From Tetrahymena thermophila SB210 (lineage: Eukaryota > Ciliophora > Oligohymenophorea > Hymenostomatida > Tetrahymenidae): a stretch of DNA of 64,000 bases. Location of the stretch: NCBI RefSeq assembly GCF_000189635.1, contig NW_002476199.1, positions 1-64,000 of the forward strand, written 5' to 3'. The notes beneath the pieces were generated by a model that searched no databases, was not told the DNA's origin, and saw only the letters and a list, made by a program, of their open reading frames with translations. Below, in pieces: positions 1 to 64,000 of the stretch (position 1 is its first letter; each line of letters opens with the position of its first letter). The translations under genes and the position numbers were made by a program.

Positions 1-58
1 TTACAAAGGGAGCAAGAATCAAATAATTGAAATTGCAAGAACAACAAAAACGAATTGA
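1..58 (+). other. possible 3' tail of a gene entering from the left
   Basis: The first ~60 bases are less AT-rich than what follows and are open in more than one plus-strand frame. Frame 1 ends at a TGA at 28-30 (reading ...REQESNN). Frame 2 ends at a TGA at 56-58. Frame 3 reads a Gln/Lys/Glu-rich string and stays open into AT-rich sequence. The edge of a gene is likely, but frame and product cannot be decided. Confidence 0.25.
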
Positions 59-493
59 AAGCAAGCATGGATATAACAACTTAAAATTAAAACTAAATAT
101 AAAAGAGTATTTATTGTATGAAAAAAAATTAATATTTCAAAATATATAAATATAATAATAAGTATTTTATATTTTTTGATTATGTAAATAATTAATTATC
201 ATACTAAGTTAACATCACCAAATTCTTTCTTTATATTAATTTTTATGTTTTTTTAATTAAACTTGTCAGTCAGACTTTAAAATATTACTAATAAATACAT
301 AGATATAACTCCAAATAAAGATATCATTTACATATTATTAAATCTATTTAATTCGATAAGATTTTAATAAATTTTTTTAAATTTGAAATAAATTAAATGC
401 TAAAAATCATTGATTGTATGATAAAAATTATTAAGAAATATAATTTTTTTATTTAAAATCATATAAAAGTAAAGATATACTTTTAATTTTAAA
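59..493. other. AT-rich intergenic stretch
   Basis: Very AT-rich spacer between the possible gene tail at the left edge and the TGA of the convergent protease gene. No ORF, repeat or RNA-like element was seen. Confidence 0.6.
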
Positions 494-2088
494 TCACTTA
501 TTTTTTTATTTATTTTACTTTTAGTTTGATATTTAGTAATTATATGAAGGAGGAATAGATTTTCTTAACTCTGAAGGGTTTTATATTTGAATTGTTTAGA
601 AAATTGAAATTTCTCTTTTTGAAAATGCTTAGAATATAATATGGTTAGTATCTATTCCGCAGTTATAATTTTTAATTTTGTGGTAATTAGATTGATTTTC
701 TTTAACATTTCTATCAAAATTGATAATACTTTAATAAGTTTAAGTTTCTTGTGTATCTTCATATCCTGTAATATCGTCAAAATATCCTGTGTTTATTCCT
801 ATTAGTAATTAATTATAAAGTAAATAAATAAATTTATAAATTTATTTTATTTTATTTTACCTATCAGATTGCCATTTATATCAAGAACTGGTGAACCACT
901 TGAGCCTTAGGTAGTACTGGCTTCGAAAGTTAAAATATAATTATTGCTTTTTGCGTATTATCCCACTTACAAGGATTTATGAGGGTTAATAAGTTTATTA
1001 ACTTCTATTGGTTATATTGTTTAATTATCATAAAGCATGTTTAATATATATGTAGGGTCTTTCTTTTAGAAAATTGATCCTATAATTTATTAATATCCAA
1101 TCATATAAATATTATTTTATTAGTCTTCTTAAATGTTGTATTAATTTTATGAAATTTATAAAGGATATATCTTCTATTTGTTAAAGAAATCAATAAATTT
1201 ATCTTCAAAAGAAAGTAGACAGCAATCTATACTAGGGAGACATTACAATCCGTTAAGAGGATCTAATAAAAATTAATGAGAAGTCTCACTTTCACTTATA
1301 ACAGATATCAACTCTCGTCTATATTCTAAGAATTCATAATTTATGAATGCCTAAAAAATAGGCTATCCCTTAAAGTATTTATCTTCCTCTTATAAATAAT
1401 TTTAAAGGAGTTTACTAAAATCTTTTATATTAAACCCATTTTATTTGTTGAAATCTACAATTTATCTTCTTTTTTTTGCTTTGAATGTTTAAAGAGACTT
1501 TTTAAAATCTTCGAATGTGTCAATTTCACTCATACTTACAAATATTAAGCGATAGTAATCACCTTTAGTATTTTATGGAGTATCCATAAAGACATGAGCA
1601 ACTGTCAAGCCAAATATTTCATTTTGGTGTTAATTATTTGTTTATTAATTTTAGAATTCTACTACAGAAAAAGTAGCACAGCTAATTTCTAAAAAGTCGA
1701 TAAAATTGCTCTTTTCTACATAAACAACAAAAACTTATCCCACAGCTTGTGCTTTTTACTCTAAGTTTATAATTTAGGGCTGCGATAAATTAACTCTCAA
1801 AGGCTTTATCTTTGAATTATCTTTTTACTTTGGTAAAAAATTGTTTATTAAGAGTTTTTAGTGTCTGATAGGATAATTAGGCCAAAAATGTATGAAACTG
1901 TTTTTGTTTAGATTCAATTTGTAGTTCTTAGCATTCTGTTAAAACGTTTAGGAAAAAGTTTTAGTGTCTTCATCCAAATAAAAAGTAGCCTTTTGTTGAA
2001 AATAAGTTAGTTTCTAGCTATTTAAAGCGTTAGAAGATTAAATATTAGGATGTGTATTTTCTTTATTTTAATATTCTTCCTCGTTCAT
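494..2088 (-). CDS. trypsin-like serine protease, chymotrypsin fold
   Basis: A minus-strand ORF from ATG 2086-2088 to TGA 494-496, with one 62-bp intron at 799-860, encodes 510 aa. The peptidase S1-type triad can be placed in order: His165 in LTVAHVF, Asp288 in SIDCCLL, and Ser397 in TQGSSGSPVLD followed by NGNLIG. That Ser context is the cytoplasmic/HtrA-like G-x-S-G-S-P form rather than secreted-trypsin GDSGGP. No N-terminal signal peptide is evident; the start MNEEEYQNKE is hydrophilic, so an intracellular protease is inferred. The ~160-aa N-terminal and ~110-aa C-terminal flanks are Asn/Gln/Lys-rich with no domain I recognise, and there is no PDZ domain. The intron falls just after the Ser loop. 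The substrate is unknown. The family call is firm; the start could lie slightly upstream because no nearby in-frame stop precedes it. Confidence 0.85.
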
Positions 2089-2351
2089 TTACAAGTGAAA
2101 GAAACAAATTGATTTAATATCTAAAAACCAGATTAAAAATTTACAATTTAAATTTAAAAATTAAAGTAGTATTTTTTATAATCAGTAATTCAAACTCGCA
2201 AGTAAATATGTGCAAATAAACAAAATTTATCTAAAATGTTTAATAAAAATTATAATTTAATAAAGAAAAATTAAAAATATTTGTAAATATGAAAATTAAT
2301 TTTTTAAATTAGATTATTTATTTATATTTTTTATAAAATTTTAATTAATTC

Positions 2352-2405
2352 TTATGTTTTCTATATTTGTTTGTTAGGTTATGTTTTCTATATTTGTTTG
2401 TTAGA
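2352..2405. repeat. 27-bp direct tandem duplication
   Basis: Two adjacent 27-bp units beginning TTATGTTTTCTATATTTG occur at 2352-2378 and 2379-2405, identical except for the last base. This looks like a recent slippage or unequal-exchange event in an intergenic spacer. Confidence 0.9.
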
Positions 2406-2539
2406 CTCATAAATAAATTGATTTAGATAAATAAATCTTAATAGCTTAGTCTATATTAAAATTAATTAACTTTTCAACGGTAACTTTAATTAAAAGTGAA
2501 AATTTAACGATATATTTTTATAATTAATTTTTAACGCAA

Positions 2540-2990
2540 TAATTTTCATAGAGCCCGGTATAGTTTTTAATCCTTCCAAAAAATAAGTTTTTAATAGGCT
2601 TTCATTTTTATTATTTTCATAATCGAGTACAAACGCAATCAGTTTTTTATAGTAGATTTTAGTTACTTGCTAATTCTATCAAATACAGGTTACAAGTTTT
2701 TGCTATGGGAATCTTCAATTATATATTTACTAAAAGATAGGAATGGAATAAAACAATCTATTGCATCATATACTCAGACAGACAAATTAAGCAATCTTGA
2801 AATGAAAATGCCTTTAAAAATTAAAAGTAAGTCAAAGCTGCAAAAAGGAAGCTGAGGTGGAAACTATTTTATGCTATTAGCTTATCGATTGAAACAGATC
2901 TAAGCTACCAAAAGAAAATAGGAAAAATTTGCTTGAGAAACTTCAGCTTTATGACAGCATACTCCCGGCCGTGAACACTAAAATTCTCTT
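2540..2990 (+). other. compositionally distinct island, possible RNA gene or gene relic
   Basis: This stretch is clearly less AT-rich than its flanks and contains GAGCCCGG near 2571 and CTCCCGGCCGTGAAC near 2964. A 10-bp stem can be drawn between 2849-2858 (AAGCTGAGGT) and 2940-2949 (ACTTCAGCTT), with one G-T pair. A plus-strand frame open through 2667-2855 ends at TGA 2853-2855. It uses only CAA/CAG for Gln and several CTA Leu codons, unlike the clear genes here. I do not recognise it. It could be a structured RNA, a decayed gene or foreign DNA. Confidence 0.35.
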
Positions 2991-3077
2991 TTTCAAAATA
3001 CATGATATTTTTCTTATTCCTTTTATTATTTATAAACTAACCCAGGATTATTTGTCAAAAATACTTCGAAAGATGAA

Positions 3078-3097
3078 ATGATGATGATGATGATGAT
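3078..3097. repeat. ATG trinucleotide microsatellite
   Basis: About six to seven consecutive ATG units within AT-rich spacer; simple sequence with no coding context. Confidence 0.85.
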
Positions 3098-4160
3098 AAA
3101 AAACTAAAAAAAATACAAAAATAAATATTTAAGAAAGAAAAAATCAAACAACATTAAAAAATCGAGCTTCTCTATCCTTGTCAAAAATACCTATTTAAAA
3201 TCCACATCTAAAAAAAAAAACTAAAATAACTCCAAAAACTTAATATAAATATAATTAAAATAAATAAATACATAACATAAATAAATAAAAAATCATTCTA
3301 TTTACATTAAAAATATATTAAACAAACACAACCAATTACTCATAAAATAAAAACAAATATATTCTAAATATAAATCAAACTTCAAAAATCTCTAAAATAT
3401 TAATAAAATATAATTTTTCTTAAAGCATATATGCTAATTTTACATATGATACAACCTTTACTGTTTTTAGCTTTTTTATTAAAAACAATCCTCATTTGTT
3501 ATCCATCTCTTTTATTATATATTAAACTTATTTACATTAGTATTTTATTACTGTGAAATTGCTAGGCAAATATTATTAAAATATAATTTAAGTCAATATT
3601 AAATAATAATGAGCTTTTCTTATAAAAAAATTTTTTTAATAAAAGCTTTTCTATGATATATAATTTATTTTTTTAAAGATATTCTAATTATTATTAGCTA
3701 GAGTATTTTAAATGAATATTTAATAAATATAAATTCAAAATATTCTATAACTATTTAATATAAAAAGCATTTATTTATAGTAACATTAAATTTTAAGTCA
3801 TATTCTTGTTTTCGTTAGACTATAAAATTTTAGTTTTCCTACATGACAAAATTAAGATAAAAGATGTTTAATCCTATTCTTAACATTCTTCATGCCTATT
3901 TTGAAATATCATTAAACATTATAATTTTAATTAAAAAATTGTTAAAAATAAATCAAAATAATTATTTTTTTTTAATGAAGTAATTAATTACAATAAATAT
4001 TTTGAAGCTGGATTTTAATATTATTTATTACTCAAAGTAATATCTTAATAAAATATTTTTATATGAATTAATAGTAAAATATATGGTAAAATTTTATTAG
4101 ATACATAGATATATATAAATTTAATATTAGTTTTAAATTGAATTTTTTTTTACCAAAAAA

Positions 4161-4190
4161 AAGCAAGATTTGCGTAAGCAAAACTTGTTT
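4161..4190. other. hairpin with a GTAA tetraloop
   Basis: CAAGATTTGC (4164-4173) and GCAAAACTTG (4178-4187) pair around a GTAA loop with a single A-A mismatch. The stem extends outward through A/T pairs and one G-T pair. As RNA the loop would be a GNRA tetraloop. It stands alone in AT-rich spacer with no flanking gene, so any role is unknown. Confidence 0.5.
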
Positions 4191-5190
4191 TAAAAAAGAT
4201 TTATCTTAATTAAATTAAAAGGAATTGAACAGTTTGACTTTATTATTTTAAATAAAATTCATGAATAAAAAATATATTATAAATTTTAAATTTAAAGATA
4301 ATTTACCTAATATAATAGTAAATGTTTTTAATATTTGTTTATTTATTTATTTTATAATTTAAATTTGCTAAAATATCAAAAAAATATTATTGATTAAGAC
4401 TATAAAAATATATGGGAAATAATTATGTGAGCAGTCTAAAAAATTTAGTGTTTATTTTTAAAGATATTCAGTTTTGCTAACACCTGCAAAGAAATAAGAA
4501 AATCATAAAAATATTACAGGAGAAAATTTTAATAAATAAATTTCTTTGTTATGAAAAATATAAGAAAAATAAGAAAATTTTTCTAAATTTCAGAATTCTG
4601 ATAAATTATTGAATATGAAAAATAGTAAAATAGAAGAATAATTAATTTGAAAATAAAACTAAGAAATTAATAAAATAAGCAAGCAAATATTTTGTTTTAT
4701 AAAAAATTAATATTTATGTATTTTATTAGATATTTCATTAAAAGATTAAGTATTAAGAATAAAATAAAACTAAGACATCAATAAAAATGAAAATCTTTAT
4801 GATTAATTTAAATGGGGAACATATTTTATTAAATGTTTCAAAGAATTTTACCTTGTAACATTATTCAGTTTTAGAGAACATTATTTTTTTAATAAATTGT
4901 GACTTTGAGAAATTAATTTCCTTATTATTAAAGAAAATATAAATAAATTAAAATCAATTATTACTAAAAACTATAAATTTTCCTGCTAAAAAAGAAAATC
5001 AAATCAATTTAAAATGCGAACAAATAAAAATGAAAGCCAAATAAATAAGTTTTTATCCTTAAATAACAAAGTTTTTAAAAAAAAAAGAGATTATATTTAG
5101 AATCGCTTAAGTTTTTTATCATCCAATTCTAAATACATATAAAACAGTGCCCTCTGTTTGTTAATCTAATACAGCAAAAATCTAAATATT

Positions 5191-5409
5191 ATGGCTAACA
5201 TTCTTTATTTGAAAAAATATCAAGTATTATTAAGATCATTTAAATCATAATGGTTTTAATCTTACTAAAACTTTCAAAAGACCTTCTAAAAAGATCCTTT
5301 ACTTTTAAGATTATTTGAAGCTTACAATATTACAATCACTCTTAAGTTTTTTACGCATCAAGCACAAGTAAGATTAATATAAGAAGTAAATGGATTGAAG
5401 AGTCCTTGA
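5191..5409 (+). CDS. small hypothetical protein, 72 aa
   Basis: A plus-strand ORF from ATG 5191 to TGA 5407-5409 reads 72 aa starting MANILYLKKYQVLLRSFKS and ending NGLKSP. Codon choice resembles the clear genes here, including TAA for several Gln, and the surrounding sequence is less AT-rich than the flanks on both sides. The N-terminus is amphipathic with Tyr/Leu/Arg spacing loosely like small mitochondrial LYR proteins, but the LYR tripeptide itself is absent, so no function is assigned. Additional exons could lie on either side. It may equally be a chance ORF. Confidence 0.4.
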
Positions 5410-5547
5410 GATCTCAAGAAAATTCTCTCTTAGACTTGCTTAAATTATTATAAAAAATTATATTTTTAAAAATTAGGTTTCCTCGCTCTCTTAGTTAAGA
5501 AAAAATAAATGAACTAGATTTAAATAACAAATAAAATTAAATAGAAA

Positions 5548-5745
5548 TCAAATATTAAAATAAAATAAAATAAAATAAAATAAATAAATAAAAATAATTA
5601 AATAAATAAATAAAAATAAATAATAAATAAATAATAAAAAAATAAATAAAATTAATAATAAAAATAGAAACAGAAAAATAAAAATAAAAATAAAATCCAA
5701 AAGTAAAAATAAAATAAAATAAAAATAGAAACAATTTTTTAACAA
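5548..5745. repeat. low-complexity AAAT/AAATA tract
   Basis: About 200 bp of almost pure A and T in AAAT, AAATA and AAATAAAT patterns with a few isolated G or C. A minus-strand standard-code ORF through it gives only Leu/Phe/Ile/Tyr repeats and is an artefact of composition. Confidence 0.85.
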
Positions 5746-6689
5746 AGGCTAGTTTAAAACATTTTTTAGTTAAATTTTATAACAAACGTATAAGAATAAA
5801 TATATTAAATTAATTCTTATATATATCATGAATATAATTCTTATTTTTTTAATATTATCAAATATTTAAATATGATAATCATAATTTTATTTTATTTTTG
5901 ATAATTCAAACTTTAAGATAAAAAAATTCATCATTTTTTTAAAGAAATATTATTTAAAAGAATATTTAAATTTTATTTTTGATTGAATATTTTTTTAAAT
6001 TATTTCACATTCAAATTAAATCATATAAATATAAACTTATCCTTAAACTATATTTTATAAATAATATGTGTTTTATTAAATTTTAAATTATAAAAAATTA
6101 AAACTTTAAGGATTAATTAAATTTATTAAATATTTTAAACATACCAAAAATAAAAATATTTTTATCTAGAATAGAATCACAAATGTTACAAGTAAAATAT
6201 AAATCGATAAAATACAAAATTATTAAATTATTTAAGTTTATATACTCTATAAAATTATAATATCCTGTTATTTTATTAAATCCTTATCTTTTAGTTTATA
6301 AAATTCATTTGAAATATAAAATAGTATAGTTTTTAGAGAAATCTAATTTTTGTGTTAAATAATTCAAAAATTTATCTTTTTAAATTCAAAATATTTATAT
6401 TGGTAATGAAAAAAAGAGAAAATTATATTTTTATTTAATTTATTAAAAAAATTTTGAAAAGATTAACATTTATTAGATTGATTGAATAAATCAAATATTT
6501 ATTGTTCCATAAATTTTTCAATATAAAACTTTATTAAAAAAAAAATCAAAAAGATACAAAAAATAATTTGAAAAAAAGTAACAAATAATAACAAAAAAAA
6601 ACTAAAAATTAATGAATCAACACTTAGATCTGACTTAAATCAAATCTAAAATGTTAAAATTCTTTAATAGTAACCTTAAATCAAAATAA

Positions 6690-7120
6690 TAATAATTAAT
6701 TATGCTGATTAGTATGTTGCTTTGTGCTTTTGTCGTAGTATAGTATGAAATGGGTAGCTTTGATTATGACTGGGTAATGAGCTGATGATTATAGTGCACC
6801 TATGCTGATTAATTTATTTATTAATCGAAATGGTAAGTCAAGTAATATTATTTTGTAACAAGTAAGCATTTGGTGCTGCTTGTTTAAGTTTTTGAGGGAC
6901 TCTTAAAGCTCTATGAGTGACTGGTATTACTATCCTTGAAAAGACTTAAATCTTTAGATAGGACAAAATATAGTAATACACAGAATTCATTCAAGAGTAT
7001 ATTGTATGTTGCGGATTATACGTATCTCAAGGAAACGCGAATATTAACCCCCTCTTCTTCCCTTTAACATATTAGGAACGTCGAGAATCTTCTTGTTGAT
7101 AGGCAGAAAGTTGCTCTCTC
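6690..7120. other. less AT-rich island with several open frames, unidentified
   Basis: This ~430-bp block stands out from AT-rich flanks, with G/C-bearing words such as GCGGATTATACG, AAACGCG and AACCCCCTC. On the minus strand one frame is open in the ciliate code from an acceptor-like site near 7120 to a TGA just upstream of 6600 (roughly 170 codons). Other frames are also open over parts of it, and none matches a family I know. The words TATGCTGATTA occur twice near the left end (about 6700 and 6802). It could be an exon of an unrecognised gene, a pseudogene or a non-coding RNA. Confidence 0.3.
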
Positions 7121-8220
7121 TCTAAAATTAAAAAATATAAAAAGATAAAAAATAAAGAAAAATAAAAATAAAAAATAAAATTTAATAATATAAAATCAAA
7201 TTCAAATTCAAATTAAAATACAAATACAAATACAAATTAAATAAAAAAATAAATTAAAACAAAAAGAAAAAAAATAAACGAATAAAAAAATAAATACAAA
7301 TAAACCTAAGATACAAATAAATAAATAAACAACCAAATTACTAAATTAAAAAATCACTAAACAGAAATATTTAACAAATAAATTATTAATACAAATTACA
7401 AATCAATTTTATAATATGATAAAAACTAATCAGAAAAAACTTTTTAAAAATTTAATAAAAATTAAATTATTAAATAGAAATATTTAATATTCGTTTTAAA
7501 GAAATTTTTCTATTTAAAATGGTTTCTTTTTAAAATTAAATTTTCGAAATGGAAGAAATTAAAGGCATTTAAATATTTTTATTATTTCATTCAATTTTAA
7601 ATTAGAATTTATATTTAATTTAGTTAAATTTCTCTATGTAAAAAAAATTTAAAAAAGATATTTAAAATTTTTCAGTAATTTTTAATGAAACATTAAAAAA
7701 CAAGTAAATAAATAAACAAACTAACAATCAAATAAATAAATAAATATAAATATCTTTCTTCCTTTTTAAATTGTTAGAATAAATTTTAGGTTTTGAGAAT
7801 TTGCTTTCTTTCTCTATTATCTATTCAAATGATAGATGATTTAACAACAAATAGTGTTTGATAGATATTATACTTTAATTTTATAAATCTATCAATAATT
7901 TTATTTATTATAAATTAATTATTTAATTAATTAGCTAACAAAGTTTTGTTTTATTTTATTTGATTAAGTTTTATATAACAAAACCTTTATATTTAAATTA
8001 ATCAATTAAATACTTAATTAGCTCAACATAAAACTTATTAAGCTAGTATAAATGAACCGTAAAAATTCAGGATAGGAAATAGGTCAAGGAAATTAATATA
8101 ATTTAGAGAACTCTAGTGATTTAGAACTCTATGAGGTTAATTTTTAGCAAAGTAATTTTTAAAATTTATATATAAAGAATTAGATTAGTTATTCTATCTT
8201 TATGAAACTTAATAGAAAAG

Positions 8221-11200
8221 ATGAGCTCAAAAGCGAAGTCAAACAATTTGCAAGAAGAATACCATTATGAAGAGGGGAACGACGATTATATTAATATTTA
8301 CAAAGACCCTATTAGAAGTGAAGATGAGGAGTAAGATTCCTCATAATAACAATAAGATAACCACAATTAAAGTATCATTACTTGAATGGAATGTTTTTTG
8401 AATATAATATAATTCTTATACTAGATCAACACTATCTATACAATAATCATGAAAATCATGATGACGACGATGATGATGAATTAGATGAAGTCAATGGAAT
8501 TAGTTAAAACTCTTAAAGATAAAGATATGCAACTTAAGATTATTTATAGTTAATTTATATTTAGTATTATTAATATATTAATTCGCTTTTTTAACATAAT
8601 TTTAGATAAAATTGTTATGGAGAAGATCAACAAAATCAATAAGCAAATTATGCTGAGATAGTCAGAGGTTAAATTTAGTAGCATAATCAAGAGTTAGAGC
8701 ATATATCACAAGATTATCTCAATCAGTAAATCTAAAAAAATATAAATGAATTTTAAAATGAAAGTAACCAACAAATGCCACCTTCAGAAATAAAAACTCA
8801 GCTTAGTAAAAATTCCACTTCTCAAGTAGCAAAGAATAGCAGCAGCTAGCATAGTTCAGAATAGAATGAAGAAAATATAAGATTTGAAAAGTAATTGTCT
8901 AAAATGACACCTGAGGAGGCTGAAATAGAATATCAAAACAGATATCAAAAATAACTTTTAGAGTTACAATAGAAGTAGTAGTCATTTAAAAAAGGAATAG
9001 ATTAGTCAGGAACTTCTTCCCAAGCTAACAGCTCAAAGCAGACATTTACTATTTAATCAAGCAATCCTTCTCACTAAATAAAATCTTAATAGGTATCTTA
9101 AACAAAAAAATAAGAAACTGTATAATAATAGTCTTAGTAATAATATAAAAATCAAAGCTTAACTCAAAAATTTTCATAACAATCAATAAAAGATGTTAAC
9201 TCTCTCGAGCAATTAAAAACTGTAAAATCCTCTCTTATGATTAGCTCTTAAGAAACATTATAAAGTAGTAGATTAATTATTTGCTTTTTGTAATAAAAAT
9301 TATTTTATTATTTTAAAACTAGATAATTTGCATGGCACTTAGGCAAATATACCAAGGCTATCATAAATTAGTGAAACTATTTCTAAAGATTCTAAAGTAT
9401 AAACTAAAAGCAGTGTTATAAAAAATAATACAAACACTATTATCTCTATCAATAATAATAATAACAACAACAGTATTATGAGTAATAAAAAACAATATCA
9501 CAGTTATCAAAACGCAACTTAATAAAGACCGTAAAGTTCGCAACCAAAAAAATAAGATCATTAAACTGAGCTATTATGTAATATTTATTATCATGGAATG
9601 CAAATAAAGTAAGAAAAAGAAGAGAAATTGAAGAATATATAAAGAGAAATTGAAACTAAAGACCTCTAAAAATGTACATTTAAACCTAAATTAACAGAAA
9701 AAGCCTAAAGACTATCCTTAAATAAGTAAGGTTTTTTATTTGTATTTATCTAAATTAATATTTCGATTTATTTTAATTTACAGTAACAACTATTTGCCTA
9801 TTGAAGATAAGACTTAGATTTATATGAAAAGAAAATAAATATTGATCGAAAAAAGAATCGAAGAGAAAAAAAAGGAAGAAACAGTTGGCTGCACTTTTAG
9901 ACCTTAAATTAACCCTAAGAAATATAAATCTCTTCCTTAGGATGATGAACATAATATGAGTGTTTATGATAGATAAATTGAGTGGCAAAAAAAAGTTTCA
10001 GAAAAAAATACTGAAAGAATGAAGAATTCTTATGCTTCAATAATGACTCCAAGCAAAAAAACAGAAAGCCAAACAAGAAATAATTCAACTTAGAAAAAAT
10101 CAAATTACAACCAACAAAATCATTCAAATGCTACCATAACAAATTCAGCAAAAAGATTAAAAGGATATGAGTAAGAAAAAGGTTTTTTTTCGGAGAAAAG
10201 AGTATCACCAACATTCCTAACCTATCTTAATTGCAAATACGATTATAACCACTCAAGTACTCTTATTTCATAAAATAATATTAATTAATCAATTATTTAT
10301 TTTTAATTAATAATTTAAAGATAGCATAGACTATTAAAAGAACTAAGAAATTCCTCAAATACTGACAACAAAACCTCAAGAAAAAGATCAAATTTATTAA
10401 GTTTAGAATTTTGATGCAAATTAAAGCGAAACTCAAAATTAAAAGTAACTTTTTTATGAAGAAAATAATTAAAATACATTTTTATTTTTAAATATTCAAT
10501 GAACAAATTTTATTTATACTTAATAGAATTTAGAAAGCTATTGAAGTGTGTTAAGAGTTAGAAAATAATCTAAAACAGAGTGGATTAATTTAAAATAATA
10601 AAGAATAGAATAGTGAATATACATTTGGGACAACCAATTAGTAAACTGCAGCATTTTTTTAATAAAAGGAGTAGAATTAGTAATAAGGTCTATCAAAAAA
10701 CTCAAACTAACCAAAAATTTTCTAACAGAAAAATAAAAATTAGATGTATTTTTCTGAAAATATTTAGATTAATTAATCGATTTAAAGCATGAAGCAAAAA
10801 CATTCTGTACCCTCTCGTATAGATTAGATTAAGTAAACTATAAATAAATCTCTTTAAGATTAATTTTAGTCATCTAAGAGTATATCGAAATCATCATCAA
10901 ATGCTTAGCTTTTAAAGCAATATTCATACCAAAATACCATTCCTTAGAAGGTGAATTTCTCAGGAATATCTTAATTGAATAATATTGTAGTATAAAATAA
11001 TCATTACACCTTAAATGATCCTAACTCATAGCAAGATGTAGATGAATTTTAAATAGTGAAGTAGCAATTAGGAAACAATTTTTATAAGCAATATAAAGAT
11101 AAAGCTTAATAGAATAAGAATTCGTCATTCCAGTAATTAAAATTAAATATCTATTTATATAAAATTTATTATTTTTTAAACTATAGGGATGCTTAGTTCT

Positions 11201-11388
11201 TTAGCTCAAAGAGCCAATAAATAGCCAATCAGAACAATCAAAAAATTCTATATTAATAAGCTATAAAAATAAATAAAGAAATTAAAGAACTTCAAGGATA
11301 ATAAAGACATGATAATTCTTAATATTTATAACAGCAATAATAATAGTAAGTTTTAGAAGAATACGATATGAACTAAATTAATTAATGA
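8221..11388 (+). CDS. Gln/Ser-rich protein with CTFKPKL and CTFRPQIN motifs
   Basis: The model begins at ATG 8221 (MSSKAKSNN) and ends at TGA 11386-11388. Seven GT-AG introns lie at 8372-8424, 8549-8605, 9265-9322, 9726-9783, 10257-10320, 10445-10526 and 11133-11186. Exons sum to 914 codons (913 aa). The N-terminus is acidic (a run of Asp near residue 60) and Gln-rich. The middle carries two Lys/Glu-rich helical segments, each followed by a C-T-F-(K/R)-P motif: CTFKPKLTEKAQ and GCTFRPQINPKKYKS. The second is followed by VYDRQIEWQKKVSEKN. I have seen C-T-F-K-P elements in other ciliate coiled-coil proteins, but I cannot name a function. The C-terminal half is Gln/Asn/Ser-rich and probably disordered. 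The third intron could start at 9265 or 9268. Confidence 0.75.
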
Positions 11389-11885
11389 ATGAATTAAAAA
11401 TAAAATTATTTAATTTAAGGAATAACCTATTTTATTTTATTATTTATTTGTAAATAATAACTAAAAAATGACAAACAAACAAACTAACAAAATTATTTTT
11501 TGTTTTTTCTTATAATATCAAATAAATAATATAAAAAAATAAATATATCATTTCAAGTAAATCTATTCACTGAATATTTATTTATCTTTATTCATGTTTA
11601 TATTGTATGAAATCTTTCATTAAAATTTAATGATGAAACTTTCTTTATTAATGCAGATTAATACATAGATAGATATATATGTTAATTAATTATTAATTTA
11701 TTTATTTTGATTCAGTAAATTGATGAAATCACATTATAGAGAAAATTGAAATTAGTAATGTTCCCAAAAAAAGACTCATCTTATAACTAAAGCAACTGAG
11801 ATAGCATTTTTATAGATTAATCCAATTTATATTCTATGAAGCTACGCTGCATTATTTCATGCAATTTATAACTGAGGAAGAAAAC
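11389..11885. other. spacer, partly coding-like at its right end
   Basis: AT-rich to about 11750. From about 11755 two plus-strand frames are each open and protein-like for 30-60 codons, but I could not join them to a start codon without invoking an unproven intron or frameshift; see the small ORF at 11886. Confidence 0.4.
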
Positions 11886-12359
11886 ATGTCATCAGGAAAG
11901 TTTCCTTAACATGCATTATTTGTCCCTATGCAATATAGATAATCTAACTAATTATCAGAACACTAAAAATCATTCTAGCAAAAAGCTTACTAAACTGCAC
12001 AATTATTTGCTATACAAGCATCAAATTATTTTCTTTTATATGCAAAGCCTCCCTAAAAGACTATAAGTAATATCAAAAGTTAAATTATGTTTCTGAATTT
12101 CATTTTAAAAATTAATTTTTTTTTTCTTCTTTGTAAATTATATTTGGTATTTATATTTTTTTTTACTAATTAATTATTAAGTTACCATGTAATGGTAATT
12201 AATATTGAATAAGAATAGCTTATCTTACATCTACAAATCAAAACATACCTACTATTCTCATAATATAAGCATATAATAAATAAATTATTTTTCACTCTTT
12301 TGAATATACAATTTGTAAAAATAATTTTTTAAAAATCAATAAATATTTTTTATTTTTGA
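11886..12359 (+). CDS. small uncertain ORF, 157 codons, next to the helicase pair
   Basis: From ATG 11886 (context GAAAACATG) an ORF reads MSSGKFPQHALFVPMQY and so on, with normal codon use for about 64 codons. It then turns into AT-rich, Leu/Phe-rich sequence before TGA 12357-12359. A GTTAAATT donor at 12079 suggests the true gene is spliced there, but no acceptor gave a convincing end. The same frame is also open upstream to about 11740, and a second frame (11760-11820) is protein-like but meets a TGA. It could be a short gene, a fragment or a frameshifted relic. No family recognised. Confidence 0.35.
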
Positions 12360-12546
12360 GTATTTAAGATAGATATTTAAATGAAATAGTTTTAAAATTA
12401 AAAATTATTATGAAATCATCTAAATAGGTATAATTAAACTATAATAATTCGAATAAAAAATCTTAATTACAGGTACAAAAATAATAAAAATCATTTAATT
12501 TATAATTGAAAGTTTATGACTAAATAAGTTTAAATTTATTTAAATT

Positions 12547-15500
12547 TCATTTTTTTAATTACTTGCGAACTTATTATTCGTCTTAAATTGATTCATCTGA
12601 ATGTTCCTATTTTCTCTGATGTAATTATATTTTTTTAATAATTTTAATAACGTCTCCTCGTATCTCATGCCAATCATTACATTCTTCAATTTCGCTCTCT
12701 AAATCTAAATCTAAACCTTCTTTTATTTTTTATATTTTTTCATCAAAATCAAAATCTTTATCACTTGTTGTAAAACTATCAATTTTATATGCTTATTTAA
12801 TATTGTCTTCATTCATTGGTTTGTTATTTTATTCAATATTTATTAAGTTAATTAAAAATTATAATAATTTATTACTTTAAATATCTGAATAGCTTGTTTT
12901 TGCAGTCAACTCTATCAGCATTAATTATATTTTTTTAAAATTAATTTTAACAAATTATTTTGAAAACTTTATTTTTAATTCCTCAATTAACTCATTTAAT
13001 GAATTATAATTCAAATTGCTTATGTCTTTTAGTAACCATTGTAATATTTGGATTATATTTTTACTGTTAAGAACTTCTAATTGCTTAAGTTTATTTAAAT
13101 TTTATAAAATTTCTTTATCAAATAAATAATTATTTGATTTTTAATTTAAATTACTATTCTCTTTTTAATTTAATTGCTTATTTTCCAAATTATTTTATGG
13201 CATATTTTTTAAATTTTTTTATTATTATTAATTTTAATCAAAAAAATCGTTATTAGGAGATACATCTTTGTTAATTTACTGATTCTTTTTTAATTTCATT
13301 TAATTTTTTTAGTCTTATTATTTATTTTTTAAAGAATCTTCAGTTTCGAATTTATCTTAAAACTATAAAATTAGTTAGCTTTCATTTTAATTACTCTAAA
13401 GTTAATAATTATTGATCTCATTTGCTAAATTTAGATTAGGCATTTATTCTTGTATTATTTATTACTATACAGGTTGTTATTTTAAAATATTTGCTTTTTC
13501 TTTTAAGAACTCTAGATAATCCTTTGATTTGACTGGATTTTCAATAAAATTTTGAATTGAATAATCTATCTTATCTTCTTCTATAATATTATAGAAGCTT
13601 ATTTATGTTATTTTAGCTCCTTGCTTATTCAAAATCAAAGCATATGCTAGCTACTAAATAATATCTTCGTGTGCTATTTGAATGGGACAAACTTCTGAAA
13701 AATTATAAACAAATTTATAAATAGTATCATCAACAAGTAAATCAACAACCCCATAAAGATCTTCATCCTTTACTTTTTTCTTGATTTCTATAGTAAAATC
13801 TTTATTATTTCTTTTTTTTGCTTCAATAATTTTTAGAAATCTTTGAATATTAAATACCAAAGAATATTTATGATAGATTTGTATATCATTTGTATCACTT
13901 CTATAAAGACATTCTTGTTTTTGTTGGTATATTAAATCTAATTTACTTAATTCATATATAAATTAAGTTTTACGTGTTTGTTGTTCTGATTTTCTCATCT
14001 TAAGGTACTCAAGAAATATGTGTTATTTATCCCTAAACTATTAATAGAATTCATAAAATTATTATTTATCTTGGAAATTATCAGGAAAGTATTTTTTGGC
14101 TTCATCTTAAATTTAAATGTCTTTAAATTTTATGTTTTTTTCTTTCAAAAATGATTTAATTTTATCATAGATACATTCTAATTCTTATTTTGAACTGTTA
14201 ATATTTTATATTTTAGCTTATTCTGTTTAATATTATGTTTACAGTTTTTCTAAAAATTATTTTTTATTGCTAGTTATTTCACAATAATCTTTAAATTATT
14301 TCTCAAAAGTATTAAAAATTTCATACTGCTTTTTATCCAAATAAATGGAATAAAGTATTTTTTCTGCTCTTTCAAAGCGATATCCTGAATTTATATCAAA
14401 TTTTTCAGCAATAGTCCTTTGTAATAATAAATCAAGATAAGATATAAGATTTTAGCAATTATTATTTGGTTTTAAATCTTTTAAAACATATGCAACTTTT
14501 TATTTATCTAATTTTGTATTTATTTTAGGTTTTTCTAAATCTTGAAGATAATAATTAATTTTCTCAAAGTCACAAAATTAGAAATTGGATATGATTTAAC
14601 ATAAAGAACTTTCTTTATGATTATTTTTCTTTAAATTCTATTAAAATTATTTTTCATCTTTTTTAATAAATTGTTTTTTATCCAAATTAATTTTAGCAAT
14701 ATTTTTCTTATGAAAATTTTTTTCTTTTTAAAAATATTCTTCACTTATTTAACTCATAAATCTGCAAATAAATTAATTTGAACCTTAGTTGTTCACAAAT
14801 GAAAGATTCAAAAAATTTATGGACCTTGTACAAGCTACATAAAAAGTTCTCTAAATTTCAATTAATTATTCTTCAGTATATTATTAATTTGATTTTGTTA
14901 AGAATGATTCTGGAAATTATTTATCATTTATTCCTACTATATAAACTACTTTCCACTCCAGACCTTTAGAACAATGAAATGTACTTAATGTTAATTTAGG
15001 ACTGTTATCATCATCTAATATATTAAGCAATAATAAATTAGAATTTTTTTTAAGTATTTTATATGGAATCTCCTCTTATTATTGCTCTTATTCAATAATG
15101 GTTTCATTTTATTAATATTTATTTTTATTTCTTACTTCATAGTTTTTTCTCTATAAAATAGCTTAAATATGTTTTATTTCTTCATTTCTTGGACTTAAAA
15201 TAGCTATATCACTCAGTTAGTATTTATCTTTTTTAACTAAATCATATATTTCTTTTATTATTTTTTCATACTACTCTTATTCGCTTTAATATATTTTTAC
15301 AATAGGTTTTTCTTCTTCTTATAAACTCTATTTTGCACTTTTCATTTAATTAGACTATTTCATACTAACTAAGATTTAGTTACAAAACTCTACTATCTTA
15401 CTTTGACTTCTGAAATTTATTGAAAGTTAGTAGATATTTATTTTTTAATTTTAATAATTATCTACATCTACATCTATTTTTTTCTAAATAAATTCTAATT

Positions 15501-16056
15501 TTGAGTTTCTAAAGCTATAAATATTCTAAGCTTCATCCCCTATTGCGATTATTTTGCAATTATTCTTGCAAAACTCCATTAGAATATTATATTATATATC
15601 ATTTATATCTTAAAATTCATCAAAAAAGAAATGACTATATTAATTCACAACATGTTTTCCTTAATCAGAAGTTAAATATTTTAAAACTAAGCCACTGATA
15701 TACTTTAAGCTTTGCTTAATGCATTTTACTTACAGGGGATCTTTCATTTTTAGATAATTTTGATAAATTTCATAAATGAATTTATCAATATTAATTATTT
15801 TCAAATCTTTTAAGTCATTAGGTTATAAGACCTATTCTGCTTTTTTTTTTAAATTTTAAGCTGCTTCTACATTGAAAGTGGTTAATATTATTTTTTATGG
15901 TTCAATATTGTTATCAATCAAATACTTAACCCTATAAATGAGAGTTGTTGTCTTACCAGAGCCAGCGCAAGCTCCAATTTTTTAGTTTTAATAAATATCT
16001 GATTAGACTATTTTCAACTACTCTTCGCTAAGTTAGAAATTGTTTTTGTTAAGCAT
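12547..16056 (-). CDS. UvrD/Rep-type SF1 helicase with nuclease-like C-terminus, copy 1
   Basis: One intronless frame from ATG 16054-16056 to TGA 12547-12549 gives 1169 aa. Superfamily 1A helicase motifs are clear: Q-motif LSEEQLKIVQSD (9-20), Walker A ACAGSGKTTTL with Lys35, motif II FFDEFQD (Asp146-Glu147), motif III GDEAQNIYSFRN (173-184), motif V TFHCSKGLEWKVVYIVG (around 365), and motif VI RTFYVACTRS (around 415). From about residue 735 a RecB/Cas4-like PD-(D/E)xK fold is suggested by YGVVDLLVDD (Asp772), a Lys at 781 and AHEDIIQQLAYAL. The residue two before that Lys is Ile instead of Asp/Glu, so the nuclease may be inactive. The family unwinds DNA 3'-5'; a role in repair or replication is inferred. 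The C-terminal tail is acidic. A second copy follows immediately upstream. Confidence 0.9.
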
Positions 16057-16715
16057 TTTTTAAGATCAGCTAATTTTTTTAATTAATATTTTTATTGTCT
16101 ATTTATAAGTTTATCTATTTATTTTTTATTATTTTCTTTTTAATTTGATTCTTTTCTTCAAAATATAAGTATTTTATTTATTTGATTCTGTTTTTAAATT
16201 TTTTCTTCAAAATAATTTGATTCTGTTCTTCAAAATATAAGTATTTTATTTTAATTAGTTTTTTTTCTCCTATTTTCTTTTTTTTATTAATAAAATATTC
16301 TACTTAAACTTACTTGTTTTATAAAAATCATTATTTTTTTTTTCAGTTTTATTACTTTAATAGGAAGTTTATTTATATTTTGAAATTTAATAAGGCAGAA
16401 AAAGTACAAAATACTACATAGTAAATATCTGCAACTATGATGTTGCTACTTCAAATAATAATTTAGGGAGTAGAAAATTTAAAATTTTTAAAAATAAAAT
16501 TTTGAAAATCAATAAATAGTTTTCAATTTTTTAAGTATTTAAGATAGATAATTAAATGAAATAGTTTTTTAAGGAACAATTATTGTGGATTCATCTAAAT
16601 ACACATAATTAAACTAATTGAAATAAAAAAATCAGAGTTACAGATACAAAATAAAATGCATATTAATATCTATTTGAAAGTTTAATATCAAATGGGTTGA
16701 AAATTAATTTAAATT
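16057..16715. other. spacer between the two helicase copies
   Basis: AT-rich 659-bp interval. Its left part (about 16200-16260) repeats a TTTGATTCTGTT(T/C)TTCAAAATATAAG-type motif. Its right part (about 16500-16715) is a diverged copy of the sequence downstream of copy 1 (about 12330-12546), sharing words such as AGTATTTAAGATAGATA and AAATGAAATAGTTTT. The duplication therefore included 3' flanking DNA. Confidence 0.7.
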
Positions 16716-19700
16716 TCATTATTTTAATTACTTGTAAACTTATTGTTCATTTTAAATTGATTCATCTGTTTGTTCAAATTATCTCTTATTTGGCTTATCT
16801 CTTTTTTTTAAAATTTTAGCAACGTCTCCTCGTATCTCATACCAATCATTACATTATTCAATTTGGCTCTCTATAGCTAAACCTTGTTTTATTTTTAATA
16901 TTTATTCATCTAAATCTAAATCTTCATCACTTGTTGGATAACTATCAATTTAATTTGCAAATTTAATATTTTTTTTATTTATTGGTTTGTTATTTTATTC
17001 TATCGTTATTAAGTCAACTAAAAATTATATTAATTCGTTCTTTTTAAAATCTGAATAGCTTTTATTTGCAGTATACATTATCAGCATTAATTATATTTTT
17101 TAATAATTAATTTTAACAAATTATTTTGATAAACTTATTTGCAATTACTAAATTTATTCATTAACTGATTTATCATTCAAATTGTTTATATCTTATGACA
17201 ACCATTATAATATTTCTATTATGTTCTTAGTGTTATTAATTACTAATTGATTCAGTTTACTTAACTATTCTTAAATTTCTTTTATTATTTTATCCTAATT
17301 TACTTATTAATGTGCTAATAAATGTAAATTATTTGATTTTTAATATAAATTACTATTCTCTATTTAATCTAATTGCTTATTATCCAAAGTATTTTATGGA
17401 ATATTCTCTAACACATTAGTTTTTAAAAATTATCCTGCTTATTAAGGAAAATTTTAATTTAAATCACTTTTAGGATTATTGTCAGTGACTTTAGAAATAA
17501 TCTATTTTTATTAATTTTAAATGAAGTCGCTTTCTTCAAATAAAGATTGTTAATTTTAAAATTTAGGTATATTTCCAAAATTATTAGAGTTTGTCTAAGT
17601 TATTAATTTTATTTAATTATTCATACTTTCCTTGCAATAATAGTTAGTATATGGTATTGGTTCTTAAAATTTATCTATTATCTTTTCCTCTTCATTTTAA
17701 GTATCACTTTAAAATAATTAGTTTTATTTAGCTTATTTAATAAATAATTAATTTTAATTTTCAATCAAAAGTTTATTATTTACTGTTTAATTTTAATTAT
17801 TTAACATATTCTACTCATTTTAAAATTAGAAATGAAATTTGTTAAGTTTTTAATCTTCTTCTAATTATGACCCCTCATTGATAAATTAGAATGGATATCG
17901 TTTTTGGTCTTATTAATTTTGATGTTGTTATTAAATTTAATTTTACTCTATATTATAATCATAGTTATTTAATGAAACATTTTAATTCATATATTTAGTT
18001 TCAAATAAATTAATTTACTGATTCTTTTTTAACATTTAATCATCAAATGATTTTTATTTTGATTCCTTTTGAAAAGTATTATCTTAATATGAGTAAAACT
18101 AATTTTGGATACAAATATCATCAAAAGATTTTTAGTTCAAATCTTAATAGTTAGTATATTAGAATTAATTTAATTGATGTATTTCATTTTTTTATTATTC
18201 TTTGATTTAAAACGGGCTTTTATCTTATTGTATTTCTTTTAAAGAATCCTTATTGCTATCAAATTATTCTTAAAACTATAAAATTTGTTAACTTTAATTT
18301 TAATTACTCTAAAGTTAGTAATTATTGATCTCATTTGCTAAATTAAGATTAGGCATTTATTGTTGCTCTATTTATTACTCACCATATGATGTTTATACAA
18401 ATTCTTATTCTAAACTACTTGCTTTGTATTTTAAGAACTCTAAATAATCCTTTGATATGACTGGATTTTCAATAAATTTTTGAATTGAATAATCTATCTT
18501 ATCTTCTTCGATAATATTATAGAAGCTTATTTATGTTATTTTAGCTCCTTACTCATTCAAAATTAAAGCAAATGCTAGCTACTAAATAATATCTTAGTGT
18601 GCTATTTATATAGGGTAAACTTCTTAAAAATTATAAACAAATTTATAAATAGTATCACCAACAAGTAAATCAACAATTCCATACAACTATCCTTAATCCT
18701 TTACCTCTTTCTTGACTTCTATGTTAAAATCTTTATTATCTTTTGTTTTTGATTCAATTATTTTTAGAAATCTTTCTATATTATATTTCAATGTAAATTT
18801 ATGATAGATATCTATGTCCTCACTATCATTCCTATACAAACATTCTTGCTTTCCTTCGTATATTAAATCTAATTTACTTAATACGTATATAAATTAAGTT
18901 TTACTAATTTGCTATTTTTAATTTGGTGGATTAAGGTATGAAAGAAATTTGTGTTCTTTATTTATAAACTTTTTATAGCATTCATAAAATTATTATTTAT
19001 GTTGGAAATTATCAGGAAAATATTTTTTGGTATGATGTTAAATGTCTTTAAATTTTATTTTATAATCTTTCAAATATGATTTAATTGTTTCATAAATAGA
19101 ACATATCTCTTATTTTGAGTTGTTAATTTTTTATATTCTATTTGAATCTCTTTAATATTATGTTAACAGTATTTCTAAAAATTATTAATAATTGTTAGTT
19201 TTTTCACAATATTCACTAAATAAGCACTTAAATTCATTAAAGATAGCTTGTTGTTTTTTATCTAAATCAATGCAAAAAAGTATTTTTTCTGCTTTTTAAT
19301 AGCGATATCCTGAATTTAAATTAAATTTTTCAGCTATAGTTCTTTGTAATAATAAATCAAGATAAGATAAAAGACTCTAGCAATTATTGTTTGGTTTTAA
19401 ATCTTTTAAAGAGTAAGTTACTTTTTTTTTCGTTTAATTTATATTTAGTTCAAGTTATTCTAAATCTTGAAGATATTAATTAATCTTCTCAAAGTCATTA
19501 AATGAGAAATTGGATATGATTTAAAATAAAGAACTCTCTTTATGATTAGTTTTACTTAAATTTTATTAAAATTCATTTTCACCTTATTTAATTAACTGTT
19601 AATTATAGCTTTGCAAATTCATCTTAGCAATATTTTTCTTTTTGAAATATTCATCCTTTTAAAAATATTTTTCGTTTATTTAACTCATAAATCTACAAAT

Positions 19701-20999
19701 AAATTCAACTTTATTATCATCTTTTACAAATGAAAGATTCAATAAATCTATGGACCTCGTACAAGCTACATAAAAAGTTCTCAGAATTTCAATTAATTTT
19801 TCTTTAGTATTTTCTTAATTTGATTACGCTAAGAATGCTCTTGGAAAGTGTTTATCATTTATTCCTACTATATAAACTACTTTCCACTCCAGACCCTTAG
19901 AAGAATGAAATGTACTTAATGTTAATTTAGCAATAATATCATCATCATCAAATGTCTTTGAATAGTTAAGTAGTAATAAGTTAGAATTTTTTTAAAGTAT
20001 TCTATATGGAATTTCCTCTTATTATTGTTCTTATTGAATAATGGTTTAATTTTAACTATTTTTTCTTACTTCATAATTTTTTCTCTCTAAAATAGCTTAA
20101 ATATGTTTTATTTCTTCATTTCTTGGACTTAAAATAGCTATATCACTCAGTTAGTATTTATGTTTTTAAACTAAATCATATATTTCTTCTATAATAGTTT
20201 CATACTACTCTTATTTGCTTTAATATATTTTTACTATAGGTTTTTCTTCTTCTTAATAACTCTATTTTGCACTTTACATTTGATGAGATTTTTTGATATT
20301 AATTAGGATTTAGTTACAGAACTCTATTATCTTACTTTAACTTCTAAAATTTATTGAAAGGTTGTAGATATGTATTTTTTAATTTTAGTATTTCTCTACA
20401 TCATCATCTATTTTTTTCTAAATAAACTCTAATCTTGAGTTTCTAAAGCTATAAATATTCTAAGCTTCATCCCCTATTGCTATTATTTTGCAATTATTCT
20501 TGCAAAATTACATTAGAATATTATATTATATATCATTTATATCTTAAAATTCATCAAAAAAGAAATGACTATATTAATTCAAAATTTTTCTTCCTTAATC
20601 AGAAGATAAATATTTTAAGACTAAGCTACTAATATATGTTAAGCTTTGCTTTATGTATTTTTTTTAAAGGGGATCATTTATTTTTAGATTTGATTCATAT
20701 ATTTCATAAATGAATTTATCAATATTAACTATTTTCAAATTTGTTTAATCTTTAGTTTCTAGAACCTATTTGGCTTTTTTATTTAAATTTTTAGCTGCTT
20801 CTATATTGAAAGTGGTTAATATTATTTTTTATGGCTTTATTTTGTTATTGATCAAATATTTAACCCTATAAATGAGAGTAGTTGTCTTACCAGAACCTGC
20901 ACAAGCTTCAATTTTTTAGTTTTGATTAATATCTGAATAGACTATTTTCTTCTACTCTTCACTAAGTTCGCAATCGTTGAAATCGTTTTTGTTAGACAT
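16716..20999 (-). CDS. UvrD/Rep-type SF1 helicase with nuclease-like C-terminus, copy 2
   Basis: An intronless frame from ATG 20997-20999 to TGA 16716-16718 encodes 1427 aa, a tandem paralogue of the gene at 12547-16056. The same motifs occur at nearly the same spacing from the start: LSEEQKKIVYSD, ACAGSGKTTTL, DEFQD, GDEAQNIYSFRN, the SKGLEWKVVYIVG block and the ACTRS block. The nuclease-like module is kept too (GIVDLLVGD, TIYKFVYN, AHQDIIQQLAFAL), again with Ile where an acidic residue is expected before the Lys. The extra ~258 residues relative to copy 1 lie mainly in the C-terminal tail, which is Asn/Gln/Leu-rich and low in complexity. Both copies keep intact ATP-binding motifs, so both are probably functional helicases. 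Confidence 0.9.
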
Positions 21000-21651
21000 T
21001 TTTTAGGATAAGGTAATTTTTTAATTAATTAATATTTTTATTTAATAATTATAATGAAATAAATAAATATTTACTTGTTTATTAAATTATTTTTATTATA
21101 ATATTTTCCTTGATTTTACGTTCTTCAAAATAAAAGTATTTTGCTTAAATAGTTTTTTCCCCTATTTTCTTCTTATTTATGAATTAAAAATTATTCTACT
21201 TAAACTTCCTTATTTAATAAATAAAAATATTATTTTTTTTTCGGTTTTGTTACTAAGTAGGTAGGGTATACGTTTATATTTTGAAATATAATAAGGTAGA
21301 AAAAGTAGATTAAAAAAAATATAATTTAAAATATTAATTTTTATTTATCAGTTAGTTCCCGCCAATTAAAATTTGAGTGCTATGTAAAATATAATAATAA
21401 AGAATTGACTTATTTAGCATAAATTATGATTGAGATAAAACATTCTAGAACTACTTAATTTTACTTAAAAAATCTAAAATTAAAAATATAAATTAATTTA
21501 TAAGATAAGTGACGTACCTTAATTATAGAGGAGGAATAATTAGATAAGAACTAAAGTTTAAAAAACATTTTATAATGTGTCAATGAACTAAATAAATAAA
21601 TAAATATAAATAAATAAATTCTATTTAAAATCAATTAATTAAAAAAGACTT
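21000..21651. other. AT-rich spacer
   Basis: Non-coding interval between helicase copy 2 and the GAF gene. A slightly richer patch at 21348-21420 includes GTTCCCGCC. No ORF or repeat of note, apart from an AAAT run at about 21595-21620. Confidence 0.55.
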
Positions 21652-22963
21652 TCAACAAGAATACTTTTTGTTAATTTATTTTATTGAATGAACAAGCAAT
21701 TAGCAAAATTGTTGTATTTTTATAGACATAGTTTCTTCTAATCCAAAATAACCATCTGAGGCATCAATAAGCATATCTTTTTATGTAGACTTATATTTTT
21801 ATTTAAGAGCAATTTATATTACTCCTAAACAAGCAGATATAGGATTTTCTTCTGGGGAGCTTCTGATATTTTCTTTATCTAATAAAGGTATTGCAAATAT
21901 AGGGAGAATAGACTATAAATCTACTAATTTATTATAATAAGATGAGAGTTTTGCATCACTAATTATGTAGGGTTTTTAATCCAAAGCTGCTTACCCAACT
22001 AATCCATACTTTAAAGAGTATTATGATTTTTAATTAGAACCTTCGTATTTAACTAAATTATCGCCTTCAACATAATAGAATATAAAATTAGTTATCCCAA
22101 AACACATTGCAAACGATTTTTATATCCTTTAAGATAAATCAAACTTATTTTCTGCATACATTAAATGGTCTATTGTGTCTACTAGCTATTGATTAAACCT
22201 AATAATGGTATCTTTATATTTGTTTATTTCTTACATAGTAACTATTTTATTCAAAAACTATCCCAATATGATACTTAAATATTCTTCATCAAAAGAAAAT
22301 ATTTCATTTTTAGAATTGCTTATTTCAATTAGAATTTTTACCTTTATATTTTTAAGTAAATAATTAATTAAAAAGTTAATTTTTAATTTTAATAACAACT
22401 TGATTTGCTTATAAATCTGCTATCGGAATTATCAAGCAAGTATCAACAACTACAGAAAGCTCTTTGTCTTCACAAATTTGATAGTAAAGTGGTTTATTTC
22501 TGGCATTTTTGCTATTTATGGGTTTTTTACCAAAGAAACACTCACTTAATAATCCTTTAGAAATTAAGCACTTTTTCTCTCTGTTGTTTTCGTAAGTAGT
22601 TAAAATCTAATAATGTATTAAAAATTTTTAAGCATACATTTATTAATATGTAATTAATTTACTCCTTGTTAGCACTCAATGAACCAAATATGAGCTGATT
22701 TAGCATTAAATATGTGAGCTAAAGACAAATTTAATTTACTTATTACTTCTTTTGAATCTTATTATTCCTAGAAAAAAAGTATTTACAAATCATTCAAAAG
22801 TTGATTAACCTTTTCACTTAAATCCTTAAATGATAAAAATTAGCTTGCTACCAAGTTAAACACCTAAAATTTTAGTATTTTTGAAAATTAAACTTTATAT
22901 TTTAAAATAAATATCTATTTATTTATTTACATCTCTTTACTGTACTTGGTTATTTGTTGACAT
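21652..22963 (-). CDS. tandem GAF-domain protein
   Basis: Start ATG 22961-22963 (MSTNNQVQQRD), stop TGA 21652-21654, introns at 22864-22930, 22607-22662 and 22342-22396; 377 aa. Two GAF-like folds fill the protein. The first runs from about residue 25, with NAKSAHIWFIE, a central variable loop, VVDTCLIIPIADL and a terminal FSFDEEYLSIILGQFLNKI helix. The second starts near SFAMCFGITNFIFYYVEG and includes YSLKYGLVGQAALDQKPY, ILPIFAIPLLD and ACLGVIQIAL. GAF domains bind cyclic nucleotides or other small ligands, or dimerise. No phosphodiesterase, cyclase or kinase domain is attached, so this is a stand-alone ligand-binding or scaffold protein by inference. The ligand is unknown. Confidence 0.8.
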
Positions 22964-23009
22964 TATTTATTTGGTGAAGTTAGTACTGCCTAATTAAAAA
23001 ATTTTAATT

Positions 23010-24440
23010 TCATAAATAACTAAGAAAGCAATCGTTTTATAATTTGATACCAATCTCAATGAGATCGTGAATTAAATTTTAGTGGTCAGATTTTAGAGAG
23101 ACAATCCTAAAGCCAACATTTTATGGAATTACAAAATTTGAGAATAAGTCAATGTCATCATTTTTGATTAGTTTAGTATTCTGAGAAGAATATGAAAAAT
23201 CTCCGCCTTGTTAATTGTTTGATTTTACTTCTAGCTTCTATGAACTTTATTGTTGAGAATTTAAACCATCAAAGTATTTTGATGGGTCTTTTTTCATACT
23301 ATCTATCTTTTGATTAAGCCTATTTATGATCTCATTAAATTTTTTAATATTGCCTAAATTTCTTTCAATCTCTTAATTTTTATGAGCGAGATCCCTTTTA
23401 AGAGCCTCATTCTCTCTTAATAATTCATTTAAACTCTACCTTAATTTATCATTAGGATTAAGTGTAATATTAACTTCGTTTTCTAAAATAAACTCAACTC
23501 GCTTTTCTAGGGCTGAGACTTTTTTAGTATTCATTCTGTTATCTTTCTTTTCTGTATTCAAAAGAATCAAATATTTGTTGTTCTCTTCCAATAGTTGCTT
23601 GTTTCTTTACGAAAGCAACTCATTAACTTTTTATTATTCTTAACATTTTTCTTTAAGGGTACTCATTTTGCGGCTTAATAACTTATTTTCCAGATTTAAC
23701 CTTTCTATCTCTCTGCATTTAGATCCTAATTCTATTTCATTCTTAGCAGCGCTAATAAGAGTTTATGATAAATCTTAAACAGCTTGATGAAATTTTGTAA
23801 AATCGTTTTCATTAGAAAAGTGAAAATTTTCTGGTGTTCCAAATAAAGCAAATATTTCATTTAGTTTATTACTCCTTTATATTAACCCTCTGCAAACTTC
23901 TTCTTCTCTTTATATAAGCATTTAAAGAGATTATTTAAGTTACTATAAATCATCTTAGTTGCCTTAAAAAAATGATGCATTAAGTTATTAGTTGTTGTTG
24001 TTATTATTAGGAAAATTAAAAAACAGAGCTGATTGTAGATAAGATTATTTTTATCCATTTAACTAGATTTTAATATCTTAGTTTGTTGGAGAATTTATTA
24101 AACTATTTTACTACTAAATATTGCTTCCATTAGCATTAATTTATTAAAATTAGTGAAACGATTGATGCTTTTAATGATTAATTTTAGACAGTCCATTTTT
24201 AGTTGAAGAAGCTTTGTTCATTGTAGATTCTCTGTATGTATTTGGTAAGCTAAAATCGTTGCTAATCTAGTTTGATAGATTAAGATTTTTATTTTTTAAA
24301 GAGAATTTCTACTAAGTCATTGAGCTAGATTTATGTCTTTAATGAATAGATTACAGTTTATTTCTACTAATAAGTTATTCATCTTAATTAGGATTAAGAT
24401 AAGGTGAAGTAATATTTATGTCCTATTTCGGATAAAGCAT
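23010..24440 (-). CDS. coiled-coil protein, 476 aa
   Basis: Intronless ORF from ATG 24438-24440 (MLYPKQDINITSPYL) to TGA 23010-23012. The first ~180 residues are Ser/Asn/Gln-rich and likely disordered. From the segment MLIQREEEVCRGLIQRSNKL onward, heptad-like Leu/Glu/Lys sequence predominates, including ELGSKCREIERLNLENKLL and VSALEKRVEFILENEV. A conserved-looking C-terminal segment contains VGFRIVSLKSD and LIHDLIEIGIKLQNDC. I do not recognise the family; coiled coils of this type in ciliates are often cytoskeletal or ciliary, but that is inference. The frame is open upstream of the chosen ATG, so the N-terminus could be longer. Confidence 0.75.
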
Positions 24441-25106
24441 GAATGAATTTTTGGTTATCAATTAAATCCTTTCAAATTTATTTTATAATGTTTGTTTAAG
24501 GAGTGAACAAAGTAAATTTGTTTGTTATTTTCGTTGCTAAATCTTACAAATCAATTTATTTACTGTGTTAGTTAGTTAGCTAATCAGTAAAATTTAATAA
24601 TTATTCAATGATTTTTTATGTTCTCAAAACAATTTTGCAATTCTTACTAAATCCAGTATAGTGTTCAATTTTAAATACAACTTTTTATGAAAAATCTCTA
24701 CAATTTTAACTTTCTATAACCAAACAAAATTTAGTTAAGTAAAAAAACAAAATGTTTTATTTTTAACGAAAAATTAAATATAATATACTCTTCTTTTTTT
24801 ATCTTTTAGAATTAAACTATTACAATATTTGATTAACTGATTTAAAATTTCTACAACTTACAAATTAAAACTAATTTAATCTAAAAAATATTTTTTTATT
24901 TGTTAAATGTTAATCTTGTTCATTAATAAACCTTAGAAATTTATCTAACTTAAATTTTTTGTAAAAATCATCTTTTGAATATAAATAATTGATTGATTAA
25001 TATTAATTAAAAAACATATTAAAAACTATTAAATCTTAGATAGCTTTATTGAGCAAAATATAATCAGTCTTTATATTATTAGCTTTAGTTTGAATTCACT
25101 TATAAA
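24441..25106. other. AT-rich divergent spacer
   Basis: 666-bp interval between divergently transcribed coiled-coil genes; it probably contains both promoters. No specific element could be recognised. Confidence 0.5.
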
Positions 25107-26390
25107 ATGATTAATAAAATAAAATCTAATAAGCTTCCGAGCCATATTTAATTTGATACAGTTTCTCCAGCTACAAAGCTGTTAGAGAAGAGACGTAAAA
25201 TGTATGAGGTTAACGAAGCTTTTGAAAGTTAAAAAGAAGAATTTAAAAAGTAATTTGTCACTTACAAAAATAGAATTTATTATATTACAATTTTGATAAA
25301 AAATAATAAAATAAATGGATATTATTTTAAATGAATAATATTAATGGCTAAATTTACTACTCTAATTAAAGGAAAGAAGAGATTTTTAAGCGTTAAGAGG
25401 AAAGCATTAGAGAAAGAGATATGGCAGTTCAAGCTGATTTAATTAATTTTTGTAAGTTTCTTCAAGAGAACGAAGCGAAAAAAAATAGGGCAGAAAAAAG
25501 ATTATCAGATGAAAAGAAAGCAAGGCAATAAAAAGAAAAAGAGATTTAAATGCTAAAATAAGAATGTGAGGAGCTGTAGAGATTATCTGAGAAGTTTGAT
25601 AAAAAATTAGGAACTCTTAAAAAATATGAGGAATATTTAGATAATGTTATAAAATCAGAAGATCAATATTAAGATGTTTAACAAATTTTAACGCAATACA
25701 CTAAACTTACTTAAAGTTATGACGAGCTCAATAAAAAGCACAAATAAATGGAAAAAGAATATGAAAAAATAAAATATGAATCAAATTAATTTGAAAAAGA
25801 GTAAAATCAAGAAATTTTACAACTAAACAACGACATTAAAGACTTAACTAAAAAACTTGAAGTAAAAATAATAATATATTAAATTAGTTAAATTTATAAT
25901 TTTTGTATAACTCACTGAGTATAGGATAAAATATTTGAAAGAAATCAAATACAAAGTATTGTAGAATCGAGCAGTAGTGAGGCATCTAAAACAAACTTAA
26001 CTTTAGGAAGAATTCTTATGGCAATAGATAACTTATATGAGCGCAGTAGGGATGATAAAAAGAAAACAAGATAAGAATATTTGGACTTTATATAAGATTA
26101 GAATGAAAATGAAAAGAAGAAGACAGAATAAGAAAATAAAAATAAGAAAGAAAATAAAAAATAGTAAGAAGAGTAGGAAGAAAAAGAGCAAGATGACTAT
26201 AACTAAAGAAGTAAGCATTTTAATACTGAAAAACTTACCATTTTTTAATAATCTGTTTTAATTTTAATTAGCCAAAATAGCTGTTGCAAAATTAAAATTT
26301 GTAAGTTAATAATTAAAATACTTTAGAAATGTGCTAGAAAAAGTAAAAGAAGAAGCTAAAAATCAAAAATAAACTAAATACAACTATTGA
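25107..26390 (+). CDS. DUF4200 coiled-coil protein of the CFAP73/CCDC42 type
   Basis: Start ATG 25107, stop TGA 26388-26390, introns at 25250-25371, 25862-25924 and 26211-26271; 345 aa. The N-terminal half carries the DUF4200 signature: SPATKLLEKRRKMYEVNEAF, then KEEIFKRQEESIRERD, LINFCKFLQENEAKKNRAEK and the DEKKARQQKEKEI helix. This is typical of CFAP73 (MIA2), CCDC42 and CCDC38. In other organisms these proteins belong to axonemes or centriole-related structures; the Chlamydomonas relatives act with the MIA complex near I1 inner-arm dynein. A second coiled coil and a Glu/Lys/Gln-rich segment precede a C-terminal helix (KYFRNVLEKVKEEAKNQ). Family length is usually about 300-320 aa, so this is near full length. 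Which paralogue it is cannot be settled by eye. An axonemal role is inferred. Confidence 0.88.
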
Positions 26391-27356
26391 AAATACTAAT
26401 TAATGCAAGAATTAATCATGTGTTTTTTTTTATTTCTTAAAATTATTTTTATTAAATTAATTTATCAATACAAAAAATACATCCGATTTATTTTATTTTT
26501 AAAACTAATATTACTCAATTTTATTAAAATAAATAGTGATCTTAAATAATAAGTATTAATGCTGTTTAAAACATTTTAACTTCAAAGCTTCTTTATTTTT
26601 TTATAAAAATATTACCAATAAACCTAAAATATAAAAAATATTTTAAATTTATGTAAATTAAAATAATAAAATATTGTTAAACTTAAAAAAATACAAAAAT
26701 ATAAAGCAAAATAGGAAATAAATTATAAATTTTTGAATTATGAAGAAATTAATAAACCACTCAATTAATTTTATTATTTTTTTATTAAATGTTAAAAATT
26801 TAAGTTATCAATTTTTTGATATTTAAAATTATTATTATTTAATTGATCTGAAAATAAATAATTATTTTAATTAAAAATCTTAAATAAAAAGATATAATAA
26901 TAAATTTAAAAAATTTTTGAATGAAATAATAAAACTACTCATTTATAGATAAGCAAATAAAATTTGTATGTCTATTATCAAAAGTTAACAATTCAAATTG
27001 TTAGGTTTTAAGAATATTGATAAATTATCAATTCTTATAATTTCTTTTCAAATATCTACAAATAAATATATTTTGATTTATCTTCAAGTAAATAAAAAAT
27101 AAAGCTTATTATAAAAGAAATAAATATAATATGTAATTGAATACATTTTATAAAACAATTTATATTGAATAGTGTTAACTATATACAGAATACATATTAA
27201 AAATAAACTTAGTAGTGTTAATATATAGCAGTAATTTATTATAAAAATTTTGTATCTTAATTATATAGCTTTGAAAACCTCTATATCACTCTTTGCTCTT
27301 GAGTTTTTTGATGCTATTTTGTGGACCTTCCATAATAATATTGAAAAAATAAATGT
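26391..27356. other. AT-rich convergent spacer
   Basis: About 970 bp of very AT-rich DNA between converging genes. Nothing recognisable apart from short A or T runs. Confidence 0.6.
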
Positions 27357-27722
27357 TCATTACTTTAATAGCTGAAGAATTTCTATATATTTTTCAAGTC
27401 GAAGCTAAAATTTCTTTTTTATAGAAACAAAAGAGAAAGCAAGCTTCTTATATTTTTTAATTGCTGCTATTAGCTCTCTAAATTTTTTCAAACAGAGCCC
27501 ACACTTTTACATGTGAGACACAGTAATGTAAGTATATTTAGAATTCCTATGATCACTCTTTCTACACTTTAACTATTTAAGGAGTCCCTTTTTAGCCCTT
27601 TGCTTCTTATCTTTAATCTTATGATCTAAGTAGCACTTTTTCATAAACTTTTAATATTCTTTTGAGATGTAATCTACCTCACTGTAGCTTTTCTTTAATG
27701 ATAAAATAATTGTTAAAAACAT
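27357..27722 (-). CDS. small Lys-rich protein with Cys/His pairs, orphan
   Basis: ORF from ATG 27720-27722 to TGA 27357-27359, 121 aa, no intron. It is strongly basic (many KK and KKK) with a short hydrophobic start (MFLTIILSLKK). Cys and His occur as KKCYLDHK, KCRKSDH and HMQKCGLCLKKF, which could form one zinc site, though spacing fits no family I know. Base composition is clearly less AT-rich than the ~1-kb spacers on either side, which supports a real gene. The function is unknown; DNA or RNA binding is only a guess from charge. Confidence 0.6.
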
Positions 27723-28971
27723 TTTTCAAAGATTAGCAATACAAAAATATAATATTATATATAAAATATAATTTTACAATATTTATTTTAGTGAAGACTT
27801 ATTTATTAAGTAGCATTTAATTATTAGAATTCTACTTCGCTCTTGGACTAAGAAAGTTAAGCTTAACTTTATTTTTTGATTGTTAATTAATTTTTAAAAT
27901 CAAAAATTGATAAATCATTATCAACAAATTACTGATCTAATCATTTATAAATAATGTTTTTTATAAAAGAAATAGTGTCTCTAAAATTTTATTATTATCA
28001 TAATAATTTAATTAATAACACACACGATTTTTCTTTTTTTCTTTAATATGAATTCTAAAAACTGAATTTTTTTGAATTCTCAAAAAATTGTTTATCTGAT
28101 CATAGTAAAATAAATTCAATTTCAAAACTATAACGCCTATTATATTTTAAATATCATTTAAAAAAAATATTAATCTTATTTTAATCCTTAATACCGTTTA
28201 AAGCTAAACTATAAAAAAATTAATTAATTTTTAATGCCTCAACAAAATAAATAATTATATATATTTTGTAAAATAAAAACAAATATTAAGCAAAAAAATA
28301 AATTTTTTATTCTATTTTATTTAGTTTGATAATATCTTTAATTGATTAATACAAAAATGATATTTATTATGAGTTTTAAATATTTTGTTGTAAAAATAGC
28401 TTAATTTCTTATTGCTTACAAAAATAATTAAGAAAAATAAACTTCTAATTTCATTAATAAAAATTAAAAATAGATTTATTAAATGTAAAATTAATTAATA
28501 TTATTTCAATCAAAAAAATCAAATTTTTCTTTTAATTTTTTAAAAAATGATAATTTATTATTCAATAAAAATAAAATATTCAAGTATTTTTTTTTAGTTA
28601 TTCTATAATATTAATTTTAATTTTGGTATTTGAAGATTTATTTAATTTTCATTTGATAATTTTAAGTTAATGCATTATAAAAACAAATAGTATTTCTTCT
28701 TTCAAAAAAAAATGAAGGAAAATCTATTATTAACAGTTTGGATATTACTAAAATTTTATTTCTACAAAGAAGATAAAATCTATTATTTAGTTACTGCTTA
28801 AATATATAAATAGACTAATATATCTCTTCTTTATTGTTTTTTGGTTAATTAAATTATAATCAAATATTTTTTCCTTAGTAGCTTTAATTCATTTGTAGTA
28901 ATACGTCTAGTTGAAATTCACATAATTATCTAATTAATTTTTTAATTGATTTTGAAAAGAATTTAAGCAAA
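27723..28971. other. AT-rich divergent spacer
   Basis: About 1.25 kb of AT-rich DNA between the small orphan gene and RNF113. No ORF, repeat or RNA-like element stands out. Confidence 0.6.
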
Positions 28972-30327
<1,356 letters not shown>

Positions 30328-31263
30328 TATAAAATATTTAAATACAAGGAAAATAGATAGATAGATAGATATTAAAAACATTAGAAAAGGTTTAGTAAAT
30401 TATTAAATAAAATGATTAAATTTTAATAAAAATAATTTGTTTATTTTTAAAAGATATTTTAAATTTAAGCATTGATTTAATTTAAGTTTATGTTTATTTT
30501 AAGTACTTATTTGTTTGATTGTTTTCAATATTTTTAATTTGAAAATAGCAAAAAATAATTCTAATTAAACAAAATTAAAATTTATTTATTTATTTTAGAA
30601 TATTATTTTTTAATTTTAATTGTTTTAAAAATTAATGAAGGCTCTTTATCATAAATTTTACATATTTAAACTACAAAAATTATCTTTTATAACTTATTTT
30701 TATTTTATCTATTTATAATAATATCTTGAAAAGAATTGCAAAAGAAGATTAATAAACTATTCAAGACATTATTTAAAATATCATTTTCTAAAATAAATTC
30801 ATTTATTTTAAATTTAATTAAGTTTGAAGATTCATAATAGTTTTATTATATAATTTAACTTAAATAAAATTAATTAGGAGTATAATTTAAACTAAAGAGA
30901 AAAAAGATATTTTTATTGATAACTTTTGAATTTTCATTAATTAGCAAAGCGTGTTTTGTATTTAAAATAAATTTACAATTTTTCTTTAAAATATGTTTGG
31001 AAATTAAATTTTATAAGAAACTTACTTACATACATTACTATATAATTTTATCAGATAAACTAATAAATATTTTATTTATTTATTTACTTTTATATTTAAG
31101 CTTATTCGCTTCCTCTTTAAAGGAGTTTATTTTTTGATTTTATAATAGTTATTTATTCATAAATTAAATTGCAAGAAAACTGTTTTTAAGAAAAATTTTT
31201 CATTTATTTTATGTAGAGTTTGTTTTAAATTTATATACATTAATTTTATTATTTTATTTAATG
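30328..31263. other. AT-rich convergent spacer with a GATA microsatellite
   Basis: 936 bp between RNF113 and the converging coiled-coil gene. A short GATA run lies at about 30355-30371 just after the RNF113 stop. A hydrophobic 73-codon frame at 30916-31137 lacks an ATG start in good context and is judged a composition artefact. Confidence 0.55.
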
Positions 31264-34200
31264 TCAAATAAGAAGATTATGATGAACTATATGATTTGAA
31301 TTAGCAGAATCAATTCTTTGAGAAGATGCAGCTGATCCATAAATTTAATATTACTATTGATGTTGTTGTATTTAATTGTGCTCTTAATTAAGAATGGATT
31401 CTTTTTTATGCACTCCTCTCATTTAAGATAATTAAGAATGATTATTTAAATTTTATAAGTTTGAAGCTGAACCTTTTGAGTTTATTTAATGAGCTGAAGA
31501 TAATTAGCTGTAACCATTGAATGTAACTTATGATGAATGAGAAGGTAGGTTATCTTGTTTAATTCCACTAAAGCTCTTACTGGTTTGAGCAATTTGTTAT
31601 TCGCTTTCGTTTTCTAATGCTTTTTCTAACTCGTAAAGTGATTTAGCCCACTCTAAATTAAATGTTTTCTTTACAAGAATCATAATTCTTGTGAGTTTTT
31701 AATTTTCTGATTAAAGATTTGCTATTTTATCAACAATCTACTCCTTATCATTAATTTATAAATAAGATTATATCTTAATAACCAATTCTTAATCTACTTA
31801 ATCTTTGATCATATTGACCTTTAACACAAGATATTTATCCATTATTTTCTTCAAAATATTCCAGCATTGCTTGAGATCAGGTTTTTTATTTGTAAAGTAG
31901 CCTTGAGGAGCACATTTTTATATCATATCTATTATACAGTTTATAAATTTCTTGGTATTTATGTTATATTCCTGAATTTCCTTCACTTTCTACAGTATTT
32001 CTTATTCTTAACTTAATTACAATAAACTCATTAGTTCTTATATAGAAAATATATTTGTTCTTTAGTTATTTTAAGAAGAAGCTCCACATATTTGTGTAGC
32101 ATTACTATGAGTTTATTATGATTGCATACTCTAATTACTTTGAGAAAATGATCCACTATGTTGATGATTTGATTAAGACGAATAAATATTATTATTTTAA
32201 TTGTAGTATGAATTTTGTAAAGATTAATCTATTCCTTTGTATGAAAGACTTGAAGATCTAGTTCTGCGATAGTTTTGTTAATTTTAAGACTGAGAGCAAT
32301 TATTAGATTCATCTTAGCTTGGATGGGAGCAGATTGTATTGAAGTTATTGTTTGAGTGGTTTGAATTGTTATGAGAATTTTGAACATTTGATTATTGATT
32401 TTTATGTAAATTCTGTTATTTGCGAGGAGGATGGCCATTAAAAGATTAAGAGAAAGAGTTATCTGTCATAGCTGAAGAGATGTTCATAGACTCAAACGAT
32501 GTACCTTTTTCTAATTTTTTAGCTTGCTGCATAATCTGATGCTACTGATCCTAGGATGCACCGATACTATTTTTTCTTCCATTCTATTAATTATGGGATG
32601 ATATTTCCATGATAGATTTTTTAAGCTATTCAATTTCTTAGTCTTTTGCTGCAGTAATTTTTTCAATTTATAATTACAGTTAGCTTATTTAGTTTGAAAA
32701 TTGCATTTGAACAGATGAATCAATTACACTCTACTTTGATTGTAGTTCTTACAAGCTACTTTCAAGCTCATTATTATATTTTATTAATTATTTATTTTCA
32801 TTAATGAGTTAAATATTTTAATCCAAAAATTCTTTGTATTCAATTTGCAAGGTTTTATATTCCTCATTTAACTTTTAATTCTCTTATATGAGCTCTTCAT
32901 TCAATTCTTGCTCTTTATTGTTTTTTTATTACTCCTCTAGCTCTTGAATGTACTTCTTTTATGCTAGAATTGTTATATTTTTTTCTTCTCTTTCTTGCTT
33001 CAACTGCTCATTTTCCTTACTAATTTGCTCGATTACTTTTTAGTAATCAAAAACCATCTATGATTTTTAGCGAATAAGTTTTTCTTAGGCTTCATTTTTA
33101 TTTCTTTCATAATTAAGAATATCGTAAATTTTTTTATATTCTTTATGCTAATCTTAAAAGACTTACCTTGATTTGTCCAATTCAAGCTTGCTACTATCTT
33201 TTTCATTTTAGCTCTCTTAGCTGCTGCTTCTACTGCAAATTGTTTTCATTTTTTATTTGTCTCTGTTATCGACTGAAGCTATTTGGATAGCTCTTTAATT
33301 ATTTTCTGAAAAATTTTATTAGTTTTAATTATTCTACTTTTCAACTACTTATTCGAATTCAATTGCCTCTAAATCTCCTTCAGTAATCAATTTATTTTAG
33401 TTATTTAATTTTCCTTTTACTTTATTTTCTTAAGTATTCATATTTTTTCCTTCAGATGTTAAGTTAGATATATTGTAAATGTTTTCTTTGCTACCAATTG
33501 AATCTCTTGGAAAGCCTTAAGTTTAAAATGTAACAGAAGTCGATTATGTTGCTGATGTAGAATTTGTTGTCTTATTTACATTTTTACTTTAACAAAATTT
33601 ATTGATTCCTGCTGTACTCGTTACAGGTTTCTTATTCAGCTAAGAATTGTTTTAGGTATCGTTTTTTGAAGAAATTAATGACTAGTTCTATATTTTGGCT
33701 AATTAGATATTTCTGCTTTACTCATCTAAATAATAACCATTTAATTTATCTTAACCCTCATAGTAGTATCCATCTTGTAAGTCTTTTATGTTTAATTAGC
33801 TACAATCTAATTACTCTTCAGTGAATCTTTAAGCTCCATCTTAATTCATAATAGGGTTTTACAGTTAATTTTTTTGATATTATTTTTAACTAACATTTTA
33901 ATTATTTTTCCAATTTTTGCTGCTTTACTTAGCAACTGAAGTGCTTTGTAAATATATTTCTTCATCTAAATAATTTGCGCCTGGTAAAAACATACTATAT
34001 GAAGTATCTTATATGTTTTCATCTGCTGAAATATCTAATTTTTATTTTTGATTATTCAACTTTACTTTATCTTCCTTATCTACTTTAATATAAGATTAGT
34101 TGCATGAATTTTATAAGCTCTGATTATAAGGAGTGATAGAAATAGGGGATAAGTTTGCTTGGTGTTTATTGGAATTTCCATAACCTTTTTACAAATTTGC

Positions 34201-36150
34201 AGAATTTTCTCTTTATTTAACAGATAATGAATTATGAGGTGTTTAGTTTTCTTTGTCTTCATTAAAATTATTCTTGCGAGATTATTAATTTGTGTTAGAG
34301 TTAATTATATTTTTTTAATAGTTAGTAATTCCTTAGTTTGATTCAATTTAGTTTTTTATATTGGACTACTGATTATTGTTACTTTCCTTGAGAGGGATAG
34401 GAGAAGTTTATGCTTGATAATTAGTATGGGAAGGAGTGTTTTAGTGAGTAATAACATTCTTTTTGATCGAAGAAATGTTGACTATACCTTCCTCATTGTT
34501 TGAAGTGTTGTTAGAATGCTCATCAATTGTTTACTTGTCTATTTTTTAAAGGTTAGAATTAGGCAATGGGTAACAAGCTTGGTAAGAACTTTAACCATTA
34601 AAACCTGAAAGATTTAATTAATTATTATTATTATGATTTCCTGAATTGTTTAATTAATTTTAAATTTGCTCTTAATTATCTTCTAAATATATGTGTCGAT
34701 CATCATCTTCTCCATGAGTCAATGTCAATACTTCATCATCGGAGTAGGTGTGGCACTATTTTTATGTATAATTTAACTATGAAGCATTCCTTTTATGGAT
34801 ATAATTATTTGTTGCTTGTCCACTTTACATTTTAGCATTTAAACTTTAACTACCATAATTTGAATGATCTTGATTTTATTATTTTAACTGCTAAAGAGCT
34901 GTTTATTGTTATTATTTCTATTAATTCAAAATTTAATTACTATGTTTAATCTGTTAAGCGGGATACTACTAATAAACTTTTTAGTTATATTAAAGCTATT
35001 GAGGATTTGTGTAAATCTGTTACTTCTGCTATAGATTACTCAAGTATTAGTTGTTTTTTACATAATGATCGTTATAATCTTATAAATGCCCAGATTCGTA
35101 ATCATATTCTTCTCCATCATCTACCCCATTATTGCTAAAAAACTACCCTCCATTTGATTGTTAATAAACATTTTTAATTTTTTGTAATTATTACTATTGT
35201 TAATTCTAATCAAATTAATTAAATATACCAAAACTTTGCTACATAGATTTGTTATTAATTTATCTATTTACTTACTGATTGATTATATTCTACTATTATT
35301 TTTATAACAACGGATTTTAATAGTTGCCTTGATTTTATTAGTGTGGCATCTATCTTTAAAATCCTGAGTTGCTGGGTTAAGCAATAACTTAATTATCTTC
35401 CCCTAAAAACTCGATATCAACTTAATTCATGCTATTTTAGCTCTAATTATGTAAATATTATTAGTCTAAGTCTTCTTCTTGATGCTAATTATTTTAAACA
35501 TCATACAACAATCGTTTTTACTAAGCATTGCCGTTCAAATGCACATTTTACTTCTGATAAAGTTGCTTTTATTAAATTTATTGATGATGAAGAACTAGTT
35601 AATTGTAGTGACTTTACTGTTAATACTTGTCAAATTAGTTAGCTAGTTAATTGCCATTTTAAAAGTGTTCTTCATCATATTCTTCTTCTTCATTTGCTAG
35701 TAATTCTTCAGGCTATTTTTCTTTAACAACAGTGTTCGATTCGCTAAGAGTTTGATTAGACTAATTTGTCCTTTACGTGTTATAGTTTCCATTACTATTT
35801 AAATTGTGCTTACCATTACTACTGTAATCGCTCAATTCAACATTCTTCTTTTGATAGGCTGTAAAATGCTACTGTTACTACTTTTACAATTAGAAATTTT
35901 ATTATTAAATTATAGGTAAGTTTTGATTCTCATTATTGATTTAGTTTTAATTATTTCCATTTTAATCTTCTATTTCTTCTGGAAAATTAAAGCGAGCAGA
36001 CGTGAGATGGTCATTGATACCAGAATCATTACCTTCATCATTTAAGCGAGTAGTGTTGTTACTATTTTGTCTTAGATGATATTCTGGAGCAAACGAATCT
36101 CTAACTTTATTATCTTATGAAACCCTAATTTTGAAAGCTTGAACCTCCAT
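31264..36150 (-). CDS. giant Asn/Gln-rich coiled-coil protein, 1628 aa
   Basis: A single uninterrupted frame from ATG 36148-36150 (MEVQAFKIRVSQDN) to TGA 31264-31266. Roughly the first 800 residues are very rich in Asn, Gln (largely TAA/TAG codons), Ser and Tyr, prion-like in composition. The central part, about 33.4-32.7 kb, is a Glu/Lys/Leu coiled coil. The C-terminal part holds a compact segment around GYFTNKKPDLKQCWNILKK and a final helix LVKKTFNLEWAKSLYELEKAL before a Ser-rich end. No known domain was recognised. A structural or scaffold role is inferred from composition alone. The intronless 4.9-kb frame contrasts with the multi-exon gene to its right. Confidence 0.75.
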
Positions 36151-37151
36151 TTTCTTCTATTTCAAGATAAGAGAATAATAATTTTGCAAACAAAAAATTT
36201 ATGTAATGGTTATCTTGTTAATCTACCTGCAAGTACTAGCAAATCGATATCAAATAAATATTCTTTCCTTATACAGGCTAAACTTTATACCTTTTTTTTA
36301 ATTATTTTGCTTGGTATTTAATTGATAAAAAGTTTGTTGTTTCTTTATATTCCTAAATTCAAGATAAAAAAATATAAAAAAGTAATTTATTTAATTTTTG
36401 AATGAAATTTGTTTTAATTTGAATCCTCTAACATTTCGAATTTGTAGTTAAACAATATCAAAACTAAGTGAGCTTTGTTATTTCCCATACATGCATTAAT
36501 TCTCTTGATTATATACTTCAAATCGTTATATGCAAAATAGAATGTAATATTATATATCTTATTTATAAATAATTGAATTTTAGTTAGCAAATTATGATGC
36601 AAATTTATTATTATTAAATAAATATCTTCTATTTTGAATATAAAAAATTAAATTCTTGCAAATTATTTTGCATATATCCTAAATCTTCTGCTACACATCA
36701 AAATGACTCTAATTTGTATTAAAAATTCAAAAATCAATTTTTTTAAACATCCGCATAATTACAAATATTCGTTAATCTTTTCAGTTCAAATTTATAAAAA
36801 GAAAATTGATTGATGTATGCTAAAAATAATTAAATTAATATATTCAAAATTATGAGTGCAATATTTTAACAATTAAAATAATTTTTTTATTTATAAAAAT
36901 TTAACAATTTTTTTAACATAAAAGCGATAAGAATTAATTTATTTCATTATTGCGCATTCAAAAAATTTGATTTCAATTTGGGCTCTTAAAATATTTCTTA
37001 ACTTCAAAAATTTCAAATTTTTTAACCAATTTTAGGTGATATTTAATAACTCACATTAAAATATCTAGTTTTTAATTATCTAATAATTGTTTCTTACTTA
37101 ATATACAAACAAAATTAGCTAGAATATAACATTTATTGCTACATTTTTATC
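36151..37151. other. AT-rich divergent spacer
   Basis: 1.0 kb between two divergent coiled-coil genes, presumably holding both promoters. Short standard-code ORFs here have no coding-like codon use. Confidence 0.55.
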
Positions 37152-39313
37152 ATGAATACAAATAATAATTTTAATAGTGGATAATTTCTTGGATAAGGTG
37201 AATATAAAACGGGAAATTTCTCTTTTTAAGACATTAATAATTTGAATTCTTCAAGTTCTAATGGAGCAGGCAATAATAATTTTAGCATTAATAGTAATAA
37301 TAATAATGAACTAAGTAATTATCTCAATTTAAATGCTAACTCATAAGCAAACTAAATTCAAAGTCAAGTTAACATGATAGCATATGAACTTGATGAAGAA
37401 ATGAAAAGAGCAAAACTTGCTAATGATTTAAAATAAATAAACGATGCCCTCTAATCATATGGTTACAATAGAATTGGAAATCTGTTTGAAGTGTCAAATG
37501 ATAATATTGAGCAAGCAATAAATACGTAAAAATTTAATAATTATAAAAATGAGTATGAAGAAAAACATATTTTTTCCTTTTAATACTAATAGGATTCGCT
37601 CTCTATTATAATAAAGACAAAGAGATTTAGAATTCAGATAACTTCATCATGAAACAGCTAAGCGTGATTAAAATGATATTGCTTAAATGCATAATGCAAT
37701 TGAAAAACTTTAGATTAGAAACAAAGTATTATTTTTTTAAAAAAAAGAACATTTTTAAACTAACAAAAAAAAATTAAACAGTAATTATAAACAGAGCTTG
37801 ATGTTGTTAACTAAAAACTTAAAAATCAAGAAAGAGATTATAGGGATGAAAAGGAAAAATTAAATTCTCAACTTAGAGATATTACTCTTCAGTATAGTAA
37901 AATAGTCAACAGGGAAACGTAATTTAACAATGAATTTAGAAAGAAAGATACTATGATTAAATAGCTACAAGACCAAATTAAGAAGTACCAATAAGAAAAA
38001 AACATAAGTTATTAAAATAACTTTGAAATGACCAACAAGTTAGATAAGGTTGGACCTAACATTTATGCTGCTAATGCTGACCATGAGTTTTCTATGATGA
38101 TTACAAGAGAAAACGAAGAAATTAGATAAAAATTATTGAGAGAAAATGACATCCTAAAAGAAAGTTTGTCTTCATTGCATAAAGAACTTTAAGATATGCT
38201 TAACATAAGGAAAGAAATTTACATAAGAAGAAGAAAGATAGAGTTAGGAGAAGATTATATAGATAATCAATCAGAAATTAGTGAAATAAATTTACTTCCT
38301 TTTAAAAAAGAGCTGTTCGCCATGCCAGTTGATCCAGTATTTTTGATTAAATTTATTATTGGAATAATTAACTCATTTTTTTAACAAATAGATTGGAAGA
38401 GAAGCAATAGATATTTTGGCTGAAAACATCAAAAGATTCAAAGATTTTATGAATAAAATAGATAACATTTAAAAGGAGTATGAAGCTAATTTTGATGGTG
38501 AATAAGATAAAGAAATAGAAAAAATTGGTTGCTTAAAAAATCTAAAAAATCTTCTAAGTATTTATTTATTTATTTATTTATTTAGATAATGTATTTACTT
38601 ATTAAACTAAAAATATATTTCAGAAAATTATAAGTATGTGATTGAGACATAAGACACTTTGATCAATAAAGCTATTGTAAAAGCTAAAAATATTGATAAT
38701 ATTAGCGAAGCAAGTTTCTAAGTTTCCAGATTTAATAAAGTTTTGGATGACTAAGAGTAAATCATTATAAATCTTTATTAAATAAAAATTTTAAATAAAA
38801 AATTATAGAATTGAGAGTGCAAAATCATATTTGGCAGAGCAAAAAAGATTTTTGGAAGAAAAATCTATGGAAATGGTATAAAAAATGAATGAATATTCAT
38901 ATATATTTTATTTATAAATTAATTAATATAAATAGGAGAAAACTAAAATTATGATGACCCAAACAGTGAGCAAATTAAGCGATGCCAAAAACAGCATGAA
39001 AGTAAAATAAATACATACAATTTTTTTGAAAAAGTTGAAATATTTTTTTATTTTACAGCAAAGAAGGTTAGAGTTAGAAAAAGATGCTTCAACTTTTAAA
39101 GAAAATATTAACAATATTGTTTAAAACACCTTAAATGTATTTGACGATTTGAAAATCAGCAATCCTTAAGATTTAGATAATAACAATCATAACAATAATT
39201 ACTAAAATTAAAGCTCTCAAAAACAATACGGAAGCTTCTACAAGAGCCCTTTATTCCCTAGCAATTAAAATATTTTATTTAGTGAATAGAAAGCCGAAAT
39301 GAACAATAATTGA
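37152..39313 (+). CDS. SSX2IP/ADIP-like coiled-coil protein
   Basis: Start ATG 37152 (MNTNNNFNSGQFLGQ), stop TGA 39311-39313. Seven introns lie at 37553-37592 (40 bp), 37726-37781, 38337-38391, 38558-38623, 38757-38808, 38876-38935 and 39002-39058; 591 aa. After an Asn/Ser-rich leader come a short conserved-looking helix (LANDLKQINDALQSYGY), a long coiled coil, and the segment LPFKKELFAMPVDP joined by splicing to IGREAIDILAENIKRFKDF. That last block resembles the [LF]-x-LP-[FV]-D-x-V...I...[FW]..LK region of SSX2IP/ADIP proteins, which act at centriolar satellites, basal bodies and cell junctions. A basal-body or cytoskeletal role is inferred. The match rests on one short motif plus overall coiled-coil layout. 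Confidence 0.72.
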
Positions 39314-39824
39314 TTTACAATAATTAAAAATAAAATTTTGATACTTACCATAATTAATTTTATATTATAATAATGCAAAATAGTTAAATATCTAGCTATA
39401 TATTTACTTTATTAAATTATAATTAAAAATTAAGTTTACTCTATTAATTTTTGTAATCAAATTCAAATAATTATATTAAAAACCTTATTTTACATGAAAA
39501 AACTATTTATGATTACTTTATATTAAATTAAAATAGCATTTTATATTATCTCATATTATTTTTTTTATTAACTTCAACACAACATAAATTATAATTCTAT
39601 AGTTAAATTTAGCTTTATTTATATGATTTTTTAAGAAATATAAAAACTAAATATCTGTATTATATGTGGTTTAAAAGAAATATTTTTAATAAATTCATTC
39701 ATTATTTATATATTTATAAACCCCAGCAATCTTAATACGAAAAATTATAATAAATTTTTGATAAACCCATAAAAAATAAATTCTTCTATTTTATTGATTT
39801 ATATGATTAAGATTTGTAAATATT
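39314..39824. other. AT-rich spacer
   Basis: Very AT-rich interval between the SSX2IP-like gene and the GC-rich island; nothing recognised. Confidence 0.6.
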
Positions 39825-40040
39825 TTAGAGCGATTGCTCCAGTTACGCAATCGCTAGCATAGTTGTACCCGGTTCGTTTCCATCCGTAATGTTCCGCAAG
39901 TGGTACCGTAATGCGATAGTGGTTCCTGTGCCCGGTAGTATACAAGTAGCATTGAGACATAGTGACGACCCATGTTACCTGTCCCACTGACCACAGTAGA
40001 AAACCGATCCACAAACCCTGTCCCGCCTTTTTATTTTTAT
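39825..40040 (+). ncRNA. GC-rich island, candidate structured RNA gene or foreign insert
   Basis: About 200 bp of roughly balanced base composition in a genome that is otherwise extremely AT-rich, with sharp edges. At the left is a perfect 9-bp stem, AGCGATTGC (39829-39837) with GCAATCGCT (39847-39855), 9-nt loop. TAGCATAGTTG (39855-39865) resembles a pol III A box and GGTTCGTTTCC (39871-39881) a B box, but they are unusually close. The right edge is CCCGCC followed by two TTTTT runs (40028-40032, 40034-40038), as in pol III terminators. Words CCGTAATG and AGTGGT each occur twice within 40 bp. On the minus strand a 71-codon standard-code frame is open with non-ciliate codon use. RNA gene, horizontally acquired fragment and assembly contaminant are all possible. 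It is not a tRNA, 5S or a spliceosomal RNA I can recognise. Confidence 0.4.
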
Positions 40041-40170
40041 TAACTTTCTATTTTAGTAAAAGATATGTTATTTTGTTAATTAAAACTAGTAGAAATTTTC
40101 ATTACAATAAAAACATATTTAATTTTTTTAATAAATTTTATTCATTTTTTCAATTTAATTCTTTTGGTAA

Positions 40171-41300
40171 AATTAATGAAATTAATACAATCAGTATGCT
40201 AATTTAATAATTAAAAAGTTTAAAAATGCTAATAATGTTGATATTTAATGACAATTTATAAAAAAGGAATAATTTAGTATGTTTATCAAAGATAATTTAA
40301 TATATTTTAATTTTAAATAATTAAAAAATAAAAATTAAATTAAATGAAATAAAAATATAAAATATTAATTTATAAAAAAGAGAGATTTAGATAATTTTCA
40401 AATTAAAAATTAATTTTTTTTTTTTTTTGAGAAGTTATTTAAATTTGAAATTATTATTAAATTAAAAAATAATTTATTTTTAAATTTCTTATAAATATAA
40501 TTGAAAAATAATTATGACAGTGAGTATAAAAAATTAATGAAATTAATACAATAAGTTTGATAATTTATAATAAAAAAGTTGAAAAATGCTAATAATTGTG
40601 ATATTTAATGACAATTTTTATAAAAAAGAATAAATTTTGTATGTTTTTTTATAGATAATTTATATATTTTAATTTTAAATAATTAAAAAATAAAGATTAA
40701 ATCAATTAAAAATATAAAATATTAATTGACAAAAAAATAGATTTAAATAATTTTCAANNNNNNNNNNNNNNNNNNNNNNNNNNNNNNNNNNNNNNNNNNN
40801 NNNNNNNNNNNNNNNNNNNNNNNNNNNNNNNNNNNNNNNNNNNNNNNNNNNNNNNNNTTATTTTTATTATTTTTTTAGAAAAATTCCTTAAATTTGAAAT
40901 AATTTATAATTTTAAAATATATTTTATTTTTAAATTTCTAATAAATATAATTGAAAAATAATTTTTATAGTGAGTATAAAAAATTAATACAATAAGTTTG
41001 CTAATTTATAATAAAAAAGTTGAAAAATGATAATAATTAAGATTTTTAATGACAATTTTTATAAAAAGGAATTAATTTTGTATTTTTATTCTATATAATT
41101 TTAAATGAAATAAAAATATAAAATGTTAATTGATAAAAAAATAGATTTAAATATTTTTCAAATTAAATTAAAACTTATTTTTATTATTTTATTAGAAAAA
41201 TTACTTAAATTTGAAATAATTTATAATTTTAAAATATATTTTATGTTTAAATTTCTTATATAAATATAATTGAAAAATAATTGTGCTAGTGAGCGTAAAG
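40171..41300. repeat. tandem array of ~361-bp AT-rich units spanning an assembly gap
   Basis: A unit beginning near AATTAATGAAATTAATACAA recurs at 40171 and 40532 (period 361 bp) and, with a small deletion, at about 40981. Each copy repeats in order a GCTAATAAT...GATATTTAATGACAATTT block, an AATTTTAAATAATTAAAAAATAAA block, a poly-T block and an AATATAATTGAAAAATAATT block. Similarity by eye is high between copies. No ORF. Confidence 0.85.
40758..40857. other. assembly gap of exactly 100 N
   Basis: A run of 100 undetermined bases inside the ~361-bp tandem array. The round number suggests a placeholder of unknown true length, consistent with repeats that could not be spanned. Confidence 0.98.
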
Positions 41301-41416
41301 AAAAATAATATTGTGAGAGACAATACAAATTGTTCATTATTATATATAAAATATATTAATTAATTCGAAATATTTTTAATATTTGGTTGGTTAGCTAGAT
41401 AGTTAGCAAACCATTA

Positions 41417-44400
41417 TCAAAGGTCTTAAATATCTAAAGGCTATCCATGTTTTGACTTTGAGCTTTAGCTCTATGGTTGAGATTATGACTAAAGTAATTT
41501 TTATTATTTTTATAAAATTACTTTGTTTGGAGAAGGTGAAGCAAACTTATAATGAGTGAAATTCATTAAATTTTTTCTAACTGGAATTGACGACTTTTAG
41601 CTCATGCTGCTTTAATTGTTTTAATAGGTAGCATTACTAGCTTCTTGCTCATTCTATGAAGAATTTTAATTAAAGTGATCTGCCTTACTTTTTTAAAGTT
41701 AAGATTTATGTATGTTATTTTATTCTGTTTTAATTTGTATGTGAGAAGAATTTTAATTATTAATTGGTGATGGGATGTCTTAAGAATTATTTCTAGAGAT
41801 AGTTAATCTATGTTTCTACTTAAGAATTTCTAACTTTAACTCCTGTAAAGATTTTTCAGCTAGAGTAGAAAGGTAAGTAGGAGTATTTTAACGTGAATAC
41901 TCCTTCTTTGCATACGACTTTTAACTATTTTTCACTGAATCGATATGAGCTTAAACATTTTATTTATGAGTTGTATCTGGAGAATAAGCAAAAATATTAC
42001 TATTATTATCTTAATTAAAAGGAGATATAGTATCACAGTTATAAGTATCATTGCGTTAATAGTTAAGTAAAGGGCTTTATTGCTTTAATCCATTATTAAA
42101 GTAGTAGTTAACTGATTCATCTTTACCTTGCTTCTCATTTTTGTTATTTGCAAATATACTTGGATTATTAAGCTAACGATGAGTGAATTTACTTTCTTCG
42201 ACTTAAGAATTTCTTTTATATGGTGAGTTTGTGGAAGAGTTTATTAATTTTTCATTTTGATTCTTTTATATGTTCTTGCTTTTTGATCTTTATGATTATT
42301 TCTAACTTTAATTTGGAGACTCATAAGGGGATTAATGATTCGTGGAAGATCTATTTCTGTTAGATTAAGAAGACATTTTGCTATTTGTTATTTGCTAAGG
42401 GGATTTCTAATATTTGGAAGTTGATCCTAGTGTATAATTTATTCCATCAACAAAATTATTTGTTTACATACTCTTGCTTTATCCTCTAATAGAAATATTA
42501 TTTTATGAATTTGAGAGTTGCAAACTATTATTACTTTTATTTGAAGAGTTACCTGATACTGGTATCTCCTGTTTTTAAAAATTCTTCATTGTTTTTTCAT
42601 ATTCTTTTTAAAGAGCTAATCTAGCAGTTCTTTAAGTTTGCAATAGGGTATTATTTTATAGACTATCAATATTAATATTATTGGTGTTATTGAGATTATT
42701 GCTGCTTCTACCATCATTGTTGCTATTTTACTTATTCATAGAAGAAGTAGAAGATGTAGAATGAGCTAACTATTCATTTGAATCCTCTAATTCAATTTGC
42801 TAAAGATGAGCTTTCATGTTATGAATTTTACTTCTTGTTTCATTAAGAACTTAGAGCTCCTTTTTTTCTGATTCTTCTAATTTATTTTTGATGTCAGATA
42901 TCATGTTAGCATACATAACTTGGCTTTTCTAAGCATTTTAATTCACCATCTCTAATTATTTTTAGTTTTTTTCCACTGAACGAGCTGATCTCGACTCTAC
43001 TTTAAGTAACTAGTTTTTTAATTGAATAATTTCATTATTAAGCTAAATTTTTTCAGTTATATTTCTTTCTTCCAGTGAGTTTATTTCTTGCTAATATTTT
43101 TACTTTTCTTCCTAAAATCTAGTGTTTTATTCTAATACTTTCTGCTCAAGCAGAGAAATCTACTTATTGAAATGTGATTCTCTTTCACGCATGATTAATC
43201 TTTCTTTATCAAGCTAAGTTTCAAATTTGGTAGATATATTTTCTTAATATTTTTCCATTTCATTATCATACTAAACTTTAAGTTTAGATTTCTATTCTCT
43301 ACTAAACTGCATAATATCTTGGAAATATTAGAGAGTTCTACTATGAGTATCATTTATTTCAGAATTGCATTTTGACTAAAAAATGGTTAGGTCTTATCTA
43401 GCTTCTGCCAGACTGCTTAAGACTCCTTTGAGCTTGTCTTGAGTATATTCTTTCTATTATTTTTAGTAAATATGATACTATTTCTCTTTTTATTTCAAGC
43501 TATCTTAGAGTTACAAAATTTCTGAATTTAATGAATCCTCCTCCTTTTAAAATTAAAGTTTTAATTCTTCAATTTAATTTCTTTATTCATTCAACATAGT
43601 TTCCTTTTCAGTAAGCTATTCAATAAATTCCTCTTATTCCTCTTCTTTTTAAATTAAATTTTACTAGAGTTCTTAGCATTTTTGTTCAAATGTTTTTAAT
43701 TACTATTCCATATATAATTTTTCTCTTTCAACCTAAAGATTGTGTTACTGTGCTTCGAATTAAAGTTATTTCTATGTTGCTTTAATTTATTATTATAATT
43801 AGGCGACTTCACTTGTTTTTTACTGTAAATCTAACAAAAGTTTTTTTTCTACGTTATTTTTTTCTTGTAATAGATCTTTGAGCTCATTATTTAGCTTTTA
43901 GTTATCCTTGGCATATTGAGAAATATTTTCTTCCTAAAGAGAAATCTATCTTACTTTTTAATTGTATTATTCTTTAATTGTTTAGGATTCTTAAGTAAGG
44001 AGGTCAATTTAAATAGATGTCTTTTCAAAAGCGTTATTCTTTTCTTGTAAAAGAGCCTCTAAATTGTTTATTTTTGCTTCCAATTATATTTTTTATTCTT
44101 AAAGATCCTTTAGTTTTTCTTTTTATTATTCATATTTTTTAGTAAGTTCACTCAAAGTTTCCAAGCATTTCACCTTTTCAGATGTTGTAGAATTTAATTA
44201 AATTTATATAAATTCAATTTCTTTTTGCTTGGTTGAAAGCTTTTCTTCAAATAAAAGCTAGTTGTGTTTAATTTCGCTTTATTGGCGCTCAACCTCAATT
44301 TTTAAAGAAACTTCATTTTCTTTTAAACGCATCTACCCATCTAATGCATATCTTTTTTCTTTTTCTTATCCTTACTATAATTCAAATAACTAATTTTTAT

Positions 44401-46308
44401 ATTTTTCACTCTCTTCTATGTGCTATTGAGCTGTCTAAGCTAAGCTAGCTTTTTCAGACTCTATTAATTTCAATTTTTCCTATAATTAAATATGCAAAGT
44501 TTCTAAATCTTTGAGATTTTAAATAGCCTTCTCTTACTCTTCTGTTTATGCAATTAAGGCTTTATTATCATTAAAAAATTACTAATTCTAAGCATCAAGA
44601 GATCTATTTTATTCATCTAAATGGTTACTCAATTTATTTAAATCTTCTAATTTTTATTGTAAGTCATTAATTTTTGACTGATTTTACTTTATCTAGCCTT
44701 CTAACTCCTTGATGCGATTTTCTTTAGAGTGGGAGTCATAAAACAATTTTTTATTCTCATCATGAAGAACTGTATTTTCGTTTTATATCCTTGTCAATTA
44801 GCTTTTTAAATCTTAAATATCATTCTCCAAAGCATTAGAATTAGCTATTAGTTCTTGTTGTATATCGTCTCTCTGAGCATCAGCTTCTTTTGCAAGCAAT
44901 TGTAATTGTTTTGCATGATCAGTGATACTTTGTGTTAGTTTTTAACTTAGTTCAGCAATTTATCTATTTTTGTATTGAATATCAACTTATTAATTAGCAA
45001 TAATTCTTTATGATTCTTCTAGATTATCTCTCAGAGATTTTTCATTGAACTCTATTTTATTTTGTAAAGTGTCAATAGTTTCTTATTAGAGCTTTTTCAA
45101 TCGCTCCACTTCATCAGTTTACATTTACAATTTCTCCAAAATTTGCTTCATTTCAGCTTACAAATCAGCAATTTATCTTTAATATTCTATAATTGCTCTG
45201 CTGGATTCTTAAACTTTTATTTTCATTTCATTGACTTGCAAGTTTTTGTTCGAAAATTCTGTTTCATTTTAAATGAGCTTTTCTTAAAAATTTCTTGACA
45301 TATCCTTGTATTATTTATATTTGATCTTCAAGTTATGAGTCTTATCTTTGCATTTAACTTTGATTTAATCAATAAGCAGCTTATATTATTCTTATTCATT
45401 AATACGTTCAACTCCAATTTATTCATACCTCAAACGAATACCATTAAATTCTTCATTTAGTTTATCGTATTTAGATAATAATTCATCGTATTTTTGCTAT
45501 AAATTTTTTTTTTCTACTTCTTCAACTCCTTAAAGCTAGTCTACATGAGTTAATTTATTTCTTTCTGTCTGTAATTATAGTTCTACTCTCTATTTATCAA
45601 TGTCTTTCTATTGAATTAAATTTTCTTTTTCCTGCAACTATCCTTCTTGCCTAGTAATCTTATCTAAAAGTTACTCTATTCTTGCATCTTTCTCATTAAG
45701 CTCTAGTGTATTCTTCTTTAGCTTATCCTGTAAAGCTATTAAATTCTAATAATTTTAACAATAATATAAACTTATTAAATGAAAGCTATAAAAATAAAAT
45801 ATTTTTGAGGTGAATTTGATAATTATTATTTTGAAATATAATTCCAAGTTAAAATCTAAATTAAAGAAAAAAGAATTTATAATATTTTATTTACTCCTTC
45901 ATAGTTTAGGTTATTGACTTGGTTATGTACTGACTAAATGGAAGAGGCTAATGTTTAATTATCTATCTCAAGTTATTCTATCTTGAGTTAAAAGGCCTAA
46001 TTATCGCTCGCAAGCTTAGAAATAACTTACTCTTTTTCTTAAAATAATTAATTTTCAATTATTTCTTTGATTCTTTCTTCTATGAACTCGCTTGAAGTTT
46101 AGCTCTCACTTAGAGTTGTAATCAATTCGTCATTGATTATTTTTTAATACAATAAACTCATTTATGCAGAAAGCCTTTACTCATAAAAAGAATATAAATC
46201 CTAAATTAAATCACTGCTATTAGCATTTTAAAATAGCTCACTTCTTTTGCCACTTTTGACAACTTATGTAATTCCCTTTAAATCATTGCTACCTTTAAAA
46301 GTATCCAT
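41417..46308 (-). CDS. giant coiled-coil protein, 1580 aa
   Basis: Start ATG 46306-46308 (MDTFKGSNDLKGITQ), stop TGA 41417-41419, one intron at 45746-45894 (149 bp), then a single 4.3-kb exon. Residues from about 40 to about 1150 form an almost continuous coiled coil rich in Glu, Lys, Gln and Leu, for example EKDARIEQLLDKITRQ just after the intron. The last ~400 residues are Ser/Asn/Gln/Thr-rich and low-complexity. There is no motor head, kinase or other globular domain that I can see. Such long rods in ciliates are usually cytoskeletal, basal-body or Golgi tethers; the role here is undetermined. An alternative acceptor slightly further into the exon (after CTTTACAG) also keeps the frame. Confidence 0.78.
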
Positions 46309-47096
46309 TTTTGTATTAAAATATATAAAAAAGGTAGATGTAGTTTTTTCTTTTAAATTAATAAATAAAAACCAATATTCTTTCTTCTTAATGATAAGCC
46401 TTTAACAATATTTTTGTTTTTAATTTAATAATGTATTGGTTAAATTTCCATTCAAACGGATTTCTTTCTTTTTGTTAATTTTTAACTTTTAGTTCAAAAT
46501 CAATCAATCCCTCCTTTATAATCATTGGTTTTAACTTCTATCTAATTTATTTTTCATATAAAATATTTATTAAAAAATATAAATCATCAGTTAAAAAGTA
46601 TATCATATTTTTTGATAGATTTTCTATTAGTATTTTTTTATATTCACACACTATTCAACATAAGGTAATGTTCATTCCACATATAATAAATTGATGGAAT
46701 TATGTTTTTTATTATTTACACTAAATTGTATTCCAAAGAGTTTTTTATATTTCTACTGACACTATTTATATCTGTTGTTACATTAAACTTAATATTTATA
46801 AAAAAAATTATTAATTTTTAAAAGAATAACTAAATAAATATAGTAAAGTTTATATTGAGGTCATAATAATACATATAAAATATATATAACTTAAATACTT
46901 TTTGTTGCAAAAATAAAAAACATTAACTATTTATTTATAAGTTTATATACTTGTTTATTAACTTCTTTGAAATAAAATCTGGCTGGATTTAAATTTTTTT
47001 AATTAAAAATTGTAAATAATTGAATAAAATTATATAGGTTTTTTATAGAAAAACTTAGAATGCCAACTAATTTTTATTATTTAGTTAGCTATTCCT
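46309..47096. other. AT-rich spacer
   Basis: About 790 bp upstream of the giant coiled-coil gene and downstream of the LRR gene. No ORF or element recognised. Confidence 0.55.
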
Positions 47097-48750
47097 TCAT
47101 TCATTCATTAAAGAAGTCTATTAAAATATCATTTTTATATTTGAATTATATTCCTCCATAAACTTTATCAAATATAAAAAGCCTTCTGATTTCATGCTTT
47201 CTTGCTTGCAACAAGAAACCTAAGAAACAGAAAGTGAGTGAAGCTAAATACATTTCTTGTTAGCTTTTTGTTATTTAAAATAAAAAATTTTTAAATTGGT
47301 ATTAATTTTAATTGTAAATACCCTTGCATATCCAAATATAAATCTGTTAACTTTCTCATATATCCAAGTCTTTAACCCAAAAGTTCCTATCCTTCAAACG
47401 ATATCTAATTAACACTTTGAAAAAAAAAAAAATTATGAGATTTCTAAATAAAATAAAAATATTAGTACTCTAAATTTAAACTGAATTTGACAGTATTTTT
47501 TAAGTAAGGTAAGAGTGCCGCTATAGTGATTACTCCCTTATCAGTAATGCTGTTTCTTTTCAGTGAAATATGTAAATCATATAGTTCTTTCATATTCTTG
47601 AGAGCTAAAAATAAATCTTAAATTCCTTCATCTCCCATTTTATTCCAGCTTTTCAATAACATTTTTAATTAAATTAAATTAAAATATTTATTTTTCTTAC
47701 AAAAACTCTAAGAACAAGCTTTTTAACTTAGAACATTTTTATAGTTCTTAAGCAAATCTTTTTGCCCCTTCACTTTTTATAGAATTTGCAGAAACATCTA
47801 GATAGAGTTATTCTAAATTAGGTAGCTGGGCAATAGCATTTCCAATATGGCACAATCCTTCATCTCTTATTCTGTTACCTCTATATGACAATAATAAGCA
47901 AAAAAAAAATATATTTTTGAATACAAATTATGCTTAATTGATTACTCAATAACAATATGTAATTATTTTAACTAAGTTAGACATTTTAAAGAATCTGATA
48001 AGCATTTAGTTCCAACTCTCTTTATCTTATTAAATCTAGTATAAAAAATATGTTAAGTATTCTTTCATTATTCCTAAATTTAAAATAAATGAATTTTATT
48101 ATTACCTTATATTAAGTTATAATTATGTTAGATTAACTTATTTTTTAATGCCATCAGCTATGCTTTCTAATCCATCACACTCTATATTATTTATACTAAT
48201 TTTTTCATTAAATTTAAATATTAACCTTTTCACTTTTTTGTTAATTTAATATATATAGTCATACCCAATATCAAGCTGCATTTATTTCACTTTTTCGAGC
48301 TACTTTAACGCTCTTCCTATATGACTTGCTCCTTCTGATCCTAGTTAATTTTTCCTATTTTAAATTACATTTATATTGAATCTAAATTTTTTCTATTATG
48401 ATATATTACTCAAAATAAATGTGCAAATGAGTCAAATTAACTAATTTTGATAGATATATTCCAACTTTTTCAGCCCCTTCGTTTCCTATTTCAAATCCCC
48501 TTTTAAATTGAAATCCATTAAGTAAATACCTTGATGTTTTTAAGTCAATTTTCAAATAAATACTATAAATGCAATAGGAGATTTTCTTGATTGTATTCAT
48601 GCTTGAATGTAGCTTCATAATCAGTTTCTTAGCTGTAAAAAAAAAATAAATTATTTTTAAAGCAATGAAATTATTTTACTTGAGAATTATACTTTAAAGA
48701 CCTAAATTTGTTTTACTAAGATTAAGCTATTAAGTCTTTTCAAAACTCAT
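47097..48750 (-). CDS. leucine-rich repeat protein, ribonuclease-inhibitor type
   Basis: Model from ATG 48748-48750 (MSFEKTQQLNLSK) to TGA 47097-47099, nine exons, 373 aa. Introns: 48633-48679, 48500-48563, 48355-48409, 48036-48105, 47881-47945, 47649-47700, 47415-47468 and 47197-47321. Repeats follow the N-x-I-x-x-x-G...L...L..L..L.L pattern: GNEGAEKVGIYLSKLVNLTH, SEGASHIGRALKQLEKVKQ, GNRIRDEGLCHIGNAIAQL, ANSIKSEGAKRFAQELQK and RNSITDKGVITIAALLPYL. RI-type LRRs form a curved protein-binding solenoid; the partner is unknown. Every intron is phase 2 and every internal exon is a multiple of three (69, 90, 249, 90, 180, 180 and 93 nt). The last intron (125 bp) is the least certain; without it the protein would end at TGA 47192-47194. 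Confidence 0.8.
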
Positions 48751-49292
48751 ATTTTATTTACTTATTAGCAAAATTTAAATGTTTAGATAAATAGATTTTA
48801 TTCAATGGCAATTTATTACTTTTATTTAATTTTCTTTATTAAATTATTGGGTTTATTTATTTTTATTTGTGTGCTATCTATCTATCTTCTCGGATTTATT
48901 TAATTAGTGATTAATGTTGTGTGTGTGATATATTGGAATTTAGATTTTAAAGAATTTGATAATAAGTAAACCTAATAAATACTTGACCAATAAATTTGCG
49001 TTTGTTGCATTATCTTGAATTTTGAATAAAAATATGAATGATTCAACAAATATAAAAATGCATTTAAATATCTCTTGGTGCCCTAAATACTCTGTAAAAT
49101 AGGATGAATTTTAATTGAGTGTTAAAAATTATTTAAATTTTCTATTTTAAAAACTAATTTACATAAATAAATATTTTGATTTATACATGCATATTGTTAT
49201 TATATATATAATTTAATTAAATAAAACTCTCGCCTTTTAGTAAAAGAAATTCTTACGTTTCCTACTATTATAAATTTTTCAAAATTTTTTTC
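48751..49292. other. AT-rich spacer
   Basis: 542 bp between two minus-strand genes. A short TATC/TGTG simple repeat lies near 48870-48930. Nothing else recognised. Confidence 0.55.
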
Positions 49293-52200
49293 TCATTTTT
49301 AAGAAATTTAGCTGTAAACAGATGATCCATTGGCACTTTTAAAAAAAATTAAATAAATTAATTAATTAAGTAAATTTGGTAAATTTAATGAATTACCGTT
49401 TAAGAGAAAGGGTTGCCTTTCTATAAGCATAACGTATTGCAAGTAAAAATTTTTTAATAAAATCTGAGCTACATTCAAATAATTCATTCTAATCCCAAAG
49501 TAGATCTTAGGTCATATCACTCTTTTTTTCTAAAAATTCTATGCACTTACTTAAATTATACTTACAATGTGCGTTAGTCTTTGGATTCAAATTAATTCCT
49601 TTTATTGGCTTAGATTCTAACTTTTCAAGAATTTTTCCTAAAATGGTACTATAAAAGATCATTTAAAAAAGGAAAATAATTAATTAATTAAGATATTACC
49701 CATCTTTAAATTAGTATATAACTTATTCTCTAAAATTTAAACTGTAAGCCAAATCCTCAAATCCTATACTAGAAAGCCAGTTTTTTATTTTAAGGCTATC
49801 TATTTATATATAAAGTAAGTTAATTTATGATTCTATATTTTTTAAATACCTTAATCAGGATCAGAGCTACCAAAGTCATTGTAGATTGAAACTCCATCTT
49901 CTTTTTATATGGGGGAAGATGCTGCTTTTTATGCAACTTTATTCTTTTAGACGACTTGCTCTATCCTTTGAGTTTAAGTTAGCTATTACTGCTGATTAAT
50001 ACTTTTTAATACCTTTTTTTATAGTTAATTAATTCACTCTAACGTTTTTTTTAACAATCATAACTTAAGTTATGATTTATCTCTAATAAATCTGATATAA
50101 AATTTATTAATTTCGATAATTTTTGTGAAATTCGAATATAAAACAATTTTTATAATGAAATTACTTAAATGTTTGTTGGTGATGCCATTGTGTTAAGTTC
50201 TAAATTTTCTATTCTTTTTGATTAAGGCAAGATGCTATATGGGTCATCTATTTGGAAGTTATTTTTATTTTATTCTTAAGCTTTCATATTCTCTTAGTTC
50301 ATATTATTTTAATTGGTTGGGCTTTTACTATTATTTAATACTCCAAGAGATACGCTAGTATTTTATCTTTATGAATTAACTAAATTCTAATTATCTATTA
50401 CATTTTATTAGCTTTAATTTAAGAAATTTTCATTGTAGTTTTTAAGAAGATCACGATTGCTTTAGTTGTGCACACTTAGCTTAGCCTCTATAGGTAAATT
50501 GTTTGAACCTTTTGCAAAGTATGGATTTTAATGAGATCTATTTTATTATTAAATTGTTGTAGATTGGTTTGAAGCTTCAGCGTTATTAGCTCTAGCACCG
50601 TAGCTATTTTCTCTAGCTGCAAATGCATTTTCTTTTTATGGAAATACTTTTAAATAAGGCTCTTCAAATATAGAATTAGGTTAATGTGAAGGTATATTGT
50701 CTTAATATCTCATTAATTCTTCTAATAAATATATAATTAAATGTTCTTTCATTTCATAAATTGATTCTTCAGTTACGAAGAATATATTAGGCAATTCTTT
50801 TGTCCTTTTGAAAATCTCCAAAAACTTTCTAATGTTAGAAAGTGCTGCAGCTTTAGTGCATGCTTTGCGATTTATTCCAACAATTTTTATGTTGAATATT
50901 TTACACATAATATAACACAAAACGGCTCCATCTTTACACAGAGAGAGAAAACTAACAAAATCATTACATTCAACATTCAATTCCGCAAATATTCCTAAAT
51001 ATTCAACCCATTCTATCAAATTAGATTTAAGCTTTGACATAGATTCTTCAGAATAAGGAAGTTACATATTTACTGTCATTTAATTAGAAGAAACATTTTA
51101 CATGATACTACCTGTGCCATTTAAAGGAAATTGAGATAGCTGTTATTGAGGATTGACATGCTATTATGCATGGTTTGTGAACGTAGTAGGTATCATACTA
51201 CTATTGCTGCTTTGGAATAAATTTTATGTATTTACTTATCCACTTTATGTGTTATAATTAAACCTTTAAGAATTGTAGTTTTGGATGTATGAAGGATTCA
51301 TTTAATGTTAATTATTACTAAATGAATTCATTTAATTTTAAAATTAATTAGGAATTTGATTTTCCTATCCTTCAAGTTATGTAGAAACATATATACTATT
51401 AGTAGATAGCATCAAACCATGACATATCTGCCATAAAGAATATAATTCCCCTTAAAATATTTCTTTCTATCTCCATAACAATTCAATTGGTACGAAGACA
51501 GTTCTTGCTCTAATATTACGATAAGCTAAATCATAGTTTTTATAGCACTACTCTATTGTTTCGGGTTTTCTGTAAAGTTAGTCAACTCTGCACATTTCTA
51601 TTCTACTCAAAGTGAGGCAAAGAAGAACTCCGTTCTTTAAAGGATCTTAAGTTATGATCTTCTCTTCTTCTTCAGAAAAGCTTCCCCATATTTTATCATT
51701 TATATTTTTTTTTCTAAAATTTTTTCTTTAATTTTTTTATTCTTCAGAATTTACTATCTCTTATTACTTTTCTCTTAGCATTATGAATTATTCTTACTAA
51801 CGCTCACTCTTATTTAGCATATGGCTAAAACCAAGTCCTCTCAACCAATTTTTAATTAAATCAACATCAACATTTTACAAAGTTGCGATTAGTGGATTTG
51901 GACTTGAAGGAGATTTAGATAAACCTTGCTATCTACTGTATTGTTGCTGCTAGAATTATCTTGTTTCTTAATTATTATTTTAATTTTAATAAAAAGGAAT
52001 ATTCTCATCTGTTAGCAAAGCATTTATATTTTATTCTACTGAGTTTGTATATCCTTGCATTATACTATTATTGTCTTTGAGAGAACGCTAATTAGATTTT
52101 TTTCTTTTAGCTTCATTATGGTTGTCATGCATTATGTCTTCATAATTTTCATATTATCTCCTTTTATATTAGCTTGAAGTTGCATCTCCCAAAAAATCTT

Positions 52201-55200
52201 AGTGCTATTAAACTTGAGAATGTTGATGACTGTCTTCCTCTTCTTGAATTTGCTTTAAATTATTTGGAGGTATTTAAGAATTTGATCTTCGCTAACTGCT
52301 TAACTAGCCACCTTACGATGTTTATTAGGTGTTATTATTAAAATTACTACTTAGATGACTCGTATTAGTATTCAGTTTTGCTTGCTAAAGCTGCTAAGTT
52401 TGCTATTACTGTGCTGATGGAGCTTGTTTATTAATATTCAACATCGAATATTAGCTAGTATTATGGTTGCTTGATTAAAGAACTACTGAACCTCCATTTC
52501 CATTATATCTAATGTCATTTGGAGAGATTTTGTTATGATAGAAATACCATAAATCATCTAAAAACCCCCAAAAAATATTTTCATTTTATTAAATTAGGAA
52601 CTATTATGAAAGATATCGAGGATTCATTTTATCAAAATTTTTCAAATAATTAAATATCTTTAAATAATTTGCAGTAATTTATGCTTCTTTTTTTGGTTTT
52701 CTTTCTAAACCTTTTATGATCTAGTTTTTACCTTCCATTAGATTGATAATATCAGCAAAGATAATACCATCCTTGCATATTTTGTGTAATTTCTAGTCTA
52801 AATTAGGTATTTGCTTCAATAATTTAATATCATTTAGCCAGTTTAATAGCTTAGCCCTAGTTTTTTCTGAAACTGTTTCTATTTCAATATCTAAAACAAT
52901 GGCATTTGATGTTGCAGATAAAGGATCACCCTTATTTGAAATTCGGGAAATATTAACTCCTCCTTATAAAATTTTTTTTAAATTAACTTTTTCTTCTTTG
53001 GTATCCTTTTATAAAAATTCTTGTGCTTCTTTAATCTTTTATTCGCTGCAGTGTTTATTTGAAGTAAATTTATCTATGATAAAACTGTTCTTATGCTGAG
53101 GAGAACAATTAAATGAGTGAGAATTGTATTACTAAGGTTATAATTAAGTATTATTTGAATCAGCTTTTTGTTATTTTTAATTTTTAAAGTAATTCACTGT
53201 TGCTCTTTCTTCATTTATGAATTTAGATTTTTGTTAAATACCACAATCCTCTTCTTCCCCATACTTATTGTTGAGTATATTTTTTACATCCTGATAGTGA
53301 ATTTAATTTTTTGCTAGCTACCTTTTTGGGTATTAAAGGGCAGCCATATCTTTCATAGTCATTGGTATTAAGTTTTATTTGGTGGGTGTATATTTTTGAG
53401 GTTCTCTAACTGGAACAGAATTTAATTTTCTAGGTTGTGTTTCTTCAAAAATATTATTTTGATTTGGAAAATGAGGAACTTCTTAAGAAAAACTGTTACG
53501 ATTGCTATAATCGTTATCAATTGTTGGAAGTTAGCGAGGTTAATCTTCATCATTTTCTTATTAGTTCTCTAACTAATAGTTTTTAAGCTTCTCCTAATGA
53601 GTAACTTCTCCCGGTACTTCAATTATCTATTCTTAAAAAGGTTTCGATCCTGGTCTCATTTTATTCATTTAATAAAATCTTGTTTGACTTGAAGTATTTC
53701 TTGCTGATTAATCAAATTCATCACTTTTTTAAAGTTTTTTGAATAAAATTAAAACATTTTAAAAATAAATTTTACTTTTTTTAGCTATTACTTGATTTTT
53801 AAAACATAAGAGGAGCATTTTATTGATCTTAATTTCCAGCTTAACCTTCTTAGACAGAATCCACATCAACAGGATATCCATCTTCTTATATATTGAAAAA
53901 ATTATTGCTTGTATTTTTAGTGCTATTTTATTTTTTGAAATACTCACTAAGTGATTATGACATTTTTTAAATATTTTCTACATTTATAACTTAATTGTTG
54001 GGAGCATCACCGAACTCATCCTATTTTTCTATATCGTATTGAGCTTATTAATTGCTGCTCCTATGGCTATTTGATGATTATCCATTATTCATATATTCTT
54101 ACTAATGTCTTAATTTATAATCATTTTCTATCATCTTGCTATTTTATTAGCTACTTCTATTAGATTGTATACCAGGAGTTTAATTTTGAAAGCTATTATT
54201 TGATTAATGATATGCATTATCTTGCGATAGGCCCATTTCATATGGATTCTCCATGTAGGCAGCATCACTTTCATTATCTGGTTCTAAAAGTTCATCACCA
54301 ACACCACTAGATCCCTTTACTTATTTAAGTCCAAATTAAGGAGAAATGTATTGGTTTGCATTATTTGTTGTACTTCCATTGCTGTATTTATTACTTTCTT
54401 AATATGTTCCACTAAGCTTCATTTTATTTGGTAAGGGAGGTTTTTTATATTATTATATACCTTATTAGTAAAGTTAGTTATTTTACTATAAAGGTTTGTC
54501 ATTATTTGACTAATTTTTATCTATTCTCTATAAGTACTCAATTAATTAAATAATAGCATCTGTTTCTCCATAAACTTATTGAGGAGTGAGGTTTAAATTT
54601 GGATCATTAATCTCTTAAAGTGCCAATGAAATATTCTAAATACATCTTTATTGATTCAAATTACTTGTAATAACTTTGCTTAAAAATGAGCCACCTTTCC
54701 TTTAAAGAACTACATCATAAACTAATTCACAAAAGATGATACCTATTTTAAATTTTATATTTAAATAGTATAAAAACCAATACCTATTTTTTTTATATAA
54801 GTTCTTAAATAGCAAAATTATTTTCTCTTATTTAAAACTAACTAACTAAATAATTGTAAAACTTTAATAATGCCAGAAGTAATTATTTCTTTCAAAAGAA
54901 AAAAAAATGATTAAATCAATACCACTCTAAAAATCTGATAAATCGATAGCTTAGGAGCAATGTGGATAATTCTAGAATTAATTTACCCAGCTAATTAAAA
55001 ACTCTATAGTCTTTTTATTAAAAATAAATTGAATTAGTAACAACCTTATTCAGTAAATATTATATTTTTATGAATAGAGAAGCTTTTTTAATTATGAGTC
55101 GACTAAAGATGAGCTAAAAAAATGAGCTAAATTATAATCTTAATATGAAATGATGCATGTAATATTTACCAAATTTTGCTATAAGTATGGATCATCACTG

Positions 55201-55220
55201 AGATGATTTAAATTTTCCAT
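49293..55220 (-). CDS. protein with five calponin-homology domains, 1740 aa
   Basis: Start ATG 55218-55220 (MENLNHLSDDPYLQQNL), stop TGA 49293-49295. Introns: 55011-55169, 54743-54922, 53724-53775, 50013-50164, 49800-49849, 49649-49699 and 49336-49396. Five CH-like domains are spread along the chain: CH1 about 18-115 (FLISWVNQF, DGIIFCELVYDVV-type core), CH2 about 655-770 (KLLNWLNDIKLL, CKDGIIFADIINLMEG), CH3 about 985-1130 (LIKNWLRGLGF, LKNGVLLCLTLSRIE), CH4 about 1264-1375 (LIEWVEYLGIFAELN, CKDGAVLCYIMCKIF), CH5 about 1610-1725 (KIKNWLSSIGFEDL, FKDGTILGKILEKLE). CH domains bind actin or microtubules or act as adaptors. They are separated by long Gln/Asn/Ser-rich linkers, unlike the compact four-CH fimbrins. 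A cytoskeletal cross-linker is inferred. CH3 is the most divergent. Confidence 0.85.
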
Positions 55221-56055
55221 TTTTAAGTTGATTTATTATATTATATTTGAGTATTTTTGAATTGCAGATATCAATAATAATTAATAAATCTTTATTTTTT
55301 TTCAATTAAATTAAACAGCTAATTATTGCTATAAATTTTTTTGTTATTTTATTAATTTTCTTTAAAAAAAACATCTGAAAATATTATATTGACTTTAACA
55401 ATAGCAAAATGAACACAATCAATAGAATTGAAAATATTTAATACTTAGATACTAACTACTTTATTAAATATAAAGAATAATAACAATTGATTCATAAAAA
55501 GATAGCGTATCCTTTCATAAATTAATTATTTTTATTATTCCATTAATTTTTAAAATTCCACAATTAACATGGTTTGAATTTAAAATTTGCTTTTCCATCA
55601 TTTAAAGCCATAATCATATTTATTTTTTTGCTACTGATAAATTTAATTAACAATGTTGATAATTAATTAATATATTGATTGATAAATAAATAATTAGTTA
55701 ATTACAGAAATAATTAAATGATTTAATTCTATAATAATTTATTTTTTTATTAGAAATGCAAGCATTAAAATTTGAAAATTTCTTTTAAATGAATATTAAA
55801 CTTTTATAAAATCAGTAAAATTGAACTAAATATAAAACATGTTTATAAATTATCATTTAATAATTTTAATTCATAACTAAATATGCCAAAATAAATACCT
55901 TCTGAAATATAAGAATTAAATCATAAGGTCTAACTATTTATTGCCAAGAGAGAATACTTATATAATTTATTAGTATGATTATTCATTTTAAGTTTTATTG
56001 TTTGAAATTTTAATATCATTTCGATTTATTTATTTATTTACAACACCACAATTTT
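55221..56055. other. AT-rich spacer
   Basis: 835 bp upstream of the five-CH gene. Very AT-rich with short A/T runs and no recognisable feature. Confidence 0.6.
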
Positions 56056-57282
56056 TCATTATTTGAACTTTAAGATCATTAATATACTACTTGCAACTAT
56101 AAATAAGCATCCAATCAGAGAATTTCTTTGTAACTTATCTTACAAAAAGAAGTGGCCTAAAATCAAAGTAAAAACTATCTATCCTTAGACATGGAAATTG
56201 ACATATCTTCCATCCGAGAGAGACATAAAACTCATTTATAGATATTTTGTGCCAGCTATTTACAAAAATGCTTATATGGCAATCAAGATAATATCTTAAA
56301 GGCTTACATGATGAAATTTCAAAAAGAATAAAATATATATAGGTGAGACTATCAACTGGATGAAAGAAGTGTAAAAAAGAAGTTTCATAAACTCAGTGTT
56401 TGTTTGATACCTTCTTATTATTACTTAAATTAAAGCAGAAACGAAAGACCCTCCAATAATACAAACCATTGAAGCTTTAAATGACTCTTGATAACTTATC
56501 AAGTATACACCAATTCCTATTAATACAATACAAATAAGCTCTTTTGCTTAAAACTTAATAGAAGAAGTCTAAAAAAGCGAAAAGCAGCCAAAGATTCCAG
56601 TAAAAAACATAGAGCAGTTTTGAAGTGAAACAGCTTCGTAGAGTGGTAGCATTTTAATACCATAAAAATAAGAAAAAACAATAATTCCATTCAAAATAGA
56701 ATATATTTTGACAAAATTTCTTTCACTCATATGAATGAATGTTATATTATTCTTGCTGTATTCTTAAATTTCATTGTCAGGATGTTCGTCTCTTTGTGAA
56801 AGCTTATAGATGATGAAAAGGAAAAATATGATAAAGAGTGAACGGTAGAACATTAACTCTAATTCTGAGATTTAATTATTTTCAACTTTCTTTACAAAGA
56901 ATGCACTAAAGCTAAAGCAAATACTAGCAATAATCATGTAAAAAATTCCTTTTTTATTTCCCATCAATTGCTAAAATTTACTCACACTACCTCCATCCTA
57001 TTCACTAATGCTTATAACATTTGTATAGCTATCTTTTTACATATAAATTTATTTTCCTGATGAAAACGCTAACTCTTTATCTGCCTAATTGCGATTGTTT
57101 GGAGTGCTAAGGATTCCTTAATTTTAATTACTATTAATATCTTATAAATTTTCCATTTCATTTAAGAAACTCCCTTTTTTTTCATGATAGTTAATAATAT
57201 GGAAAGAAAGTCCAGATTCATTTCTAGTCATCCCCTCTTAGTTATTCTCCTTGACAAGAGGGTTGTTAAGCTCGTCTTACAT
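56056..57282 (-). CDS. EamA/DMT-family membrane transporter, SLC35G-like
   Basis: Intronless ORF from ATG 57280-57282 (MQDELNNPLVKENN) to TGA 56056-56058, 408 aa. A hydrophilic N-terminal tail of about 110 residues is followed by some ten hydrophobic segments, beginning GIFYMIIASICFSFSAFFVK (112-131). The EamA pattern is visible in ELELMFYRSLFIIFF and in the second half PLYEAVSLQNCSMFFTGIF and LICIVLIGIGVYLI. These are the inverted-repeat five-helix units of the drug/metabolite transporter superfamily, closest in feel to SLC35G (TMEM20). The substrate and target membrane cannot be read from sequence. The long polar N-terminus is larger than usual. Confidence in the family is high, in substrate none. 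Confidence 0.88.
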
Positions 57283-58638
57283 AATCTTATTTATTACTTA
57301 CTTAGTGCTTTATAAAACCTATTTCTATATCTAAATTATTTGTTATCTAAGATATCAATTTTGATTAACTTGTAATTATATATTATTCATTAGTAATATA
57401 AAAATTATACTATTTAATTAAAATCACACAATATTTATATAGTTTTATTAACACAAATTAAATTGACTAATTGGTCTAGAAGAGTATCTATCTATCTATC
57501 TTCCTCAAACAAAACTTGAATTAAATTACAATAATTTAAATAAATAAATAATTCAAAATTCATGTAAAATTTCTTATTGGTTTCTGTTAATCTTTGTTTA
57601 TTTATTTATTTATTAATAAATTATTTGCAAAAAATAAGAAATTTTATATTTTTTTCTCTTGAAAAATGAAATCAATTAAAAGTTAATAGCAATATTAGAA
57701 TTTATTATAATTTTTTATTTTATTTTTTAGAGATTACTTAAACAAAACTTATTTTATATACTTATTAAATTTATTCAAAAGGATTTCAAAAAATAAAATA
57801 GAAATTAATAAAATTGATAGATATTTTATATTGAAATTAACAGACAATCAAATATCCTTTTGTTCTATTTCCTAATTTCAAGTAAATATTTTTCTATTCT
57901 AAACTAAATTTTAATGATCTCAATTCATTATAAATTTGATTGCAAAGTTATTAATAGTTAAGAATAAACTATACCCTCATATAATTATAATTATTCTTTT
58001 TTGTTAAAATATGGATTTAGTGAATCAAAATTTATAATTATGTAATTTAAGTTTTCGATTTTCTTTTTTAAAATTTAAACTTTATATGGTAAACAATTTT
58101 ATGTGAATTTAAAACAATTGAAAGATTGAAAATTTAATTAAATTTTTTAATATTTTTTATTTTAGTTGATTTGAAAATAAAATTAATCTCAAATAAAAAA
58201 AAATAAAAATTAAATAAAAATGTTAAAATTAAACACAATTTTCAGAACAATTTTAAATTTAATTTTATTTCTTTTTATATAGACTATATCCTGGTATAAT
58301 TATAATTATTCTTTTTTGTTAAAATATGGATTTAGTGAATCAAAATTTATAATTATGTAATTTAAGTTATCGATTTTCTTTTTTAAAATTTAAGCTTTAT
58401 ATGATAAACAATTTTATGTGAATTTAAAACAATTGAAAGATTAAATTTTTAAATATTTTTTATTTTAGTTGATTTGAAAATAAAATTAATCTCAATTTAA
58501 AAAAAATAAAAATAAAAATTAAATGAAAAATGTTAAAATGTTAAAATTAAACATAATTTTCAGAACAATTTTAAATTTAATTTTATTTCTTTTTATAAAA
58601 TTCAACAGATTGATTGAAATACAAAACTTTTATTTAAT
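57283..58638. other. AT-rich spacer with a tandem duplication
   Basis: 1.36 kb between two minus-strand genes. It contains a short TATC run (about 57485-57500) and the two-copy repeat at 57968-58599, listed separately. No ORF. Confidence 0.6.
57968..58599. repeat. two-copy ~315-bp tandem duplication
   Basis: The segment starting ACTATACCCTCATATAATTA at 57968 recurs as ACTATATCCTGGTATAATTA at 58283. The copies agree nearly base for base (GTTAAAATATGGATTTAGTG, AAACAATTTTATGTGAATTT and TTTTCAGAACAATTTTAAAT occur in both), apart from small indels in A-runs. The second copy ends near CTTTTTATAAAATTC at about 58599, just before the VWA gene's stop. Non-coding, probably recent. Confidence 0.92.
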
Positions 58639-61600
58639 TCATTAGAAAAATTCCATACTGAATTTAAAGTTTGTATTTTGCTCTTATGTGAGATATCTCC
58701 ACTATTCTATAAGAGTGTTATTAATACTATTAAAACTGAAGTAATGATAGTAGTTAAGATTTTCAGACAATACTATTTTGTTAAACATTTAGTCTGTATT
58801 TACATAGTCGTGACTAACATCTATTAAAATTATAGTAAAGTTTTCACTTAGGTCTTTTAAATCTTGATCATTTATTTCATTGAGGATGAATTTAGATAAA
58901 TCAGTAAAAATAATCATTATTTATTTCATATTTAAATTAGGATGCTTCAGAAAATTTATACTTTTACCACGGTAAAATGTTTCAAAATCATTATTAGGTA
59001 CTTAATTTATATACTCTGTGCTTTATTAAATCTTTTAGTAAATGCTTTTTAAGCCTTCTTAAAAATATGATACATTAAAATCAAATGGTTCGATTGATCT
59101 TTACCTAATGTAATCATCACTGGTAGAAATTTTGAGAAAATTAATTTGTAGTTTAGTTGACAACGAGATTTAGGATATTCTATCTTCTGGATCACAAAGA
59201 AGTTTGATTATCCTCTCTCTCATTTAAATAACCTAATTAAAATAGCCAAGACTCAGATCAATTAAAAAGTACACCTCTTTAACAGATTCTTAAAAAGCAG
59301 ACAAGAAGTAATTAATATAAGGATTTTATAAATCAATTTTCGACAAAATTCTTTGTAAACCAAGAAGAGCTTCTTATTTAAGATCAGGCTTATACTCTTC
59401 AACTTCTTCCTTTTATTTTTCAATAAAATTAATTTAATTTAAAGAATAAGCTTATATTTATTTTTATTACAATAGAAATGGTGAAGAGCTGTGCTGCTTG
59501 ATATAGATTACCTAATTTTTCTTAAATCAATCCTTTTTATACCAATAGTGCTTAGTGTAATACACATAAAGGAAAGCTATTGACTAAATTATAGCTTAGC
59601 TTTGGGAAGTACCCATCATATGCTTCTTCGGCAAAATTGCATATTGACTAGGATTTATCTAAATCATCTTGTAAGTAGTAAAAATAAGATAGTTATATTT
59701 TTGCATAAATTAGGATGCTTGTTACTTTTCCAAATTTGCATAATACATTTTGAATATCGATAATATCATTTATAAGCTCGATGATAGTTTAAGCATTAAC
59801 TTTTTAGAGTCGGTTTCCCATTTAGAATTATCTGATTAAGATTAAATTAGCCTCAATTAATGTAAATGTTCTTCTACAAATGGTAATTAAAATATGGTAA
59901 TAGCGTTCATCTGTGAGTATCTCTTCTTCAGAAATTCCCTAGCTTAGATACTTTTACTAAAATTGGAATCTTTCTTCCCAGCAAAGATCTAGACTTTATT
60001 TAATCAGTTACATGCCCTCAGGTAATTTATTTTAATTTATCATAATAACTCCTTAGTTATGTAAACAAATGCTGCAACCTTCATAATTTCCAAGGTAATT
60101 ATAAATTTATTAACTTTTTTTGAAAAGTTCAAATGCCTCTTCTGTTTTTCCTTCAGAATATAGCTAATTACCTTCACTAATAAGCGATATAAGATTATGA
60201 TAAGCAGTTAAGGGCTCATATACTTCAGCTTTTAAATTTTCTTCATGCTAATTTTATACTTTTTTATACAATATCTTAATTGACTCTGCATCTAATATTT
60301 TCAATCCTTGTTTATAGAAATAAATTTAATTTATAAAGCATTTTAAAAATTTTAAAATATAAATTAAAGAATGTATGTATGTGAAAGGGTTTTCTTTTAT
60401 TTACCTTTTGTGAAGTTTTCTATTGGCTCCAATATCTATTAAGTGATATAGAAACCAATAAAAAAGATAAAAAGCACAGTTCCAAATAAAAGAATTATTG
60501 AAATTAGCAGACTTATCTCTTAGTTTATTGACATATTTGTTGTTTTTTCGAGAACAAAGTCATTTAGTAAGCTTTTATTGATTGCAGTTCCTATTTTTAA
60601 AAATAAATTTTTTAATTCAATGTCAATATAAACCAGTTAGCAAAAATACTTACCAATATACGAAACTCTTATTAGATTATACTTATTTTAATAGTTTTTT
60701 TCACACAGGAATATACTGCTAATAACTAAAATATGAGCATCATTGTTTTCATCAATAAATTCTATTGTTTTTGGCTCTTCTCTTTGCTTATAAGTACAAT
60801 AGTCATTATTTTTATAAATATATTTGCTGTTTGTTGTAATAAAGCTTGTCTAATCATAAAAATTCTAATATTCGTTAGAGTCCAAATAATTTGAACCAAA
60901 CTCGAAGGAATCTACTGTTTCCAAATTATTTTCTTAATAACCTGTTACTGCAATCACTTACCTTGTGTTTGGATAAATTAGATAAGAATAAACCTTAGAA
61001 AGATATGTATCTTTGGAACCATTTTAGATCTATGAAAGGTATTTATTAAGATATAAATTAGTACAAGCTATAGACGTCTAGGCTTAGCCTAAGTTAATTG
61101 GGTAATATAAAATTTAGATATTGATAATATTATATTAAAAATATATTGTTACTTTTATTTATTATTTAAGAGCACAAAGGTGTTAAAATATCATTGTACC
61201 ATACTGGTTAATTGAAAATAAAGAGACCCTAGCTTTAGTCTATTTCTTATGATGAAGCTTAAAACCAGTTATAGTTTGTAGGGTTATAATATTTTTATTC
61301 TAAGAATTCAGGAACTTCTACAGCTAGAGGATTTCCTATTAGTAATTTACTATTAGGGTCTACAGAATAGAAGCTTACAGAATTTTATATTATAGGTATT
61401 AATACAAGTATATTATAAATCCCTTGCAGATAGTTTTCCTCTGCTTGGCTCCATTCTTTACGGCTATTTTCATTTTAATTTATAGAATTCCAAACAAACT
61501 ATTTATTTTGTTCTGTTGAATTTAAATTCTAAAAGATGCCTCTGTTTTGTATTTTAACAAAATTTTATATATCAGGAATATATATCATTTTTATTTAATC

Positions 61601-61864
61601 GTTGTAGTTTTTAGTTAAAAGCGATCTTATTATAGCAATTTATTATGTATTCTGTGCATACTTAATTTGCATGCATACAGACTAAATTTGATTCTACTTT
61701 TTTATGTAATCAAAACCCATCTGATTAAAATAATCTTTCATCATTTACAAAGCATTCTTATTAGCAATAAATATCAAAATAAAATTTTGTATAAGCATTA
61801 TCAAAACAGCTAAGCAAATTGGAGCAAATACGTATTGATAGAATTATAACTTTATTTTCTTCAT
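58639..61864 (-). CDS. membrane protein with Cache-like, HAMP-like, TPR-like and VWA-like regions
   Basis: Start ATG 61862-61864 (MKKIKLQFYQYVFAPICLA), stop TGA 58639-58641, introns at 61089-61152, 60591-60653, 60307-60404 and 59410-59470; 979 aa. TM1 lies at about 12-36. An extracytoplasmic region follows, with Cache-like elements (SFYSVDPNSKLLIGNPL, GLFIFNQPVWYND, SKVYSYLIYP), then TM2 (LLISIILLFGTVLFIFFIGF). ITQQILEPIENFTK follows TM2 where a HAMP helix would sit. Next come TPR-like helices (EGNQLYSEGKTEEAFELFKK, LHNQGVIMINQNKLPEGMQL) and a C-terminal VWA-like fold (EVYFLIDLSLGYFN, IMIIFTDLSK, FTIILIDVSHDY). The plan suggests a surface sensor whose cytoplasmic part binds partner proteins. 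No kinase or cyclase is present. The MIDAS DxSxS motif is not intact (DLSLG). The gene structure is firm; the domain names rest on visual pattern. Confidence 0.8.
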
Positions 61865-62755
61865 TTTTTCAATTTTTTAAAGGAATTTTATAAATTGTTC
61901 TTAATCTTACAAATGATAAATTTATCTTAGTTTGTTTGATAAGCTTTATTTGTATGTTTGGTAAATTTTTTAATGTAAATAATCTTTTTTTAATTACTAC
62001 TAATTTAATATACTTCAAAACAATATCAAATAAATTTTGCTAATTATTAATAACATTTTTTATAAAATATCAAATAAAAAGTGATTATTTAAGGATATTT
62101 ATCAGAAGTAAGCTTTTTATTTTGACTGATCAACCACAATCCTAAATTAAAATAGTGTTTATTAAATATTCTTTTGCTAAGAAAAATCATAGTGTAGGTA
62201 TGCTACTATTTTAATAAAATTTCAGAGATAAGTTGAGAGTATTCTTAAATCATTGTAAGAAAGAATACTTTTTACTTTAAAAATTTAAATTAAGATTAAA
62301 ATATCTATTTTAATAAATTAGATTTTAAGATATAATATTTATTTATTATACTATTATAATGAATAGTTAATTAATTTACTAACTAACTAATTAATTAATG
62401 GATTTGAACAAATCAATATTTATCACTATGAACATTTTTATAAATAACTATAATTTTTTAACTAAATTACTATCGATTAAAAATTTTGAATTTTTAAAGA
62501 TTTATTGTGATTAACTTTAATTTATTAATTAATAAAAAATAGGAGTTGAAAACTTTAAATTCAAAATTTGTACATAAAAACTACAAAAATAGCAGATAAA
62601 AAGGATGAGTTTTGGAGGAAATAATTGTATTCAATTATAAAATTATTTTTATAGTCTTATAATAGCTTTTAAATTTATAAATAGTGACAGGATAATAAAA
62701 TTAGTTTGAGTATTCTGGTTAATAAAGCTTCAGATAATATAACCCACAAGCAGAT
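61865..62755. other. AT-rich divergent spacer
   Basis: About 890 bp between the Cache/VWA gene and the divergent coiled-coil gene. A second in-frame ATG-led stretch at 62605-62706 (ATG AGT TTT GGA...) ends in TGA and was not joined to the downstream gene. Confidence 0.5.
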
Positions 62756-64000
62756 ATGAACTCATTTGGATAATATAATAATTCACAATAATATTAAAGT
62801 TCAAGAAGTTAAGATGATATTGATGGTAAGATTGTTCATGGTTTAAATAACTGTTAATTTATTTCTAATTTGAAAAATAAAATAATTATGCAGTTTATCT
62901 TAAAGAGGCTTTGAAAAAGGAAATATCCCTCAGATTTATGTTAGGAATATATAAATTACATGCAATTCAAATCAAATAAGATACTCATAGGTAATTTAGA
63001 AGTAATTTACTATATTAAAACCATTTTGCAATTAATTAGTAATGAGAAGAACTATGCATTTGAAAGAATAAAAAATATTCAGCTTCGTTAGTAAATTACA
63101 GATTTAGAAAGTCAAAATAAGCAATAAGCTGATAATAGTAAATAAAAGATGCTTTTACTCATTAACTCTCAGTAAACAAGTAATTATAAACCAGAAAACA
63201 ATTAAGATAGAGAGAGATAGCTCGATCAAAGAGAGGCTTATCTTGTAGAAAAAATGAAATCTTTAAAGTAAATAGTAAAAATAAAAAATTTTCAGCTAAA
63301 TTTTATATTTTGTTTAGATTTGAAGAGAAAAAAGTGAGAGATAACTAAACATAGTCATTATTAAAAGGGGAAGAAATTAAAAGAGCTTTTGATCAAATAA
63401 ATCAGAGTAAAGGATAATAAACAGACTAATATGATGAACGTTTCGAAGATTTAATAAGAAGAGAAAATAATCTGAAATTTCTTGAGGAGCAGCTAAATAA
63501 TAAAATTAATCAATATGAAGAAATGATTCAGGATATAAAAAATTAGGAATAAGAACTCGATTTTCGTATCAAAGAATTAAAGTTTGAGCCTTTAAACTTA
63601 TTGGGATCAAAAGAGCAGCTTAGATAAAGACTAGCAAATATGAAAAAAGAAATTTATGAAAATTTTATTCACTATGCAGAGAATCTTCCAAACTAAGAAT
63701 CATAATTCAAGAATGATAACAATCAATTTTATGTGCTCTTTTAGGTAATAAAAATATAATTTATTTATTGAAGAGTTAATATATAATTTTTAAATTCATT
63801 AAAGAATTGGGAAGAGAATCCACAATTTTTGAAAAGAAAGAGTGAGATTCTTAAAAACTTAGAGGTATAGTTGCTGGAAGAGAGATTCAAAATGGAAATT
63901 GTGGAAAACTATTTAAAAAAAGAATATGAAATAATGAAGAAATAAAAAGAAGACTACGTTTAATTACAATAAAAGCAACTGATGATTTAGCAGTATGAAT
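62756..64000 (+). CDS. coiled-coil protein, 3'-truncated by the window end
   Basis: Start ATG 62756 (MNSFGQYNNSQQYQSS); introns at 62826-62893, 62991-63039, 63268-63317 and 63745-63804; the frame is still open at 64000. After a Ser/Gln leader comes a short helix with aromatic residues (YLKEALKKEISLRFMLGIYK), then Glu/Lys/Gln coiled coil including EDLIRRENNLKFLEEQL and KEQLRQRLANMKKEIYENF, and, after the last intron, ENPQFLKRKSEILKNLE. Phases are consistent at all four introns. The family is not recognised. It is divergently oriented from the Cache/VWA gene. The C-terminal part is missing from this window. Confidence 0.75.

Follow-up and report, generated by a model that had tools for sequence, protein, structure and literature searches.

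What is the short GC-rich island that interrupts an AT-rich stretch of Tetrahymena thermophila DNA, and does it hold a gene? We analysed a window of 64,000 nucleotides (the whole stretch of DNA introduced above), in which a sequence-only reading had noticed a sharp island of ~200 bp. The base composition bore this out: the G+C fraction was 0.508 (51%) at positions 39829–40027, compared with 0.14 and 0.12 (12–14%) in the 100-bp flanks. Mean G+C over the window was 0.219 (sd 0.056; 6354 windows of 200 bp); the 12 highest-GC 200-bp windows all overlapped the island, which was the GC maximum of the whole stretch. The island sits in an interval of ~2.1 kb flanked by convergent open frames, one on the plus strand with its end at 39313 and one on the minus strand ending at 41417; these frames were called mechanically and imply no gene models. 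An adjacent assembly gap had earlier been given as a reason for caution. A gap of 100 N is indeed present (40758–40857), but it lies ~730 bp from the island, inside an AT-rich tandem repeat. This repeat (40180–41330) has three copies spaced ~320–450 bp apart, contains the gap and is the likely reason for it. A DNA query with the candidate against the genome (101 Mb in 445 contigs) returned the self-match only, which does not by itself prove that the sequence is rare.

Folding predictions indicated that the island is structured. The plus strand gave −56.6 kcal/mol (z = −3.31), with 1 of 200 dinucleotide shuffles equally good, and the predicted fold consists of three adjacent hairpins followed by CCGCC-UUUUU (Table 1). 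Base-pair probability was at least 0.90 in 54 of the 61 pairs; the least certain pairs were those at 39946, 39947 and 39949 (0.53–0.56). The perfect 9-bp stem that had been pointed out from the letters is present as hairpin 1 and folds far beyond chance on its own. Present, too, are both copies of the repeated word CCGTAATG (39884–39891 and 39906–39913), and the double T-run that had been noted after CCCGCC at the 3' end of the island, where CCGCC is followed by TTTTT and then by ATTTTT. Genes SRP L008 and SRP L009 end in CTTTTTATTTTT, and the candidate ends likewise in TTTTTATTTTT. Two results of the folding counted against a Pol III gene: the minus strand also folded above chance (z = −2.25, 4 of 200 shuffles equally good), and hairpin 2 folded alone did not clearly do so.

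Table 1. Features of the candidate gene, by position in the window.
Feature	Position	Strand	Remarks
PSE/USE ACCCATAA	39765..39772	+	64 bp before hairpin 1; same word upstream of Pol III reference genes
TATA-like word TATATG	39800..39805	+	35 bp after PSE start; as in 4/4 U6 and SRP L009
Predicted transcription start	39826..39830	+	PSE start plus 61–65 bp, by analogy with TER, U6 and SRP
Hairpin 1, perfect 9-bp stem 39829–39837/39847–39855	39829..39855	+	z −5.28 alone, 0/200 shuffles; predicted 5' end
Hairpin 2	39857..39914	+	z −1.51 alone, 16/200 shuffles; not clearly beyond chance
Hairpin 3, long arm	39915..40022	+	z −2.56 alone, 2/200 shuffles; moderately beyond chance
Putative Pol III terminator TTTTTATTTTT	40028..40038	+	From sequence; SRP L008/L009 end alike

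The promoter words of the candidate were compared with those of reference genes from the same genome. TER, U6, SRP and RNase P were taken as Pol III genes, and U2 and U3 as Pol II genes. The Pol III set (n = 9) comprised one TER, four U6, three SRP and one RNase P gene; the Pol II set (n = 12) comprised four U3 loci and the eight of nine U2 matches for which loci were returned. RNase MRP was represented by the best of six matches, the sole one above the family cut-off. The reference set contains close paralogues, so its genes are not independent, which counted against our reading of the comparison. An exact copy of ACCCATAA precedes 8 of the 9 Pol III references, placed at −61 to −65 in TER, all four U6 and two of the three SRP genes, and at −70 in RNase P, where the distance is that to the model start. 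The remaining SRP gene (L007) carried the PSE with one mismatch, at −63. The candidate's copy precedes its predicted 5' end by 64 bp, within the 61–70 bp that characterise an snRNA-type Pol III gene. By their titles, a 1999 paper by Hargrove reportedly found the PSE essential for the TER promoter, and a 1992 paper by Orum is said to describe plant-like snRNA promoters in Tetrahymena.

Counting the candidate's own site, ACCCATAA occurs twice in 128000 window positions, and its chance of falling in a given five-position slot is roughly 4e-5 to 8e-5, a range drawn from very few counts. The other occurrence (22523, minus strand) was rejected as a further candidate site, for the DNA downstream of it has just 23% GC. 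Elsewhere in the window, at 52468 on the minus strand, AACCATAA occurs as well; the 100 bp at the would-be transcript start have 32% GC, and the site may be coding sequence. This word is also found at −62 to −67 in four U2 loci and in all four U3 loci, and the four U2-like loci carry ACCCATAA, the same word as the Pol III genes; thus, neither the third C nor the PSE word alone names the polymerase. RNase MRP had no PSE word within −85 to −45 (the best had three mismatches), which means that the promoter rule is not universal and was likewise counted against a Pol III gene at the island. The MRP locus (G000:C258:102064–102338) is unlike the other RNA genes compared, lacking both a PSE and, within the 48 nt scanned at its model end, a T-run.

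According to the excerpts available from a study of land plants, the distance between USE and TATA sets whether Pol II or Pol III is used (PMC9841428). The sequences of our Tetrahymena reference genes show a similar spacing rule. The TATA-like word of all four U6 genes and of SRP L009 lies at +35 from the PSE start, that of RNase P at +33; the three of nine Pol III references with no such word at +33/+35, another point on the debit side, were TER and SRP L008 (none by search) and SRP L007 (best at +20). The word is at +28/+30 in 10 of the 12 U2/U3 loci, the offset being 30 in all four U3 genes, 28–30 in the four canonical U2 genes and 30 in two of the four U2-like loci (the other two are weak). 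In the candidate the word is at +35, and the letters around TATATG, TTTATATG, are the same and in the same place in SRP L009. Downstream, the 3' box word TAATCA starts 11–24 bp past the model end in 11 of the 12 U2/U3 loci (the exception is U3 L019); it follows none of the nine Pol III reference genes and does not follow the candidate, which has TTTTT at 40028–40032. Having a T-run somewhere within the scanned 48 nt is no guide to the class, since 7 of 8 U2 loci have one too. Because of its PSE word and distance, its TATA-like word at +35 and the lack of a 3' box, the locus looks like an snRNA-type (type 3) Pol III gene. It shares the PSE word and distance, the T-run end and the absence of a 3' box with Tetrahymena U6, SRP, RNase P and TER, and the TATA-like word at +35 with U6 and one SRP gene. 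In contrast, the candidate RNA is unrelated in sequence to U6, SRP, RNase P and TER, none of whose Rfam models match the locus.

These comparisons bear on two other ways in which the island could be transcribed. A Pol II gene of snRNA or snoRNA type, or a processed snoRNA, would fit the closely similar PSE that U2 and U3 use at −62 to −67 and the identical word of the four U2-like loci; it is nevertheless improbable, given a TATA-like word at +35 and not at +28/+30, a T-run at the end with no 3' box, and no Rfam snoRNA match. The sequence-only reading had instead pointed to internal A and B boxes, and words of this kind do exist: TAGCATAGTTG at 39855–39865 matches the A box exactly, and GGTTCGTTTCC at 39871–39881 is one mismatch off the B box (at most one mismatch allowed for the B box). 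Their reading as a promoter did not hold up. Shuffling the island 20000 times produced an exact A box in 1343 cases (6.7%) and, with one mismatch at most, a B box in 403 (2.0%); the two words are separated by 5 bp only, and ARAGORN found no tRNA in the window, so that a tRNA-type (type 2) gene is not what we see. We therefore disfavoured an internal promoter: the A/B-like words are probably not the promoter, and the external PSE and TATA-like word would explain transcription better. With such an external promoter present and no second copy found in the genome, a unit of tRNA-like or SINE-like type that relies on internal boxes is very unlikely.

The island's composition is sharply unlike that of its flanks, and horizontal transfer or contamination had been kept open on account of a 71-codon minus-strand open frame with non-ciliate codons. 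The source considered here was a bacterial, phage or vector sequence that might carry a gene on the minus strand. A frame of nearly that size is present (82 codons stop to stop, standard code); because TGA is the only stop in the ciliate code, the length of an open frame says little here. The assembly gap ~730 bp away might also be cited for foreign DNA. Against this origin, the island had no match in plasmids and E. coli genomes, and among phages it gave short matches only, in 20 records (17 Lactococcus, 3 Vibrio), the best with E 0.2 over 22 bases. We took this 22-base exact match in Lactococcus phages as chance; a 20-base word of it is found in two viral contigs as well. One exact 23-base word from hairpin 1 was absent from the genome contig collection. 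Two minus-strand frames had no protein homologues and four frames had no Pfam match, which disfavours a coding minus strand. The PSE, TATA-like word and T-run stand, moreover, at native Pol III spacing. The searches of plasmids, E. coli, phages, proteins and Pfam lent the foreign-DNA proposal no support, and we consider it far-fetched.

Is the RNA one that is already known? The Rfam search that had been proposed as a check found no match at gathering score anywhere in the window (Rfam 15, covariance models). A lax search of 39700–40100 returned only VrrA (E 6) and the trypanosomatid mitochondrial LSU (E 5.2, on the minus strand); neither comes close to its threshold, and both are implausible. 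TER, U6, SRP, MRP, RNase P, U3 and U2 were rejected as identities, since each family matches elsewhere in the genome (the ciliate telomerase RNA model at 161.9 bits) and none matches here. 7SK RNA is the product of a type 3 Pol III gene, with a 5' hairpin and a 3' hairpin before its U tail. The candidate resembles it in layout only, measuring ~200 nt against 331 model positions; the 7SK model (RF00100) had no match at E 10 anywhere in the genome, nor any at the locus, and this identity was rejected. Among titles, abstracts and passages of the literature, we recognised no publication as describing the candidate RNA.

The RNA may quite possibly, although not probably, be one that experiment has already found and that Rfam lacks, either G8 RNA or one of the ncRNAs of Andersen and Nielsen, who reportedly surveyed cloned macronuclear ncRNAs of Tetrahymena in 2012. 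G8 RNA, a heat-shock-induced Pol III small RNA of Tetrahymena, is the leading known candidate. The available passages of one paper describe it as a stress-specific gene (PMC6315972). G8 was compared with the candidate by description: both are small RNAs of Tetrahymena, and like G8 the candidate has the marks of a Pol III product. Against G8, we found no heat-shock element near the consensus (at most one mismatch) in 39301–39900, and G8 RNA may be longer than 200 nt. An already known RNA is compatible with a Pol III gene at this locus; only the novelty would go. The suggestion of an undescribed structured RNA gene is, then, supported by sequence, with "undescribed" meaning that no Rfam 15 family reaches threshold. 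Within that scope, the case for an Rfam-orphan gene with an snRNA-type Pol III promoter is convincing.

Because an exact PSE at the matching distance, a TATA-like word at +35, a terminal T-run with no 3' box, a GC island and an above-chance fold come together at a locus where none of the known RNAs searched for lies, we conclude that 39765–40038 is very probably a native type 3 (external promoter) Pol III gene. Its product would be a ~200-nt non-coding RNA, and no second copy was detected. We infer its transcription as follows. The PSE at 39765 would be recognised by a SNAPc-like factor and the TATA-like word at 39800 by TFIIIB, with initiation by Pol III at 39826–39830 and termination in the T-run at 40028–40032. 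The transcript would form three hairpins side by side, and its U tail would be available to a La-type protein. Weighed against this gene, besides the points raised above, were the predicted nature of its expression and the use of one species, which affords no covariation.

The 5' hairpin, the largely paired body and the U tail would be in keeping with a stable scaffold RNA that binds a La-type protein. In the passages available on the Tetrahymena La protein Mlp1, pre-tRNAs are preferred and U5 is enriched less (PMC9705548). Our guess is that the transcript is the scaffold of a small RNP. By analogy with 7SK or G8 RNA, it might be a scaffold in regulation or in the stress response, an idea we put forward tentatively. 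Somewhat more doubtful is an unreported ciliate Pol III RNA whose three adjacent hairpins would form the scaffold of its own RNP, for example to control transcription or translation in a 7SK- or G8-like manner that arose independently in this lineage. Not many stable Pol III RNAs have been described apart from tRNA, 5S, U6, SRP, RNase P/MRP and telomerase RNA. A further one, with a full promoter signature and in a genetically tractable ciliate, would be open to direct knock-out and pull-down. The PSE word, the TATA offset (+35 versus +28/+30) and the ending (T-run versus 3' box) together suggest a route to listing further orphan RNA genes.

The reference search also brought out a cluster of five divergent U2-like matches at G000:C329:205096–209036 (L027–L030 and a ninth match without a locus). 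They scored 99–104 bits, compared with 146–150 for canonical U2. Loci L027–L029 begin with TGTCCTTCTC and retain GTAGTATCTGTTC, with the first stem altered, and all four loci carry a 3' box in addition to the PSE ACCCATAA. The cluster is possibly a family of U2 variants.
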